Shown here piece by piece: positions 1 to 64,000 of a stretch of DNA of 64,000 nt. The stretch lies in the NCBI RefSeq assembly GCF_900109665.1, contig NZ_FOAO01000002.1, forward strand, positions 62,001 through 126,000, given 5' to 3'. Numbering within the stretch: position 1 is the first letter of the stretch; the number at the start of each line of letters is the position of its first letter. The notes beneath the pieces were generated by a model. The model was not told the origin of the DNA. It did not search any database and saw only the letters and a list, made by a program, of their open reading frames with translations. A program made the translations under genes and the position numbers. The stretch comes from Blastococcus sp. DSM 46786. GTDB taxonomy: Bacteria > Actinomycetota > Actinomycetes > Mycobacteriales > Geodermatophilaceae.

Positions 1-1
1 G

Positions 2-952
2 GACACCGGCTCCCGGCTGGTGCGCGGGGAGCGGTGGATCACCCACCCGGTCCGGCCCGCGGACCGTTGGGTCAGCGTCCGGGTGCAGGCCGGCAACGCC
101 GACGACGTCCTCATGCGCCGGCTGCACGGGCCAGGCTGGCGGGACCGTGCCGTCGCCGCGCTCGGCCGCCGTCCGCAGCACACCGCGGTCACCGCCGCCG
201 CGCTGGCCGCCGTCGGCCTGGCCGCCGCCGGCCGGCCCCGGGCCGCGCTGGCTGCCGCGGCCGCCTGGGCCGCCGGCACCGCCGAGTTCGCCTGGCGGCG
301 GATCGCGCCCGGCCCGCGCGACCGCGCCGAGGTGACGACGATGCTGGCCACCAGCGCGCTCATCCCGCCGCTGGCCACCTGGCACTGGCTGCGCGGCGTC
401 GTCCAGCACGTGGGCGTGCCGCGCTGGCGCGGCCTGCCCGACCTGGTGCTCCTCGACCGCGACGGCACGCTGGTGCACGACTTCCCCTACAACGGCGACC
501 CGGACTGGGTGCGCCCGGTGGACGGTGCGCAGCAGGCTCTCGACCGGCTGCGCGCCCGTGGCGTGCGGGTCGGCGTGGTGAGCAACCAGTCCGGCGTGGC
601 CCGCGGGCTCATCACCCCCGACCAGGTGGACGCCTGCATGAAGCGGCTCGACGAGCTGCTCGGCCCCTTCGAGACGGTCCAGGTGTGCCCGCACGGTCCG
701 GACGACGGCTGTGCCTGCCGCAAGCCCGCGCCCGGCATGGTGCTGGCCGCCTGCGCCGAGCTCGGCGTCGACCCGGCCCGCTGCGTCGTGATCGGCGACA
801 TCGGTGCCGACGTCGAGGCGGCCGCCGCGGCCGGTGCCCGCGGCATCCTGGTGCCCACCCCGGTCACCCGCCGCGAGGAGGTGGCGGCGGCCCCGCAGCG
901 GGCCGCGAGCCTGCCCGACGCGGTCGACGACGTCCTGGCCGGGCTGTGGTGA
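2..952 (+). CDS. GT2-type glycosyltransferase C-terminus fused to D-glycero-D-manno-heptose-1,7-bisphosphate phosphatase (5'-truncated by window)
   Basis: The reading frame is open from the first bases, so the start lies outside the window. The visible N-terminal ~145 residues look like the tail of a family 2 glycosyltransferase, with Ala-rich hydrophobic stretches. From about residue 150 there is a HAD-IIIA phosphatase domain of the GmhB type: DRDGTL (motif I), SNQSGVARG (motif II), the zinc-loop pattern CPHGPDDGCACRK, and GDIGAD (motif III/IV). GmhB removes the 1-phosphate of heptose bisphosphate on the way to ADP-heptose. The partner enzymes GmhA and HldE follow at 4299-6349, which supports this role. 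The stop overlaps the next start by four bases (GTGA). The GT2 assignment is weaker because its catalytic part is not visible. Confidence 0.85.
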   Translation, partial: DTGSRLVRGERWITHPVRPADRWVSVRVQAGNADDVLMRRLHGPGWRDRAVAALGRRPQHTAVTAAALAAVGLAAAGRPRAALAAAAAWAAGTAEFAWRRIAPGPRDRAEVTTMLATSALIPPLATWHWLRGVVQHVGVPRWRGLPDLVLLDRDGTLVHDFPYNGDPDWVRPVDGAQQALDRLRARGVRVGVVSNQSGVARGLITPDQVDACMKRLDELLGPFETVQVCPHGPDDGCACRKPAPGMVLAACAELGVDPARCVVIGDIGADVEAAAAAGARGILVPTPVTRREEVAAAPQRAASLPDAVDDVLAGLW

Positions 953-2025
953 GCGCCCCGCGGACCGTCCTGGTCGCCCGGCTGGACAACGCCGGCGACG
1001 TCCTCCTGCAGGGCCCGCTCGTGCGCGCCGTCGCGCACGGCGCCGGCCGCGTGGTGCTGCTCGCCGGGCCCGCCGGTGCGGCCGCCGCGGAGCTGCTGCC
1101 CGGCGTCGACGAGGTGTGGACCTGGTCATGCCCGTGGATCCTCGGCGACCCGCCGCCGGTCGACGCCGACGACCTCGCCGCGCTCACCGACCGCGTGCGG
1201 GCGCTCGCGCCCGACGAGGCGGTCGTCTCGACGTCGTTCCACCAGTCGCCCCTGCCCCTGGCGCTGGTGCTGCGGTCGGCGGGCGTGCCCCGCATCTCGG
1301 CGATCAGCGTGGACTACCCCGGCACGCTGCTCGACGTCCGCCACCGGGTCGACGACGACCTGCCCGAGTCCGAGCGGGCGCTCTCCCTGGCCCGAGCGGC
1401 CGGGTTCGAGCTCCCGCCCGGGGACGAGGGCCGGCTGGAGGTGCGCCGACCCCTGCCCCCGGTGGCGCACCGACCCGGCTACGTCGTCCTGCACCCCGGC
1501 GCCTCCGTGCCGGCGCGCGCGTGGCCCGCGCAGCGCTGCGCCGAGGCGGTCGAGGCGCTCGCCGACGCCGGACACCGGGTGCTGGTCACCGGTGGGCCGG
1601 GGGAGCGGGCGCTCACCGCCGCCGTGGCCGGGAACCGCGGCGTCGACCTCGGCGGGGCGACCTCGCTGGCCGAGATGGCTGCGCTGCTCGACGGCGCCGC
1701 GGCGGTCGTCGTCGGCAACACCGGCCCGGCGCACCTGGCCGCCGCCGTCGGCACCCCCGTCGTCTCGCTGTTCTCGCCGGTGGTCCCCGCCGCCCGCTGG
1801 GCGCCCTACGGCGTGCCCAGCGTGCTGCTGGGCGACCAGTCGGCACCCTGCGCCGGCACCCGGGCCCGCGAGTGCCCCGTGGCCGGCCACCCCTGCCTCA
1901 CCGAGGTGACCGCGTCCGACGTGGTCGCCGCGGTGGAGAAACTGCTCACGGTCCAGCAGCCGGCCGTCGACCGCATCCCTGCCGCAGCCCGAGAGGCGGC
2001 GACGAGCATCCAGGTGAGAGCGTGA
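949..2025 (+). CDS. Glycosyltransferase family 9 (heptosyltransferase-like)
   Basis: The product has 358 residues. It begins VLVARLDNAGDVLLQGPLVRA, the N-terminal pattern of ADP-heptose:LPS heptosyltransferases (GT9), and carries VLHPGAS near the middle and GNTGPAHLAAAVGTP near residue 255, the usual nucleotide-sugar binding region. GT9 enzymes transfer heptose from ADP-heptose. With GmhA, GmhB and HldE encoded in the same operon, heptose is the likely donor sugar. The acceptor is unknown, and in an actinobacterium it would not be LPS. The GTG start overlaps the previous stop by four bases and the gene ends in a four-base overlap with the next, so translation is probably coupled. Confidence 0.88.
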   Translation: MSAPRTVLVARLDNAGDVLLQGPLVRAVAHGAGRVVLLAGPAGAAAAELLPGVDEVWTWSCPWILGDPPPVDADDLAALTDRVRALAPDEAVVSTSFHQSPLPLALVLRSAGVPRISAISVDYPGTLLDVRHRVDDDLPESERALSLARAAGFELPPGDEGRLEVRRPLPPVAHRPGYVVLHPGASVPARAWPAQRCAEAVEALADAGHRVLVTGGPGERALTAAVAGNRGVDLGGATSLAEMAALLDGAAAVVVGNTGPAHLAAAVGTPVVSLFSPVVPAARWAPYGVPSVLLGDQSAPCAGTRARECPVAGHPCLTEVTASDVVAAVEKLLTVQQPAVDRIPAAAREAATSIQVRA

Positions 2026-3005
2026 AGATCCTGATCTGGCACGTGCACGGCTCCTGGACGACGGCGTTCGTCCAGGGTCGCCACGAGTACCTGCTCCCGG
2101 TGACCCCGGGACGCGACGGCGACGGCCTGGGCCGGGCCCGGACGTGGGACTGGCCGGTTTCGGCGCGGGAGGTCACCCCCGCCCAGCTGCGGGAGGAGGA
2201 GCAGCCCGACGTCGTCGTGCTGCAGCGCCGGCGCGATCTCGAGCTGTGCCGCGAGTGGCTCGGGCGCGAGCCCGGCCGCGATCTGCCGGCGGTGTTCCTC
2301 GAGCACAACGCGCCCGGCCTGGAGCCTGGTGACGGACCGGTCCCGCACACCCGGCACCCGGTCGCCGACCGCGACGACATCCCGATCGCGCACGTCACGC
2401 ACTTCAACGAGCTGTTCTACGACAACGGCCGGGCGACGACGACGGTGATCGAGCACGGCATCGTCGACCCGGGGGAGCGGTGGACCGGCGAGCTGGCCCG
2501 CGCCGCCGTCGTCACCAACGAGCCGGTCCGCCGGGGGCGCACCGTCGGCGCCGACCTGCTGCCCGGCCTCGCCGCGGCCGCGCCGCTCGACGTCTTCGGC
2601 ATGGGGCTCACCGGCCTGCACGAGCAGTACGGGCTGGACCCGGCGCGGGTGACCCTGTTCGACGATCCGCCCCAGCACGCCATGCACGCCGAGCTCGCCC
2701 GCCGCAGGCTGTACGTGCATCCGGTGCGCTGGACGTCGCTGGGCCTCTCGCTGCTGGAGGCCATGCACCTGGGCATGCCGGTGGTCGCGCTGGCCACCAC
2801 CGAGGTGGTCGAGGCGGTGCCCACCGAGGCCGGGGTGGTCTCCACCCGACCCGAACGGCTGTGGGCCGCCGTGCGCGAGTTCCTGAACGACGAGGACGCC
2901 GCCCGGCTGGCCGGCAAGGCCGCGCGCGCCGCCGCCCTGGAGCGCTACGGCCTCGACCGTTTCCTGCGCGACTGGGACGCGCTGCTCGAGGAGGTGACCC
3001 GATGA
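2022..3005 (+). CDS. GT-B glycosyltransferase (GT4-like)
   Basis: The product has 327 residues. The C-terminal half has the GT-B signature LGLSLLEAMHLGMPVVALATTE near residues 240-260, with LEAMHLGMPVV matching the donor-binding helix of GT4 enzymes. The N-terminal half (KILIWHVHGSW, then HNAPGLEPGDGPVPHTRHP) is less standard. HVTHFNELFYDN and IEHGIVDP resemble the linker region before the Rossmann-like C-domain. Substrates cannot be read from sequence. GTG at 2022 was chosen because it overlaps the upstream stop (GTGA) and the protein aligns from there. The stop overlaps the next ATG by four bases. Confidence 0.85.
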   Translation: MKILIWHVHGSWTTAFVQGRHEYLLPVTPGRDGDGLGRARTWDWPVSAREVTPAQLREEEQPDVVVLQRRRDLELCREWLGREPGRDLPAVFLEHNAPGLEPGDGPVPHTRHPVADRDDIPIAHVTHFNELFYDNGRATTTVIEHGIVDPGERWTGELARAAVVTNEPVRRGRTVGADLLPGLAAAAPLDVFGMGLTGLHEQYGLDPARVTLFDDPPQHAMHAELARRRLYVHPVRWTSLGLSLLEAMHLGMPVVALATTEVVEAVPTEAGVVSTRPERLWAAVREFLNDEDAARLAGKAARAAALERYGLDRFLRDWDALLEEVTR

Positions 3006-4246
3006 GGACCGACCAGCTGGGTCCGTACCGGTTCAAGATCGACCTGGTGTCCGAGCACGCCAGCCCGCTCGCCGCCATCGGCGGCGTCGACGCCGGCGGG
3101 CAGAACGTGCACGTCGCGGCCCTCGCCGCGGGGCTCGCGCAGCGCGGGCACGAGGTCACCGTGCACACCCGCCGGGACGACGCGTCGCTGCCCGAGCGGG
3201 TCGTGGTGCAGGACGGCTACAACGTCGTCCACGTCACCGCGGGGCCGGCCGAACCGCTGCCCAAGGACGAGCTGCTCCAGCACATGCCCGCCTTCGCGCG
3301 GGTGCTGCGGCACGGCTGGGCGGCGCAGCCCCCCGACGTCGTGCACGCGCACTTCTGGATGAGCGGCCTGGCCTCGGTGGAGGCGTCGGCCAGCCTGCTC
3401 GCCCCCGTGCCGGTGCTGCAGACCTTCCACGCCCTGGGCTCGGTCAAGCGCCGGCACCAGGGCGACGCCGACACCTCCCCGGCCGAGCGGATCGACCTCG
3501 AGCGCGGGCTCTGCCGCGACGTGGCCCACGTGGTGGCCACCTGCTCCGACGAGGTGTTCGAGCTGCGCCGCCTGGGGCTTCCCAGCGACCGCGTCTCGAT
3601 CGTGCCCTGCGGCGTCGACACCGCGGTGTTCACGCCCCGCGGCCCGGTGGCCCCGCGGGGTGAGCGGCAGCGGCTGCTGGTCCTCGGCCGGCTGGTCGAG
3701 CGCAAGGGCCAGGACGACGCCGTCCGGGCGCTGCGCGCGGTGCCCGACGCCGAGCTCGTCGTGGTCGGCGGCCCCCCGGCCGGGGAGCTCGACGCCGACC
3801 GCGAGGTGCGCCGGCTGCGCGCCATCGCCGGCGAGGCCGGGGTCGCCGACCGCCTGGTGTTCACCGGGGCCGTCGCCCGTGCCGACGTCCCGGCCTGGAT
3901 CCGCTCGGCCGACGTCGTCCTCGCCGTCCCCTGGTACGAGCCCTTCGGCATCACGCCGCTGGAGGCGATGGCCTGCGCCCGGCCCGTCGTGGCCACGGCC
4001 GTCGGCGGGCTGCAGGACACCGTCGTCGACGGGGTCACCGGCGACCTCGTCCCGGCGCGCGAGCCCGAGCGCCTCGGCGCGGTGCTCGCCGCGCTGCTCG
4101 CCGACGACGAGCGCCGCACCGCCTACGGCGCCGCGGGCGTGAAGCGGGCCCGCACCCGCTACCGCTGGGCCCGCGTCGTCGCCGACACCGAAACCGTCTA
4201 CCGCCAGGTGCTCACCCGGCACCGTCCCGTGGAGGTCGCCAGGTGA
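3002..4246 (+). CDS. Glycosyltransferase family 4
   Basis: The product has 414 residues with full GT4 architecture. GGVDAGGQNVHVAALA at residues ~28-43 is the sugar-nucleotide loop seen in sucrose-phosphate synthase and MshA-like enzymes. HAHFWMSG lies in the acceptor domain, VVPCGVDTAVF at the inter-domain linker, VLGRLVERKGQD at the start of the donor domain, and EPFGITPLE near residue 308 is the EX7E motif. It probably transfers a hexose or heptose to a glycan or lipid acceptor on the cytoplasmic side. It starts at an ATG overlapping the previous stop (ATGA). A 52-bp gap separates it from the isomerase gene that follows. Confidence 0.9.
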   Translation: MRTDQLGPYRFKIDLVSEHASPLAAIGGVDAGGQNVHVAALAAGLAQRGHEVTVHTRRDDASLPERVVVQDGYNVVHVTAGPAEPLPKDELLQHMPAFARVLRHGWAAQPPDVVHAHFWMSGLASVEASASLLAPVPVLQTFHALGSVKRRHQGDADTSPAERIDLERGLCRDVAHVVATCSDEVFELRRLGLPSDRVSIVPCGVDTAVFTPRGPVAPRGERQRLLVLGRLVERKGQDDAVRALRAVPDAELVVVGGPPAGELDADREVRRLRAIAGEAGVADRLVFTGAVARADVPAWIRSADVVLAVPWYEPFGITPLEAMACARPVVATAVGGLQDTVVDGVTGDLVPAREPERLGAVLAALLADDERRTAYGAAGVKRARTRYRWARVVADTETVYRQVLTRHRPVEVAR

Positions 4247-4298
4247 TGTGCTCGACAGCACGGCGAAGCCGTCCCGTTCCTACACCGGAGGTGGGTCG

Positions 4299-4988
4299 AT
4301 GAGCGTCACCCCGCACTCCTTCTTCGAGAACGTCGTGGCGCAGCGCGACGTCCCGGCGCCGGACACCTGCACCCACCTGACCGGGGCCGACCACGTCGCC
4401 TCGCTGCGGAACGCGCTGCGCTCGCTGGAGGACCAGTTGCCGGCGCTCGACCGCTGGGGCCGGCTGCTGGCCGACGTCCTCTGCGGGCCGTCCCGCGGCC
4501 GGCTGCTGGCCGCAGGCAACGGCGGGAGCGCCGCCCAGGCCCAGCACCTCACCGCCGAGCTGGTGGGCCGCTACCGCGCCGACCGCCCGCCCTTCTCGGC
4601 CATCTGCCTCACCGCGGAGACCTCCTCGCTGACCGCGATCGCCAACGACTACCCGGCCGACGAGCTGTTCGCCCGGCAGGTGGAGGCCCACGGCCGGGCG
4701 GGTGACGTGCTGGTCCTGCTGTCGACGTCGGGCCGCTCGCCCAACGCGGTCGCCGCCGCCCGGCGGGCCCGCGAGTGCGGCATCACGACGCTGGCGATCA
4801 CCGGGCCGGCGCCGAACCCGCTGGCCGCCGCGGCCGACGACGCGGTCTGCATCGACTCCCCGTGGACCGCCACCGTGCAGGAGTGCCACCTGGCCGCCCT
4901 GCACCTGGTCTGCGCCGCCTTCGACGCGGCCGTGCTCGCCGCCCCGCCGCGGGTGCCCGCGGGGCCGTCGTTCGAGGCGGCGACGTGA
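4299..4988 (+). CDS. gmhA: Phosphoheptose isomerase (SIS domain)
   Basis: The product has 229 residues and a single SIS domain: AGNGGSAAQAQHLTAEL near residue 72 and LSTSGRSPN near residue 140, with the C-terminal ECHLAALHLVC helix carrying active-site acid and His positions. GmhA converts sedoheptulose 7-phosphate to D-glycero-D-manno-heptose 7-phosphate. An in-frame ATG exists at 4248, but the ATG at 4299 has a strong Shine-Dalgarno (GGAGGTGG at 4287-4294) four bases upstream and gives a family-like length, so it was preferred. The stop overlaps the hldE GTG. Confidence 0.9.
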   Translation: MSVTPHSFFENVVAQRDVPAPDTCTHLTGADHVASLRNALRSLEDQLPALDRWGRLLADVLCGPSRGRLLAAGNGGSAAQAQHLTAELVGRYRADRPPFSAICLTAETSSLTAIANDYPADELFARQVEAHGRAGDVLVLLSTSGRSPNAVAAARRARECGITTLAITGPAPNPLAAAADDAVCIDSPWTATVQECHLAALHLVCAAFDAAVLAAPPRVPAGPSFEAAT

Positions 4989-6349
4989 GCGCCCGGCCGC
5001 TGGTCGTCGTCGGGGACGCGCTGCTCGACGTCGACCTGGTCGGCACCGCGTCGCGGCTGACCCCCGACGCCCCGGTGCCCGTGGTCGAGGACGTCGAACG
5101 GCGGGAACGCCCGGGGGGCGCCGCGCTCGCGGCGGTCATCGCGGCCGCGGCGGGGTCCCGCGAGGTGGTGCTCGTGGCGCCGCTGGACTCCGACGAGGAC
5201 GCCGACCGGTTGCGCGCCCTGCTCGCCAGCCGCGTCCGCCTGGTCGAGATCCCGGCCACCGGGGGCACCGCCGTGAAGCAGCGGGTGCGCGTCGGCGACC
5301 ACTCCGTTGCCCGGCTGGACAGCGGCGCGGCGGTCGCCGTGCTCGGCGAGCTCCCCGCCGCGGCCGCCGCCGCGATCCGCGACGCCGCCGCCGTCCTCGT
5401 CGCCGACTACGGCCGGGGGACGACGGTCGACCCGGCGGTGCGCGCGGCCCTGGCCGAGGCCCGCGGCCCCGTCGTCTGGGACCCGCACCCGCGGGGCGCC
5501 GACCCGGTGCCCAGCGCCCGCCTGGTCACGCCCAACGGCGCGGAGGCGGCCCGGGTGGTCCCGGCCGTGGACGGCGAGGGCCTGGCCGCCGTCGGTGCCC
5601 GAGCGGAGGCGCTCATCCGGCACTGGGGCGTGGGCGCGGTCGCGGTGACGATGGGCGCCCGCGGCGCGCTGCTCTCGTACGGCACCGGTGCACCGATGGT
5701 CGTGCCCGCGGTCGCGGTCACCGGCGGTGACCCCTGCGGCGCCGGGGACTCCTTCGCCGCCGCCGCGGCGCTGGCCCTCGCCGACGGCGCGGTCACCGGC
5801 GAGGCGGTGGCCGCCGCGGTGGCCTTCGCCTCGGCGTTCGTCGCCCGCGGGGGAGCGACCGCCTGGGACGCCGACGAGCGGGTCGAGGCGGTGGCCCCCG
5901 AGCCCGGCGCCGAGGCCGTCATCGCGCGGGTGCGCGCCGCCGGGGGCACCGTCGTCGCCACCGGGGGCTGCTTCGACCTGCTGCACCCCGGGCACGTCGC
6001 CACGCTGCGCGCCGCCCGCGGGCTGGGCGACTGCCTCGTCGTCTGCATCAACTCCGACGACTCGGTGCGCCGGCTCAAGGGCCCGTCGCGGCCGCTGGTG
6101 ACCGCCCCCGACCGCGCCCGGGTGCTGGAGGCGCTGGAGTTCGTCGACGCGGTGGTGGTCTTCGACGAGGACACCCCCACGCAGGTGCTCGACCGGCTGC
6201 GCCCCGACGTCTGGGCCAAGGGCGGCGACTACGCCGGTGCGGACCTGCCCGAGGCCGAGGTGCTGCGCTCCTGGGGTGGACAGGCCGTCGTCCTGCCCTA
6301 CCTGGACGGCCACTCGACCACGGCCCTGGTCGAGCGCTCGCGCGTATGA
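4985..6349 (+). CDS. hldE: Bifunctional heptose-7-phosphate kinase / heptose-1-phosphate adenylyltransferase
   Basis: The product has 454 residues. Residues 1-~310 form a PfkB-type ribokinase domain with GGAALAAVIAAAAG near the start, VADYGRG in the middle and the catalytic GGDPCGAGDSF near residue 247. Residues ~315-454 form a cytidylyltransferase-like domain with GGCFDLLHPGHVATL (HPGH nucleotide-binding motif) near residue 327 and a KGGDY motif. HldE phosphorylates heptose 7-phosphate at C1 and, after GmhB, adenylylates heptose 1-phosphate to ADP-heptose. With gmhA and the gmhB fusion, the operon encodes the complete route to ADP-D-glycero-beta-D-manno-heptose. No HldD epimerase is visible in this window. 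GTG 4985 overlaps the gmhA stop. Confidence 0.92.
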   Translation: MSARPLVVVGDALLDVDLVGTASRLTPDAPVPVVEDVERRERPGGAALAAVIAAAAGSREVVLVAPLDSDEDADRLRALLASRVRLVEIPATGGTAVKQRVRVGDHSVARLDSGAAVAVLGELPAAAAAAIRDAAAVLVADYGRGTTVDPAVRAALAEARGPVVWDPHPRGADPVPSARLVTPNGAEAARVVPAVDGEGLAAVGARAEALIRHWGVGAVAVTMGARGALLSYGTGAPMVVPAVAVTGGDPCGAGDSFAAAAALALADGAVTGEAVAAAVAFASAFVARGGATAWDADERVEAVAPEPGAEAVIARVRAAGGTVVATGGCFDLLHPGHVATLRAARGLGDCLVVCINSDDSVRRLKGPSRPLVTAPDRARVLEALEFVDAVVVFDEDTPTQVLDRLRPDVWAKGGDYAGADLPEAEVLRSWGGQAVVLPYLDGHSTTALVERSRV

Positions 6350-6366
6350 GGCACGCCGTGCTGACA

Positions 6367-6426
6367 GGCATAGGAAGCTTTACGTGTGGATCCGCCCCCG
6401 TTTCCGCAGGTAAAGCTTCCTATGCC
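6367..6426. repeat. Palindromic repeat, family A, copy 1
   Basis: Two perfect 17-base arms, GGCATAGGAAGCTTTAC (6367-6383) and its complement (6410-6426), flank a 26-base loop. The outer 13 bases GGCATAGGAAGCT recur as the outer arm of a second palindrome at 35759-35820, where the inner arm is different but still paired. It lies in the 85-bp gap between hldE and the GT9 gene and ends just before the latter's ribosome binding site. There is no T-tract, so a simple intrinsic terminator is uncertain. It could be a REP/MITE-like element or a protein-binding site. Confidence 0.75.
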
Positions 6427-6434
6427 AGGGGCCG

Positions 6435-7403
6435 GTGAGCGTCGAGGCGCCCGCGGCGGTCGTCCTGCGGCCGCTGGGGCTGGGCGACCTGCTCACCGGG
6501 GTACCGGCCATCCGGGCGGTGCGGGCGGCCGTGCCCGGGCACCGGCTGGTGCTGGCGACGACGACGGCGCTGCAGCCGCTGGCCGCGCTCATCGACGCCG
6601 TCGACGAGGTGCTGCCCGCCCGCGAGCTGGAGCCGCTGGACTGGTCGGGGCCGCCGCCGGAGCTCGCCGTCGACCTCCACGGCAAGGGCCCGGCCTCGCA
6701 CGTGGTCGTCGCCGACCTGCACCCGCAGCGGCTGCTCACCTTCGCCGGCCCAGGCTACCCCGGACCCACCTGGTACCCCGACGAGCACGAGGTCCGGCGC
6801 TGGTGCCGGCTGGTCTCCGAGGGACTCGCAGTCGACGCCGATCCCGACGCGCTGGACATCGCCGTGCCCGCCGCGCCGCCGCCGGTGCGCGGGGCCACCG
6901 TGGTGCACCCGGGGGCGGCGTTCCCCGGCCGCCGCTGGCCGGCCGACCGCTTCGCCGCCGTCGCCCGCCACCTCGCCGCCCGCGGCCACGACGTGCGCAT
7001 CACCGGCGGCCCGGCGGAGGTGGAGCTAGCCCGGTCGGTGGCCGCGGCGGCCGGGCTGCCGGAGTCGGCCGTGCTGGCCGGCCGGACGACGTCCGTGGAG
7101 CTCGCGGCGGTGGTGGCCGCGGCGCGGGTGGTCGTGTGCGGCGACACCGGCGTCGCGCACCTGGCCACCGCCTACCGGCGACCGTCCGTGGTGCTTTTCG
7201 GCCCGGTGCCACCGGCGCTGTGGGGGCCGCCGCCGCGCCCGCAGCACGTGGTGCTCTGGCACGGCGACGGCACCGGCGACCCGTGGGGCACCGACCTCGA
7301 TCCCGCCCTGGCCCGCATCACCGTCGACCAGGTGGAGGGGGCACTCGACGAGCTCCTGCCCGGTCACGCCGAGTGGATCCCGGAGGGGTCCGCGCAGGCG
7401 TGA
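6435..7403 (+). CDS. Glycosyltransferase family 9 (heptosyltransferase-like), second copy
   Basis: The product has 322 residues. It starts VVLRPLGLGDLLTGVPAIRA, the GT9 N-terminal phosphate-binding region, has VVHPGAAFPGRRWPADRF in the middle, and CGDTGVAHLATAYRRPSV near residue 235 as the donor site. This is a second candidate heptosyltransferase for the ADP-heptose made by the upstream operon. The GTG at 6435 follows an AGGGG ribosome binding site four bases upstream. The palindrome at 6367-6426 separates it from hldE, so it may be a separate or modulated transcription unit. Confidence 0.87.
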   Translation: MSVEAPAAVVLRPLGLGDLLTGVPAIRAVRAAVPGHRLVLATTTALQPLAALIDAVDEVLPARELEPLDWSGPPPELAVDLHGKGPASHVVVADLHPQRLLTFAGPGYPGPTWYPDEHEVRRWCRLVSEGLAVDADPDALDIAVPAAPPPVRGATVVHPGAAFPGRRWPADRFAAVARHLAARGHDVRITGGPAEVELARSVAAAAGLPESAVLAGRTTSVELAAVVAAARVVVCGDTGVAHLATAYRRPSVVLFGPVPPALWGPPPRPQHVVLWHGDGTGDPWGTDLDPALARITVDQVEGALDELLPGHAEWIPEGSAQA

Positions 7404-7467
7404 CGCAGCGGCTCCACGCCGCCGGGGGACGGCACCTGGTCGCGGTGTCGTCCGGAGGACGACGATG

Positions 7468-9105
7468 TCACGAGCGCTGGCGGAGGGCGTCGAAGAGGAC
7501 CATCTGCAGGTCCTCCTCCTCGACGGCGGAGTACGCCGCGCCGCCGGTGGCCTCCGCGATCTGCTCGAGCGCGCTGAGGTCGGCGTCCGGCCCCAGCGCC
7601 ACCCCGATCACCTTGACCGGCCGGTCGGGGTCGGCCTCGGCGGCCAGCGTGATCAGCAGGTTGTCCAGGCTGGTCCCCTCGGCGTCGTCCTCGTTGGTGC
7701 CGTCCGTGACGACGAGGACGCTGTTCACCGCCGTCGGGTCGTAGTTCTCCCGCGCGGCCCGCACGGCGGCCAGCGTGGTGTCGTACAGCCCGGTCCCGCC
7801 GGGGGTCAGCCGCTCGGGGATGGTCTGCAGCTGCTCGTCGAGGACGGCGCGCTGCGTCTCGCCGTCGACGACGGCGTCCAGCTCGCGGGTGGGCACCAGC
7901 TCGGTCCAGTCCTGCTCGCCGTCCAGCTCGTAGGCGAACGCCCAGATGCCCAGGGCGTAGTCGTCGGGGACGAGGGAGAGCGTGCTCCTGGCGGCGTCGC
8001 GGGCGAGGGTGGCCCGCGTGCCCCCGTTGACCGGCGCCTCCATGGACGTGGAGACGTCGAACACCGTCAGGACGCGCGACGGCGCGGCCAGGCTGGAGAG
8101 CCGGGTCAGCAGACCCTGCACCTGCGGGGCGTCCAGGGCCAGCACCTCGGGGGCCGCCTCGGCGATCCCGGCGCCGGCGCCGGCGCCGGGCGGGGCGTCG
8201 CCCTCCGGCCCGCGGAAGCCCGCGTCCCGGACGGCCGCCTGCGCTTCCTCGGACAGCAGCCGGTCGGTGACGATCTCGACGGCGCGGGCCTGGGCGCCGG
8301 TGGGCGAACCCACCCGCAGCACCGGGTAGTCGAGCACCGGGGAGCCCTCGGCGGGGTAGACGGCGAGCAGAGCGGAGTCCTCGGCCTCCTGGTGGATGGC
8401 GTAGACCTCCTGCTCGCTGACCGGCACCAGCGGGGCTTCGGAGCCGCCCTCGCTGCCGGCGGTCAGCGCCTCGCCCGCGGTGAGCTCGGTGCTGCGGGCG
8501 GCGGCGAGCACCGCGGCCACCACGGCGTTGTCGGCGTCGGCGTCCCCACCCAGGGCGGTGCGCACCGCGGCCAGCGCGGAGAGCGCCTCGGCGCTGGCGG
8601 CGAGGTCCGGGACGGCCAGCGGCCGTCCGGTGCCCAGCGCCTCGGCCCAGCCCGGGCCCTCGCCCGTCCAGCCGAGCTCGTCGATGACCGATTCGCTGGT
8701 GGCCAGGACGACGGGGGAGAGCGCCATCGAGCCCACCGGCTCCAGCTCGGCACCGCCGGCGACGCGGGCCGGCCACAGCGAGGAATCGGGCACCCACACG
8801 TCGGGCAGGGAGCCCTCGTCGAGCGCGCCCAGGTCACCCGCGGTCTGGAGCGGCTGCTGGGCGGTCACCTCCGCGCTGACGCAGAGCGCGTCGTCGGGTG
8901 ACTCGACCGAGCTCAGCAGCTCCTCGGTCAGCGTGCCGAGCTCCGGGGCCACCGTGACGTCGACGGTGACGTCCTCGTCACAGCCACCGCTCCCGGCCAG
9001 CCACCAGACCAGGCCACCGAGGACCAGGACGATCGCGAGGCCGGCGGCGACGAGAACGGGAGGCACCGGACGGCGCGTGGCTGCGGGATCTGCGTGACGG
9101 CCCAT
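7468..9105 (-). CDS. Membrane-anchored protein with solute-binding-like and von Willebrand factor A domains
   Basis: The product has 545 residues. An N-terminal membrane segment lies at residues ~16-38 (VLVAAGLAIVLVLGGLVWWL), probably with the rest outside the cell. Residues ~45-300 resemble a periplasmic solute-binding fold (LPDVWVPDSSLW, VVLATSESVIDELGW). Residues ~345-545 form a VWA domain with the MIDAS motif DVSTS near residue 348, TDGTNEDD later, and a GGTGLYDT loop, so divalent-metal-dependent protein binding is likely. Domain pairs of this kind are seen in actinobacterial surface proteins of unknown role. It is convergent with the heptose operon. On its strand a TAATCT box lies at 9168-9163, about 60 bases upstream of the ATG. 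Confidence 0.82.
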   Translation of the reverse strand: MGRHADPAATRRPVPPVLVAAGLAIVLVLGGLVWWLAGSGGCDEDVTVDVTVAPELGTLTEELLSSVESPDDALCVSAEVTAQQPLQTAGDLGALDEGSLPDVWVPDSSLWPARVAGGAELEPVGSMALSPVVLATSESVIDELGWTGEGPGWAEALGTGRPLAVPDLAASAEALSALAAVRTALGGDADADNAVVAAVLAAARSTELTAGEALTAGSEGGSEAPLVPVSEQEVYAIHQEAEDSALLAVYPAEGSPVLDYPVLRVGSPTGAQARAVEIVTDRLLSEEAQAAVRDAGFRGPEGDAPPGAGAGAGIAEAAPEVLALDAPQVQGLLTRLSSLAAPSRVLTVFDVSTSMEAPVNGGTRATLARDAARSTLSLVPDDYALGIWAFAYELDGEQDWTELVPTRELDAVVDGETQRAVLDEQLQTIPERLTPGGTGLYDTTLAAVRAARENYDPTAVNSVLVVTDGTNEDDAEGTSLDNLLITLAAEADPDRPVKVIGVALGPDADLSALEQIAEATGGAAYSAVEEEDLQMVLFDALRQRS

Positions 9106-9223
9106 GCTCGCTCTCTGAGGTCGACTCGGGGTGGGTGCGGCTCCCCCAGAGCTCGCCGTTCCAGATTAGATGTGTCCCGCGTCGCGTCGGGGTGACACTC
9201 GTCGCACGAGTCGTGACGGACCG

Positions 9224-10210
9224 TCAGCCGGTCGGTGCCGCGGCCGTCCGCTGGGCGGCGAACCAGTCGACGGTGCGGCGCAGCCCCTCCTCGGAGGTCA
9301 CCCGGGGGCGCCAGCCGAGCAGCTGCTCGGCGCGGGTGGTGTCGGGGCGCCGGACCTTGGGGTCGTCGACGGGCAGGGGGATGTGGTCGACGGGGGAGCC
9401 CGACCCGGTGAGCTCCACGATCCAGCGGGCCAGCGCCAGCATCGACAGCTCGTCGGGGTTGCCGATGTTCACCGGCCCGGGGTGGTCGGAGAACGCCAGC
9501 GCCAGGATGCCCGCGGCGGTGTCGTCCACGTAGCAGATCGAGCGGGTCTGCGAGCCCGTCCCGGCGACGGTGAGCGGCCGGCCGTCCAGCGCCTGGTTGA
9601 CGAAGGCGGGGATGGCACGGCCGTCGTCGGCGCGCATCCGGGGACCGTAGGTGTTGAAGATCCGGACGATGCCGGTGTCGGTGCCCTTCGACGTCCGGTA
9701 GGCGGTGGTCATCGCCTCGCTGAACCGCTTGGCCTCGTCGTAGACGCCGCGCGGGCCGACCGGGTTGACGTTGCCCCAGTACTCCTCGGTCTGCGGGTGC
9801 TGCAGCGGGTCGCCGTAGACCTCGGAGGTGGAGGCCAGCACGTACCGGGCACCCTTCTCGTGGGCCAGGCCCAGGGTGTGCAGGGTGCCCAGGCTGCCGA
9901 CCTTGAGGGTCTCGATCGGCATCTTCAGGTAGTCGATCGGGCTGGCCGGCGAGGCGAAGTGCAGCACCAGGTCCACCGGGCCGGGGACGTGCACGTAGTC
10001 GGTGACGTCGCAGCGGACCAGCCGGAACCCCGGGTGCTCCATCAGGTGCGAGACGTTCTCGGGAGCGCCGGTGAGGAAGTTGTCGAGGCAGACGACCTCG
10101 ACGCCGCGGTCCAGCAGCTGTTCGCACAGGTGCGAGCCGAGGAACCCCGCACCGCCGGTGACCACCGCCCGCCGGATGCTCCGTGCCCCGCGTACCGGTC
10201 CGTCGACCAT
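9224..10210 (-). CDS. UDP-glucuronic acid decarboxylase-like NAD-dependent epimerase
   Basis: The product has 328 residues, an extended SDR enzyme: [15 protein letters not shown] near residue 18 for NAD binding, the catalytic tyrosine-lysine pair in YDEAKR, and the UXS-like strings [22 protein letters not shown] and [19 protein letters not shown] enzymes decarboxylate UDP-glucuronate to UDP-xylose, a donor for surface glycans, so the gene fits beside the glycosyltransferase cluster. ATG at 10210 was chosen because AGGAGGG lies 7 bases upstream. An in-frame ORF extends a further 16 codons without a ribosome site. Confidence 0.88.
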
Positions 10211-10411
10211 GCCGTCGCCCTCCTGCGCTCCATCCGGTGCGCACGCCTGCGGACGCACCTGGCGGGCGTCCTACCCGTAGATCAACTCCGCACACACTTC
10301 GAGAGCGAAGTGTTCTCCGCGCTCCGGGCGGTGCCGGAGCCCTGCGGTGCGCGGACGACCGCGGCCCCGGTGCCGGGGAGCGTGGTCCGCGCTGCGCCCC
10401 CTGACGCGGAC

Positions 10412-10445
10412 GGGCCGCCGGTCTCCGAGAGGAGACCGGCGGCCC
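10412..10445 (-). terminator. Strong hairpin downstream of livJ
   Basis: A perfect 15-bp G+C-rich stem (10412-10426 with 10431-10445) and a GAGA tetraloop lie about 75 bases after the livJ stop. It could serve as the terminator of the leftward liv operon. There is no U-tract, as is common for actinobacterial hairpin terminators. Confidence 0.7.
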
Positions 10446-10459
10446 GCCGGTGAGGTGCT

Positions 10460-10511
10460 GGCCCCCTGCAGGGCCCGCCCGCGAGCTAGCGAGCGGTGGG
10501 GGGCAGGGGGT
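10460..10511. repeat. G+C-rich hairpin repeat, family C, copy 1
   Basis: The element has ends CCCCCTGC and GCAGGGGG. Read on the minus strand it is near-identical over ~50 bases to 28318-28370. Both copies begin 5 to 7 bases after a stop codon (livJ here, dnaX there), as expected of a terminator module. With the hairpin at 10412-10445 it accounts for most of the 307-bp gene-free stretch 10211-10517. Confidence 0.7.
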
Positions 10512-10517
10512 GCTTCA

Positions 10518-11873
10518 TCAGTCGACCACGGACTCCTCGTCGGGGATCGCGTTCGCCGGCGGGGTGGCCGGCTCGCGGTCGAACTCCTCGATCGGGGCGT
10601 CACCGATGTCGGTCACCCGGACCGGCTGGACCTCCTCCGAGCCGTTGCCCACGATGCGCTCGATGGACATGCCGCTGGTGCCCATGTGGCTGTCCTCCGA
10701 GTAGCGGAAGGGCGCGAAGACCGGGCCTTCCCACTCGCTGCCGGCGGTCTCGATGGCCTCGACCAGGCCGTCGCGGGTCGGGTTCTGACCGGCCGCCTGC
10801 AGCGCCTGAGCCGTCGTGTAGGCCTGGGCCATGCCGTAGACGCGGTAGTTGGTCAGCTCGCCCTCGCCACCGCACTCGTCCCAGATCCGCTGGAACTCCT
10901 GGATCCACGGGTTGTCGGTCTGGTCGACCGTCGGCAGGTAGCCGGTGGTCAGCGCGCCGTCGAGCAGGCTGGCGTCGGAGACCTGGCCCTCGCTGAAGCG
11001 GTTCAGCAGGCCGCCGACCAGCGTCGGGTCCGAGCCCACGTTGGAGTAGAACCACTGCGGGTCGTAGCCGAGCTGCAGGGCGGTCAGCTGCGAGAGCGCG
11101 GTGTAGCTGGGCACGTTGAACCCGACGACGAAGTCGGCACCGGCCGCCTGCAGTGCCGCGATCTGCGGGCCGACGTTGGTGTTGCCCGGGGTGTACCGCT
11201 CGGCCGCGACGATCTGGTCGTCGATGTACTGGCGGATGCCGGCCTCGCCGTCCTCGCCGAAGTCGTCGTCCTGGAGGAAGAGCCCGACCTGGGCGTCGGG
11301 GAAGTTCTCGGCGATGTACTCGCCGATGATCTTGCCCTCGCTCATGTAGTCGGTCTGCCAGCCGAAGGTGTACGGGTAGGTCTCGGGCTCGTCACCCCAG
11401 GTCAGGGAGCCGGACGCGACGAACAGGTCCGGGACGCCCTCGTCGTTGAGGAAGTCGACCACGGCGCTGTGCGTGGGGGTGCCCAGGCCACCCATCATCG
11501 CGAAGATCTCGTCCTGGAGGACCAGCTCGTTGGTGACCTGCGCGGTCTGGGTCGGGTTGTAGGCGTCGTCGCGGAAGATGAACTCGACCTCCCGGTCGTA
11601 GATCCCGCCCGCCTGGTTCAGGCACTCGAAGTAGGCCTGCACGCCGGTGGGGATCTCGCTGTAGCCGGGGGCGGCCACACCGGTCAGCGGGTAGTGGGCG
11701 CCGAGGCGGATCGAGTTCTCGGTGACGCCGATGTCGGAGGCCTCGTTCTCGCCCCCGCCCCCGCCACCGGCGGAGCCGCCGCCGCTGTCATCGCTGCCGC
11801 CGCAGGCGGCGACGGTGGACAGGACGGTCGCCGCGGCGATCGTGGTCATGAGACGTCGGGAGGATCTGGACAA
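10518..11873 (-). CDS. livJ: Branched-chain amino-acid-type ABC transporter substrate-binding lipoprotein
   Basis: The product has 451 residues. A lipoprotein signal peptide ends in VAAC (Cys 24) and is followed by a Gly-rich linker. The mature domain is a type I periplasmic-binding fold (Peripla_BP_6): RLGAHYPLTGVAAPGYSE, FIFRDDAYNPTQT, GADFVVGFNVPSYTALSQL. The ligand could be branched-chain amino acids, amides or another small compound. The TTG at 11873 was chosen over ATG 11849 because GAGGAG lies five bases upstream and it supplies the basic n-region (RSSRR) of the signal peptide. It is the last gene of the leftward livGFHMJ operon. Two stop codons stand in tandem. Confidence 0.88.
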   Translation of the reverse strand: MSRSSRRLMTTIAAATVLSTVAACGGSDDSGGGSAGGGGGGENEASDIGVTENSIRLGAHYPLTGVAAPGYSEIPTGVQAYFECLNQAGGIYDREVEFIFRDDAYNPTQTAQVTNELVLQDEIFAMMGGLGTPTHSAVVDFLNDEGVPDLFVASGSLTWGDEPETYPYTFGWQTDYMSEGKIIGEYIAENFPDAQVGLFLQDDDFGEDGEAGIRQYIDDQIVAAERYTPGNTNVGPQIAALQAAGADFVVGFNVPSYTALSQLTALQLGYDPQWFYSNVGSDPTLVGGLLNRFSEGQVSDASLLDGALTTGYLPTVDQTDNPWIQEFQRIWDECGGEGELTNYRVYGMAQAYTTAQALQAAGQNPTRDGLVEAIETAGSEWEGPVFAPFRYSEDSHMGTSGMSIERIVGNGSEEVQPVRVTDIGDAPIEEFDREPATPPANAIPDEESVVD

Positions 11874-11892
11874 CGGTGCTCCTCTGGTGCGG

Positions 11893-11912
11893 CCCGGGCA
11901 TCTGTGCCCGGG
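11893..11912 (-). terminator. Small hairpin between livM and livJ
   Basis: CCCGGGCA and TGCCCGGG pair around a TCTG loop in the 98-bp gap between the livM stop and the livJ start. It may limit 3' decay or partly end transcripts so that binding protein and membrane subunits are made in different amounts. The role is inferred. Confidence 0.45.
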
Positions 11913-11971
11913 AGTCGGTGGGGGGTGGTGCGGGTGGGGGTGTCGCGTGCGGCGGATGGAGGGGGTCGCCC

Positions 11972-13162
11972 TCACCCCCTGCTGCTCGCGCCGTCGGCAC
12001 CGGCCTGGGCCATGGCTCGCTTGGCCTTGCGGGTCATCCAGCGGAGGCGGATGGTGCCCACGAAGCCGGCCGGGACGAAGATCATCACCACGATGAGCAC
12101 GACGCCGTAGACGAACGGCGCGAGCTGGGCGGCCTCGGTCTGGCTGAGCCCGAAGTCGCCGCCGAGGTTCGTGACGAACGGCGGCAGGAAGACCAGCAGC
12201 GCCGAGCCGAGCAGGGCACCGACCAGGCTGCCCAGGCCACCGATGACGATGGCGGTGAGCAGCGCCAGCGAGAGCACGATGGTGAAGCCGCTGGGGGCCG
12301 CGAGCCGGACCACGATGGCCAGCACGCCGCCGGCGAGCCCGGCCGCCGCGGCGCTGACGACGAAGGCCAGCACCCGCCAGGCCCCGAGGTTGATCCCGGC
12401 CAGCTCGGCGGCCACCTCCTGGTCGCGCACCGCCCGCCAGGTCCGCCCGATGCGGCTGCGGATCAGGTTGGCCAGGAAGAAGTAGGTGATCAACAGGCAG
12501 ATCGCGCCGACGTAGGCCAGCCACTTGGTGCTCGAGGCCGAGTTGCCCGAGACGGCGTCGATGAAGCCGTCGAACCACTCCGGCGACTGCGGAGCGCGCA
12601 CCCGCAGGCCTTGCTCGCCGCCGAAGACGTCGTGGAAGTAGATCGCCAGACCGGGGAGCCCGACCGCGAGGGCGAGCGTCGCGCCGGCGAGGTAGGGGCC
12701 GTGCAGGCGGGCGGCGGCCACTCCGACGAGGGCGCCGATCGCCGTGGCGACCACGACGGCGGCCAGCAGGATGACCGGCAGGGGCAGCGGCTCCTCGGCG
12801 TCGAGGAACAGCGCCGTCGTGTAGGCGCCGGCCGCCATGAGCGCACCGTGCCCGAGCGAGATCTGGCCGTTCATGCCGGTGAGCACGGTCAGTCCGCCGG
12901 CGGCGATCGCGTAGTAGGTCAGCGTCGCCAGCTGCGAGTTCTGGAACGGGCTGGTGATCTCCAGGATCACCACCGCCAGCACGGCGCAGACCGCGAGCAC
13001 CAGCAGGTGGCGCAGCAGCGTGGACTGCGGCAGGAACGAGCGGCCGGACGTCGCCGGGCCCGAGGGCGCATCCCCTCCGGCGGTCGCCTTGACCGGGGCG
13101 TCGTCGCTGGCCTTGCCGGCGGTGCCGGTGGAAGCGGGGCTCTGCAGGTCGCTCATCGTCAT
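11972..13162 (-). CDS. livM: Branched-chain amino-acid ABC transporter permease
   Basis: The product has 396 residues, with a ~45-residue soluble N-terminus rich in Ser/Ala/Gly and then about ten hydrophobic segments. GMNGQISLGHGALMAAGAY and the loop RTWRAVRDQEVAAELAGIN are hallmarks of LivM permeases (BPD_transp_2), the latter being the contact for the ATPase. It pairs with LivH to form the membrane channel. The start ATG 13162 (MTMSDL) has GGAGGGC just upstream and overlaps the livH stop by four bases. The C-terminus is basic (TRKAKRAMAQ). Confidence 0.9.
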   Translation of the reverse strand: MTMSDLQSPASTGTAGKASDDAPVKATAGGDAPSGPATSGRSFLPQSTLLRHLLVLAVCAVLAVVILEITSPFQNSQLATLTYYAIAAGGLTVLTGMNGQISLGHGALMAAGAYTTALFLDAEEPLPLPVILLAAVVVATAIGALVGVAAARLHGPYLAGATLALAVGLPGLAIYFHDVFGGEQGLRVRAPQSPEWFDGFIDAVSGNSASSTKWLAYVGAICLLITYFFLANLIRSRIGRTWRAVRDQEVAAELAGINLGAWRVLAFVVSAAAAGLAGGVLAIVVRLAAPSGFTIVLSLALLTAIVIGGLGSLVGALLGSALLVFLPPFVTNLGGDFGLSQTEAAQLAPFVYGVVLIVVMIFVPAGFVGTIRLRWMTRKAKRAMAQAGADGASSRG

Positions 13163-14043
13163 GCCCTCCGAGCCGTGGTGCTGCTGAACAGACCGCCGGG
13201 TCGCACCAGCAGGACGACGATCAGGATGACCAGGGCGGAGATGTTGACCAGGGCGCTGCCGCGCGGGGCGTAGCCGCTCACGTAGCTGAGCGCCAGGCCG
13301 AGGATCAGCCCGCCGACGATCGCGCCGACCGGCGAGTCGAGGCCGCCGATGATCGCGGCGACGAAGCCGAACACGATCAGCGCGTCCATGTAGGCCGGCC
13401 AGACGAACGTGCCGCCGGCGATCAGCAGCCCGGAGAGCGAGCCGACGACGGCGGCCAGGCCCCACCCGAGGGTGAGCATGCCGCCCACCTTGACGCCGAG
13501 CAGCCGGGCGACCTCCTGGCTGAACGCCGAGGCGCGCATGGCCAGGCCGATGCGGGTGAACCGGAAGAGCGCGACCAGCAGCGCCATGACCACCAGCACC
13601 GAGCCGATGACGTACAGGCTGGTCGGGGTCAGCGGGATCGTCGAGCCACCGACCTCCAGGCCGCGCACGCCGAACGGCGTCGGGAAGGACTGGAACGACG
13701 AGCCGAAGATGATCGCGATGGACGCCTGGATGGCGACGAAGAGCCCGAGGGTCACGATGACGGCGTTGAGCTCGGGCCCGCCCTCGACCGGGCGGATGAT
13801 CACCCGCTCGACGATGGCCCCGAGGACGAACCCCGAGGCGAGGGCGACGATCAGGGCGACCCAGTAGGACTGGCCGGCCTGGATCAGGGCCAGGGCGATG
13901 AACGTGGTGGCGGCGGCCATCGAGCCCTGGGCGAAGTTGACGATGCGGGTCGATCGCCAGATGAGCACCAGGGCCAGGGCGAAGGCCGAGTAGATCATGC
14001 CCTGGGTCAACCCGGTGAGGGTCACGTTGACGAAGTAGTCCAC
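13159..14043 (-). CDS. livH: Branched-chain amino-acid ABC transporter permease
   Basis: The product has 294 residues and eight or so membrane segments. STRIVNFAQGSMAAATTF near residue 31 is the LivH N-terminal signature, RLLGVKVGGMLTLGWGLA follows the cytoplasmic coupling loop, and GLDSPVGAIVGGLILGL lies near the C-terminus. It forms the transmembrane heterodimer with LivM. It stands 34 bases downstream of livF on the same strand and overlaps livM by four bases, so operon membership is clear. Confidence 0.9.
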   Translation of the reverse strand: MDYFVNVTLTGLTQGMIYSAFALALVLIWRSTRIVNFAQGSMAAATTFIALALIQAGQSYWVALIVALASGFVLGAIVERVIIRPVEGGPELNAVIVTLGLFVAIQASIAIIFGSSFQSFPTPFGVRGLEVGGSTIPLTPTSLYVIGSVLVVMALLVALFRFTRIGLAMRASAFSQEVARLLGVKVGGMLTLGWGLAAVVGSLSGLLIAGGTFVWPAYMDALIVFGFVAAIIGGLDSPVGAIVGGLILGLALSYVSGYAPRGSALVNISALVILIVVLLVRPGGLFSSTTARRA

Positions 14044-14077
14044 GGAGGAGGAAGCCTTCCTGGCTGTGCGGGGAGGG

Positions 14078-14842
14078 TCAGAAACCGAGGTAGGCGTGCC
14101 GGAGGTCCTCGTCGGCCATCAGCGTGCGGGCGGAGTCGGTGACGACCACCTTGCCGAGGTTGAGGACGACGCCGACGTCGGCGACCGACAGGGCGCTGCG
14201 GGCGTTCTGCTCGACGAGCAGGACCGAGAGCCCCTCGGAGTCGACCAGCTGGCGGAGCAGCCCGAAGATCTGGGCGACGATCCGCGGGGCCAGGCCCAGC
14301 GAGGGCTCGTCGAGCAGCAGGATGCGCGGCTTGGCCAGCAGCGCGCGGCCGATGACCAGCATCTGCCGCTCACCGCCGGAGAGCGTGTGTGCGGCGTTGT
14401 TCCGCCGCTCGGCGATGCGCGGGAACAGGTCGTAGACCCGGTCGAACTCGCTCCGGTCGACCTTGCCGCGGAAGAGCGATCCGACCCGCAGGTTCTCGTC
14501 GACGGTCAGCTCGGCGATGACGCCGCGGCCCTCGGGCACGTGCGCCATGCCCTTGGCCACCATCGACTCGACCGGCGCCTTGGTGATGTCCTCGCCGTCG
14601 AGCACGACGCGGCCGGAGACCGGGCGGACGAGGCCGCTGATGGTGCGCAGCAGGGTGGTCTTGCCGGCCCCGTTGGCGCCGAGGACGGCGGTGATCCGCC
14701 CGGTCTCGGCCGCCAGGCTGACGCCGTCGAGGGCGCGGACCGGCCCGTAGGCGGAGGTGAGGCCCTCGACCTCGAGCAGGCGCGTGGCGGTGCTGGTGCC
14801 ACCGGTGGCCGACAGGGCGGTGCTGCCGTGGGCGTCAGGCAT
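14078..14842 (-). CDS. livF: Branched-chain amino-acid ABC transporter ATP-binding protein
   Basis: The product has 254 residues: Walker A GANGAGKTT, signature LSGGERQML, Walker B ILLLDEPSLGLAP, and the H-loop region VLLVEQNARSAL typical of LivF, where Glu-Gln-Asn replaces the usual His context. It energises transport with LivG. The ATG overlaps the livG stop by eight bases, implying translational coupling. Confidence 0.92.
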   Translation of the reverse strand: MPDAHGSTALSATGGTSTATRLLEVEGLTSAYGPVRALDGVSLAAETGRITAVLGANGAGKTTLLRTISGLVRPVSGRVVLDGEDITKAPVESMVAKGMAHVPEGRGVIAELTVDENLRVGSLFRGKVDRSEFDRVYDLFPRIAERRNNAAHTLSGGERQMLVIGRALLAKPRILLLDEPSLGLAPRIVAQIFGLLRQLVDSEGLSVLLVEQNARSALSVADVGVVLNLGKVVVTDSARTLMADEDLRHAYLGF

Positions 14843-15695
14843 GGGGGCGTCCTCCCTCGGCGTGGGTGAGCTCGGCGGCGTCGGTCTCGCTGTCGACCGC
14901 GTCGCCGAGGTAGGCCTCGGTCACGGCGGGGTCGGCCTGGACCTCGGCCGGCGTGCCGGCGGCGATCTGCTTGCCGGAGTCGAGCACGGTGATCCGGTCG
15001 CAGACCCGCATGACCAGGTCCATGTGGTGCTCGACGAGGAGCACGCTCATCCGGCCGACCACCGAGCGGATCAGCTCGCCGAGCTCGTGCATCTCGTCCT
15101 CGGACAGACCGCTGGCGGGCTCGTCGAGGAGCAGCAGCTCCGGCTCCGCGACCAGCGCCCGGGCCAGCGCGACCCGCTTCTGCACCGGGTAGGGGAGCGA
15201 GCCGGGGTAGCGGCCGGCGTAGTGCGCGGCGTTGAGCTCGGTCAGCGCGCGCATGGCCCGCTCGCGCAGCAGCCGCTCGTCCTTGTCCGACGTCGGCAGG
15301 GCGAAGAGGGCCGAGGCGAAACCGGCGCGGGCGTGGCGGTGCGCCCCGACCATGACGTTCTCCAGCACGGTCATGCCGGGGAAGAGACCGACGCCCTGCA
15401 GCGTGCGGGCGATGCCCAGGGAGGTGAGCTTGCTCGGCTTGAGCCGGCGCATCTCCTCGCCCCGCCAGACGATCCGGCCCGACGTCGGGCGGACCAGGCC
15501 GCAGGCGACGTTGAACAGGGTGGTCTTGCCGGCCCCGTTGGGGCCGATGAGGCCGTGCACCTGGCCCGGCTCGACGGTCACGGACACGTCGGTGAGGGCC
15601 AGCACGCCGCCGAAGGCGACGTTGATCCCGGTCATCTCGAGCCGGGCGGTGGGCGTCTTCTCCGGTGTTCGCTGGCTGCCGGTCGGCTGCGCCAA
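14835..15695 (-). CDS. livG: Branched-chain amino-acid ABC transporter ATP-binding protein with variant signature
   Basis: The product has about 286 residues: Walker A GPNGAGKTT, Q-loop region ARTLQGVGLFPGMTVLENV, Walker B LLLLDEPASGLSE, and switch VLLVEHHMDLV. Where the LSGGQ signature is expected the sequence reads LPYPVQKRVALARAL, with no Ser-Gly-Gly. It is the first gene of the operon. The start is uncertain: GAGGAG at 15712-15707 sits 11 bases before TTG 15695 and only 2 before GTG 15704, and the open frame extends to a GTG at 15731. TTG was taken as the most plausible. Confidence 0.87.
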   Translation of the reverse strand: MAQPTGSQRTPEKTPTARLEMTGINVAFGGVLALTDVSVTVEPGQVHGLIGPNGAGKTTLFNVACGLVRPTSGRIVWRGEEMRRLKPSKLTSLGIARTLQGVGLFPGMTVLENVMVGAHRHARAGFASALFALPTSDKDERLLRERAMRALTELNAAHYAGRYPGSLPYPVQKRVALARALVAEPELLLLDEPASGLSEDEMHELGELIRSVVGRMSVLLVEHHMDLVMRVCDRITVLDSGKQIAAGTPAEVQADPAVTEAYLGDAVDSETDAAELTHAEGGRPHA

Positions 15696-15799
15696 GGGGC
15701 CCACTGCTCCTCTGCATCGGTGCGGCACCACCCGGACGCGGGTGGTGACGGTCGGGTCGCGAGTACGTCCCGCTGAGCCTGCCCGCCCGTGTCACCCGT

Positions 15800-15845
15800 C
15801 ACAATGGGCGCACCGCACAGCGATCACAAGAGCGTGTTGTGCTGT
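15800..15845. promoter_or_regulatory. 46-bp repeat, copy 1, in the liv/PucR intergenic region
   Basis: The element begins CACAATGGGCGCA and ends CGTGTTGTGCTGT. The same 13-base ends recur at 15977-16022 with a different 20-base centre. It contains an inverted pair CACAGC/GCTGTG. On the minus strand TTGTGA and CATTGT are spaced by 17 bases, a possible liv promoter. It is probably an operator for the adjacent regulator. Apart from the two repeats I see nothing recognisable in 15696-16050. Confidence 0.55.
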
Positions 15846-15976
15846 GTGTCGACCTGTTGCCAGGTCGATATCGGGCGGCGCTCGCGGGCCCGCACGGCCA
15901 CGTCGCGGGCGGTCGATCCCGGCCTCGATTGGGTCACGACTGCGCCCCGCCGCGCGTGTCCGCACGGGGTCGACCG

Positions 15977-16022
15977 CACAATGGGCGCAGAGCACAATTG
16001 CGCGCTCGCCGTGTTGTGCTGT
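15977..16022. promoter_or_regulatory. 46-bp repeat, copy 2, just upstream of the PucR-type gene
   Basis: It has the same 13-base ends as copy 1 and lies exactly 177 bp further on. An inverted repeat AGCACAA / TTGTGCT lies inside. It ends 29 bases before the GTG of the regulator and so would overlap its promoter. Two spaced copies between divergent genes suggest cooperative binding or looping. Confidence 0.55.
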
Positions 16023-16050
16023 CAGCGGTGCGCCAGGAGGAGGTCGACGA

Positions 16051-17271
16051 GTGCAGCCCTTCCGCCCGGAGGTGGCGACGAGGCTCGCCGAGCTGGCGCC
16101 GCGGCTGCTGGAGCAGCTCGACGCGATGACCGATCGCATGGTCGACGTGCTGGTGCGCACCGAGCCCGCCTACCGGGAGCTGGTCGAGGAGTCCGAGCAG
16201 GACCTGCGGGACTCCACCCGGTCGAACCTCGAGGGCGGGCTGCGCTCGCTGATGGCCGCCGCCGCGGGCAGCGGGACCCCGCACCTGGCCTCGGCCCGGG
16301 CGGTGGGTGCGCGGCGGGCCGCCCAGGGGCTTCCCCTGGAGGCGGTGCTCCGGGCCTACCGGCTGGGCGGGCAGGTGACCTGGGAGACGCTGCTGGCGGT
16401 CTCCCGCGACGGCACCGCGCACCACGACACGCTCCTGCTCGAGGTGGCCGGGTCGGTCTGGCGGACCAACGACGCCGAGTGCGCCGCCCTGGCCGAGGGC
16501 TACCGGCTGGAGCAGCGGCGCCTGGAGGGCGTCGACGAGCGGGCCCGCCAGCAGGCGCTCGACGGGCTGCTGGAGGGCCGGGGCAGCGACCCGGCGTTCG
16601 TGCGGGCCGCCGCGGAGATCCTGGGCGTCCCGCTGGACGGGCGGCTCATGGCGGTCGTGGCGCTGCCGGGGCCCGACGGCGTCCTGGCGCTGCGCTCGCC
16701 CGGGGAGGCGCTGCTCAAGCGGGGGGTGCGCTCGACGTGGGGCGTGCGCGGCGACGCGCAGGTGGGGCTCGTCGGGCTGGGTGCCACCCGCCTCGGTGAC
16801 CTGCTGGCCCTGCTGCGGGGGACGGCGCACGGCCCGGTCGGCGTGTCCGACGTCGTGGACGGTGCGCCGGCGGTCGGCACGGCCTACCGGCTGGCCGAGA
16901 CCGCGGTGCGCACGCTCCCGGCAGGGGTGAGCTGCGTGGTGAGCATCGACGACCGGCTCCCCGAGGCGCTGCTGAGCAACTCGCCCGAGATCAGCTCCCG
17001 GCTCGTGGGTCAGTCGCTCGGCGGGTTGCTGGAGCTGCCCGAGGACGAGCGCGCCGTGCTGCTGGACACCCTCGCGGCCTTCCTCGCCACCGACGGCTCG
17101 CCGACGCGGGCCGCGGACGCCCTGTACTGCCACCGGAACACCGTGATGCACCGGCTTCGGCGCATCGAGTCGGTGACGGACCGCAAGGTGACCGACCCGC
17201 GGTCGCGGCTGCTCTGGCAGCTGGCGCTGCTGGGCACCGAGCACGCCCAGCCCGCCCGCCGCTCCGCATAG
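16051..17271 (+). CDS. PucR/CdaR-family transcriptional regulator
   Basis: The product has 406 residues. The C-terminal ~60 residues contain the PucR-type helix-turn-helix (TRAADALYCHRNTVMHRLRRIE), and the central part resembles the GGDEF-like/CdaR region of actinobacterial PucR proteins. The N-terminal ~160 residues are a helical sensor (TEPAYRELVEESEQDLRDS). It is divergent from livG across a region with two 46-bp repeats, so it probably controls the transporter and itself. The inducer is unknown. GTG 16051 was chosen because AGGAGGAGG lies seven bases upstream. Confidence 0.85.
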   Translation: MQPFRPEVATRLAELAPRLLEQLDAMTDRMVDVLVRTEPAYRELVEESEQDLRDSTRSNLEGGLRSLMAAAAGSGTPHLASARAVGARRAAQGLPLEAVLRAYRLGGQVTWETLLAVSRDGTAHHDTLLLEVAGSVWRTNDAECAALAEGYRLEQRRLEGVDERARQQALDGLLEGRGSDPAFVRAAAEILGVPLDGRLMAVVALPGPDGVLALRSPGEALLKRGVRSTWGVRGDAQVGLVGLGATRLGDLLALLRGTAHGPVGVSDVVDGAPAVGTAYRLAETAVRTLPAGVSCVVSIDDRLPEALLSNSPEISSRLVGQSLGGLLELPEDERAVLLDTLAAFLATDGSPTRAADALYCHRNTVMHRLRRIESVTDRKVTDPRSRLLWQLALLGTEHAQPARRSA

Positions 17272-17370
17272 GCGCCATCGCCGCAGGACTGGGGACCCTC
17301 TGCGGGCAGTCTCTCTCTGCCCACTCCGGCGGGGCAGAGCGCGACCGTCGGCGGAGCAGGCCTGCTGCCG

Positions 17371-17404
17371 GCTCGCGGCCCTCCTGCAGGGCCCCGCCGC
17401 GAGC
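17371..17404. terminator. Hairpin between convergent PucR-type gene and DUF2630 gene
   Basis: GCTCGCGGC (17371-17379) pairs with GCCGCGAGC (17396-17404). The loop holds CCTGCAGGG, so the element looks like a degenerate relative of the family C repeats at 10460 and 28318. A smaller GGGCAG/CTGCCC hairpin lies at 17304-17322. Both could end transcription from either side. Confidence 0.55.
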
Positions 17405-17430
17405 GCGCCGGCGGTGGGCGGGCGGGTCTC

Positions 17431-17664
17431 CTACTGCAGGTAGCTCTCGACCTGCTGCTCGGGGCGCGCCTGGGCCTCGTCGGGGTCCTCGTCGTACTGG
17501 CGCTTGGCGCGGCGCTGCCGCAGCAGGTCCCAGCACTGGTCGAGGTCGGCCTCGAGCTTGCCCATGCGAGCCCGCGTCTCGTCGGTGTGCTCGCTGTTCT
17601 CGCGCAGCGCGTGCTCCTCGTCCACGAGGGCGTGGATGCGCTTCAAGATGTCCTGCTCGTCCAT
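17431..17664 (-). CDS. DUF2630 family small protein
   Basis: The product has 77 residues: MDEQDILKRIHALVDEEHAL at the start, then KLEADLDQCWDLLRQRRAKR. It is charged and all-helical, with coiled-coil character. The pattern matches the actinobacterial DUF2630 family, whose function is not known. It stands alone, convergent with the regulator gene and 58 bp downstream of tyrA on the same strand, so it could be co-transcribed with tyrA. Confidence 0.82.
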   Translation of the reverse strand: MDEQDILKRIHALVDEEHALRENSEHTDETRARMGKLEADLDQCWDLLRQRRAKRQYDEDPDEAQARPEQQVESYLQ

Positions 17665-17722
17665 GCCCGGGTGCGTGCCCGGGGACGCGGGCGCGAAACC
17701 GGAACTGCCGTGCCCGGGGCGG

Positions 17723-18682
17723 TCAGCCCTCCCCGGGGACCCAGCCCTCCACGAAGGCGGCCAGCCGGCGGTGCACCGCCCCGCCCGCGCGGCCGAGGGC
17801 CAGCAGGGCGGCCCGCTCCAGCGGCACCCGGACGGTGCGGCGGTCGGCCGCCCGGGTGGCGACGGCGTGACCGGTGGCCACCAGGTCGGGCCAGGGGCGG
17901 GCCAGCTGAGCGCGGACCCGTTCCAGCGCCTCGGCCGTGGGGCCGGCGTTGCCCTCCACCATGGCGGTCACGAAGGACGGGTCGCTGCCGATGACCCGGG
18001 TGCCGTCGCGGAAGCTGCCGGCCGCCAGCGCCAGGGCGAGCGGACCGGCCTCGGCGGCCGCGCCGGCGAGCGCGGCGGCGAGCAGGTGCGGGACGTGGCT
18101 GATCGCGGCGACGGCGTCGTCGTGCTCGGCGGCGGTGACGGGCACGACCTCCGCGCCGACGGCGAGCGCCACCTCCGCGACGCGCAGCCACCGCGGCAGC
18201 TCGGTGTCGCGTTCCAGGCAGAGCGCCCAGCGGGCCCCGGCGAACAACTGCGGGTCGGTGGCCCCGTGGCCGGACCGTTCCGTGCCGCACATGGGGTGGC
18301 CGCCGACGAAGCGCCGGCCCAGCACCGGGCCCAGCGCGTCCAGCACCGGCACCTTCACCGAGCCGAGGTCGGTCACCGTCGCGTCGGCATCGACCACCAG
18401 CCCGTCCAGCGCGGTCGCCATCGCCGGCAGCGGCACGGCCAGCACGACGACGCCGGAGAGCTCGCGGGTGATCCGCACCCCGCGCGCGGCGGCGGCGTCG
18501 CGGGCCGCGGGGTCGACGTCCCAGCCGGACACCGGGCGCCCGGCGGCGGCCAGCGCGGCGGCCAGCGACCCGCCGAGCTGGCCCAGCCCGACGACGCCGA
18601 CCGGGGGAGCGGGCATGGTCGGGACCGGGAACGACGGCGCACCGCCGACGGGGGCGGCCCCGGGTCCAGCGGTATCGGCCAT
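17723..18682 (-). CDS. tyrA: Prephenate dehydrogenase
   Basis: The product has 319 residues. NAD(P)-binding GVVGLGQLGGSLAAAL lies near residue 28, then TDLGSVK, GGHPMCGTERSG (prephenate-binding region) and the dimer-domain SHVPHLLAAAL. It catalyses oxidative decarboxylation of prephenate in tyrosine synthesis. No ACT domain is present at the C-terminus, so feedback control by that route is not expected. A Pro/Gly-rich N-terminal extension of ~25 residues is present if ATG 18682 is used. A start at the internal ATG encoding MPAPPVG is also possible. It is divergent from the O-methyltransferase. Confidence 0.88.
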   Translation of the reverse strand: MADTAGPGAAPVGGAPSFPVPTMPAPPVGVVGLGQLGGSLAAALAAAGRPVSGWDVDPAARDAAAARGVRITRELSGVVVLAVPLPAMATALDGLVVDADATVTDLGSVKVPVLDALGPVLGRRFVGGHPMCGTERSGHGATDPQLFAGARWALCLERDTELPRWLRVAEVALAVGAEVVPVTAAEHDDAVAAISHVPHLLAAALAGAAAEAGPLALALAAGSFRDGTRVIGSDPSFVTAMVEGNAGPTAEALERVRAQLARPWPDLVATGHAVATRAADRRTVRVPLERAALLALGRAGGAVHRRLAAFVEGWVPGEG

Positions 18683-18731
18683 GATCAGAGGCTATGACGC
18701 CGACCTGCCCGCTCCGGCCTCCCCACGCGCC

Positions 18732-19394
18732 ATGACGCCCCGGTCGTTCCTGCTCACCCCCGAGCTCGCCGATTACGTCCGCGCCTCCTCCGATGCCGTG
18801 GACGAGGTGATGGCCGACCTGATCCGGGAGACCGCGGAGATGGCCGAGCGCGGCGAGGCCTCGCCCACGCTCCAGATCGCCCCCGAGCAGGGCGTGCTGA
18901 TGCGGCTGCTCACCGCGGCGCTGGGCGTCCGGACGGCGATCGAGATCGGCACCTTCACCGGCTTCTCGGCGCTCTGCATCGCCCGGTCACTGCCGGCGGG
19001 CGGCACGCTGCTGTGCCTGGACAACAGCGAGGAGTGGACGGCGGTGGCGCGGCGGTACTGGGAGCGGGCCGGGGTCGCCGACCGCATCGAGCTGCGCCTG
19101 GGCGACGCGTTGCCCACGCTGCGCTCGCTGCCGGCCGAGGAGACCTTCGACCTGGCGTTCGTCGACGCGGACAAGACCGGCTACGCCGCCTACGTCGAGG
19201 AGCTGCACCCGCGCATGCGGGCGAACGGCGTGGTGCTGCTGGACAACACGCTCTGGTCGGGCCGGGTGCTGGACCCCGCCGACGAGTCCGACCGCGCGCT
19301 GGTGGAGCTCAACGCCGCGCTGGCCGCCGACCCGCGGTGGGAGACGGCGCTGCTGCCGCTCTCCGACGGGCTGACCATGCTGCGCAAGCGATGA
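18732..19394 (+). CDS. Class I SAM-dependent O-methyltransferase (Methyltransf_3)
   Basis: The product has 220 residues. AIEIGTFTGFSALCIARSLP is motif I for SAM binding, AFVDADKTGYAAYVEEL is the metal/SAM region, and LLDNTLWSGRVLDP matches the catechol/caffeoyl-CoA O-methyltransferase family. The substrate is unknown. The ATG at 18732 gives the usual family length. An in-frame ATG at 18681 overlaps the divergent tyrA start and would add 17 non-conserved residues. The stop overlaps the next ATG (ATGA). Confidence 0.87.
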   Translation: MTPRSFLLTPELADYVRASSDAVDEVMADLIRETAEMAERGEASPTLQIAPEQGVLMRLLTAALGVRTAIEIGTFTGFSALCIARSLPAGGTLLCLDNSEEWTAVARRYWERAGVADRIELRLGDALPTLRSLPAEETFDLAFVDADKTGYAAYVEELHPRMRANGVVLLDNTLWSGRVLDPADESDRALVELNAALAADPRWETALLPLSDGLTMLRKR

Positions 19395-19894
19395 GCCAGG
19401 GTGCCGTGGAGGGACCGGCCAGCTACGCGGTCCGGGTCAGCCGGGCCGGCGCCCGCTGGCAGGTGGAGCTGCTGGCCGCCGACGCCGGCGACGAGCTGCC
19501 GGTCCTGGAGCGGGCGCTCGGCGACCCGGGCAGCGCGGGCTGGCCGCCGCCGTTCGTGCTCGTCGTCGACTCGCGGCTGTACTTCGTCGCGCTGCGGCAC
19601 GGCCCCGGGGGCATGGTCCGCGCGCTCATCTCCGATGCCACGATGCTGGAGTGGGTGCTCGCGGCCGAGGTGGTCGAGCGCTACGGCATCGGCGTCGACA
19701 CCGAGGGCGCCTTCGACGACGACGAGACCGGCTGGCCCGGCGGCGACCTGGACCTGTTCGCCGACGACGGGCTGCCCGCCGAGGAGCTGCGACCGATCGT
19801 GACCGCCGACGACCTGTGGGCCGACGAGATGGTGGGCCGGATCGCCACCCGGCTGGGCTTCGCCGACGAGCTGGCCGCGGCGGTGACCTCGTGA
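19391..19894 (+). CDS. tRNA adenosine deaminase-associated protein
   Basis: The product has 167 acidic residues with no strong catalytic motif: VRVSRAGARWQVELL at the start, then FALRHGPGG-type and DLWADEMVGRIATRLGF strings near the end. Proteins of this kind are widely found next to tadA in actinobacteria and carry this descriptive name. tadA itself lies two genes downstream. The gene overlaps its neighbours by four bases on both sides. Any direct role in tRNA editing is inferred from context only. Confidence 0.78.
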   Translation: MSQGAVEGPASYAVRVSRAGARWQVELLAADAGDELPVLERALGDPGSAGWPPPFVLVVDSRLYFVALRHGPGGMVRALISDATMLEWVLAAEVVERYGIGVDTEGAFDDDETGWPGGDLDLFADDGLPAEELRPIVTADDLWADEMVGRIATRLGFADELAAAVTS

Positions 19895-20538
19895 CGGTCA
19901 CCGCGGTGGTGTTCGACCTGGGCGGGGTGCTCACCGAGAGCCCGATGACCGCCTTCGCCGCCTACGAGCGGGAGGCCGGGGTGCCCGAGGGGCTGATCCG
20001 GCAGCTGAACTCCACCGACCCGGACACGAACGCCTGGGCCCGGTACGAGCGCAACGAGCTCGACGTCGCCGGGTTCTCCGCCACCTTCGAGGCCGAGGCC
20101 GCGGCGCTGGGGCACCGGATCGAGGCCGCGCGGGTGCTGGCCGCGCTGCAGGGGGAGCTGCGCCCGGCGATGATCGCGGCGGTGCGCCGGCTGCGCGAGG
20201 CCGGGCTGCCGCTGGCGCTGCTGTCGAACAACGTGGCGCCGATGGAGCGCGGCGGCCGGCTGGACGACGTGCTCGGCCTGTTCGACGCGATCGTCGAGTC
20301 GTCGGTCGAGGGCGTGCGCAAGCCCGAGCCGGAGATCTACCGGCGGGCGCTCGACCGGCTCTCCGAGGCCGTCGGGCGGCGCATCGAGGCCGCCCACTGC
20401 GCCTACCTCGACGACCTGGGCATCAACCTCAAGCCCGCCCGGGCGGTGGGCTTCTCGACGATCAAGGTGGTCGATCCCGCCGTCGCCCTGGCCGAGCTGT
20501 CCGAGCTGGTCGGTTTCCGGGTGGACGGCGCCGCGTGA
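19891..20538 (+). CDS. HAD-superfamily hydrolase (subfamily IA)
   Basis: The product has 215 residues. FDLGGVL is motif I with the second Asp replaced by Gly, common in epoxide-hydrolase-type and dehalogenase-like HAD proteins. LLSNNVAP is motif II, RKPEPEIYRRAL carries the motif III Lys, and YLDDLGINL is motif IV. A helical cap lies between motifs I and II. It is probably a phosphatase of a small phosphoester, with substrate unknown. GTG 19891 overlaps the upstream stop (GTGA). Confidence 0.84.
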   Translation: MTVTAVVFDLGGVLTESPMTAFAAYEREAGVPEGLIRQLNSTDPDTNAWARYERNELDVAGFSATFEAEAAALGHRIEAARVLAALQGELRPAMIAAVRRLREAGLPLALLSNNVAPMERGGRLDDVLGLFDAIVESSVEGVRKPEPEIYRRALDRLSEAVGRRIEAAHCAYLDDLGINLKPARAVGFSTIKVVDPAVALAELSELVGFRVDGAA

Positions 20539-20539
20539 C

Positions 20540-20615
20540 GGCGCTCCGGGGGGTGCTCCCGCCGCGCTCTGCCTCTGAGTGCGGTGGCACTCAGAGGCAG
20601 AGCGCCCGGAGCGCC
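20540..20615. repeat. Palindromic repeat, family B, copy 1
   Basis: The inner stem is 19 perfect base pairs (20564-20582 with 20587-20605; arm GCGCTCTGCCTCTGAGTGC) around a GGTG loop. The outer stem is 10 perfect pairs (20540-20549 with 20606-20615). The core TCTGCCTCTGAGTGC recurs at 55074-55127 with different but still paired flanks. It fills the gap between the HAD gene and tadA and ends six bases before the tadA GTG. Confidence 0.8.
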
Positions 20616-20620
20616 ACCCG

Positions 20621-21085
20621 GTGAGCCCCGACCTGGACGCCGCCATGGCGCGTGCCCTCGAGCTCGCGGCGGGAGCGGAGCAGTGGGGCGACACGCCGAT
20701 CGGCGCCGTCGTCCTCGGTCCGGACGGCGCCGTCCTCGCCGAGGCGGCCAACGAGCGGGAGAAGCGCGGCGACCCCACCGCGCATGCAGAGGTGCTCGCG
20801 CTGCGCGCGGCGGCGCAGGTGCACGGCGACGGCTGGCGGCTGGGCGGCTGCACCCTGGTCGTCACCCTGGAGCCCTGCACCATGTGCGCCGGGGCCAGCG
20901 TGCTGTCGCGGGTGGCGCACGTCGTCTACGGCGCCGACGACCCGAAGGCCGGCGCGGCGGGGTCGCTGTGGGACGTGGTCCGCGACCGCCGGCTCAACCA
21001 CCGGCCCGAGGTCACCGGCGGTGTGCGGGCGGAGGAGTGCGGCGCGCTGCTACGTGCCTTCTTCCGCCGTCAGCGGGGCCTGTAG
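20621..21085 (+). CDS. tadA: tRNA-specific adenosine deaminase
   Basis: The product has 154 residues of the cytidine/deoxycytidylate deaminase fold: HAEVLALR supplies the zinc His and catalytic Glu, and PCTMCAGA supplies the two zinc Cys, with a GSLWDVVRDRRLNHRPEV stretch toward the C-terminus. TadA converts A34 of tRNA-Arg(ACG) to inosine. GTG 20621 is used, with a weak GGAG nine bases upstream. The palindrome at 20540-20615 ends directly before it. A later in-frame ATG (20645) would remove eight residues. Confidence 0.92.
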   Translation: MSPDLDAAMARALELAAGAEQWGDTPIGAVVLGPDGAVLAEAANEREKRGDPTAHAEVLALRAAAQVHGDGWRLGGCTLVVTLEPCTMCAGASVLSRVAHVVYGADDPKAGAAGSLWDVVRDRRLNHRPEVTGGVRAEECGALLRAFFRRQRGL

Positions 21086-21095
21086 TCTCTTCGGC

Positions 21096-21183
21096 GGTGG
21101 CGTGTCCGAGCGGCCGAAGGAGCACGCCTCGAAAGCGTGTGAGGTGCAAGCCTCCGTGGGTTCAAATCCCACCGCCACCGCCA
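21096..21183 (+). tRNA. tRNA-Ser (anticodon CGA)
   Basis: The acceptor arms GGTGGCG and CGCCACC pair. There is a long class II variable arm, a TTCAAAT T-loop, and anticodon loop CTCGAAA giving CGA. The discriminator is G, and CCA is encoded at 21181-21183. It starts 10 bases after the tadA stop. Confidence 0.96.
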
Positions 21184-21189
21184 GCAGGA

Positions 21190-21228
21190 ACAGCCCTCGT
21201 CCTCCCGTTCCGGGAGGGCGGGGGCTGT
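21190..21228 (+). terminator. Hairpin after tRNA-Ser(CGA)
   Basis: ACAGCCC pairs with GGGCTGT, and within it CCTCCCG with CGGGAGG around a short loop. It sits seven bases after the tRNA and 18 before the end of the convergent kinase gene, so it may serve both. Confidence 0.75.
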
Positions 21229-21245
21229 GTCGTCCCGAGGGTCGC

Positions 21246-22868
<1,623 letters not shown>

Positions 22869-22887
22869 CGAGGGCGGGCGCGCCGGG

Positions 22888-23235
22888 TCAGACCGTGGAG
22901 GGCGCGCCGTACCGGCGTGCGTACTCCTCCTGCGCGCCCGCGGGCAGGACGTCGTAGAGCTCGCCCAGCTCGGTGTGCACGCCGGCGTCGAGGTCGTCGA
23001 AGATCCGCTGCCAGGTGGGCGGCTCGTCGTAGCTGCGGGTCAGCAGCAGCTCCCACGCCTGGGCCTGGCGGTCGCGCTTGCCGCGCTCGGCGGCGAACTC
23101 CGCCAGGTAGCGGTCCTTCGCGGCGGTCTTCTCCGCGGCCGTGGCCCCGGCCGGCAGCGCCGCGGCGTCGCCGCCCTTGAGCACACCGACGATCGCCTCG
23201 ACGACGTCCGGCCGGACCTCGCTGTGCTCACCCAT
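22888..23235 (-). CDS. Conserved hypothetical protein, kinase operon partner
   Basis: The product has 115 residues, predicted soluble and helical (VVEAIVGVLKGGDAAALPA, DRYLAEFAAERGKRDRQAQAW, WQRIFDDLDAGVHTEL). I do not recognise a family. ATG 23235 has AGGAGGAGG eight bases upstream. It precedes the kinase gene by 19 bp on the same strand, so it may be a substrate or regulator of the kinase, which is inference from position. Confidence 0.68.
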   Translation of the reverse strand: MGEHSEVRPDVVEAIVGVLKGGDAAALPAGATAAEKTAAKDRYLAEFAAERGKRDRQAQAWELLLTRSYDEPPTWQRIFDDLDAGVHTELGELYDVLPAGAQEEYARRYGAPSTV

Positions 23236-23396
23236 GTCCTGCGCCTCCTCCTGTGCGGCCCGCAGCTGCAGGCCTTCTCCGCCGTCCGCCCGGTGAACCG
23301 CGCTGAGGTGAGGATGCCGCACGGCGCCGCGGGTGGCCTCCCCGCGGTGTCCCGGCGAGCCGCGCGAGGGCGCCCGGTACGATCGACGCCGTACCT

Positions 23397-23481
23397 GGAG
23401 GATTCGCCTAGTGGCCTATGGCGCTCGCTTGGAAAGCGGGTTGGGGGCAACCCCTCGGGAGTTCGAATCTCCCATCCTCCG
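23397..23481 (+). tRNA. tRNA-Ser (anticodon GGA)
   Basis: The acceptor arms GGAGGAT and ATCCTCC pair. There is a class II long variable arm (GGGTTGGGGGCAACCCC region), a TTCGAAT T-loop, and anticodon loop TTGGAAA giving GGA. The discriminator is G, and CCA is not encoded. It is 2.2 kb from the other tRNA-Ser on the same strand. Confidence 0.96.
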
Positions 23482-23486
23482 CCGCA

Positions 23487-23521
23487 CGACGGGCCCCCGG
23501 CAGCGCGCCGGGGGCCCGTCG
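23487..23521. terminator. Hairpin between tRNA-Ser(GGA) and EamA gene
   Basis: GACGGGCCCCCGGC pairs perfectly with GCCGGGGGCCCGTC around a five-base loop. It is placed to terminate the tRNA transcript and the convergent transporter transcript. Confidence 0.8.
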
Positions 23522-23535
23522 CGTTCCCGCCGCCC

Positions 23536-24459
23536 TCAGGCGCCCGCCGTCGGCACGGGTTGCCGCAGCCGGCGCAGGTACAGCCCCGCGACGGCGGCGA
23601 GCACGAGCAGCCCGCCGGCCAGGGCGAGCGGTGCCAGGCGTTCACCCAGCAGCAGCGTGGCCAGCGCGGTGGCCGTCAGCGGCTCCAGCAGCGTGACGAT
23701 CGAGGCGACCGCGCCCGGCACGGTGCGCAGCCCGGTGAAGAACAACGCGTAGGCGACCGCGCTGGGGACGACGCCCAGGTACAGCAGGACACCGAGCGCC
23801 ACCGGGTCGGTCGTGAGGCGCAGCCCGGTGGCCAGCGCGACGGGGGTGAGCAGCAGCGCGCCGCCGGCGAAGCCGACGAGGGTCACCGGCACCCCGGCCG
23901 GCACCCCGGCACCGGACAGCGTGACGACGGCGTACCCGAGGGCGGAGCCGACGGCCAGGAGAGCGCCGAGCAGCACCGCCGTCCCGGTGTCCGCCCCGGC
24001 CGAGACGCCGACGAGCAGCACCAGCCCCACGAGGGCGACGACGAGGGCGACGACCGTGGGCGCGTCCGGGCGGCCGTGTCCGAGCAGCGTGGCGCCGACG
24101 GCGATCAGCAGCGGGGCGAGGCCCAGCGCCACCAGGGTCGCGATGCTCACCCCGGCCGTGGCGACCGCCGCGAAGTAGGCCAGCTGGTAACAGGCGAGCC
24201 CGGCGCCGACGAGCGCCAGGCGGACGGCGGTGCCGCGCCCGACCGCCGGTGCCGGGCCGCTCCGGCGGCGGGTGAGCGCCCAGGGGACGAGCAGGGCCAC
24301 CGCACCGATGGCCATGCGGTGCCAGGCGATGTCGAGGGGGCCGAGGTCGCTGTGGCGGGCGACGATCGAGCCGCTGAAGCCGGAGGTGCCCCAGCAGAGG
24401 GCGGCGAGGACGACGAAGGAGAAGCCGCGGGTGGGCGCGGCGGTGCTCGGGGTGGGCAT
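23536..24459 (-). CDS. EamA/DMT-family transporter
   Basis: The product has 307 residues and ten hydrophobic segments in two repeats. The first repeat begins FVVLAALCWGTSGFSGS and has HRMAIGAVAL. The second has SAVAYALFFTGLRTVPGAVASIVTLLEPLTA, the EamA C-terminal signature. These proteins export or import amino acids, purines or other metabolites. The substrate cannot be assigned. It is divergent from ffs, with about 180 bp between. A TACAGT box at 24628-24633 in that gap fits the ffs promoter. Confidence 0.86.
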   Translation of the reverse strand: MPTPSTAAPTRGFSFVVLAALCWGTSGFSGSIVARHSDLGPLDIAWHRMAIGAVALLVPWALTRRRSGPAPAVGRGTAVRLALVGAGLACYQLAYFAAVATAGVSIATLVALGLAPLLIAVGATLLGHGRPDAPTVVALVVALVGLVLLVGVSAGADTGTAVLLGALLAVGSALGYAVVTLSGAGVPAGVPVTLVGFAGGALLLTPVALATGLRLTTDPVALGVLLYLGVVPSAVAYALFFTGLRTVPGAVASIVTLLEPLTATALATLLLGERLAPLALAGGLLVLAAVAGLYLRRLRQPVPTAGA

Positions 24460-24640
24460 GACGCTCCAGGGACGGTGGCCGGGACGGGACTCGTCGGCCG
24501 GAGCGCGGGACGGATCAGCCCGCCGGGCTCCGGCTCAGGAGCGCGGCGGGGGAAGGACGAGCGAGCACCGGGGCGTCATGCGCGGCAGCGTAGCGGGGCG
24601 CGCGCCCGCCGCCCGAGGGGTTTCCTCTACAGTGGTGGCC

Positions 24641-24727
24641 GACCCCTCGTGTGGCGTCATCCTGTGAACCTCCCCAGGGCCGGAAGGCAGCAAGGATAAG
24701 CGGGCTCTGGCGGGTGCGCGAGGGGTC
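24641..24727 (+). ncRNA. ffs: Bacterial small SRP RNA (4.5S type)
   Basis: The terminal arms GACCCCTCG (24641) and CGAGGGGTC (24727) close a long helix. The apical part has the conserved SRP domain IV sequence: GTGAACC, then CCAGGGCCGGAAGGCAGCA. It binds Ffh and targets membrane proteins. The boundaries are those of the closing helix, so the real ends may be a few bases outside. ffs upstream of dnaX is the usual actinobacterial order, but here a toxin-antitoxin pair intervenes. Confidence 0.93.
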
Positions 24728-24848
24728 CTTTGCGTCCGCGTGCTGTCTTCGATGCGCAGAGATGCAGGCGTCGACCCATCTGGGTCCTGATCGCGTCGTC
24801 GATCAAACCGCGCAGGTCGCCTCGCGTCTGTCCAGGACCGGAATGCCG

Positions 24849-25391
24849 CTAACCCGGCGTGAAAGATCCGGGCTCATCGCTCGAGCCGAAGCCTGGGATC
24901 TTCGCCAGCTCGGGGATCGAGACCATGAGGTGCAGCGGTTCGACCGGCGACTCGATGAAGTCACCGTGCCGCATGTGGAAAGCGTGGGCCGCCTCGTCGC
25001 GGGCATGCGCGAGGAACAGGCGCGCCCCCACGCTGCCGCTGATGAAGACAGTGCGACGGAGTGCGTCCCTGAGGAGCGCGGCGCCCATGCCTCGGCCGTG
25101 CCAGGATTCGTCGACGGCGAGTCGTGCCAGCAGTATGCAGGGAACCTGGGCCGGCGCTCCCTTCACGAGCGACGAAGGGGCGCCGGCCCGGTCGTAGGAA
25201 GCAACTGTGATGGCGTAGTAGCCGACGACGGTTCCACCCACGTGACTGACGTACGTCGTGACGTTGTTGGTGCGCTGGTTCTGCCAGGCGTATTGGCGTA
25301 GCCACTCATCGAGTTCAGTGGCACCCGATGTGAAGCCCGATCGGTCGAGATTCCGCTCGAGCTTGACCGGACTGCTGGGCTTGTCGCTCAC
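24849..25391 (-). CDS. GNAT acetyltransferase, putative toxin of a type II TA system
   Basis: The product has 180 residues and a GNAT fold: LARLAVDESWHGRGMGAAL at residues ~88-106 contains the acetyl-CoA motif GRGMG, and RLFLAHARDEAAHAFH follows. Size, the opening ELDEWLRQYAWQNQRTN, and the overlapping DUF1778 gene match TacT/AtaT toxins, which acetylate the amino group of charged tRNAs. Where relatives have a catalytic Tyr in an F-Y-x-x-x-G-F context this protein reads FHMRHGDF, so His 139 replaces Tyr. That could mean reduced toxicity. G+C is visibly lower than in flanking genes. Confidence 0.85.
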   Translation of the reverse strand: MSDKPSSPVKLERNLDRSGFTSGATELDEWLRQYAWQNQRTNNVTTYVSHVGGTVVGYYAITVASYDRAGAPSSLVKGAPAQVPCILLARLAVDESWHGRGMGAALLRDALRRTVFISGSVGARLFLAHARDEAAHAFHMRHGDFIESPVEPLHLMVSIPELAKIPGFGSSDEPGSFTPG

Positions 25392-25687
25392 TCGTCGTCT
25401 GCGAACGGGCTCTCACGACGGGCGAGTGCCTGGAACCTGGACGTCGAGGGCAGGGGTGTGTCCAACAGCCTCTGGAGCTCTGCCCATTGCTCGTCAGTGG
25501 CCAGGAACCAACGCCGGTCCGCAAGAACCCGTTCGGCATGCTCGACGACACTCTCGAGGATGAAGTCGGTCATCGTGCGATCAGACGCCGCCGCGGCCTG
25601 TCGGATCAGCTGCTCCTGGCGCCCGCTGACGCGCAGGTTCACTCGCTGATCCTTGGCTGCACGGGTCTCGGAGCGCCGAGCTGACAT
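25388..25687 (-). CDS. DUF1778 antitoxin (TacA-like, ribbon-helix-helix)
   Basis: The product has 99 residues. The N-terminal ribbon-helix-helix (DQRVNLRVSGRQEQLIRQAA, then SDRTMTDFILES) is the DNA-binding and dimerising part. The C-terminal WFLATDEQWAELQRLLDTPL is the toxin-wrapping segment conserved in DUF1778 antitoxins. ATG 25687 was chosen because GAGGAGAGG stands four bases upstream; a longer frame adds nine residues. The stop overlaps the toxin ATG by four bases. A palindrome at 25709-25723 is the likely autoregulatory operator. Confidence 0.88.
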   Translation of the reverse strand: MSARRSETRAAKDQRVNLRVSGRQEQLIRQAAAASDRTMTDFILESVVEHAERVLADRRWFLATDEQWAELQRLLDTPLPSTSRFQALARRESPFADDE

Positions 25688-25708
25688 GATCCTCTCCTCG
25701 GTCGGTGA

Positions 25709-25723
25709 GTACATCGTATGTAC
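25709..25723. promoter_or_regulatory. Putative operator/promoter of the TA pair
   Basis: GTACAT and ATGTAC flank a three-base centre. On the minus strand the palindrome contains TACGAT, a good -10 box, about 25 bases before the antitoxin ATG. A ribbon-helix-helix repressor bound here would cover the promoter. Confidence 0.6.
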
Positions 25724-25873
25724 GCATCGGCTCCTGTCGATGCGAACTCGACTCGAAGGCTTCTCCTGGTACGCGCTTCCCTCGTTCGGGTGGCGCGTGC
25801 CGTGCTCGGCGGGTCGTAGGGGGGCTTCTCGTCGCCGTCATCGAACGTCGGTGGTGCCGCGTAACCTGCGTCC

Positions 25874-28312
25874 GTGGCTCTGGCGCTCTACCGCAAGTAC
25901 CGCCCGGCGACCTTCGCCGAGGTGGTCGGGCAGGAGCACGTCACCGCACCGCTGGTCAACGCGGTCGACGGCGGCCGGATCAACCACGCCTACCTGTTCA
26001 GCGGCCCGCGCGGCTGCGGCAAGACGTCCTCGGCTCGGATCCTGGCCCGCTCCCTGAACTGCGAGCAGGGGCCGACGTCCACGCCGTGCGGGGTCTGCGC
26101 ATCCTGCGTCGCCCTGGCGCCGGACGGGCCGGGCTCGCTCGACGTCATCGAGATCGACGCGGCGAGCCACGGTGGTGTGGACGACGCCCGCGACCTGCGC
26201 GAGCGGGCGTTCTTCGCGCCGGTGAGCAGCCGCTACAAGGTCTACATCGTCGACGAGGCGCACATGGTCACCACGCAGGGCTTCAACGCCCTGCTCAAGG
26301 TGGTCGAGGAGCCGCCGGAGTTCCTGGTCTTCGTCTTCGCGACGACGGAGCCGGAGAAGGTGCTGCCGACCATCCGGTCGCGCACCCACCACTACCCGTT
26401 CCGCCTGGTGCCGCCCACGACGCTGCGCACCCTGCTGGAGCGGACCTGCGAGGCCGAGGGCGTGCAGGTCGAGCCGACGGTGTTCCCCCTGGTCGTGCGC
26501 GCCGGCGGTGGCTCGGTGCGCGACTCGCTGTCGATCCTCGACCAGCTGCTGGCCGGGGCGGGGCCCGAGGGCGTCACCTACAAGAGCGCCGTCGGCCTGC
26601 TCGGCGTCACTGACGACGCGCTGCTCGACGAGACCATCGACGCGCTGGCCGCGCACGACGCACCGGGTGTCTTCCGGGCGGTCGACCGCGTGGTCGAGGC
26701 CGGGCACGACCCCCGCCGCTTCGCCACCGACCTGCTCGACCGGCTGCGCGACCTGATCGTGCTCGATGCCGTCCCCGACGCCGGGGGCAACGGTCTGCTC
26801 GACTGCCCGCCCGACCGGCTGGACCTGATGAACCAGCAGGCCAAGGCCCTGGGCTCGGCGACGCTGTCGCGAATGGCGGACACCGTGCACGAGGGCCTCA
26901 CCGAGATGCGCGGGACGACGGCGCCGCGGCTGCTGCTGGAGCTCGTCTGCGCACGCATGCTGCTGCCCGCCACCGACGGGTCGGCCGCCGCGACGCTGCA
27001 GCGCCTGGAGCGGCTCGAACGCCGGATGTCCATCGCCGGTGAGCACGCCGGCCGGCCGCGGGAGGAGACCGGCCACCGCGAGAGCGCCCCGGTCGAGGCC
27101 GCTCCGGCCGCCGCCCCTGACCAGGGGCAGGCCGCGCCGTCGGGGCCGCGGCGGGAGTTCGTCCGCCGGTCGCAGGCGACGCAGCCCCCGACCGCCCCGG
27201 CGCGGACGGACGCCCGGCCGCCGGCCGGTGCCCCCGCCCAGCAGCCGCCCGCGCCCGCGGCTCCTCCCGCTCCCGCTGCACCTGTGGCTCCCGCTCCGGC
27301 CGCCCCCGCGGCCGCTGCTCCCGCTCCGGCCGCTCCCGCTCCGGCCGCTCCCGCTCCGGTCGCCCCCGCGCCGGTCGCCCCCGCGGCCGCCGCTCCCGCG
27401 CCGGCGGCGTCCGCCCCGGCGGCCGACGGCTGGCCCGAGCCCGCGCGCCCGGGCGGGGGTCCGCGTCCCGCGGCGGCGGCCGACGACTGGCCGGAGACCG
27501 CGCAGCCGGGCAGCCGTCCGCGGCCCGCCGCCCCTGCGCCGGCTGCCGCTGCGCCGGCTGCCGCCGCGCCGGCCCCGCCCTCGCCGGCGGACGCGCCCGC
27601 CCCCCGCCCGCGGGTGACGGCCGAGGAGCCGGACATCCCGCTCCCGCCCGAGCCCACCGACGACGAGGACTGGCCGCACCCGGCGCAGCCCACCGCCGTC
27701 CGGGCCGCGGCCGCCCGGGTGGAGCAGCCGCGTCCCCCGGCGTCCCCGCCCCGGGCTGCCGCGGAGTCCTCGCCCGCCCCGCGCGGCGGCGAGCCGACGC
27801 CCGTGGTGTCGGCCAACCCGCCGGAGCCGGCGGGCGAGGGCGAGCTGACCACGACCGACGTCCGCCGGGTGTGGCCCGAGCTGCTCGCCATCGTCAAGAA
27901 GCACAAGCGGACCACCGAGGCGCTGCTGAACAGCTTCCAGGTGCACCAGCTGGCCAATGGCGTGCTCACCCTCTCGACGTCCTCGCCCGCGCTGGCCCGC
28001 CGGCTGAACGACGACCTCAACCGGGAGATCGTCCGGCAGGCGCTCAACGAGCTCCTCGGCGTCCGCTGGCGCATCGACGCCGTCGTCGACGGCGCCGGGT
28101 CGGCCGCCCCCGGTGCCCGCGCGGTGGCGCCCGAGGCGGCGCGGGAGGCGGCGCACGCCGCCGAGGCCGCCGAGGCGCGCGAGCTCATGGCCGAGCGCGC
28201 CGCGGAAGGGGCGGACGGGGGAGCCCGCGAGCCCGGGCCGGTCGTCGACCAGGAGCAGGCGGCCCTGCAACTGCTGCGCGCCCAGCTCGGCGCCCGGCCG
28301 GTCGACAGCTGA
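25874..28312 (+). CDS. dnaX: DNA polymerase III subunit gamma/tau
   Basis: The product has 812 residues. AAA+ clamp-loader ATPase: Walker [10 protein letters not shown] near residue 45, zinc Cys cluster between [16 protein letters not shown], Walker [10 protein letters not shown], and sensor [11 protein letters not shown]. Residues ~385-655 are a Pro/Ala-rich linker with repeated APAP units and two related DW/GW-P-E-x-A-x-P-G segments. The last ~160 residues include the polymerase-binding tau domain ([20 protein letters not shown]). A TAACCT box ends six bases before the GTG, so the mRNA may be leaderless. It is followed by the family C repeat and ybaB. Confidence 0.95.
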
Positions 28313-28317
28313 GAAAG

Positions 28318-28370
28318 GACCCCCTGCCCCCCGCCGCTCGCAGGCTCGCGACAGGTCCCTGCAGGGGGCC
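28318..28370. repeat. G+C-rich hairpin repeat, family C, copy 2
   Basis: It begins five bases after the dnaX stop with ACCCCCTGCCCCCC and ends CCCTGCAGGGGGCC. The centre contains CGCTCGC and GCTCGCG. It matches the reverse complement of 10460-10511 with few substitutions. The terminal CCCCCTGC/GCAGGGGG arms can pair, so it may be a terminator for dnaX. Confidence 0.7.
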
Positions 28371-28443
28371 GAACAGCAACTCGACGCAGGCAGCATGGGG
28401 CGGCGCGCCCTCACGTGTCGCACCTGCGGCCTACTCTCGTGGC

Positions 28444-28785
28444 ATGTTCCCCGGAGGCCAGCAGCCCGACCTGTCGCAGCTCATGAAGCAGGCGCAGCAG
28501 ATGCAGCAGCAGCTCGCCGTCGCCCAGCAGGAGCTGGCGGCCACCGAGGTCACCGGCACCGCCGGTGGTGGGCTGGTGTCCGCGACGATGACCGGGGACG
28601 GCGACCTCACCGCGCTCACCATCGCGCCGGCCGCCGTCGACCCGGATGACCTGGAGACCCTGCAGGACCTCGTCGTCGCCGCCGTCCGGGACGCCAAGCG
28701 CGCGGCGGACGAGCTGACCGCCAGCCGGATGGGGCCGCTCGCCGGCGGCCTCGGCGGCGGCGGCCTGGGGCTGCCCGGCCTCTGA
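28444..28785 (+). CDS. YbaB/EbfC family nucleoid-associated protein
   Basis: The product has 113 residues: [20 protein letters not shown] forms the N-terminal helix, followed by [20 protein letters not shown] and [19 protein letters not shown], the family core. It binds DNA as a dimer and is encoded between dnaX and recR in most bacteria. The C-terminus is Gly-rich. TACTCT ends six bases before the ATG, consistent with its own leaderless promoter downstream of the dnaX terminator-like repeat. Confidence 0.92.
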
Positions 28786-28827
28786 TCGGGCGCCCGGCCC
28801 GATCCACTTCGCAACCCGAGGAGCACC

Positions 28828-29427
28828 GTGTACGAGGGTGCCGTCCAGGACCTGATCGACGAGCTCGGTCGCCTGCCCGGCGTGGGGCCCAAGAGCGCCC
28901 AGCGCATCGCCTTCCACCTGCTGTCCGCCGAGTCGGCCGACATCGGCCGCCTCGTGGCCGCCCTGACGCGGGTGCAGGAGTCGGTCCGCTTCTGCATCAC
29001 CTGCTACAACGTCGCCGAGGCCGAGCAGTGCCGCATCTGCCGCGACCCGCGCCGGGTCGAGGACGTGCTCTGCGTGGTCGAGGAACCCAAGGACGTCGTG
29101 GCGATCGAGCGCACCCGTGAGTTCCGGGGCCGCTACCACGTGCTCGGTGGGGCGATCAGCCCGATCGACGGGGTGGGGCCCGACGACCTGCGGGTCAAGG
29201 AGCTGATGACCCGGCTGATGGACGGCGCGGTCAAGGAGCTGATCATCGCCACCGATCCCAACCTCGAGGGTGAGGCGACGGCCGCCTACCTGGCGCGGCT
29301 GGTCGGGCCGATGGGGTTGGCCGTGTCGCGGCTGGCCAGCGGCCTGCCGGTGGGCGGTGACCTCGAGTACGCCGACGAGGTCACGCTCGGCCGCGCCTTC
29401 GAGGGTCGCCGCCGCATCGACGCCTGA
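28828..29427 (+). CDS. recR: Recombination mediator RecR
   Basis: The product has 199 residues: helix-hairpin-helix [17 protein letters not shown], the four-Cys zinc finger [18 protein letters not shown], then a Toprim domain with [12 protein letters not shown] and [14 protein letters not shown], and the C-terminal Walker-B-like region [18 protein letters not shown]. RecR acts with RecF and RecO to load RecA on gapped DNA. GAGGAG lies six bases before the GTG. There are 42 bp between ybaB and recR. Confidence 0.95.
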
Positions 29428-29676
29428 CAGCACCTGAGGGGGGCCTCGGAGCCGGCCTGACGACGGGCCGGAGTGCTCTGGCGGCGTCGCGTGACGGTGC
29501 TGACCTGCACGGCGAGGACGAAGGTCACGGCTTGGTGTCGATGGACGACCGGCACTGCCGGGGAGCGACGGGCGCCGCCTAGGGTCCACAGGCGATCCGT
29601 GGACGCCTTCGCGTCCGCGGGCTCCACGTCCGGAACTCGTCCGGCCCGCCGTGGCCGAGGAGGCAGGTCTTCCGCG

Positions 29677-31383
29677 ATGACACGTCGTCGTACCAGTCGA
29701 GCGCTCGCCGCGTCCGCGGCCGCGCTCACCGCAGTCACACTCTCGGCCTGCGCCTCCAGCGACCGGGAATCCGGCGAGGGCGGCGGCGAGGAGGGTGCCG
29801 CGTCCGGAGGGACGATGGTCTTCGGCGCCGCCGGCGACCCCGCCATGTTCGACCCGGCGTTCGCCAGCGACGGCGAGACCTTCCGGATCGCCCGCCAGAT
29901 CCACGAGGGCCTGCTGACCACCTCGGCGGGCAGCACCGAACTCGAGCCGGCCCTGGCCGAGGACTGGGAGGTCAGCGAGGACGGCCTGGAGTACACCTTC
30001 AACCTGCGTGAGGGCGTGCAGTTCCACGACGGCACGGACTTCAACGCCGAGGCGGTCTGCTTCAACTTCGACCGCTGGCACAACTTCACCGGCCTGGCCC
30101 AGAGCCCGAGCGCGTCGTACTACTACCAGGCCGTGTTCGGCGGCTTCGCCGACAGCGAGAACCCCGGCATCTACGAGGGCTGCGAGGCCGTCGACGAGAA
30201 CACCGCGGTCGTCACCTTCAACCAGGTGACCAGCAAGATCCCTGCCGCCCTGTCGCTGCCGGCGTTCTCCATCCAGAGCCCGACCGCGCTGCAGGAGTAC
30301 GACGCCGACAACCTGTCCGGCAGCGAGGACGCGATCACCTACACCGAGTACGCCCTCGAGCACCCGACCGGCACCGGCCCGTTCAAGTTCGACAGCTGGG
30401 ACCGCGGCAACTCTGAGGTCACCATCGTCCGCAACGAGGACTACTGGGGCGAGCCGGCCCTGCTCGACGAGATCATCTTCCGCACCATCCCCGAGGGGAA
30501 CACCCGCCGGCAGGAGCTGCAGGCGGGCACCATCGACGGGTACGACTTCGTCTCCCCGGCCGACTACGACACGCTGGAGAGCGAGGGCTTCCAGGTCCTC
30601 GTCCGCGACCCGTTCAACATCCTGTACCTGGGCTTCAACGGCGGGAACGTCGAGGGCACGCAGGCCAACCCGGCCCTGCAGGACCCGCGCGTCCGGCAGG
30701 CCATCGCGCACGCGATCGACCGCGAGACCATCGTGAACTCGCTGCTCCCCGAGGGCGCGGAGGTGGCGACGAACTTCATGCCGCCGACGGTCGACGGCTG
30801 GGCGGACGACGTGCCGACCTACGAGTACGACCCGGAGCGGGCCCGCCAGCTGCTGGAGGAGGCCGGTGCCGCCGGCACCACGCTGCGCTTCTACTACCCG
30901 ACCGACGTCAGCCGGCCGTACCTGCCGGACCCGGCCGCGATGTTCCAGGTGATCGCGGAGGACCTGCGTGAGGTCGGCCTGACCATCGAGCCGGTCGCGC
31001 TGCAGTGGAACCCGGACTACCTGCAGGCGGTGCAGTCGGGTCAGGCCGACATCCACCTGCTCGGCTGGACCGGTGACTACAACGACGCCTACAACTTCAT
31101 CGGCACGTTCTTCGCCGAGGACCAGGACAACCAGGCGTCCGCGGAGTTCGGCGCGTTCAGCGCCCCGGAGATCTTCGCCGCGCTGGCCGAGGCCGACGCC
31201 GAGCCGGACCCGTCGACCCGGACCGAGCTGTACCAGGAGGCGAACCGCCTGATCAAGGAGTACCTGCCGGCGGTGCCGATCTCGCACTCGCCCCCGGCGC
31301 TGGTCGTGGCCGACAACGTCCAGGGGCTGGAGCCCAGCCCGCTGACCGCCGAGGACTTCTCGACGGTCTCCCTGGAGGAGTAA
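29677..31383 (+). CDS. dppA: Peptide-type ABC transporter substrate-binding lipoprotein
   Basis: The product has 568 residues. The lipoprotein signal peptide begins MTRRRTSRALAASAAA and its lipobox is LSAC (Cys 25). The SBP_bac_5 domain shows LAEDWEVSEDGLEYTFNLREG-type family strings, RQAIAHAIDRETIV and GPFKFDSW. It binds di- or oligopeptides, or related solutes such as nickel complexes, at the membrane face. A TAGGGT box at 29580-29585 could be the -10 of the operon promoter. A strong hairpin follows the stop. Confidence 0.9.
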   Translation: MTRRRTSRALAASAAALTAVTLSACASSDRESGEGGGEEGAASGGTMVFGAAGDPAMFDPAFASDGETFRIARQIHEGLLTTSAGSTELEPALAEDWEVSEDGLEYTFNLREGVQFHDGTDFNAEAVCFNFDRWHNFTGLAQSPSASYYYQAVFGGFADSENPGIYEGCEAVDENTAVVTFNQVTSKIPAALSLPAFSIQSPTALQEYDADNLSGSEDAITYTEYALEHPTGTGPFKFDSWDRGNSEVTIVRNEDYWGEPALLDEIIFRTIPEGNTRRQELQAGTIDGYDFVSPADYDTLESEGFQVLVRDPFNILYLGFNGGNVEGTQANPALQDPRVRQAIAHAIDRETIVNSLLPEGAEVATNFMPPTVDGWADDVPTYEYDPERARQLLEEAGAAGTTLRFYYPTDVSRPYLPDPAAMFQVIAEDLREVGLTIEPVALQWNPDYLQAVQSGQADIHLLGWTGDYNDAYNFIGTFFAEDQDNQASAEFGAFSAPEIFAALAEADAEPDPSTRTELYQEANRLIKEYLPAVPISHSPPALVVADNVQGLEPSPLTAEDFSTVSLEE

Positions 31384-31396
31384 CCCCGTTCCACCT

Positions 31397-31440
31397 CGAC
31401 CGCGCCGGCGGTGGCAGCGACGCCACCGCCGGCGCGGTCG
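31397..31440 (+). terminator. Long hairpin between dppA and dppB
   Basis: Nineteen base pairs (31397-31415 with 31422-31440) and a six-base loop lie 13 bases after the dppA stop. In binding-protein-dependent transport operons such a hairpin lets the binding protein be made in excess over the permeases, by partial termination or 3' protection. Confidence 0.85.
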
Positions 31441-31487
31441 GGGGTCCGGCATAGAACAGCGGTGTCCGGAAAGGCTGGTCCGAGCGC

Positions 31488-32492
31488 GTGCTCCGCTTCA
31501 TCGTCCGGCGGCTCCTCCAGCTGATCCCGATCCTGCTGGGGCTGTCCGTCCTCCTGTTCGCCTGGCTACGCGCCCTTCCCGGTGGCCCCGCGCAGGCCGC
31601 CCTCGGCGAGCGCGCCACCCCCGAGGCGATCGCCCAGTACAACGAGCTGTTCGGCCTCGACGAGCCGCTCTACGTCCAGTACTTCCGCTTCCTGGGGCGC
31701 GCCGTCCAGCTCGACTTCGGCAGCTCCACGCAGTACGGCCGACCGGTGAGCGAGGTCTTCCTCGAGCGCTTCCCGGGCACCATCGAGCTGACGCTGTTCG
31801 CGATGTTGTTCGCGATCGGCGTCGGCATCCCGCTCGGGTACCTGGCCGCGCGGCGGTACGGCAGCTTCCTCGACTCGGCGTCCGTCGTCGGCTCGCTGAT
31901 CGGCGTCGCGATCCCGGTCTTCTTCCTCGCGTACCTGCTCCGGCTGCTTTTCGCCGTCGAGCTGGGCTGGCTGCCGGGGTCGGGGCGCCAGGACGTGCGC
32001 ATCGACGCCACCCGGATCACCAACTTCTACGTCCTGGACGGTCTGCTGACCCGCGAGTGGGACGCCGCCTGGGACGCGGTGCTGCACCTGGTCCTGCCGG
32101 CCATCGCGCTGGGCACGATCCCGCTGGCGATCATCGTCCGGATCACCCGGGCCTCGGTGCTCGACGTGGTGAACGAGGACTACGTGCGGACGGCGAACGC
32201 CAAGGGCCTGGCGATGGCGACCGTGCGCCGCCGGCACATCATCCGCAACGCCCTGCTGCCGGTGTCGACGACGATCGGCCTGCAGACCGGGCTGCTGCTG
32301 TCCGGGGCGGTGCTCACCGAGACGGTGTTCGCGTTCGGCGGTGTCGGCTCGACGCTGTACGACGCGATCCGGTTCCGGGATTTCGCCGTCCTGCAGGGCT
32401 TCATCCTCATGCTGGCGGTCGTGTACGTGCTGGTGAACCTGCTGGTCGACATCTCCTACGGCCTGCTCGACCCGAGGGTGAGAGTCCGATGA
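31488..32492 (+). CDS. dppB: Peptide ABC transporter permease
   Basis: The product has 334 residues: FIVRRLLQLIPILLGLSVLLF at the N-terminus, then YVRTANAKGLAMATVRRRHIIRNALLP, the EAA-type loop that contacts the ATPase, and six membrane segments (BPD_transp_1). It forms the transport channel with DppC. The final TGA overlaps the ATG of the first of three mini-ORFs that link it to dppC. Confidence 0.92.
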   Translation: MLRFIVRRLLQLIPILLGLSVLLFAWLRALPGGPAQAALGERATPEAIAQYNELFGLDEPLYVQYFRFLGRAVQLDFGSSTQYGRPVSEVFLERFPGTIELTLFAMLFAIGVGIPLGYLAARRYGSFLDSASVVGSLIGVAIPVFFLAYLLRLLFAVELGWLPGSGRQDVRIDATRITNFYVLDGLLTREWDAAWDAVLHLVLPAIALGTIPLAIIVRITRASVLDVVNEDYVRTANAKGLAMATVRRRHIIRNALLPVSTTIGLQTGLLLSGAVLTETVFAFGGVGSTLYDAIRFRDFAVLQGFILMLAVVYVLVNLLVDISYGLLDPRVRVR

Positions 32493-32592
32493 AGCTTGCG
32501 GAATCGGACCGGAGAGCAGAGCGATGAAGCGCGCGGGATCGGACCGGAGAGCAGAGCGATGAAGTGCGCGGGATCGGACCGGGGGGCAGCGC
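32488..32592 (+). repeat. Three tandem 35-bp repeats between dppB and dppC
   Basis: The units lie at 32488-32522, 32523-32557 and 32558-32592, each beginning GATGAAG and containing ATCGGACCGG then GCAGMGC. Units 1 and 2 differ at three positions, and units 2 and 3 at four. Each unit carries one GGAG- or GGGG-like ribosome site and one ATG. The next GATGA is the dppC start. Confidence 0.95.
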
Positions 32593-32597
32593 GATGA
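32489..32597 (+). other. Chain of three overlapping 12-codon mini-ORFs coupling dppB to dppC
   Basis: ATGs at 32489, 32524 and 32559 open frames for MKLAESDRRAER, MKRAGSDRRAER and MKCAGSDRGAAR. Each ends in TGA that overlaps the next ATG as ATGA. The dppB stop overlaps the first, and the last stop overlaps the dppC ATG. The 39-base frames with four-base overlap explain the 35-bp period. A ribosome could terminate and restart four times in succession. Whether the peptides matter is unknown. Confidence 0.6.
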
Positions 32598-33535
32598 CCG
32601 CGCTCGGGAACTACAAGCGCGAGCGCATCGACGCCCTCGCGGCCCGGGCCGGGCAGCTGCCCGAGGGCGACGCCGGGCTGTCGCTGACCCGCAGCGCCTT
32701 CCGCCGGCTGCGCCGCGACCCGGTCGCGATCACCGGCGCGGTCATCGTGCTGGTCTTCCTCCTCGTGGCGGCGTTCGCGCCGCTGCTGGCGCCGAAGGAC
32801 CCGGTCACCCAGTACCTGCTGTCCGAGATCCGCCCCGGCACCATCCCCGGGTCGCAGGAGGGGTTCCCGCTCGGCGTGGACAACCTCGGCCGCGACCTGC
32901 TCTCCCGGCTGATCTACGGCTCACGGCAGTCGCTGCTCATCGGCGTCGTCTCCACCGTGCTCGGCCTGGTGGTGGGGATGAGCCTGGGCGTGCTGGCCGG
33001 CGCCTTCGGCGGCTGGGTCGACACCGTGGTCATGCGGTTCGTCGACATCATCCTGTCGATCCCGGGCCTGCTCATGGCGATCACCGTCTCGGTGCTGCTG
33101 GGGCAGAGCCAGCTGTCGCTGATGATCGCCATCGCCGTCGTCCAGGTGCCGATCTTCGCCCGGCTGCTCCGCGGCTCGATGCTGGCCCAGCGCGGCAGCG
33201 ACTACGCCGTCGCGGCCCGGGCGCTGGGCGTGCGGAAGGGCCGGATCGTGTTCGGGCACGTGCTGCCGAACTCGCTGTCGCCGGTCATCGTCCAGGCGAC
33301 GCTGTCCCTGGCGACGGCGATCATCGAGGCCGCCGCGCTCTCCTACCTGGGTCTGGGCGACCCCGACATCGCCCGCCCCGAGTGGGGCGCGATGCTGGCC
33401 AACGCCCAGGACTTCCTCTCCATCCGCCCGGCGCTCGCCGTCTGGCCGGCGCTGTGCATCATCGTCGTCGCGCTGGGCTTCACGCTGCTCGGGGAGCGCC
33501 TGCGCGAGGCCCTCGACCCGAAGTTCCGGAGGTGA
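32594..33535 (+). CDS. dppC: Peptide ABC transporter permease
   Basis: The product has 313 residues with an N-terminal cytoplasmic ~45 residues, then membrane segments. It contains FPLGVDNLGRDLLSRLIYGSR, the DppC/OppC signature, and YAVAARALGVRKGRIVFGHVLPNSLSP, the ATPase-contact loop. ATG 32594 was chosen because it is the fourth member of the ATGA chain and has a G-rich ribosome site. A GTG at 32564 would add ten residues that are only repeat-encoded. Confidence 0.92.
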   Translation: MTALGNYKRERIDALAARAGQLPEGDAGLSLTRSAFRRLRRDPVAITGAVIVLVFLLVAAFAPLLAPKDPVTQYLLSEIRPGTIPGSQEGFPLGVDNLGRDLLSRLIYGSRQSLLIGVVSTVLGLVVGMSLGVLAGAFGGWVDTVVMRFVDIILSIPGLLMAITVSVLLGQSQLSLMIAIAVVQVPIFARLLRGSMLAQRGSDYAVAARALGVRKGRIVFGHVLPNSLSPVIVQATLSLATAIIEAAALSYLGLGDPDIARPEWGAMLANAQDFLSIRPALAVWPALCIIVVALGFTLLGERLREALDPKFRR

Positions 33536-34572
33536 GCTCCCTGCAGGCACCGGTGCTCGAGGTGGAGGACCTCGCCGTCCGCTTCACCCGCCGCGGTGAG
33601 CAGTCCACCCGCGCCGTCGACGGCGTCAGCTTCTCGGTGGCCCCCGGCGAGACGATCGGGCTGGTGGGGGAGTCCGGCTGCGGGAAGTCGGTCACCTCGC
33701 TGGCGATCATGGGGCTGCTGCCGCGGCGCGGCGTGGAGGTGACCGGCTCGGTCCGCTTCGACGGCAACGACCTCGTCGGCGCCCCCGACCACGTGCTGCG
33801 CGGGCTGCGGGGCGCCGACATGGGCATGGTCTTCCAGGACCCGCTCTCCTCGCTCAACCCCACCGTGCCGATCGGTACGCAGGTCACCGAGGTGCTGCTG
33901 GAGCACCGCGAGATGTCCAAGGCCGAGGCCCGGGACGAGGCCGTCCGTCTGCTCGACAGGGTCGGCATCCCCGACCCGTCCCGGCGGTTGAAGGAGTACC
34001 CCCACCAGCTCTCCGGCGGCATGCGGCAGCGGGCGCTGATCGCGATGGCGCTGGCCTGCGCGCCGCGGCTGCTGATCGCCGACGAGCCGACGACGGCGCT
34101 CGACGTCACCATCCAGGCGCAGATCCTGGAGCTGCTGCGCGAGCTCGTCGTCGACTCGGGGACGGCGCTGGTGATGATCACCCACGACCTCGGCGTGGTC
34201 GCCGGGCTGTGCGACCGGGTGCACGTCATGTACGCCGGCAAGATCATCGAGACGGCGGACCGGCGGGACCTGTTCGCCCGCCCCCGCCAGCCCTACACCG
34301 GCGGGCTGCTGTCGTCGGTCCCGCGGCTGGACTCCGCCCGCGGGGCCCCGCTCACGCCCATCCGCGGCTCGGCCCGCGACGCCATCCCGTGGTCGGAGGG
34401 GTGCGCCTTCGCCCCGCGCTGCGACAACGCCCAGGACGACTGCCTGACCGAGGTGTCGGGCAGCACCGTGCCGTTGGTGCCGGACGGCCCCGGCCGGGAG
34501 CTGCGCTGCCGCCACCCGCTCGAGCACCCGTCCGCGCCGTCGGGCGCCACCGCCTCCGGAGCCGCCCGATGA
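33532..34572 (+). CDS. dppD: Peptide ABC transporter ATP-binding protein
   Basis: The product has 346 residues: Walker [10 protein letters not shown]-loop [10 protein letters not shown], signature LSGGMRQR, Walker [14 protein letters not shown]-loop ITHDLGVV, and the C-terminal oligopeptide-transporter extension with [17 protein letters not shown] 33532 overlaps the dppC stop (GTGA). Its ribosome site would overlap the GGAGG at the junction, so translation is probably coupled. Confidence 0.92.
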
Positions 34573-35741
34573 CCGCCGTCCCCACCGCCGGCGTCCCGAC
34601 CACCGGGCAGGACGACCTCCTGCGGGTGGAGGACCTCAAGGTCCACTTCCCGATCCGCAAGGGGATCTTCTTCGACCGCACGGTCGGGCACGTGCAGGCG
34701 GTGGACGGCGTCTCGCTCACCGTGCCGCGGGGCGCCACCTACGGGCTGGTCGGGGAGTCCGGCTGCGGCAAGTCGACGCTGGGCCGCGCCATCCTGCGGC
34801 TGGAGGAGCCCACCTCCGGGCGGGTGCTCTTCGACGGCACCGACGTCGCCGCGCTCAAGGGCGAGCCGCTCCGGCAGATGCGGCAGCGGATGCAGATGGT
34901 CTTCCAGGACCCGCTGGGCAGCCTGGACCCGCGGCAGAACGTGGAGTCGCTGCTCTCCGAGCCGTTGCGCGCGCACGGCCTCGCCGGCGGGAAGGCCGGG
35001 ATCGCGGAGAAAATCCGCGGGCTGCTGGACGCCGTCGGGCTGCCCTCGGCCGCGCTGCGCCGCTACCCGCACGAGTTCTCCGGCGGCCAGCGGCAGCGGA
35101 TCGGCATCGCCCGCGCGGTCGCGCTGGAGCCGGACCTGCTGATCGCCGACGAGCCGGTGTCCGCGCTGGACGTGTCGGTGCAGGCCCAGGTGCTCAACCT
35201 GCTCGAGGAGCTGCAGGAGCGGCTGGGCCTCACCTACCTGGTCATCGCGCACGACCTCGCCGTCGTCCGGCACATCAGCGACGTCGTCGGCGTCATGTAC
35301 CTGGGCTCGCTGGTGGAGCAGGCGCCCGCCGACGACCTCTACGAGCAGCCGCTGCACCCCTACACGCGGGCGCTGATGAGCGCCGTGCCGGTGCCCGACC
35401 CGGAGATCGAGGAGGAGCGGGAGCGGATCCTGCTGGCCGGTGACCTGCCGTCGCCGGCCGACCCGCCCAGCGGCTGCCGGTTCCACACCCGCTGCCCGTG
35501 GCGGCAGGAGACCCGCTGTGACGACGAGGTCCCGGTGCTCCGGGAGCTGGGCCCGGGCCGGCTGGTCAGCTGCCACTGGGCCGAGGAGATCCGCGACGGC
35601 GTCCTCCACCCGCGGTCCCCCGAGGAGGTGCTGCACGCCGGTGCGGCCACCCGGCCGGGTACCGGCGGGCGGGCCCGGGACGACGACCCGACCCCCTTCC
35701 TCGGCCGGGACCAGCCCCTGCCGCGGGCCGAGCAGGGCTGA
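34569..35741 (+). CDS. dppF: Peptide ABC transporter ATP-binding protein
   Basis: The product has 390 residues: an N-terminal [26 protein letters not shown] segment typical of DppF/OppF, Walker [10 protein letters not shown], signature FSGGQRQR, Walker [14 protein letters not shown]-loop IAHDLAVV, and the C-terminal [15 protein letters not shown] cluster. The last ~40 residues are polar and variable. ATG 34569 overlaps the dppD stop. It is followed 17 bases later by a family A palindrome. Confidence 0.92.
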
Positions 35742-35758
35742 CCCGCCGATTCTCCCCC

Positions 35759-35820
35759 AGGCATAGGAAGCTATCCATGCGTCTGCGCGCCAGAAAACGC
35801 ATGGATAGCCTCCTATGCCT
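35759..35820. repeat. Palindromic repeat, family A, copy 2
   Basis: Twenty-four-base arms (35759-35782 and 35797-35820) pair with one mismatch around a 14-base loop. The left arm starts AGGCATAGGAAGCT, the same outer sequence as the copy at 6367, while the inner ATCCATGCGT differs and is compensated in the other arm. It lies between convergent dppF and the Rieske gene; its last base is the first base of the latter's stop codon, so it may act as a two-way terminator. Confidence 0.8.
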
Positions 35821-36179
35821 CAGTCGGTGACGACGACGTCGTCGCCGCGCACCGCCCGGCGGACCCGCAGCCGCGCGATGCTGCTCACCAGCCGGACCAG
35901 CCCGCTGTAGCCGGGCGCCGGCCCGTGGTAGCCCAGGAAGCCGCGGGGGCCGTCGACCATCTCGCCGGTGCGCACGTCGTAGCGGCTCTGGTGCCACGGG
36001 CAGACGAGGCACCCGTCGGCGTCGACGCTGCCCTCGGCGAGGTCGGCCAGCTGGTGGCGGCAGCGGCGGGAGACGGCGAAGTACTCGTCGTCCCCCCGGT
36101 TGCCCACGGCCCAGCCGCCGGCCCGGCGAACCGTCCGCGGCGGCAGGTCGGCGGCGGGGACGGAGTCGGGCTCGGGCAC
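35820..36179 (-). CDS. Rieske [2Fe-2S] domain protein
   Basis: The product has 119 residues and a single Rieske domain: RRCRHQLADL gives the first Cys-x-His pair and CLVCPWHQSRYD the second Cys-x2-His, with a ~16-residue spacing as in small ferredoxin-like Rieske proteins. It probably carries electrons for an oxygenase or acts alone in a redox step. No oxygenase subunit is adjacent. GTG 36179 was chosen because GAGGAG lies six bases upstream. It is divergent from the TPM gene. Confidence 0.86.
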   Translation of the reverse strand: MPEPDSVPAADLPPRTVRRAGGWAVGNRGDDEYFAVSRRCRHQLADLAEGSVDADGCLVCPWHQSRYDVRTGEMVDGPRGFLGYHGPAPGYSGLVRLVSSIARLRVRRAVRGDDVVVTD

Positions 36180-36296
36180 GCGGGTCTCCTCGCAGGCGGT
36201 GGGTCGGCGGGTGCGGGCTACCCACCGCGCCCGGGCCGGACCCCTCCGCCGTCGGTAGGGTTCTGCCGACCGACGTCCGCCGTCCTGGAGGTTCCC

Positions 36297-38375
36297 GTGC
36301 GCCGGCTCTGCGTGGTGCTGGGGGTCCTCGCCGTCCTCGTGCTCGGCGGCGGTCCGGCGTGGGCGGTGCCCCCGTTCCGGCTGGCCGACCAGGTGACCGA
36401 CGAGGTCGGTGCGCTCGACGGCAGCGTGGCGCAGGTGCGGGACGTGGTCGAGGACCTGCGCGCGGACACCGGGACCGAGCTGCACGTGGTCTTCGTGTCC
36501 AGCTTCGACGGCGCGGACCAGGGCGAGTGGGCCCAGGCCACGGCCGAGCTGAGCCAGCTCGGCGAGGAGGACGCGCTGTTCGCCGTCGCCGTCGACGACG
36601 AGCGGTACGGCACCGTGCGGCCGGCCGACTTCCCGGTCACCGGCGGGGAGTTCGACGAGCTGACCGACGATCGGGTCGCCCCGCAGCTCTCCGACGGCGA
36701 CTGGGCCGGCGCGGTGGCTGCCTTCGCCGAGCTGCTGCGCGACGGCGGGGCGGCGGCGGGGGACGAGCCGGTCGAAGCCGCCGACGGGGACTCCGGCGGT
36801 TCGGGCGTGCTGCTGGTCCTCGGCGGGATCGCCGTGGTCGGGGGCGCCGCCTACCTGCTCACCCGGTCGCGCCGCGCCCGCGGCGGTGCGCTGCCCCCGG
36901 GTCGCCGGCGCACCGAGCCCGACCCGCACGAGGGCGTGCCCACCGACCAGCTGCAGGGCCGCGCCAGCGAGGCGCTGCTCGCGCTGGACGAGGCGGTCAA
37001 GACCTCGCAGCTGGACCTCGACTTCGCCCGCGCGCAGTACGGGGAGGAAGCGGTCGCCGGCTTCGGCGCCGCGCTCGCCCAGTCCGGGGAGGAGCTCTCC
37101 CGCGCCTTCACGCTGCGCCAGGAGCTCGACGACGACGTGGGCGGGCGGGGGACCGGCACGGGTGAGCCCACCGCCCGCCGGATGCTGGCCGGGATCCTGG
37201 CGCTCACCGGCGCCGCCGGCGCCCGCCTCGACGAGCTGAGCGCGGCGTTCCAGCAGCTGCGCGACCTGGAGCGGACCGCCCCCGAGGTGCTCGCCGGCCT
37301 GGAGCCCCGCATCGCGGCGCTGCGCGCCCGGCTCCCCGAGGAGGAGCGGCGGCTGGCGGGGATCCGGCAGCGGTACGCCGGTTCGGCGGTGAGCGCCGTC
37401 GCCGACAACGTCCACGAGGCCGTCGCCCGGCTCGACGCCGCCGACGACGAGGTGCGCGAGGCCAGGGAGGCGCTCGCCGCCGGCCGCGGCGGCCAGGCGG
37501 TGGGAGACATCCGCGCCGCCGAGGACGCGGTCGCGCAGACCGGCACGCTGCTGGACGCCGTGGACCGACTGGCCGCGGACCTCGATGCGGCCGCCGACCG
37601 GGTGGGCGCGGTGCGTGCGGAGACGGAGAAGGACCTCGCCGAGGCCCGGGCGCTGGTGTCCGGTGGCGACCGCAGCGGCCTGCCGCCGCAGATCGCCCGC
37701 GCCGAGGCCGCGCTCGTGGCGGCGGACGCCGCGCTGCGACCGGCCGACGGCGCCCCGGGTGACCCGCTGGCCGCGCTGCGGCAGCTGGAGGACGCCGACG
37801 CCGCCCTGGAGGAGGCGCTGGCGACCGCCCGCGACGCCCAGACGCAGGCGCGCCGGGCCGCGGCCGCGCTCGACCAGGCGCTGCTCACCGCCCGTGCGGC
37901 CGTGGGTGCGGCGGCCGACTTCGTCGACACCCGGCGCGGGGCCGTGGGCCCGGAGGCCCGCACCCGGCTGGCCGAGGCCCGGCGGCACCTGGACGCCGCC
38001 GTCGGGCTGGGGCGCACCGACCCGGTGGCCGCCCTCCGCGAGGCCCACCAGGCCGGCCTGCTCGCCCAGCACGCGCTCGACCTCGCGCAGGACGACGTCG
38101 GCCGCTGGCGATCGGGGTACGGCTCCGGGGGCCCGGGTGGCTTCGGGGGCTACGGCGGTGGCTACCGCCGCGGCGGCGTCGACCTGGGCAGCCTCGTGCT
38201 CGGCGGCATCCTGATGGGCGGCGGCCGCGGGTTCGGTGGGAGCTCCGGCGGCTCCGGCGGCTTCGGTGGCGGGTTCGGCGGCCGCTCCGGGGGTGGCGGC
38301 TTCGGCGGCGGGGGCCTCGGCGGCGGTGGCTCGTTCGGCGGCGGCGGCGGCCGCAGCGGCGGCGGGACGTTCTGA
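36297..38375 (+). CDS. TPM-domain membrane protein with long coiled coil and Gly-rich tail
   Basis: The product has 692 residues. The signal peptide ends near AWA (residue ~22). A TPM_phosphatase domain follows at ~30-160 (VVEDLRADTGTELHVVFVSS), and a membrane helix near 185-203 (SGVLLVLGGIAVVGGAAYLL). Then come ~350 residues of Ala/Glu/Arg-rich helix likely to form coiled coils, and a C-terminal Gly/Phe-rich tail (GGFGGG units) like those of YgcG proteins. The role is unknown. Relatives have been linked to membrane protein quality control and photosystem II repair. GGAGG lies six bases before the GTG, and a TAGGGT box is at 36255-36260. Confidence 0.83.
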   Translation: MRRLCVVLGVLAVLVLGGGPAWAVPPFRLADQVTDEVGALDGSVAQVRDVVEDLRADTGTELHVVFVSSFDGADQGEWAQATAELSQLGEEDALFAVAVDDERYGTVRPADFPVTGGEFDELTDDRVAPQLSDGDWAGAVAAFAELLRDGGAAAGDEPVEAADGDSGGSGVLLVLGGIAVVGGAAYLLTRSRRARGGALPPGRRRTEPDPHEGVPTDQLQGRASEALLALDEAVKTSQLDLDFARAQYGEEAVAGFGAALAQSGEELSRAFTLRQELDDDVGGRGTGTGEPTARRMLAGILALTGAAGARLDELSAAFQQLRDLERTAPEVLAGLEPRIAALRARLPEEERRLAGIRQRYAGSAVSAVADNVHEAVARLDAADDEVREAREALAAGRGGQAVGDIRAAEDAVAQTGTLLDAVDRLAADLDAAADRVGAVRAETEKDLAEARALVSGGDRSGLPPQIARAEAALVAADAALRPADGAPGDPLAALRQLEDADAALEEALATARDAQTQARRAAAALDQALLTARAAVGAAADFVDTRRGAVGPEARTRLAEARRHLDAAVGLGRTDPVAALREAHQAGLLAQHALDLAQDDVGRWRSGYGSGGPGGFGGYGGGYRRGGVDLGSLVLGGILMGGGRGFGGSSGGSGGFGGGFGGRSGGGGFGGGGLGGGGSFGGGGGRSGGGTF

Positions 38376-38436
38376 CCTGCCGGACTGTCGGTGGTCGATG
38401 GGACGGTGACCTCCCCCACAACAGGAGGAGGCAACC

Positions 38437-39195
38437 ATGCCCACTCGAGAGACCCCCTGGCCGCCCGGCACCCCCTGCTGGGTCGACTACGGCGCCGCCG
38501 ACCTGGAGGCGGCGAGGCAGTTCTACGGCGAGCTGCTGGGCTGGCAGTACACCGGCGGTGACCCCGAGTTCGGCGGCTACCTGAACGCCGAGAAGGACGG
38601 GCGGCAGGTGGCCGGGCTGGGCCCGCAGCAGGACCCGGACGACCCGCCCCGGTGGACCACGTACTTCGCGAGCGACGACGCGGCCGCTGCGGTCTCCCGC
38701 ATCCGGGAGGCGGGCGGGACGGTGGTGGTGGAGCCGATGGAGGTCGGGCCCATGGGCACGATGGTCATCGCGCTCGACCCGCAGGGGAACCCGTTCGGGC
38801 TGTGGCAGTCCGGTGAGCACACCGGTGTGCAGCGCTACAACGAGCCCGGCTCGCTGGTCTGGAACGAGCTCGCGGCGGACGACCCGGCGGCGGCCCGGGA
38901 GTTCTACACCGCGGTCTTCGGGTTCCGCTTCGAGGAGATCCCCGGCGCGGAGGGCTACACGACCTTCGCCACCGGCGGCGACCCGCTGGGCGGCCTCGGC
39001 GGCGTCGTCCCCGGGGCGCCGAAGGGCTGGTCGACCTGCTTCGCGGTGACCTCCACCGACGGCGCGGTCGCCACGGTGACGGCCGGCGGCGGGAAGGTGC
39101 TGCTCCCGGCCGAGGACAGCGAGTACGGCCGGTTCGCGGTCGTCGCCGACCCGTGGGGTGCGTCGTTCTCCGTGATGGAGGTCCCCGCCGGGTGA
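38437..39195 (+). CDS. VOC-family protein with two glyoxalase-like domains
   Basis: The product has 252 residues with two related halves: CWVDYGAADLEAARQFYGEL and LVWNELAADDPAAAREFYTAV start them, and ALDPQGNPFGLWQ and VADPWGASFSVME end them. This is the tandem betaalphabetabetabeta arrangement of actinobacterial VOC proteins sometimes annotated as hydroxylase or 27-kDa antigen relatives. Metal-binding residues are only partly evident, so enzymatic function is open. AGGAGG lies seven bases before the ATG. Confidence 0.86.
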   Translation: MPTRETPWPPGTPCWVDYGAADLEAARQFYGELLGWQYTGGDPEFGGYLNAEKDGRQVAGLGPQQDPDDPPRWTTYFASDDAAAAVSRIREAGGTVVVEPMEVGPMGTMVIALDPQGNPFGLWQSGEHTGVQRYNEPGSLVWNELAADDPAAAREFYTAVFGFRFEEIPGAEGYTTFATGGDPLGGLGGVVPGAPKGWSTCFAVTSTDGAVATVTAGGGKVLLPAEDSEYGRFAVVADPWGASFSVMEVPAG

Positions 39196-39208
39196 CCCCT
39201 GCCCGGCA

Positions 39209-39233
39209 GCCGGTGCGAACGGGGCGCACCGGC
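39209..39233. terminator. Hairpin between convergent VOC and PPOX genes
   Basis: GCCGGTGCG pairs with CGCACCGGC around a seven-base loop, midway between two gene ends 48 bp apart. It is probably a shared terminator. Confidence 0.7.
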
Positions 39234-39243
39234 GCCGCCGGGG

Positions 39244-39678
39244 TCAGGACGGCAACTGGCCGTACGCGTGCTCGGGGCGGAACCGGACGACCAGGCGCCG
39301 GTCGGCGACCATCGCGGCCCGGTACTCGTCCCAGTTCTCGTGCTCGCCGGAGACGCCGCGGTAGTAGGCGATGAGCTCCTCGACGGCGGCGTCGTGCGGG
39401 TCCTGCGCCACCGGGGTGAGCTCGACGGTGCCCTCGACGGCGACCCACGTCCAGAAGTCCTTCGACGCCACGTGCAGCGTCACCCGGGGGTCGCGCTGCA
39501 GGTTGCGGGTCTTCGCGCGGTCGGCGGTCACCGAGACGCGGACGAGGCCGTCGTCCCAGGCGTAGCCGACGTTGGACAGCTGCGGCCGGCCGTCGCGCTT
39601 GATCGTGGCGAGCACGCCCCAGCGCTGCTCGGCGACGAACTGCAGCAGCCGCGGGTCGGGTCCGGTGGAGTCGGTCAT
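39244..39678 (-). CDS. PPOX-class (probably F420-dependent) oxidoreductase
   Basis: The product has 144 residues of the split-barrel flavin-binding fold: LLQFVAEQRWGVLATIKRDGRPQLSNVGY at the start and VSVTADRAKTRNLQRDPRVTLHV, the usual F420/FMN phosphate-binding area. The C-terminal RRLVVRFRPEHAYGQL matches actinobacterial TIGR03618-like members. It probably reduces a small substrate with F420H2. The cofactor is inferred from family. Confidence 0.86.
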   Translation of the reverse strand: MTDSTGPDPRLLQFVAEQRWGVLATIKRDGRPQLSNVGYAWDDGLVRVSVTADRAKTRNLQRDPRVTLHVASKDFWTWVAVEGTVELTPVAQDPHDAAVEELIAYYRGVSGEHENWDEYRAAMVADRRLVVRFRPEHAYGQLPS

Positions 39679-39692
39679 GGTCGCAGCCTGCC

Positions 39693-40661
39693 TCAGCGGA
39701 CCCGGCCGCGCGGCCGGAGTGCGACCGGGGGCAGCGGCGGGGCCTCGAGCCGCTCGCCGTCGTAACCCACCACGGCGCCGAAGCGGCGGGACTCGGCGTT
39801 CCACTGCTCGGCGTACTCCGCGACCTCCTCGCCCGACCGGCCGATGAAGTTCCACCACATGACCAGGCGCTCCTCGAACGGCTCGCCACCGAGCAGCAGC
39901 AGCCGGGACGCCGCACCCGCGCGCACCCGGAGCGTCCGCCGGCCGGTGCCGAGGTAGAGCATCGCGCCCGGTTCGAGCGGGACGCCGTCGACGGACACCG
40001 AACCCGAGGAGGTCAGCAGGCCGTACTCGAAGTCCGGTTCCAGGGGCACCTCGACGTCGGCGCCGTCGGCGAGGTCCAGGTCGACGCCGACCAGCGGGGT
40101 GTACGCCCGCCCCGGTGAGGTCACCCCGCCGAAGGAGCCCATGAGCACCGTCGCGCTGAGCCCGTCGGAGCTGAAGCCCGGCAGCTGCGCGTGGTGCTCG
40201 AAGTGCGGGGCCACCTCGCGGTCGCCCTCGGGCAGCGCCACCCACAGCTGGGCTCCGTGCAGGAACCGCGGGTGGGTGGCCGGCGACTGCTCGGAGTGGG
40301 CGATCCCGTGCCCCGCCGTCATCAGCGCCAGCTCGCCGGGGCGGAACCGCACGTCGCTGCCCAGCGAGTCGCGGTGGTGCACCTCGCCGTCGAGCAGCCA
40401 GGACACCGTCTGCAGGCCGGTGTGCGGGTGCGGCGGCACCTGCATGCCGGGGGAGGAGGTGATGTCGTCGGGGCCGTAGTGGTCGACGAACACCCAGGCG
40501 CCGACCATCCGCCGCCCGAGCGTCGGCAGCAGCCGGCGCACGCGGGTGCTCTCGCCGAGCAGCACCTCCTTGCCCGGGAGCAGGTCCAAGGCGGGGCCGG
40601 CGGTGGTGCCGGCCAGCCCGCCCATGTCGCGGGCGGGCGGACGCGGTTCCAGGTTGCTCAT
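39693..40661 (-). CDS. Pirin-family protein 1
   Basis: The product has 322 residues, a bicupin: VPPHPHTGLQTVSWLLDGEVHHRDS carries the metal-binding His-x-His and a downstream His, and GHGIAHSEQ the acid/His pair. The C-terminal pirin domain (GRSGEEVAEYAEQW) is complete. Bacterial pirins act as quercetinases or redox-sensing cofactors. ATG 40661 was chosen; an in-frame extension upstream lacks conserved residues. It is 10 bp downstream of the second pirin gene on the same strand. Confidence 0.88.
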   Translation of the reverse strand: MSNLEPRPPARDMGGLAGTTAGPALDLLPGKEVLLGESTRVRRLLPTLGRRMVGAWVFVDHYGPDDITSSPGMQVPPHPHTGLQTVSWLLDGEVHHRDSLGSDVRFRPGELALMTAGHGIAHSEQSPATHPRFLHGAQLWVALPEGDREVAPHFEHHAQLPGFSSDGLSATVLMGSFGGVTSPGRAYTPLVGVDLDLADGADVEVPLEPDFEYGLLTSSGSVSVDGVPLEPGAMLYLGTGRRTLRVRAGAASRLLLLGGEPFEERLVMWWNFIGRSGEEVAEYAEQWNAESRRFGAVVGYDGERLEAPPLPPVALRPRGRVR

Positions 40662-40671
40662 GGCGCGGCTC

Positions 40672-41685
40672 CTACCGCTCGTCGTCCCCAGCAGTCTCAC
40701 CCCGGACGCCGGCGTGGGGAACCGGTCCCTCGACGCGCTGTGCCGGGATCGACCCGAGCCGGCCGGCCTGGAAGTCGGTGAAGGCGTCCGCGACCTCCTG
40801 CCGGGTGTTCATCACGAACGGGCCGTACATGGCGATCGGCTCGCGGATGGGGGCGCCGCCCAGGATGACGACGTCGAGCGCCGGCGTGCGCGACTCCTGG
40901 CGCACCGCCCCGCGCACGGTCACCGTGTCGCCGGGGCCGAGCACCGCGAGCTGGCCGGTGCGCACCGGAGCGCCGTCGATGCCGACGGAGCCGGCGCCGG
41001 AGAGCACGTAGACGAGCGCGTTGAAGTCCGGCCGCCAGGGCAGGTCCAGCGTCGCGCCGGGGGCCACGGTCGCGTGCACCATCGCCATCGGGGTGTACGT
41101 CGACCCTGGCCCGGTGTGCCCGCCGACGTCGCCGGCGATCACCCGCAGCAGCGCGCCGGCGTCGGGGCTGGCCAGCAGCACCGACTCCTCGGCGCGCAGG
41201 TCCTGGTAGCGCGGCTCGACCCACTTCTGCGCCTTGGGCAGGTTGACCCAGAGCTGGAGCCCGTGGAAGAGGCCGCCGCTCATCACGAGCTGCTCCGGCG
41301 GCCGCTCGATGTGCAGGACGCCGCCGCCGGCGGTCATCCACTGGGTGTCGCCGTTGCTGATCGTCCCGCCACCGCCGTGGGAGTCGGCGTGCTCGAAGGT
41401 GCCGTCGAGGAGGTAGGTGACGGTCTCGAAGCCGCGGTGCGGGTGCCAGCTGGTGCCCTTGGGCTCGCCGGGGGCGTACTCGACCTCGCCCATCTGGTCC
41501 ATGTGGATGAACGGGTCGAGCGCGCGCAGGTCGACCCCGGCGAACGCCCGGCGCACCGGGAAGCCCTCGCCCTCGAAGCCGGACGGCGCCGTCGTCACCG
41601 ACCGGGTGCGGCGACGCACCGTGCGGGGGGCGGGCAGCGGGACCCGCGGCAGGGTGGTGGTGTCCTCGACGGTCACGGCAGGCAT
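40672..41685 (-). CDS. Pirin-family protein 2
   Basis: The product has 337 residues: SWHPHRGFETVTYLLDGTFEHADS has the cupin His ligands, and MTAGGGVLHIERP matches the acidic motif with Ile-Glu. DFNALVYVLSGAGSVGIDG begins the second cupin. GGAGG lies five bases before ATG 41685. It is probably the first gene of a two-pirin operon; a TTGAG/CTCAA palindrome stands 15 bases upstream. It differs enough from pirin 1 to suggest distinct substrates. Confidence 0.88.
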   Translation of the reverse strand: MPAVTVEDTTTLPRVPLPAPRTVRRRTRSVTTAPSGFEGEGFPVRRAFAGVDLRALDPFIHMDQMGEVEYAPGEPKGTSWHPHRGFETVTYLLDGTFEHADSHGGGGTISNGDTQWMTAGGGVLHIERPPEQLVMSGGLFHGLQLWVNLPKAQKWVEPRYQDLRAEESVLLASPDAGALLRVIAGDVGGHTGPGSTYTPMAMVHATVAPGATLDLPWRPDFNALVYVLSGAGSVGIDGAPVRTGQLAVLGPGDTVTVRGAVRQESRTPALDVVILGGAPIREPIAMYGPFVMNTRQEVADAFTDFQAGRLGSIPAQRVEGPVPHAGVRGETAGDDER

Positions 41686-41699
41686 GCCGGCCTCCTTGG

Positions 41700-41711
41700 T
41701 TGAGGGCTCAA
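41700..41711. promoter_or_regulatory. Short palindrome upstream of pirin operon
   Basis: TTGAG and CTCAA flank two bases, directly ahead of the ribosome site of the first pirin gene. Pirin-like genes are often under MarR- or TetR-type repressors, but no such gene is adjacent. Possible operator, low certainty. Confidence 0.4.
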
Positions 41712-41824
41712 CTAGCGCTGAGCCTAACCCCGGGAGCGCCCGGCGTCTTCCCCTGCGCACCGGAGGCGTCCACCGGGTGGCCCGGCGGTGCCGGTCGGCG
41801 GTCGCGGGTGGTCGTGGCGGAAAA

Positions 41825-41873
41825 GTGCAAAGAAGCCTTTGCAAACAACTCTTTGCACCCCTAGCCTCCGGCT
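41825..41873 (+). promoter_or_regulatory. Leaderless promoter and operator of the ArsR-type gene
   Basis: GTGCAAAGA (41825-41833) and TCTTTGCAC (41850-41858) form a perfect nine-base inverted repeat, with a third TTTGCA between them. TTGCAA at 41839-41844 (-35) and TAGCCT at 41862-41867 (-10) are 17 bases apart, and the GTG follows six bases after the -10. A dimeric repressor bound to the arms would block this promoter. Confidence 0.7.
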
Positions 41874-42470
41874 GTGACCCGTCCACCCGAACCCCCGGAG
41901 CCGGCCGTCCAGGTGACCGGCGTCCGCGCCCTGCGCGCGCTGTCGCACCCGCTGCGCAACCGCCTGCTCGGCCTGCTGCGCCTGCACGGCCCGGCGACGG
42001 CCAGCGGCCTGGCCCGCGCGGTGGGGGAGAGCAGCGGGTCGACGAGCTACCACCTGCGCCAGCTCGCGGCCCACGGCTTCGTCGAGGAGGTCGAGGGCCA
42101 GGGGAGCGGTCGCGAGCGCTGGTGGCGGGCCCGGCACCGGATGACCAGCTGGCAGCGTTCCGACCTCCAGGCCCAGGAGGGCGGCGCGGAGGTCCAGGAC
42201 GAGATGACCCGCCTGCAGCTCGACGTGCACGCCCGGGTGCTCGACGCCTGGCAGGCGCAGGAGGCCGAACTGGGGCCGGAGTGGAAGGCCGCGGCGTCGA
42301 TGAGCGACTACGTCGTCCGCGTCCGCCCCGAGCAGGCGCGGGCCCTGGCCGACGAGCTCGGTGCCGTGCTGGAGCGCTGGATGGACGAACACCCCTCGGG
42401 CACTCCGGCAGAGGGTACCGAACTGGTGTTCGCGCTCGTCGACATCGTCCCGGTGCGGGACCCGCTGTGA
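41874..42470 (+). CDS. ArsR-family helix-turn-helix regulator
   Basis: The product has 198 residues. The winged helix spans residues ~18-85: ALRALSHPLRNRLLGLLRLHG, then SSGSTSYHLRQLAAHGFVEE as recognition helix and wing. The C-terminal half is helical and acidic and may sense a ligand; there is no Cys cluster for metal. It probably represses itself and the downstream exporter through the TTTGCA operator. The stop overlaps the MFS start by four bases. Confidence 0.88.
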   Translation: MTRPPEPPEPAVQVTGVRALRALSHPLRNRLLGLLRLHGPATASGLARAVGESSGSTSYHLRQLAAHGFVEEVEGQGSGRERWWRARHRMTSWQRSDLQAQEGGAEVQDEMTRLQLDVHARVLDAWQAQEAELGPEWKAAASMSDYVVRVRPEQARALADELGAVLERWMDEHPSGTPAEGTELVFALVDIVPVRDPL

Positions 42471-43759
42471 CTCCGCCCGGGACGATCCGCTCCGCCACCC
42501 GGCGGCTGGTCGGCCTGACGGCGCTGCGCTGGCTGCCGGTGGGGCTCACCACGCCGATCACGGTCCTGCTCGCGCAGGCGCGCGGCCTCACCCTGGGTGA
42601 GATCGGCGTCCTGTTCACCGTGCACGGCGCCGTCGTCGTGGCGCTGGAGCTACCCACCGGCGGGCTGGCCGACGTGCTCGGCCGCCGCCCGGTCGTGGTC
42701 GCCGGGGCGGCGCTGCACCTCATCTCCTGCCTGCTGTTCGCAACGGCGACGTCCTTCGCCGGGTTCCTGGTCGGCATCCTGGCGCTCGGGCTCGGGCGCG
42801 TGCTCGATTCCGGCCCGGTCGAGGCCTGGTACGTGGACACCGTGCACCGGCTGGAGCCCGGCGCCGACGTCGCCCCCGGGCTGGCGAAGCACTCGGCCGC
42901 CGACGGCGCGAGCCTCGCGGTCGGCGCGGTGGTGGGCGGGTTCCTCCCGGCGCTGGCCGGGAGCTCGGGGGCGGCGGGGCTGGCGCTGCCCTACCTCGGC
43001 GCCGCGGTGCTGGACGTCGTCTACGTGGTGGCCGTGCTGCGGCTGCTGACCGAGGTCCGGCCCCCTCGGCAGGGCAGCGCCCGGGCCGCGCTGGGGAGCG
43101 GGCTGCGCGCGGTGCCGGCGACCGTGGGCGCGGCCGTGCGGCTGTCGGTCACCGACGGGCCGATGCGGGTGGTCCTGCTGCTCACCGGCATCGGCGGGGC
43201 CGGGCTGGTGGCGTGCGAGCTGCTGGGCCCCGTGCGGTTCAGCGAACTGGCGGGCGACCGCGACGACGGGGCGGCCGTCTACGGCGTCGTCCTGGCCGGC
43301 TCCTTCGCCGCGGCTGCGCTCGGTGCCGTGGCCGCGCCCGCGCTGCGGCGCCTGCTGCGCGGGTCCACCCGGGCTGCCTGCGCGGTGCTCTCCCTCCTCG
43401 GCGGCGTGGCGCTGGCCACGCTGGCCGGCCCCGACCTGCTCGCCGTGGCCGCCACCGGCTTCGTGCTGCAGTACCTGGCGCACGGCTCGGCCTGGCCGCT
43501 GCTCAGCGCCGTGCTGCACACGCGGGTGGCCGCCGCGCACCGGGCCACCGCCGTCTCGGCGATGTCCCTGGCCGTGGCGCTAGGCGGCATCGCCGGCAAC
43601 CTGGTGATCCCGCCACTGGTCGCCGCGGCCGGGCTCGAGGGCGCCTTCCTGGCCGTCGGGGTCGTCGTCGCGCTCGGCGTCCTGGCCTGCCTGCAGCTGC
43701 CGCGGTCGACCTCCTCCGGGGCCGCCGTGGTCCCGGAGGAGGCACCCGTCGGATACTGA
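42467..43759 (+). CDS. MFS transporter
   Basis: The product has 430 residues and twelve predicted membrane segments. Loop 2-3 has LPTGGLADVLGRRPVVVAGA, matching the MFS signature G-x-L-x-D-x-x-G-R-R. WPLLSAVLHTRVAAAHRATAVSAMS lies in the second half. It is probably a drug or metabolite exporter controlled by the coupled ArsR protein. GTG 42467 overlaps the regulator stop. The last codons (GGA TAC TGA) form part of a possible -10 box for the following unit. Confidence 0.86.
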   Translation: MTPPGTIRSATRRLVGLTALRWLPVGLTTPITVLLAQARGLTLGEIGVLFTVHGAVVVALELPTGGLADVLGRRPVVVAGAALHLISCLLFATATSFAGFLVGILALGLGRVLDSGPVEAWYVDTVHRLEPGADVAPGLAKHSAADGASLAVGAVVGGFLPALAGSSGAAGLALPYLGAAVLDVVYVVAVLRLLTEVRPPRQGSARAALGSGLRAVPATVGAAVRLSVTDGPMRVVLLLTGIGGAGLVACELLGPVRFSELAGDRDDGAAVYGVVLAGSFAAAALGAVAAPALRRLLRGSTRAACAVLSLLGGVALATLAGPDLLAVAATGFVLQYLAHGSAWPLLSAVLHTRVAAAHRATAVSAMSLAVALGGIAGNLVIPPLVAAAGLEGAFLAVGVVVALGVLACLQLPRSTSSGAAVVPEEAPVGY

Positions 43760-43765
43760 AGGCCC

Positions 43766-43789
43766 ATGACTTCTCCTCGCAGCCGATGA
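43766..43789 (+). CDS. Possible leader peptide (MTSPRSR) upstream of ABC-F gene
   Basis: A seven-codon frame starts eight bases after GATACT (43752-43757) and ends in TGA overlapping the ABC-F ATG (ATGA at 43786). GAAGG precedes its ATG, whereas no ribosome site precedes the ABC-F ATG itself. Short leader ORFs control several antibiotic-resistance ABC-F genes by ribosome stalling. Here the role is inferred. Confidence 0.4.
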   Translation: MTSPRSR

Positions 43790-45606
43790 GCGCCCCCCTC
43801 AACCTGGTCAACCTCGAGCGGGTGCACAAGGCGCACGGCACCACCGTGATCCTCGACGACGTCTCGCTCGGCGTCGCCGCCGGCGAGCGGATCGGCATCG
43901 TCGGCCGCAACGGTGGCGGCAAGAGCACGCTGCTGTCGCTGATCACCGGTGCCGACGACCCGGACTCCGGCCGCGTGACCCGCCGCGGCGACCTCGCGAT
44001 GGGCGTGCTCGACCAGTCCGGCACCCTCCCGCCGGGGACGACGGTGCGCGACGTCGTGCTGCCGCCGTCGATGTTCGCCGCCGAGCACGAGTGGGCCGGC
44101 GACCCCGCCGTCCGCTCGGTGCTCACCGGCCTGGAGCTCGACCGGCTGGGCCTCGACGCCCCGGTCGCCCCCATGTCCGGTGGCGAGCGACGGCGGGTGG
44201 CGCTGGCTGCCCAGCTCATCCGGCCGCTGGACCTGCTGGTGCTCGACGAGCCCACGAACCACCTCGACGTCGAGGGCGTGGCGTGGCTCGCCGAGTACGT
44301 GAAGCAGCGCAGCGGCGGCATGGTCGTCGTCACCCACGACCGCTGGTTCCTCGACGAGGTCTGCACCACCACGTGGGAGGTCGCCGACGGGAGCGTGCAC
44401 TCCTACGAGGGCGGCTACTCGGCCTACACGCTGGCCCGGGCCGAGCGGGCGCGGATCGCCTCGGTCACCGAGGAACGCCGGCTGAACCTGGTGCGCAAGG
44501 AGCTGGCCTGGCTGCGGCGCGGCCCGCCCGCCCGCACCAGCAAGCCGAAGTTCCGCATCGAGGCCGCCCAGGCGCTGATCGCCGACGAGCCGCCGGCGCG
44601 GGACTCGATGGCGCTGAAGGGCTTCGCCGCCCGGCGCCTGGGCAAGACCGTCTACGACGTCGAGGACGTCGACTTCGCAGTCCCCACCGACGATGGCCCG
44701 CGGCCGCTGTTCCGGGACCTGACCTGGCACGTGGGCCCCGGCGACCGGATCGGCATCGTCGGGGTCAACGGCGCGGGCAAGACGTCGCTGCTCAAGCTGC
44801 TGGTGGGGGAGACGCGGCCCGACTCGGGCACCGTCGTCGTCGGGCAGACCGTGGCGCCGGCCTACCTGTCCCAGCACGTCACCGAGCTGCCCCGGACGCT
44901 GCGCGTGGTGGAGGCGGTGCAGGAGGTCGCCCGCGTCGCCCGCATCGGCAACCAGGAGATCTCCGCCTCGTCGCTGGCCGAGCGGTTCGGCTTCGCGGCG
45001 AACCGGCAGTGGACGCCGGTCGGCGACCTCTCCGGCGGCGAGCGGCGGCGGCTCCAGCTGCTGCGGCTGCTCATGGCCGAGCCGAACGTGCTGATCCTCG
45101 ACGAGCCGACCAACGACCTGGACATCGACACCCTCACCGCGCTGGAGGACCTGCTCGACAGCTTCCCCGGCACCGTGCTGGTGGTGAGCCACGACCGCTA
45201 CTTCGTCGACCGGGTGTGCGACAAGGTGGTCGCGCTGCTCGGCGACGGGACGCTGGCCGAGCTCCCCGGCGGGGTGGAGGAGTACCTGCGCCGCCGCGCC
45301 GCCGGCGGTGCCCCGCTGACCACGGCGGCCGGGAGCGACGGCCCGCGGCCGGTCGGTGCGCCCTCCACCGCGGCCCCCGCGGTGTCGGCGGCGGAGGCGC
45401 GGGCGGCCAAGAAGGAGGCGGCCAAGCTGGAGCGGCGGATGCTCAAGCTGGACGCCGACGAGAAGAAGCTGCACGAGCAGCTGGCCGCGGCGGCCACCGA
45501 CTACGCGAAGGCCGCCGAGCTCGACGCCCGGCTCAAGGAGCTGCAGGCGGAGAAGGAGCAGGTCGAGGAGGTGTGGCTGGCCGCCGCGGAGACCGCGGAG
45601 GGCTGA
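43786..45606 (+). CDS. ABC-F family ATPase
   Basis: The product has 606 residues with two ABC domains and no membrane segment. First: GRNGGGKST, MSGGERRRVALA, LDLLVLDEPTNHLD. Second: GVNGAGKTS, LSGGERRRLQLL, VLILDEPTNDLD. The inter-domain linker contains KELAWLRRGPPARTSKPKFR, the Uup/EttA-type P-site tRNA-interaction motif region. The C-terminus (KKEAAKLERRMLKLDADEKK) is a coiled coil as in Uup. ABC-F proteins act on ribosomes. Antibiotic protection and a housekeeping role are both possible, and the Uup-like tail favours the latter. Confidence 0.9.
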   Translation: MSAPLNLVNLERVHKAHGTTVILDDVSLGVAAGERIGIVGRNGGGKSTLLSLITGADDPDSGRVTRRGDLAMGVLDQSGTLPPGTTVRDVVLPPSMFAAEHEWAGDPAVRSVLTGLELDRLGLDAPVAPMSGGERRRVALAAQLIRPLDLLVLDEPTNHLDVEGVAWLAEYVKQRSGGMVVVTHDRWFLDEVCTTTWEVADGSVHSYEGGYSAYTLARAERARIASVTEERRLNLVRKELAWLRRGPPARTSKPKFRIEAAQALIADEPPARDSMALKGFAARRLGKTVYDVEDVDFAVPTDDGPRPLFRDLTWHVGPGDRIGIVGVNGAGKTSLLKLLVGETRPDSGTVVVGQTVAPAYLSQHVTELPRTLRVVEAVQEVARVARIGNQEISASSLAERFGFAANRQWTPVGDLSGGERRRLQLLRLLMAEPNVLILDEPTNDLDIDTLTALEDLLDSFPGTVLVVSHDRYFVDRVCDKVVALLGDGTLAELPGGVEEYLRRRAAGGAPLTTAAGSDGPRPVGAPSTAAPAVSAAEARAAKKEAAKLERRMLKLDADEKKLHEQLAAAATDYAKAAELDARLKELQAEKEQVEEVWLAAAETAEG

Positions 45607-45630
45607 CGGACGCCGTCCTCCCGCACCGCA

Positions 45631-45670
45631 GCGCGTCCTCCCTCGCCGGTCACCGTGAGGGAGGACGCGC
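45631..45670 (+). terminator. Hairpin after the ABC-F gene
   Basis: GCGCGTCCTCCCTC pairs perfectly with GAGGGAGGACGCGC around a 12-base loop, 25 bases after the stop. A second weaker hairpin CACGATC/GATCGTG lies at 45671-45693. Confidence 0.85.
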
Positions 45671-45792
45671 CACGATCGGGGAACCTGATCGTGGCCAACC
45701 CTCGCGGGTCGATTCGGACTGCCCCGGGTGCACCGCATCGGACGGTGACGGCAGCGGGGTGACGCCGGGGCGCTGAGTTTCGCCGCGGCGGG

Positions 45793-45839
45793 ACGGCGGT
45801 ACTGCCCGATCGGGCGCGCGCGCGTCCCGAGACCGCCGT
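45793..45839 (+). promoter_or_regulatory. Hairpin in the mrp 5' region
   Basis: ACGGCGGT (45793-45800) pairs with ACCGCCGT (45832-45839), and inside it TCGGG (45810-45814) with CCCGA (45826-45830). It ends seven bases before the GGAG of mrpA, so in mRNA it could affect ribosome access. The true transcript start is unknown. Confidence 0.4.
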
Positions 45840-45854
45840 GCCACCTGGAGATCC

Positions 45855-48734
45855 GTGACCCTGCTGCTGCTCGCGCACGTCGTCGCGGCGCTCGCCGCGC
45901 CGGTGCTCGTGCGGTGGTGGGGCCGGCAGGCCTTCCTGGCCCTCGCGCTGGTCCCGGCCACCGGCCTGGCGTGGGCGCTGACCCGGCTGCCCACGGTGCT
46001 CGACGGCGGGGAGGTCACCGAGACCGTCCCGTGGGTCCCCGCGCTCGACCTGTCGGTGGCCCTGCGGCTGGATGCGCTGGCGCTGATCTTCGCCGGCCTG
46101 GTCACCGGCGTCGGGGCGCTGGTGCTCGTCTACTGCGCCCGCTACGTGGAGCCCGACGACGAGGGCGCCGGGCGGCTCGCCGGCCAGCTCACGGCGTTCG
46201 CCGGTGCGATGCTCGGCCTGGTCCTGGCCGACGACGTCTTCCTGCTCTACGTGTTCTGGGAGCTGACCACCGTCTTCTCCTACCTGCTGATCGGTGACTC
46301 CGGCGCCAAGGTGGCTGGCCGCCGGGCCGCGGGCCAGGCGCTGATCCTCACCACGGCGGGCGGCCTGGCGATGCTGGCCGGGTTGATCCTGCTGTCGCAG
46401 GCGGCCGGCAGCACGCTGCTGTCGGAGATCGTCGCCGCGCCGGGCGACGGCGGCCTCGTCGTCGGCGGCGTGCTGCTGGTGCTGCTCGGTGCGCTCACCA
46501 AGTCGGCGATGGTGCCCTTCCACTTCTGGCTGCCCGCGGCCATGCAGGCGCCGACGCCGGTCAGCGCCTACCTGCACGCCGCGGCCATGGTGAAGGCCGG
46601 CATCTACCTGGTCGCCCGGCTGGCGCCCGGGTACGCCGACGTGCCCGGCTGGCGGTTCGTCGTCCTCGGCGTCGGCGTCACCACGATGCTGGTCGGCGGC
46701 TACCGGGCACTGCGCCAGTTCGACCTGAAGCTGCTGCTCGCGTTCGGGACGGTCAGCCAGCTGGGCTTCCTGCTCACCCTGGTGGGCGGCGGCAGTGCGG
46801 CGCTGGGGAAGGCCGGGCTGGCCATGGTGCTGGCCCACGGGCTCTTCAAGTCCACCCTCTTCCTCTCCGTCGGGGTGCTCGACCACGCCACCGGGACGCG
46901 GGACATGCGGGAGCTCTCCGGGCTGGGGCGGCGGCTCCCGGTGCTCGCCACCGCCGCGGTCCTCGCCTCGGCGTCCATGGCCGGCCTGCCACCGCTGATC
47001 GGCTTCGTCGGCAAGGAGGCGGCCTTCACCGCGCTGTGGGACGGCGCCCTGCCCGACCGGACCGCCGCCACCGTCGTGCTCGTCGGGCTCGTCGTCGGCT
47101 CGGTGCTGACCGTCGCCTACACCGCCCGCTTCCTCTGGGGCGCCTTCGCCCGCAAGCCCGACCTGCCGGCGACGGCGCCCGAGGAGCTCGAGCACCCGCC
47201 GGGGCCGCTGTTCGTCACCGCCCCCGTGGTGCTGGCCCTGGCCGGCCTCGCCGGCGGGCTGGCGGCGTCCGCCCTCGACCCGCTCGTCGCCGCCGCCACC
47301 GAGCCACTGCCGCAGCTGCTGCCCGAGGAGGAGCACCTGGCGCTGTGGCACGGCCTCACCCCGGCCCTCGCGCTCTCCGCGGTCACCCTGCTCACCGGTG
47401 CGGCGCTGTTCCTGGCCCGCCGCCCGGTCTGGCGGCTGCAGCGCCGGGTGGGCGTCCCGGTCTCCGCGGACACCGGGTACTGGAACGTCCTCCAGGGGCT
47501 CGACCGGCTGGCCGTCGTGGTCACCGGGTCCACCCAGCGCGGCTCGCTGCCGGTCTACCTCGGCGTCATCCTGGTCACGGTGCTCGCCCTGCCCGGGGGT
47601 CTGCTCCTCGTCCGGGGTGTCTGGCCCGCGGAGTGGCGGGCCTGGGACAACCCGCTCCAGGCGATCACCGGGGCCCTGGTGCTGGTGGCCGCGGTGCTCG
47701 CCGTGCGCATCCACCAGCGCCTGGCCGCCGCCGTCGTCGTCGGGCTCACCGGGTACGGCCTGGCCGTCCTCTTCGTCGTGCACGGGGCACCCGACCTCGC
47801 CCTGACCCAGGTGCTCATCGAGACGGTCACCCTCGTCGCCTTCGTCCTGGTGCTGCGCAAGCTGCCGCTCGAGGTCGGCGGGAGCTCCCGCGCCCGCACC
47901 CGCTGGAGCCGCGGCGTGGTGGCGACGGCGGTCGGGGTTTTCATGGGCGTGGCCAGCGCGGTGGCCCTCGCCGCCCGGGAGGCGCCACCGGTGTCGGTGG
48001 AGTACCCGGAGCTGGCCCGGGAGGCCCACGGCGACAACATCGTGAACGTCACGCTGGTGGACATCCGCGCGTGGGACACCTTCGGCGAGATCTCCGTCCT
48101 CGTCGTCGCCGCGACCGGCGTGGCCAGCCTGGTCTACCTGCGCGGCCGGGCCGGGGCGCTCGCGCGGGCCACCGCCGAGGACGAGCAGCGGGTGCCGCAG
48201 GGCCGCCGGGCACCGCGGGCGCAGTGGCTGGCCGCCACCTCGACGCTCTCCCCGCGCCGGCGCTCGCTGATCTTCGAGGTGGTCACCCGGCTGCTGTTCC
48301 ACGCAGTCCTGGTGCTCTCGGTGTTCCTGCTGTTCGCCGGGCACAACGCGCCCGGCGGCGGGTTCGCCGGCGGGCTGGTGGCCGGGCTCGCGCTGGTGCT
48401 CCGCTACCTGGCCGGCGGGCGGTACGAGCTGGGCGAGGCCGCGCCGGTCGACCCCGGCGTCCTGCTGGGGCTCGGCCTGCTGCTCTCCGGCGGCACCGGG
48501 GTGGTGGGGCTGGCGCTGGGTGCGCAGGTGCTCGAGACGGCGTTCTTCGAGGCCACCCTGCCGGTGCTCGGCCACGTGACCCTGGTGACGGCGCTCTTCT
48601 TCGACATGGGGGTCTACCTCGTCGTGGTGGGGCTGGTCCTCGACGTGCTGCGCAGCCTCGGCGCCGAGCTGGACCGCCAGGAGGAGGAGGGCGAGGACCG
48701 CGATCCCGCCGCCGAGGAGGTGATCGCACGGTGA
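45855..48734 (+). CDS. mrpA: Mrp Na+/H+ antiporter subunit A/B fusion
   Basis: The product has 959 residues, mostly membrane helices. Residues 1-~620 are the complex-I-like proton-translocating part (FWELTTVFSYLLIGD, KSAMVPFHFWLPAAMQAPTPVSAYLHAAAMVKAG, GTVSQLGFLLTLVGGG). A DUF4040/MrpA C-terminal part follows (HGAPDLALTQVLIETVTLVAFVLVLR), then an MnhB domain (FAGHNAPGGGFAGGLVAGLALVLRYLAGG) fused at the C-terminus. It is the main cation/proton path of the Mrp complex, used for pH and Na+ homeostasis. GGAG lies five bases before the GTG, and the stop overlaps mrpC. Confidence 0.93.
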   Translation: MTLLLLAHVVAALAAPVLVRWWGRQAFLALALVPATGLAWALTRLPTVLDGGEVTETVPWVPALDLSVALRLDALALIFAGLVTGVGALVLVYCARYVEPDDEGAGRLAGQLTAFAGAMLGLVLADDVFLLYVFWELTTVFSYLLIGDSGAKVAGRRAAGQALILTTAGGLAMLAGLILLSQAAGSTLLSEIVAAPGDGGLVVGGVLLVLLGALTKSAMVPFHFWLPAAMQAPTPVSAYLHAAAMVKAGIYLVARLAPGYADVPGWRFVVLGVGVTTMLVGGYRALRQFDLKLLLAFGTVSQLGFLLTLVGGGSAALGKAGLAMVLAHGLFKSTLFLSVGVLDHATGTRDMRELSGLGRRLPVLATAAVLASASMAGLPPLIGFVGKEAAFTALWDGALPDRTAATVVLVGLVVGSVLTVAYTARFLWGAFARKPDLPATAPEELEHPPGPLFVTAPVVLALAGLAGGLAASALDPLVAAATEPLPQLLPEEEHLALWHGLTPALALSAVTLLTGAALFLARRPVWRLQRRVGVPVSADTGYWNVLQGLDRLAVVVTGSTQRGSLPVYLGVILVTVLALPGGLLLVRGVWPAEWRAWDNPLQAITGALVLVAAVLAVRIHQRLAAAVVVGLTGYGLAVLFVVHGAPDLALTQVLIETVTLVAFVLVLRKLPLEVGGSSRARTRWSRGVVATAVGVFMGVASAVALAAREAPPVSVEYPELAREAHGDNIVNVTLVDIRAWDTFGEISVLVVAATGVASLVYLRGRAGALARATAEDEQRVPQGRRAPRAQWLAATSTLSPRRRSLIFEVVTRLLFHAVLVLSVFLLFAGHNAPGGGFAGGLVAGLALVLRYLAGGRYELGEAAPVDPGVLLGLGLLLSGGTGVVGLALGAQVLETAFFEATLPVLGHVTLVTALFFDMGVYLVVVGLVLDVLRSLGAELDRQEEEGEDRDPAAEEVIAR

Positions 48735-49267
48735 CCCCCACCGTCGTCCTGCCCGTGGTCATCGCCGGCCTGTACGCCGCCGGCGTCTACCTGCTGCTCG
48801 ATCGCAGCCTCACCCGCGTCCTGCTCGGGTTCCTGCTGCTGGGCAACGCCACCAACGTGCTCCTGCTGTCGTCCGGCGGCCCGGCCGGGGAGGCGCCGAT
48901 CCTCGGGCACGCCGGTCCCGGGGAGATCAGCGACCCGCTCCCGCAGGCGCTGATCCTCACCGCGATCGTCATCACCTTCGGCATCTCGGCGTTCCTGCTG
49001 GCAGTCATCCACCGCTCGTGGCGGCTGGTCCGCCAGGAGGTCGTGCACACCGACGAGGAGGACCGCCGGGTCGCCGCGCGGAGCCCCCGGCACGCCGACG
49101 CGATGGACCCCGACGACATCGACCCGGTCGACCTGGACCCCGAGGACCGGGCGATGGGCGACGTCGTCGGCGGACCGCCCGACCCGGAGGCGCAGCTGGC
49201 GCGGCGCTTTCCTGACACCGCCTCCGACGACGTCGACCTGCCCCCGACCCGCGGGCGGACGACGTGA
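48731..49267 (+). CDS. mrpC: Mrp antiporter subunit C (NuoK-like)
   Basis: The product has 178 residues: three helices with GFLLLGNATNVLLL and PLPQALILTAIVITFGISAFLL, the NuoK/MnhC signature. The last ~65 residues form an acidic hydrophilic tail (MDPDDIDPVDLDPEDRAMG) that is longer than in well-studied MrpC proteins. GTG 48731 overlaps the mrpA stop and the stop overlaps mrpD. Confidence 0.92.
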   Translation: MTPTVVLPVVIAGLYAAGVYLLLDRSLTRVLLGFLLLGNATNVLLLSSGGPAGEAPILGHAGPGEISDPLPQALILTAIVITFGISAFLLAVIHRSWRLVRQEVVHTDEEDRRVAARSPRHADAMDPDDIDPVDLDPEDRAMGDVVGGPPDPEAQLARRFPDTASDDVDLPPTRGRTT

Positions 49268-51033
49268 TGCGCGTCCTGGCGCCGGTGCCGGTGCTCGTCC
49301 CGCTGCTCGGTGCCGCGCTGTCGCTGCTGCTCAGGCGCTATCCGCGGGTGCAGCGGCTGGTCAGCCTGGCGGCCATCGGCACCGTGCTCGGCGTGGCGGT
49401 TGCGATGCTCGTGCTCGCCGACGCCAACGGCGCGGTGGCGGTGGCCGTGGGCGACTGGCCGGTGCCGCAGGCGATCATGCTGGTCGTCGACCGGCTGTCG
49501 GCGCTGATGATCGTGGTGGCCTCGACCGTCGGGCTCGGGGTGCTGCTGTTCTCCGTGGGCCAGGGCGTCGCCGACGGGCCGCACAGCTCGCCGGTCTCGG
49601 TCTTCCACCCCACCTTCCTGGTGCTGATGGCGGGGGTGGGCTTCGCCTTCCTGGCCGGCGACCTGTTCAACCTCTACGTCGGCTTCGAGGTGCTGCTCAC
49701 CGCGAGCTACGTGCTGCTGACCCTCGGCGGCACGGCGCCCCGCATCCGCGGCGGCATCACCTACATCATCGTCAGCCTGATGAGCTCGCTGCTCTTCCTC
49801 GCCGCGATCGGCCTGGTCTACGCGGCCACCGGGACGACCAACCTGGCGCAGCTGGCACTGCGCCTGGGAGACATCCCCGACGGCACGCGGATGCTGCTGC
49901 ACGGGATGCTGCTGGTCGCCTTCGGCATCAAGGCCGCGGTCTTCCCGCTGTCGGCGTGGCTGCCCGACAGCTACCCGACCGCGCCCGCACCGGTCACCGC
50001 CGTCTTCGCCGGGCTCCTCACCAAGGTCGGGGTCTACGCGATCATCCGCACCCAGACGCTGCTGTTCCCCGGCGGCGCGCTGGACACCCTGCTGATGTGC
50101 GCCGCGCTGGCCACGATGATCGTCGGCATCCTGGGCGCCATCGCCCAGACCGACCTGCGCCGCATGCTCTCGTTCACGCTGGTCAGCCACATCGGCTACA
50201 TGGTGTTCGGGATCGCGCTCTCCACCGAGGCGGGGCTGGCCGGGGCGATCTTCTACGTGGTCCACCACATCGTCATCCAGGCGACGCTGTTCCTCGTGGC
50301 CGGGCTGGTCGAGCGCCAGGGCGGCAGCACGACGGTCGCCCGGCTGGGCGGTCTCGCCGCGGCCTCGCCCCTCCTCGCCGTCCTCTACCTGGTGCCGGCG
50401 CTGAACCTGGCGGGCATCCCGCCCATGTCGGGCTTCCTCGGCAAGCTCGGGCTGCTGCAGGCCGGCGTCTCGGCCGGTGGGGTGCTGCCGGGGCTGCTCG
50501 TGGCCGCGGGGGTGGTCACCAGCCTGCTGACGCTCGTCGCGGTCAGCCGGGTGTGGTCGCGGGCGTTCTGGCGGCCGCCGACGCAGGCCGAGCACCTGGA
50601 GACCCCGGCCGACGCGGCCGCCGACAGCGGGCCGGGCACCGGTGCGGACGACGGCACGGGCAGCGGCGCGGCCGGCGACGAGCACGGCGCCGCGGGCGGG
50701 TCGGAGCCGCGCGGGTCGTCGCGCTCGGGGCTGGGCTCGACCCGGCGCGGGACGCGGGACGCCGCCTGGCAGCGCCAGGTGGCGCTCGCCACCGGCACCC
50801 CGGGCCCGGAGCCCGAGCCGACGGAGGAGAGCCTCGACGAACGGGACCGGTTGCCCCGGGGGCTGCTCGGCGCGACCGCCGGCCTGGTGACGGTGAGCGT
50901 GGCGCTCACGTTCCTGGCCGGGCCGCTCTACGCGCTGGCCGACCGGGCGGCCATCGACCTGCTCAACCGCACCCCGTACGTGGAGGCGGTCTACGGGGAG
51001 GGCCCCGCGAGCTCGGCCGAGGACGTGCCGTGA
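49264..51033 (+). CDS. mrpD: Mrp antiporter subunit D (NuoL/M/N-like)
   Basis: The product has 589 residues: NLYVGFEVLLTASYVLLTLGG, KAAVFPLSAWLPDSYPTAPAPVTAVFAGLLTKVG and LSFTLVSHIGYMVFGIAL are the antiporter-like subunit motifs with their conserved Lys and His. A ~90-residue hydrophilic, Gly/Glu-rich insert (residues ~445-535) separates the main bundle from the final helix, unlike classic MrpD. GTG 49264 and ATG 49267 are adjacent in-frame starts; GTG gives the four-base overlap seen throughout this operon. Confidence 0.92.
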   Translation: MMRVLAPVPVLVPLLGAALSLLLRRYPRVQRLVSLAAIGTVLGVAVAMLVLADANGAVAVAVGDWPVPQAIMLVVDRLSALMIVVASTVGLGVLLFSVGQGVADGPHSSPVSVFHPTFLVLMAGVGFAFLAGDLFNLYVGFEVLLTASYVLLTLGGTAPRIRGGITYIIVSLMSSLLFLAAIGLVYAATGTTNLAQLALRLGDIPDGTRMLLHGMLLVAFGIKAAVFPLSAWLPDSYPTAPAPVTAVFAGLLTKVGVYAIIRTQTLLFPGGALDTLLMCAALATMIVGILGAIAQTDLRRMLSFTLVSHIGYMVFGIALSTEAGLAGAIFYVVHHIVIQATLFLVAGLVERQGGSTTVARLGGLAAASPLLAVLYLVPALNLAGIPPMSGFLGKLGLLQAGVSAGGVLPGLLVAAGVVTSLLTLVAVSRVWSRAFWRPPTQAEHLETPADAAADSGPGTGADDGTGSGAAGDEHGAAGGSEPRGSSRSGLGSTRRGTRDAAWQRQVALATGTPGPEPEPTEESLDERDRLPRGLLGATAGLVTVSVALTFLAGPLYALADRAAIDLLNRTPYVEAVYGEGPASSAEDVP

Positions 51034-51611
51034 GCCCCGGCCCGCTCGTCGGCCGCCGCGCCCGCCAGCTGCCGCTCATCGGCTGGCTGGTGCTCATCTG
51101 GGTGCTGCTGTGGGGCACCTGGTCGTGGGCGAACGTGCTCTCCGGGTTGCTGGTCGCGGTCCTCGTCACCCGGGTGCTGCCCCTGCCCGGGATCACCGAG
51201 CACGCCCGGTTCCGGCCGCTGGCGGTGCTGGCCTTCCTCGGCGACTTCCTGCGCGACCTCGCTGTCTCCAGCGCCCAGGTCGCGTGGGCGGCGCTGCGGG
51301 CGGGCGGGCGGGTGCGGTCCGCGGTCATCGTGGTGGAGCTGCGCACCGACTCCGACCTGCTGCTCACCGTGATCGCGGAGACGCTGAGCCTGGTGCCCGG
51401 GTCGCTGGTCCTCGACATCGACCGGACGCACCGGACGATGCTGGTGCACGTGCTGCCGGTGGAGACCGAGGACGACGTCGACCGCCAGCGGGCCGAGGTG
51501 CTGGCCGTGGAGGAGCTGGTGGTGCGGGCGTTCGGCAGCGCCCGGGAGATCGCCGCGCTGGACGAGCCGCGGCAACCGGCTCCGGCGGACCCTGACGGGA
51601 GGACGACATGA
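51030..51611 (+). CDS. mrpE: Mrp antiporter subunit E
   Basis: The product has 193 residues: LIGWLVLIWVLLWGTWSWANVLSGLLVA, two helices, then the MnhE globular part VVVELRTDSDLLLTVIAETLSLVPGSLVLDID and MLVHVLPV. It is a structural subunit of the Mrp complex. A polar C-terminal ~25 residues is added. GTG 51030 overlaps the mrpD stop. Confidence 0.92.
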   Translation: MSPGPLVGRRARQLPLIGWLVLIWVLLWGTWSWANVLSGLLVAVLVTRVLPLPGITEHARFRPLAVLAFLGDFLRDLAVSSAQVAWAALRAGGRVRSAVIVVELRTDSDLLLTVIAETLSLVPGSLVLDIDRTHRTMLVHVLPVETEDDVDRQRAEVLAVEELVVRAFGSAREIAALDEPRQPAPADPDGRTT

Positions 51612-51937
51612 CCCTGGTGTGGGTGGCCGCCTACTCGATGCTCTCCGCGGGCGCGGCGCTGGCGATGGTGCGCGTCTGGCTCGGCCCCTCCCTGCTGGAC
51701 CGGGTGGTCGCCACCGAGACGCTGCTGGCGATCATCGCCGCGGGGGTCGCGGTCTACGCCGCGCTCGCCCGCGACTCCGCGGTCGTGCCCGTGCTCCTCG
51801 TGGTGGCTCTGCTCGGCTTCGTCGGCGCCGTCTCGGTGGTCCGCTACGTGGGCGGGATGCTGCTGATGTCCGGGGACGACGACGGCCAGGGCGCGGGGTT
51901 GCCCCCGGCCGCCGAGCAGTCCACCGAGGGGCGGTGA
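51608..51937 (+). CDS. mrpF: Mrp antiporter subunit F
   Basis: The product has 109 residues and three helices: LAMVRVWLGPSLLDRVVATETLL is the MnhF/PhaF signature, followed by VLLVVALLGFVGAVSVVRYV. It overlaps mrpE and mrpG by four bases. Confidence 0.92.
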   Translation: MTLVWVAAYSMLSAGAALAMVRVWLGPSLLDRVVATETLLAIIAAGVAVYAALARDSAVVPVLLVVALLGFVGAVSVVRYVGGMLLMSGDDDGQGAGLPPAAEQSTEGR

Positions 51938-52350
51938 CGGCGGTGCAGACGGTGCTCGACGTGGTTGCGATCGCCTTCCTGCTGGTCGGGTCGCTCATGG
52001 CGCTGGCCGCCGGGATGGGGCTCGTGCGCTTCCCCGACGTGATCTCCCGGCTGCACGCGGGCACGAAGCCGCAGGTGGCCGGCGTCCTGCTGATCACGGT
52101 CGGCGGCGCCATCCGGCTGGTCGGGACGCCGGTGGTGTGGATGCTGCTGCTCGGCGGCCTGCTCCAGTTGCTGACGGTGCCGGTGAGCGCGCACATGATC
52201 AGCCGCATCGCCTACCGGCGCCGGCACGTGCGGCGCGACCTGCTGGTCGTGCACGAGGCGGGCTTCCTCGGCCTGGTGGGGCCCGACGCGGACGACCCGC
52301 CGGGCGACCAGCCCGCCGACGCACCGCGCGACCAGCGCGACCGCGGGTGA
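51934..52350 (+). CDS. mrpG: Mrp antiporter subunit G
   Basis: The product has 138 residues: GMGLVRFPDVISRLHAGTKPQVAGVLL is the MnhG/PhaG motif, then PVSAHMISRIAYRR. The C-terminal ~40 residues are polar (DADDPPGDQPADAPRDQ). It is the last gene of the mrp operon; a two-way hairpin follows. Confidence 0.92.
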   Translation: MTAVQTVLDVVAIAFLLVGSLMALAAGMGLVRFPDVISRLHAGTKPQVAGVLLITVGGAIRLVGTPVVWMLLLGGLLQLLTVPVSAHMISRIAYRRRHVRRDLLVVHEAGFLGLVGPDADDPPGDQPADAPRDQRDRG

Positions 52351-52389
52351 CCGCCGGGGCCGGCGCGTCGCGCGCCCGGCCCCGGCGGT
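52350..52389. terminator. Two-way hairpin between mrpG and leuA
   Basis: ACCGCCGGGGCCGGCGCG pairs with CGCGCCCGGCCCCGGCGGT with one bulged base and a very short loop, between genes whose stops are 43 bp apart. Confidence 0.85.
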
Positions 52390-52392
52390 GCC

Positions 52393-54210
<1,818 letters not shown>

Positions 54211-54223
54211 TCACGGCAGGACA

Positions 54224-54264
54224 CCGCGGCGAGGGGGCCGACCTAGGAGAGGGCCTCGCCGCGG
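54224..54264 (-). promoter_or_regulatory. Attenuator-like hairpin in the leuA leader
   Basis: CCGCGGCGAGG (54264-54254 on the minus strand) and CCTCGCCGCGG (54234-54224) form 11 perfect pairs. The first arm covers codons 9 to 12 of the leader peptide, directly after three Leu codons, so a ribosome stalled there would hinder pairing. Confidence 0.6.
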
Positions 54265-54290
54265 CGGGTAAGCAGGAGGCTGCCGCGCAC
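54243..54290 (-). CDS. leuL: leuA leader peptide (MRGSLLLTRRGEALS)
   Basis: The frame is 15 codons from GTG 54290 to TAG, with consecutive CTC CTG CTT Leu codons at positions 5 to 7 and another Leu near the end. A TACCGT box lies six bases upstream, fitting a leaderless transcript. Position, Leu run and overlapping hairpin match transcription attenuation reported for actinobacterial leuA genes. Confidence 0.7.
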   Translation of the reverse strand: MRGSLLLTRRGEALS

Positions 54291-54334
54291 GCAGCCACGG
54301 TAGCAGCGCGTCGGCTCCCGCCGCAGGATCACGC

Positions 54335-54964
54335 TCAGTCCACGTCGCAGCGGCAGGGGCACTCCTCGGTGTGGAACGGTCGCAGGCCGTCGTCGCCGTC
54401 GGCGCAGTCCGGCGGGCACTCGCAGGTGAAGTCGGTCAGCGGAGGCAGCTCACCGGCGACCCGCCGGCGTTCCAGCTCCTCGCGCCGTCGCTGCGCCGCC
54501 TCCGCCCGCCGGGCCGCCCGGCGCTCCGCGGGGGTGTCGCCGGGGAGCCACGGGTGGTGGTCGGTCGGCGTGCCGCGGGCATCACGGCGCGCGTCCCGGG
54601 CCGGCCGGTCCCGGGTGAAGGTGTAGCCGGTCTCCGGCCGGTCCCGACGCTGCTCGTGGAAGGAGATCCCGGCGGCGGTGCGGCGCGTGTCGAGGTGCGC
54701 CGGGAAGCGCCGCCGGCCGAGGTCCCGCACGGACCCGCCGGACATCGGGGGGACCTCGAGGCCGTCGCCGTCCAGCAGGGCCAGCCGGAGCCGGGCGAGA
54801 GTGGCCGCGCGGGCCAGCGCGGTCACCGGCAGGTCGCGCCGCCCGGTCTCGGCCTGGGCCACGGCGGACTGGGACAGGCCGCAGCCCTCGGCCAGCTCGC
54901 GCTGCGAGAGGTCCCCCTCCCGACGGATGCGTCGCAGGGCGCCGGGCAGGTCGAAGGGCTCCAC
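54335..54964 (-). CDS. XRE-family regulator with Cys-rich tail
   Basis: The product has 209 residues. N-terminal HTH at ~8-60 (ALRRIRREGDLSQRELAEGCGLSQSAVAQAETGRRDLP). The middle is Arg-rich (ERRAARRAEAAQRRREELERRR). The last ~35 residues hold seven Cys and one His (CECPPDCADG, then HTEECPCRCD), suggesting a bound metal. Function is unknown. GGAGAG lies seven bases before GTG 54964. It is upstream of leuA on the same strand, but the leuA promoter lies between them. Confidence 0.75.
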   Translation of the reverse strand: MEPFDLPGALRRIRREGDLSQRELAEGCGLSQSAVAQAETGRRDLPVTALARAATLARLRLALLDGDGLEVPPMSGGSVRDLGRRRFPAHLDTRRTAAGISFHEQRRDRPETGYTFTRDRPARDARRDARGTPTDHHPWLPGDTPAERRAARRAEAAQRRREELERRRVAGELPPLTDFTCECPPDCADGDDGLRPFHTEECPCRCDVD

Positions 54965-55073
54965 GCCGCCACTCTCCGGTGCTGCTGCGCCGCTGGAACG
55001 GGCTGACGAGCGGGACGGTGGAGGACCCGACCCCCTGTGGACACCGACGTGCGGGCCGCCCCCGGCATGTGCT

Positions 55074-55127
55074 CCCGGGAAGGTCTGCCTCTGAGTGCAC
55101 GTGCACTCAGAGGCGGACCTTCCCGGG
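55074..55127. repeat. Palindromic repeat, family B, copy 2
   Basis: This is a 54-base dyad with no loop, 27-base arms and one A/G mismatch, with central TGCACGTGCA. Its TCTGCCTCTGAGTGC core is shared with 20564-20605, but the outer part (CCCGGGAAGG) differs and is paired. It lies in the 205-bp gap between the XRE gene and the end of the phospholipase D gene; I see nothing else in that gap. Confidence 0.85.
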
Positions 55128-55169
55128 GGAACCGGTCGTGGGGTCCAGGGACACCGGTCGTCCCGGCGG

Positions 55170-56762
55170 TCAGAACGCCTTGCGCAACCGCAGGCGCAGC
55201 GGCCGGCCGTCGGGGTCGACCAGCAGCCGGTAGACCGGGGTCGCCCACAGCCGGGTGAGCCAGGAGAGCTTCTCCGGCCGGTGCGGGCGGAGCCGGCCGG
55301 GTGGGCGCGGCCCGCGCCGGCCGCCCTCGTGCCACTCGGCCAGGGCGGCCGCCCGCGCCTCGAGCGTGGCCACGAAGCGCTCGGGGTCGAGCAGCAGGTC
55401 GTCGTCGCCGCCGGGATCGAGGTCCAGGTGCTCCTGCGCCAGTTCCAGCCGCAGGTCCCTCGGGAAGGTGCGGGCGCAGTCCCCGGTCCCCGCCGGGTCC
55501 AGGGGCTCGCGCGGGTCCGGCGTCGTGTCCAGGACGGCGGTGGACAGCTCGCTGTCGTGCGTCCAGGAGCGGCGGTTGAAGTTGTCGCTGCCGACGCTGG
55601 CCCAGACGTCGTCGACGACGCACACCTTCGCGTGCACGTAGACCGGCGTCCCGGCGTGGTTCTCGACGTCGAAGACGTGCACCCGCTCCTCCCCGCCCGC
55701 CCGGATGCAGAGGTCGATCGCCTGGCGGCGGCCCACGTACTGCGGCGTCGCGTTGAACGCACCCTCCTGGTCGGGGATGCGGGGCACGACCACGACCAGG
55801 TGCAGGTCGGGATTGGCCGTCAGGGCGTCGGCGAACAGCTGGGCGACCTCCCCCGACCACATGTACTGGTCCTCGAGGTAGACCAGCCGCCGGGCGCGCC
55901 GCACGGCCTTGCTGTACCCGCGGGCGATCGAGCGCTCGCCCTCGGGTGCGAAGTCGTACCGGGGGCGGATCTTCGGGTACGTCCGCAGGATCTGGACCAG
56001 GTGCGGCCCGCTCGGCGGGGGCGGCGGCAGCTCGGGCGGCAGCGGCGAGGGGTCCAGCCGGGCGCGGCGGAACCGGTCGACGAGGTAGGCGATCGGGTTG
56101 CCCTGGACGGGGCTGGTCGGGTCGTCCCAGCGTTCGCGGAAGCTGGTCTCCAGGACGGCGACGGCGGGCCCGCGGATCTCGGCCTGGACGTCGTGCCACG
56201 GCGGGGTCGGGCCGTACCCGGAGGCCATGTCGACCGCCTGCGGGTCCCCGTGGTGCCGTGCGTCGTCGCGGCGGCTGTGGCACAGGTCGATGCCGCCGGC
56301 GAACGCGACGTCGCGGGACGGCTCCGCGGGGCACCTGATGATCACCACCTTCTGGTGGTGGCTGCCGACCCGGCGCACGCGCTGGTCCAGCACGACCTTC
56401 CCGCCGTCCTCCTCGATCTCCCGGTCCAGCGACCGGTTCTGCTCCTTGCTGTACGACAGCCAGTCGGTGTGCGAGCGCCACACCAGGCCGCGCACGTCGA
56501 CGCCGCGGCGTGAGGCCGCGCTGAACAATTCGTCCACGGTCGGCCCGTCCGGGCGCAACCGCTGGTCGGGGTCGCCGCGCCAGTCGGTGAACCACAGGCG
56601 GTCGCCCGCGCCCAGCTGCTCGACCACCTCGACGAGCCGGTCGAAGTACACCGACCCGTGGACCAGCGGGCGGACCAGGTTCCCCTCGGTCCAGCTGGGG
56701 ACGGCGGCGCCGCGGTTGTGGCGCTCCTCCGAGGTGAGCAGCCAGCGGCTCGGGTCGTCCAC
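55170..56762 (-). CDS. Phospholipase D-family protein
   Basis: The product has 530 residues and two HKD motifs: SHHQKVVII followed by GGIDL, and [20 protein letters not shown]. These form one PLD active site. [16 protein letters not shown] at the N-terminus is the usual start of this cytosolic actinobacterial family. It may hydrolyse or transfer phosphatidyl groups. There is no signal peptide. GTG 56762 was chosen because it begins at the conserved region; an ATG at 56831 would add 23 residues and lie inside the ask promoter. It is divergent from ask. Confidence 0.86.
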
Positions 56763-56769
56763 CCGGTGA

Positions 56770-59148
<2,379 letters not shown>

Positions 59149-59188
59149 GCCCGCCCCTCCTTATCGCCGTGGGAGGGCAGGAAGGCCG

Positions 59189-59983
59189 TCACTGGCCGTC
59201 CGCGGCTTCCTCGGCGGCGTCCGGGGCGGCGTCCTCCGCCTCGCCGTCGGCGTCCTCCGCCTCGTCAGCGGCGTCGCGGGCGTCCTCCGCCTCGGCGTCG
59301 TCCTCCGCGTCGTCCTCCCTGGTATCGGCTGTCTCCTCGGCCGCGTCCCGGGCGTCATCGTCGGCGTCCTCGGCCGCACGTTGCCGGTCACGGGCCGACC
59401 GCTCGGCCGGGGAGGGAGCCGGTGCGCTGCGGGCCTCGCTCGGAGTCCCGCCGGTGCCCGCCGGTGGGGGGTTCGTGGGGGAGGGGCGCGGTGCCTCGAG
59501 CGGCGCCGGCCGTTCCAGGCTCGGCAGATCAGGACCGAGGAGGGGCAGGTCCGGACCGGTGCCGGGCCGACGGGCCGCGGGCGCGGGCTCGGCGGGCGCC
59601 GACCGCGGGAACTCGAAGGGCGTCAGCGCGTCCACGACGTCGGCGAGGCCGTCCTGCACCGCCGCGGGCAGTGCCTGGGCGGTGCCGGCCAGCAGCACGG
59701 AAGCGAGACCGGCGGTCACGACGGCACCGACGCGGCGCCGCAGGCGACGTCCCGCGTGCCGGGCGGGCCCTACCGCGACGGCTGTCACCGGCACGGGGCA
59801 CGGCTCGAACCCACGGTCGAGGAGTTCGGCGAGGGCCGGTGCAGGTCGGGGAGCCGGACCCGATGCGATCGAGCGGAGCAGGCCCACGGCCTCCTCGAGT
59901 TCCCGGTGACCGGTCCCGGTGCCGTGATCGAGCAGTCGGGCGGCCACCCGGTCATCGAGACCCGACGATGTGCGACGCATCAC
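59189..59983 (-). CDS. Anti-sigma-like membrane protein with acidic tail
   Basis: The product has 264 residues. The N-terminal ~80 residues are cytoplasmic (DDRVAARLLDHGTGTGHRELEEAVGLLRSI), with one membrane helix near residues 86-104 (VGAVVTAGLASVLLAGTA). A Pro-rich stretch follows, then ~70 residues almost wholly of Asp, Glu, Ala and Arg. The start overlaps the sigma-factor stop (GTGA), as for anti-sigma factors. No zinc ZAS motif is visible. The acidic tail resembles that of the protein at 60641-61216. Confidence 0.72.
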   Translation of the reverse strand: MMRRTSSGLDDRVAARLLDHGTGTGHRELEEAVGLLRSIASGPAPRPAPALAELLDRGFEPCPVPVTAVAVGPARHAGRRLRRRVGAVVTAGLASVLLAGTAQALPAAVQDGLADVVDALTPFEFPRSAPAEPAPAARRPGTGPDLPLLGPDLPSLERPAPLEAPRPSPTNPPPAGTGGTPSEARSAPAPSPAERSARDRQRAAEDADDDARDAAEETADTREDDAEDDAEAEDARDAADEAEDADGEAEDAAPDAAEEAADGQ

Positions 59984-60561
59984 AAGATCCCCGGCGTCAT
60001 GGCGTGGACCGCGCCGCTGTCCTGCAACCGGGCGCGCAGTGTCAGCAATCCCCGGCGCTGCAGTTGCTTCACCGCGCCGGTGCTACGCCCCATGGCCTGC
60101 GCGGCCTGCTCCACGCTCAGGTCGCCCACCACCCGCAGCAGCAGGACGTCACGCTGGTCGTCGGGGAGCACGGCCAGCAGGGCGCGGACCTCCTCGGTGC
60201 TGATCCGCTCCACGGCCTCGTCCTCCGACGACGCCGACGTGCGTCGGTCCTGCCAGTCCTCGTAGGGAACCCCGGCACCGCGAACGGCCTGTCGGCGCAG
60301 GTCGTCGACCAGTCGGGCGTGGGCGACCGAGAAGGCGAGCGTGCGCAGGCCCGAGGCGCCACCGGTCACGGTGGCCAGCTTCGAGTACACGGTCAGGAAC
60401 ACCTCGCTCGTCAGGTCGTCGGGCTCAGCGGCTCCGCGGGAACGCAGGTAGCCGTGCACACGGGGTGCGAGCTCCTCGTAGACGGCGCGCAGGGCCCAGG
60501 GGCGGCCGGCCTGGGCGGCCAGGAAGGCGTCCTCGAGGCGCGAGGATCCGTCGGAGGCCAT
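59980..60561 (-). CDS. ECF-type RNA polymerase sigma factor
   Basis: The product has 193 residues. Region 2: RAVYEELAPRVHGYLRSRGA and DDLTSEVFLTVYSKL, then RTLAFSVAHARLVDDLRR. Region 4: LAVLPDDQRDVLLLRVVGDLSVEQAAQAMGRSTGAVKQLQRRGLLTLR, with the -35-binding helix-turn-helix. ATG 60561 has GGAAGG two bases upstream. It is coupled to the anti-sigma-like gene and follows the acidic repeat gene after a hairpin. Confidence 0.9.
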   Translation of the reverse strand: MASDGSSRLEDAFLAAQAGRPWALRAVYEELAPRVHGYLRSRGAAEPDDLTSEVFLTVYSKLATVTGGASGLRTLAFSVAHARLVDDLRRQAVRGAGVPYEDWQDRRTSASSEDEAVERISTEEVRALLAVLPDDQRDVLLLRVVGDLSVEQAAQAMGRSTGAVKQLQRRGLLTLRARLQDSGAVHAMTPGIL

Positions 60562-60577
60562 GGCCTTCCTATCGGCG

Positions 60578-60614
60578 CAGGGGCGGGCGGACTGAAGCAG
60601 TCCGCCCGCCCCTG
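60578..60614 (-). terminator. Hairpin between acidic repeat gene and sigma gene
   Basis: CAGGGGCGGGCGGACTG pairs with CAGTCCGCCCGCCCCTG around three bases. It lies between the stop at 60641 and the sigma ATG at 60561 and could reduce read-through from the upstream gene. Confidence 0.8.
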
Positions 60615-60640
60615 TGCGTGCTGGGGTCAGCCGTACCCGG

Positions 60641-61216
60641 TCAGTCGTCCTCGCCGTCCTCGTCGTCGGCCACGTCGGCGGCCCCGCGGGCCTGCTCCTC
60701 TGCCACGTCGGCGTCCTCGCGGGCCTGCTCCTCGGCCTCCTCGGCGGCCTCCCGGGCCTCCTCCTCGGCCTCCGCAGCCCGCTCAGCGGCCTCTTCGGCG
60801 TCCTCGCGGGCCTGCTCCTCGGCCTCCTCGGCGGCCTCCCGGGCCTCCTCCTCGGCCTCCGCAGCCCGCTCAGCGGCCTCTTCGGCGTCCTCGCGGGCCT
60901 GCTCCTCGGCCTCCTCGGCGGCCTCCCGGGCCTCCTCCTCGGCGTCCTCCCGGGCCTCATCCTCGGCGTCGTCGGTCAGGGCGTCCTCGCTCCCGTCGTC
61001 GGCCCCGAGGTCCGTCGCGACGTCGACGAGGTCGTCGGTCGCGCCGTCCTCGACGGCGACGGACGCGTCGTCCTCGGGCAGCAGGTCGGCGACCGGGACG
61101 ACCCCGGTGGCTCCGGCGGTGCCGATGGCGACGGCCGAGACGGCGCCGGCCACGGCGACCTTGGTGGTGAGGGCGGCTGCGCCGGCCTTGGCGATGAGGA
61201 GGGTGAGCAGGTCCAT
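60641..61216 (-). CDS. Acidic Ala/Glu repeat protein
   Basis: The product has 191 residues. A hydrophobic N-terminus (LLTLLIAKAGAAALTTKVAVAGAVSAVAIGTAGATG) acts as a signal or membrane anchor. About 40 acidic residues follow, then a 29-residue repeat (EEAREAAEEAEEQ and related) of Glu, Ala, Arg and Asp in nearly three copies, which should form a long charged helix or coiled coil. The family is not recognised. GGAAGG lies six bases before the ATG. Its position next to a sigma factor and an anti-sigma-like protein with a similar tail suggests they work together. Confidence 0.72.
   Translation of the reverse strand: MDLLTLLIAKAGAAALTTKVAVAGAVSAVAIGTAGATGVVPVADLLPEDDASVAVEDGATDDLVDVATDLGADDGSEDALTDDAEDEAREDAEEEAREAAEEAEEQAREDAEEAAERAAEAEEEAREAAEEAEEQAREDAEEAAERAAEAEEEAREAAEEAEEQAREDADVAEEQARGAADVADDEDGEDD
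60711..60960. repeat. 87-bp tandem repeat in the acidic protein gene
   Basis: Units begin at 60711, 60798 and 60885, each with GCGTCCTCGCGGGCC, the third being incomplete. The first two copies are nearly identical at DNA level. Being a multiple of three, the period keeps frame. Confidence 0.92.
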
Positions 61217-61352
61217 GGTGGTGCCTTCCGTTCGGTAGCCCCGATGCCCGCGTGGGGCCGGTGGCGTTGCTGACTGCCGTCGCCGGCAGGTCGCCCTTGT
61301 CGTGGGTTGACGCTGCTGTGATCGACCGGACCCGCATCCGGGTTACGCGCTT

Positions 61353-61386
61353 CCGCGGGCCTCCCCCGATCGGGGGAGGCCCGCGG
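61353..61386 (-). terminator. Terminator of the S9 peptidase gene
   Basis: This is a perfect 34-base palindrome with arms CCGCGGGCCTCCCCCG and CGGGGGAGGCCCGCGG, starting five bases beyond the stop of the leftward peptidase gene. Confidence 0.85.
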
Positions 61387-61390
61387 CGGC

Positions 61391-63193
61391 TCACGGCGTC
61401 ACGTGGCGCAGCGCGAAGGCGAGCGCCACCTCCACCTGCCGGATCGTCTCCTCGATCACCAGCGAGCCGTGGCCGGCGTCGAAGCGGTACACCTCGTGCG
61501 GCTTACCCAGGCGCTGGAGCTCGCCGAGGTAGTTGTCGATCTGCCGGATCGGGCAGCGCGGGTCGTTGGCGCCCGCGACCACCAGCACCGGCGCGGCGAC
61601 GGCGTCGACGTAGGTGAGGGGCGAGGAGCGCACGTACACGTCGCGCACCTCCTCCGGTGAGCCGCCGAACAGCGCGCGGTCGTAGGCCCGCAGGCCCTCC
61701 ATCTCGTCCTCGTAGGCGGCCAGGTAGTCGGCCACGGGCACCTCGGCGATCCCGGCCGCCCAGCGCTCGGGCTGGGTGCCCAGGCCCAGCAGCGTGAGGA
61801 ATCCGCCCCACGAGCCACCGCTGAGGATCGCCCGCTGCGGGTCGACGACGCCCTCGGCCACCAGCGCGTCGTAGACGGCGCCGACGTCCTCCAGCTCGGT
61901 GAGCCCCGGCCGCCCGGTCAGCGCGTCCCGCCAGGTGGAGCCGTAGCCGGTGGAGCCCCGGTAGTTGACGTGGACGACGGCGTAGCCGGCGTCGACGTAG
62001 GCGGCCCGCCGGGCGCGGTAGGAGTCGTCGTCGGCCGCCTCGGGGCCGCCGTGGACCAGGAACGCGGTCGCGTGCGGGCCCTTGCCGGCCGGACGCACCA
62101 GCAGGGCGTGCACGTCGCCACCCGGGCCGGGGACCCACCGGTCCTCCACCGGGTAGGCGGCCGGCGGCTCCTCGTCGGACACCGAGAGGATGACCGGGCC
62201 GTCCGCGCGGCGGATGACCGGGGGCTTCGCGGAGTTCGACCAGGCCAGCTCCACCGTGCCGTCGGGGCGGGCGGTGGCGCCGCGGACGACGCCCGGCGGG
62301 GTGTCCAGCCGCTCCAGGGCACCGGTGGCGAGGTCGTAGCGGTACAGCTCGCTGCGGGCGGCGTGGTCGTGGCCCACCAGCAGCGCCGAGCCGTCCGGGT
62401 ACCAGCCGGCGGTCACGTCGCCGGGCAGGTCCAGCACGAGCTCGGTCTCGGTGCCGGCGGCGACGTCCCAGACCAGGAGCTCCTCGCGGCCGCGCCGCTC
62501 GTGCCCGACCAGCAGCCGGCGGTCACCGGGCAGCGGGGCGAACTCCAGCGCGTGCAGCCTGCGGCCCTCGCCGTCCCACTTCTCCGCGACCACGGCATCG
62601 TCGCTGGTGCGGAGGACGCGCAGCGCGGGGTAGCGCGGGTCGCCGTGCTCGGAGTGCGAGATGACCAGCAGCTCGTCGTCGCGGGTGAGCGCGTCCACCG
62701 ACGCTGGGTCGGGGTGCCGGTAGACCACCCGCGGCGCCCCGCCGGTGGGGGCCAGCCACAGCTCGCTGCCGTCGTCGGTGCTGCGGCCGATCGCCACCAG
62801 CTCCCGGCCGAGCTCCAGCCCCGCCGGGTAGGCGGGCCCCACCTCGGGGACGGCGACGGTGTCCTCGCCGCCCTCGAACGGCTGGGTCATCCAGACGCCG
62901 AACTCGTCGCCGTCGGTGTCGGCGAACCACCAGATGGTCGACCCGTCGCGGTCCAGCGTCGCGATGAGCGTGCCGTTGGGCCGGTCGGTGACCTGGCGGT
63001 GGGCGCCGGTCTCCCGGTCCCAGGCGTACTGCTCGACGACGCCGCTGACGTCGGAGCTGTACAGGTTGCGGTGCGGCGCCTCCTCGGCCCAGTCCGGCAG
63101 CGACACCCGGGGGGCGCGGAACCGGGCCTGCCAGCGGGCGGTGACCTCGGGGGGAAGGGCGGGGACGGTCTGCTCGGCGGTCACGACCGCCAT
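61391..63193 (-). CDS. S9-family prolyl oligopeptidase-like peptidase
   Basis: The product has 600 residues. The N-terminal ~340 residues form a beta-propeller (SELWLAPTGGAPRVVYRHPD and similar blades). The C-terminal alpha/beta hydrolase domain has catalytic Ser in GGSWGG near 461, Asp in GANDPRCP near 541 and His in DAGHGSLV near 574, with the oxyanion region HVNYRGSTGYG. It is probably a cytosolic acylaminoacyl- or dipeptidyl-peptidase acting on short peptides. There is no signal peptide. Confidence 0.9.
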   Translation of the reverse strand: MAVVTAEQTVPALPPEVTARWQARFRAPRVSLPDWAEEAPHRNLYSSDVSGVVEQYAWDRETGAHRQVTDRPNGTLIATLDRDGSTIWWFADTDGDEFGVWMTQPFEGGEDTVAVPEVGPAYPAGLELGRELVAIGRSTDDGSELWLAPTGGAPRVVYRHPDPASVDALTRDDELLVISHSEHGDPRYPALRVLRTSDDAVVAEKWDGEGRRLHALEFAPLPGDRRLLVGHERRGREELLVWDVAAGTETELVLDLPGDVTAGWYPDGSALLVGHDHAARSELYRYDLATGALERLDTPPGVVRGATARPDGTVELAWSNSAKPPVIRRADGPVILSVSDEEPPAAYPVEDRWVPGPGGDVHALLVRPAGKGPHATAFLVHGGPEAADDDSYRARRAAYVDAGYAVVHVNYRGSTGYGSTWRDALTGRPGLTELEDVGAVYDALVAEGVVDPQRAILSGGSWGGFLTLLGLGTQPERWAAGIAEVPVADYLAAYEDEMEGLRAYDRALFGGSPEEVRDVYVRSSPLTYVDAVAAPVLVVAGANDPRCPIRQIDNYLGELQRLGKPHEVYRFDAGHGSLVIEETIRQVEVALAFALRHVTP

Positions 63194-63252
63194 CTTCGCA
63201 GCGCCCCGGGAACGACTCAGGGGCCGCCTCGCGGCGGCCCCTGAGCTGAGGG

Positions 63253-63326
63253 TCGGGGTGACAGGATTTGAACCTGCGGCCTCGTCGTCCCGAACGACGC
63301 GCGCTACCAAGCTGCGCCACACCCCG
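63253..63326 (-). tRNA. tRNA-Pro (anticodon CGG)
   Basis: On the minus strand the acceptor arms CGGGGTG and CACCCCG pair. It has anticodon loop TTCGGGA giving CGG, T-loop TTCAAAT, and discriminator A. CCA is not encoded. Confidence 0.95.
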
Positions 63327-63375
63327 AGGTGCGTCGACGAGTCTAACGCTCCACCGCGTGCGCTCCGGCAGCGGG

Positions 63376-64000
63376 TCAGGACGGTCGCGCGGTGAGGGTC
63401 AGCAGCGTCGCCTCGGGCAGGCAGGCGAACCGCACCGGGGCGTACGGGCTGGTGCCCAGACCGGCCGATACGTGCAGCCAGGTGCCGGCCGGGTGCGCCG
63501 GCGTCGGCTCCGCCCAGCGGTGCAGCCAGCGCACGCGGTCGCGGTCGATGCCGCAGTTGGTGACGAGCGCGCCGTAGAAGGGCACCCGCAGCTGGCCGCC
63601 GTGCGTGTGGCCGCAGAGCAGCAGGTCGTGGCCGTCGGCGGCGAACCGGTCGAGCACCCGCGGCTCGGGGGAGTGCGCCAGCCCGATCCGCACGTCGGCG
63701 TCCGGGTCGGCCGCGCCGGCGACCAGGTCGTAGCGGTCCCGCTTCACGTGCGAGTCGTCCACGCCGGCGAAGACGATGCGGCGCCCGCCCACGGTGAGCT
63801 CCCCGCGGGCGTTGGTGAGGTCCAGCCAGCCGCGGTCGCGCATGCCGTCGCGCAGGTCTCGCCAGGGCAGCTCGTCGCCGTGCACCCGCTTGTGGTCGCG
63901 CTTGAAGTACTTGAGCGGGTTCTTCGGCCGCGGGGCGAAGTAGTCGTTGCTGGCCAGCACGAAGGCCCCCGGCCGGTCCATGAGGGGGTCCAGTGCGCGC
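63376..64000 (-). CDS. Metallophosphoesterase (5'-truncated by window)
   Basis: The frame is open to the window edge, so the start is missing. Visible motifs of the calcineurin-like fold: VLASNDYFAP (the usual GNHD region here reads SNDY), IGLAHSPEPRVLDRF, and LLLCGHTHGGQLRVPFYG with GHTHGGQ metal ligands. The C-terminus GTWLHVSAGLGTSPYAPVRFACLPEATLLTL fits the YkuE/YaeI group found in actinobacteria. The substrate is unknown. Confidence 0.87.
   Translation of the reverse strand, partial: RALDPLMDRPGAFVLASNDYFAPRPKNPLKYFKRDHKRVHGDELPWRDLRDGMRDRGWLDLTNARGELTVGGRRIVFAGVDDSHVKRDRYDLVAGAADPDADVRIGLAHSPEPRVLDRFAADGHDLLLCGHTHGGQLRVPFYGALVTNCGIDRDRVRWLHRWAEPTPAHPAGTWLHVSAGLGTSPYAPVRFACLPEATLLTLTARPS

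Follow-up and report, generated by a model that had tools for sequence, protein, structure and literature searches.

The window, by which we mean the whole 64,000-nucleotide stretch analysed here, contains a run of forward-strand genes comprising a dppB-like permease gene (31488–32492), a dppC-like permease gene (32594–33535) whose residue 1 is aligned in many relatives, and dppD- and dppF-like ATPase genes (33532–35741) assigned from sequence and NCBIfam. The names dppB and dppC also derive from NCBIfam and are approximate, as the matches are strong yet fall under the curated cut-offs; the best match of dppB is DppB PRK10914 (E 1.3e-89, below the cut-off). The dppB gene ends with GTC CGA TGA, and its stop codon (32490–32492) overlaps an ATG that opens an array of three tandem 35-bp units (32489–32593, forward strand), each containing one 12-codon ORF. 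Mini-ORF 1 (32489–32527; unit 1, 32489–32523) is translated as MKLAESDRRAER, mini-ORF 2 (32524–32562; unit 2, 32524–32558) as MKRAGSDRRAER, and mini-ORF 3 (32559–32597; unit 3, 32559–32593) as MKCAGSDRGAAR, each followed by a stop codon, the last of which lies over the dppC ATG. The dppB gene is thus joined to dppC not gene to gene but through the mini-ORFs, via four ATGA stop/start overlaps at 32489, 32524, 32559 and 32594. An earlier note on this DNA had described three 35-bp repeats with a 12-codon ORF apiece and four successive ATGA junctions, and direct reading of 32489–32593 agrees with it exactly. Further downstream in the same operon, dppC-dppD (GTGA) and dppD-dppF (ATGA) are direct overlaps with no units.

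The NTGA stop/start overlap typical of coupled gene pairs is therefore present in the window, as is a Shine-Dalgarno (SD) motif before the restart codons, which is common but not essential in such pairs. GGAG occurs upstream of the second ATG (32524), at 32511–32514 in unit 1, and upstream of the third (32559), at 32546–32549 in unit 2, both with a predicted anti-SD pairing of −6.6 kcal/mol, and GGGGGG at 32581–32586 in unit 3 precedes the dppC ATG; all three are on the forward strand. Predicted pairing energies for starts 1, 2, 3 and dppC are −6.9, −6.6, −6.6 and −9.4 kcal/mol with an assumed anti-SD sequence, and because 25% of the 362 ATGs in the window reach −6.4 kcal/mol or lower, only the dppC start stands out. 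Unit 3 also contains an in-frame forward-strand GTG (32564–32566) that is a possible alternative dppC start.

The units are similar but not identical, with three base differences between units 1 and 2, four between units 2 and 3, and seven between units 1 and 3, and Tandem Repeats Finder reports the array as 35 bp × 3.5 copies with a score of 174. A 24-base core of the unit (up to three mismatches) matches the window three times, always within the array, and none of 100 shuffles contains a match. The stop/start word CGATGA forms a short direct repeat at the unit ends; in a fixed-register comparison the unit matches the end of dppB at only 8–12 of 35 positions, and no inverted repeats were found in 32400–32700. 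The unit was considered as a dispersed repeat and rejected, as a 261-bp query against its own genome recovered, apart from its own locus, just two short matches lying outside the units, with no further unit copies among the 40 of 301 first-look candidates that were scored. An assembly error also seems unlikely: the units are set apart by 3–7 bases, relatives carry related units, and one single-contig genome has four. Elsewhere in the window, at 60708–60947, there is an 87-bp tandem repeat of 2.8 copies with 99% matches.

By a relay we mean a chain in which the stop of each short ORF overlaps the next start and the last closes on the start of the downstream gene. Such a pattern arises readily, since 74 of the 85 35-mers beginning with ATGA on the forward strand of the window would yield a relay if duplicated, and duplication of any ATGA-initial unit with a length of 2 mod 3 does so near-automatically. 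Chance therefore does not explain the repeat, by a wide margin, but it could explain the relay pattern. With most 35-mers forming relays, the design as seen in one genome is weak evidence, and it is the comparative evidence that carries weight.

A collection scan confirmed 201 stretches, of which the best 80 include the Geodermatophilaceae genera Blastococcus, Geodermatophilus, Modestobacter and Klenkia. Matches at E 1e-80 or better were obtained in 55 of 112 family genomes, and 54 junctions were taken after a partial match (G073) was dropped. Fifty of the 54 were scored, leaving out three with no start by the rule used (G067, G069 and G070) and one with CTGA (G074), and in one genome with a 17-nt linker (G065) the dppC start was placed by hand at the relay-closing ATG, the script having taken another in-frame ATG. 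The collections contain one genome per species, so that the variation in unit number seen is between species.

The 50 junctions divide evenly into 25 with a direct NTGA overlap and no unit and 25 with a linker. All but one of the linkers (24/25) are relays closing exactly on the dppC start, such that the stop of a short ORF lies over the start of the next gene as in relay uORFs; the exception (G090) is a 33-mer that forms an in-frame 33-bp extension of dppC, and none is broken. This contrasts with the same linkers when the frame is moved by −1 or +2, where 21 and 19 respectively are broken (4 and 6 still closing), whereas moving it by +1 or −2 gives mostly in-frame extensions (22/25 each). The linkers contain 37 units with lengths of 17, 32, 33, 35, 36 and 38 bp, none of which is 1 mod 3; where the length is 0 mod 3 the ORF continues across the following ATG without a change of frame and closes further along. 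Eighteen of the 25 linkers have a single unit; single units include 35-mers, 32-mers and one 38-mer, paired units are 36+35 or 36+32, and triple units are 33+33+35, 33+36+32 or, in the window, 35×3. One genome (G008) has four 35-mers, three of them identical and one with a single difference, and the 17-bp linker of G065 is an unrelated duplication of the junction that also closes, at the start set by hand. Unit number thus ranges from 0 to 4 among related genomes and behaves between species as a variable-number tandem repeat. The junction alignment that the earlier note proposed shows that the number does vary, and its suggestions of a tandemly duplicated coupling junction and of a ribosome path through successive NTGA overlaps are borne out to the extent that the chain is kept closed in relatives.

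The junctions scored as direct are not entirely uniform. In eight of the 25, the alignment does not place residue 1 of the window's dppC on the NTG that overlaps the dppB stop, the in-frame offset being −3 to +24 nt, and in four rows scored as direct (G054, G079, G081 and G078) the DppC N-termini are 4–8 residues longer, such that direct overlap and in-frame extension grade into each other. Outside the family, 26 dpp junctions were read by eye rather than scored by script, and in two of these a mini-ORF that closes on dppC follows dppB, with 19 codons in Micromonospora rosaria and 4 in Streptomyces sp. NP160. Within the genus Blastococcus, two records of B. saxobsidens (L014 and L034) have a linker of one unit.

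In the linker genomes the dppC start lies 17–140 nt downstream, and the dppB stop thus no longer needs an overlapping start for dppC itself. All 25 linker genomes nonetheless have a start overlapping that stop (ATGA in 21, GTGA in 3 and TTGA in 1). In 21 of them dppB ends with the codon CGA, although CGA accounts for just 16 of 1167 dppB arginine codons (1.4%; 51 genomes, terminal codon left out), and CGC, the commonest dppB arginine codon (47%), is never used as the last codon (0/25). Descent may explain part of this conservation, as some neighbouring dppB codons are equally uniform, with G at the third position of codon −4 in 25/25 and C in codon −2 in 22/25; codon −3 varies at its third position (10 G, 9 C and 6 A). 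The junction states are scattered on a tree of dppB plus dppC (30 of 51 inner branches well supported): among 50 taxa, linker architecture must have changed at least 21 times and linker presence at least 15 times, by gain or loss, and within the window's own clade a genome with no unit (G019) is sister to one with a single unit (G018). Relatives are non-independent as evidence for closure. The five distinct terminal-unit lengths at dppB-dppC give p 0.13 for the missing breaking class, and when 32 architectures, listed by hand from three junctions, are combined, 28 of them close (p 3e-10 if one in three is expected to), these classes being themselves non-independent. The mini-ORF peptide is not conserved across unit types.

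The predicted SD pairing of the dppC start is stronger in linker genomes (mean −8.96 kcal/mol, n 25) than in the 26 others, whose mean is −7.37 kcal/mol (p 1.2e-5, relatedness of the genomes not being corrected for), and no difference was seen between linker and direct forms in the predicted RNA fold at the dppC start.

Relays at other junctions were sought with a simple gene caller run on 320 kb of one genome (G000) and 800 kb of G008, taking same-strand pairs with gaps of 5–150 nt. Relays account for 10 of 88 pairs in G000 (frame-shifted controls 2, 4, 4 and 2) and 20 of 209 in G008 (controls 4, 11, 10 and 3), and for gaps of 5–50 nt in G008 there is no excess (5 versus controls of 2, 6, 6 and 2). 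Against these 30 relays, there are 23 pairs (5 in G000 and 18 in G008) whose chain is broken even though a start overlaps the upstream stop. Both genomes have relays at ftsH-folE and folE-folP (Pfam labels peptidase M41/AAA, GTP cyclohydrolase I and pterin-binding enzyme), and these two junctions, picked after the relays had appeared there, were examined in 42 of 104 genomes with a folE match. At ftsH-folE there are 20 relays, 21 direct overlaps and one junction without a start (CTGA) among 42 scored; at folE-folP there are 13 relays, 25 direct overlaps and two with a TAG stop among 40 scored, two further junctions being without an anchor. Pooled, this amounts to 33 relays, 46 direct overlaps and three without an upstream start, with none broken at either junction, and the linkers include both short mini-ORFs (start-to-start 11–17 nt) and a 77-bp dispersed repeat. 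In G000, the ftsH-folE (L187:14501-14520) and folE-folP (L187:15132-15151) linkers are six-codon relay mini-ORFs at successive housekeeping junctions.

The dispersed repeat of about 77 bp begins with GTGAGCGAGC, its other end being a GAGGAG site followed by an NTG, and it has at least 37 matches in G008 and at least 17 in G000 (E 0.01; 40 candidates scored in each). For copies longer than 50 nt in the 800 kb of G008, the next downstream gene is on the same strand in 10 of 10. Two tandem copies (L195:6452-6605, G008:C1) form 26-codon relays between RecF-like and DciA genes (Pfam), and at L219:18602-18833 (G008:C1:498602-498833) there are three tandem 79-bp copies in front of a gene that has its upstream neighbour on the opposite strand; the 79-bp period is 1 mod 3, and no relay is formed in this one case where there is no upstream gene to couple. 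The window itself has a 19-codon relay candidate at 4244–4302, between glycosyltransferase and SIS-domain genes (Pfam), and the last 20 bases of this linker recur twice in the G008 sample (L216:15591 and L222:14992). Two other relay candidates, at 6347–6435 and 20536–20621, have long inverted repeats that look terminator-like by eye and may be due to chance.

Taken together, the array is probably a translational relay that keeps dppC coupled to dppB by termination and reinitiation. The dppB stop would deliver ribosomes to the overlapping start, each unit would supply a short ORF with an SD-like site, and the last stop would pass them to the overlapping dppC start. Being overlapped on either side, a mini-ORF would take the ribosome over the expanded junction. 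Unit number presumably rises and falls through slippage involving the CGATGA stop/start word, which is repeated directly at unit ends, events that would leave dppB and dppC intact; the three identical units and one singly changed unit of G008 would fit recent expansion. As to distance, the available text of PMC10666635 reports that in six native pairs (three from E. coli and three from Haloferax) a gap of about 20 nt almost abolishes coupling. The accessible part of a review (PMC12548453) gives the same distance trend, yet cites coupling that persists over gaps of +25 nt or much longer. If coupling weakens as the gap grows, the only linkers tolerated would be those in which translation continues as far as dppC, by a relay or an in-frame extension; coupling over the longer gaps noted in that review (PMC12548453) would make a relay unnecessary. 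A likely role is that coupling is preserved while dppC uses a stronger ribosome-binding site lying outside the constrained dppB C-terminus, as the linker would free the dppC SD from the dppB coding constraint.

One competing account is neutral, with CGATGA slippage multiplying a spacer and dppC initiating from its own SD, which each unit's possession of an SD would allow, such that the mini-ORFs go unused. The near-automatic relay (74 of 85 possible 35-mers), the strong SD at dppC, the direct repeats flanking the units and the conservation of other dppB codons nearby all agree with this, but it does not account for a start kept over the dppB stop in every linker genome, in 21 of them through an arginine codon of 1.4% usage, nor for closure maintained despite varying unit length and found likewise at two junctions with other linker sequences, and we regard it as unlikely. 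Somewhat better placed, but still doubtful, is an attenuator, in line with the earlier note's idea that the array could reduce the yield of dppC relative to dppB, in which ribosomes are lost at each hand-over and unit number lowers the DppC to DppB ratio. A range of 0 to 4 units among relatives would suit such a device, and as coupling efficiency is described as set by spacing and context in the available texts of PMC12548453 and PMC6728339, losses at each step are plausible. The dppC SD pairing is nonetheless predicted to be stronger, not weaker, in linker genomes, and 18 of 25 linkers have a single unit. Permeases of the DppB/DppC kind are moreover expected to contain both subunits in equal amounts. 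On the sequences at hand, the pattern would fit the maintenance of coupling at least as well as its attenuation.

Two further readings are very improbable. Translation of dppC could begin within the array, for which the in-frame GTG at 32564 is available, or the array could be an N-terminal extension, as the in-frame 33 bp of G090 illustrates; the unit of G022 has no GTG equivalent to that at 32564, however, and the dppC start adopted here is the point of closure for 24 of 25 linkers. The encoded peptides (MKxAxSDRxAxR) might instead be active themselves, for example as leader peptides, and they are indeed alike in several genomes of the window's genus, but 32-bp units encode a different type (MSSRIGRGQGR), fused units read as one peptide of 23–34 residues, and the G065 peptide is unrelated and has six residues.

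The naturally occurring series of 0, 1, 2, 3 and 4 units at one junction offers a ready-made test of per-step hand-over efficiency. There is dispute over whether bacterial ribosomes can reach the next gene while staying on the transcript, and how far they can travel in doing so (PMC12548453 and PMC10666635). The arrangement also suggests how coupled operons may gain intergenic DNA yet stay coupled, and because linkers may pass for untranslated spacers in annotation, such mini-ORFs may be overlooked. More tentatively, it is possible that there is a broader class of expandable actinobacterial junctions, in which NTGA-bounded cassettes insert or multiply and pass the ribosome on, and in which unit number can become a heritable dial for protein ratio; the cassettes would be either duplicated 32–38 bp units or the dispersed repeat of about 77 bp, with its NTGA start, GAGGAG SD-like site and NTG end.

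Engineered bicistronic designs use a short leader ORF that hands ribosomes on by a stop/start overlap, as in the array, but are synthetic and have one, non-repeated leader. Among natural systems, NTGA termination-reinitiation pairs, as presented in the available texts of PMC6728339, PMC10666635 and PMC12548453, are alike in the 4-nt stop/start overlap, the upstream SD and the co-directional genes for parts of one complex; there they are described with either a direct overlap or an untranslated gap, whereas the array places one to four mini-ORFs with overlaps at both ends. The mgtQ sORF between Salmonella mgtC and mgtB (PMC8092293, in the part available) is a short intergenic ORF that promotes translation of the second gene, as proposed for the array, but reportedly works by way of alternative RNA stem-loops and of acidic codons that destabilise the ribosome. 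The axe-txe minigene, on the available account in PMC8708949, lies shortly before a gene and raises its translation in a distance-dependent manner; unlike the array, it has two codons, ends 15 nt before txe without a double overlap, and belongs to the leader of an mRNA whose start site lies within axe. The earlier note knew of no described case of this design, and in the open-access literature searched, with subscription papers mostly outside it, no tandem mini-ORF relay between two genes was found; the claim needs qualifying in that a single relay uORF with an AUGA overlap has been published (uPPE2; PMC11260477, as available). In this Mycobacterium tuberculosis uORF the stop lies over the start that follows (AUGA); expression of PPE2 requires the uORF, which its authors term an 'indispensable relay' (PMC11260477). 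It is a single uORF in a riboswitch-controlled leader, with no tandem copies described in that part of the paper, whereas the array lies between structural genes. The closest known counterparts are the uPPE2 relay uORF (PMC11260477) and overlapping stop/start coupling.
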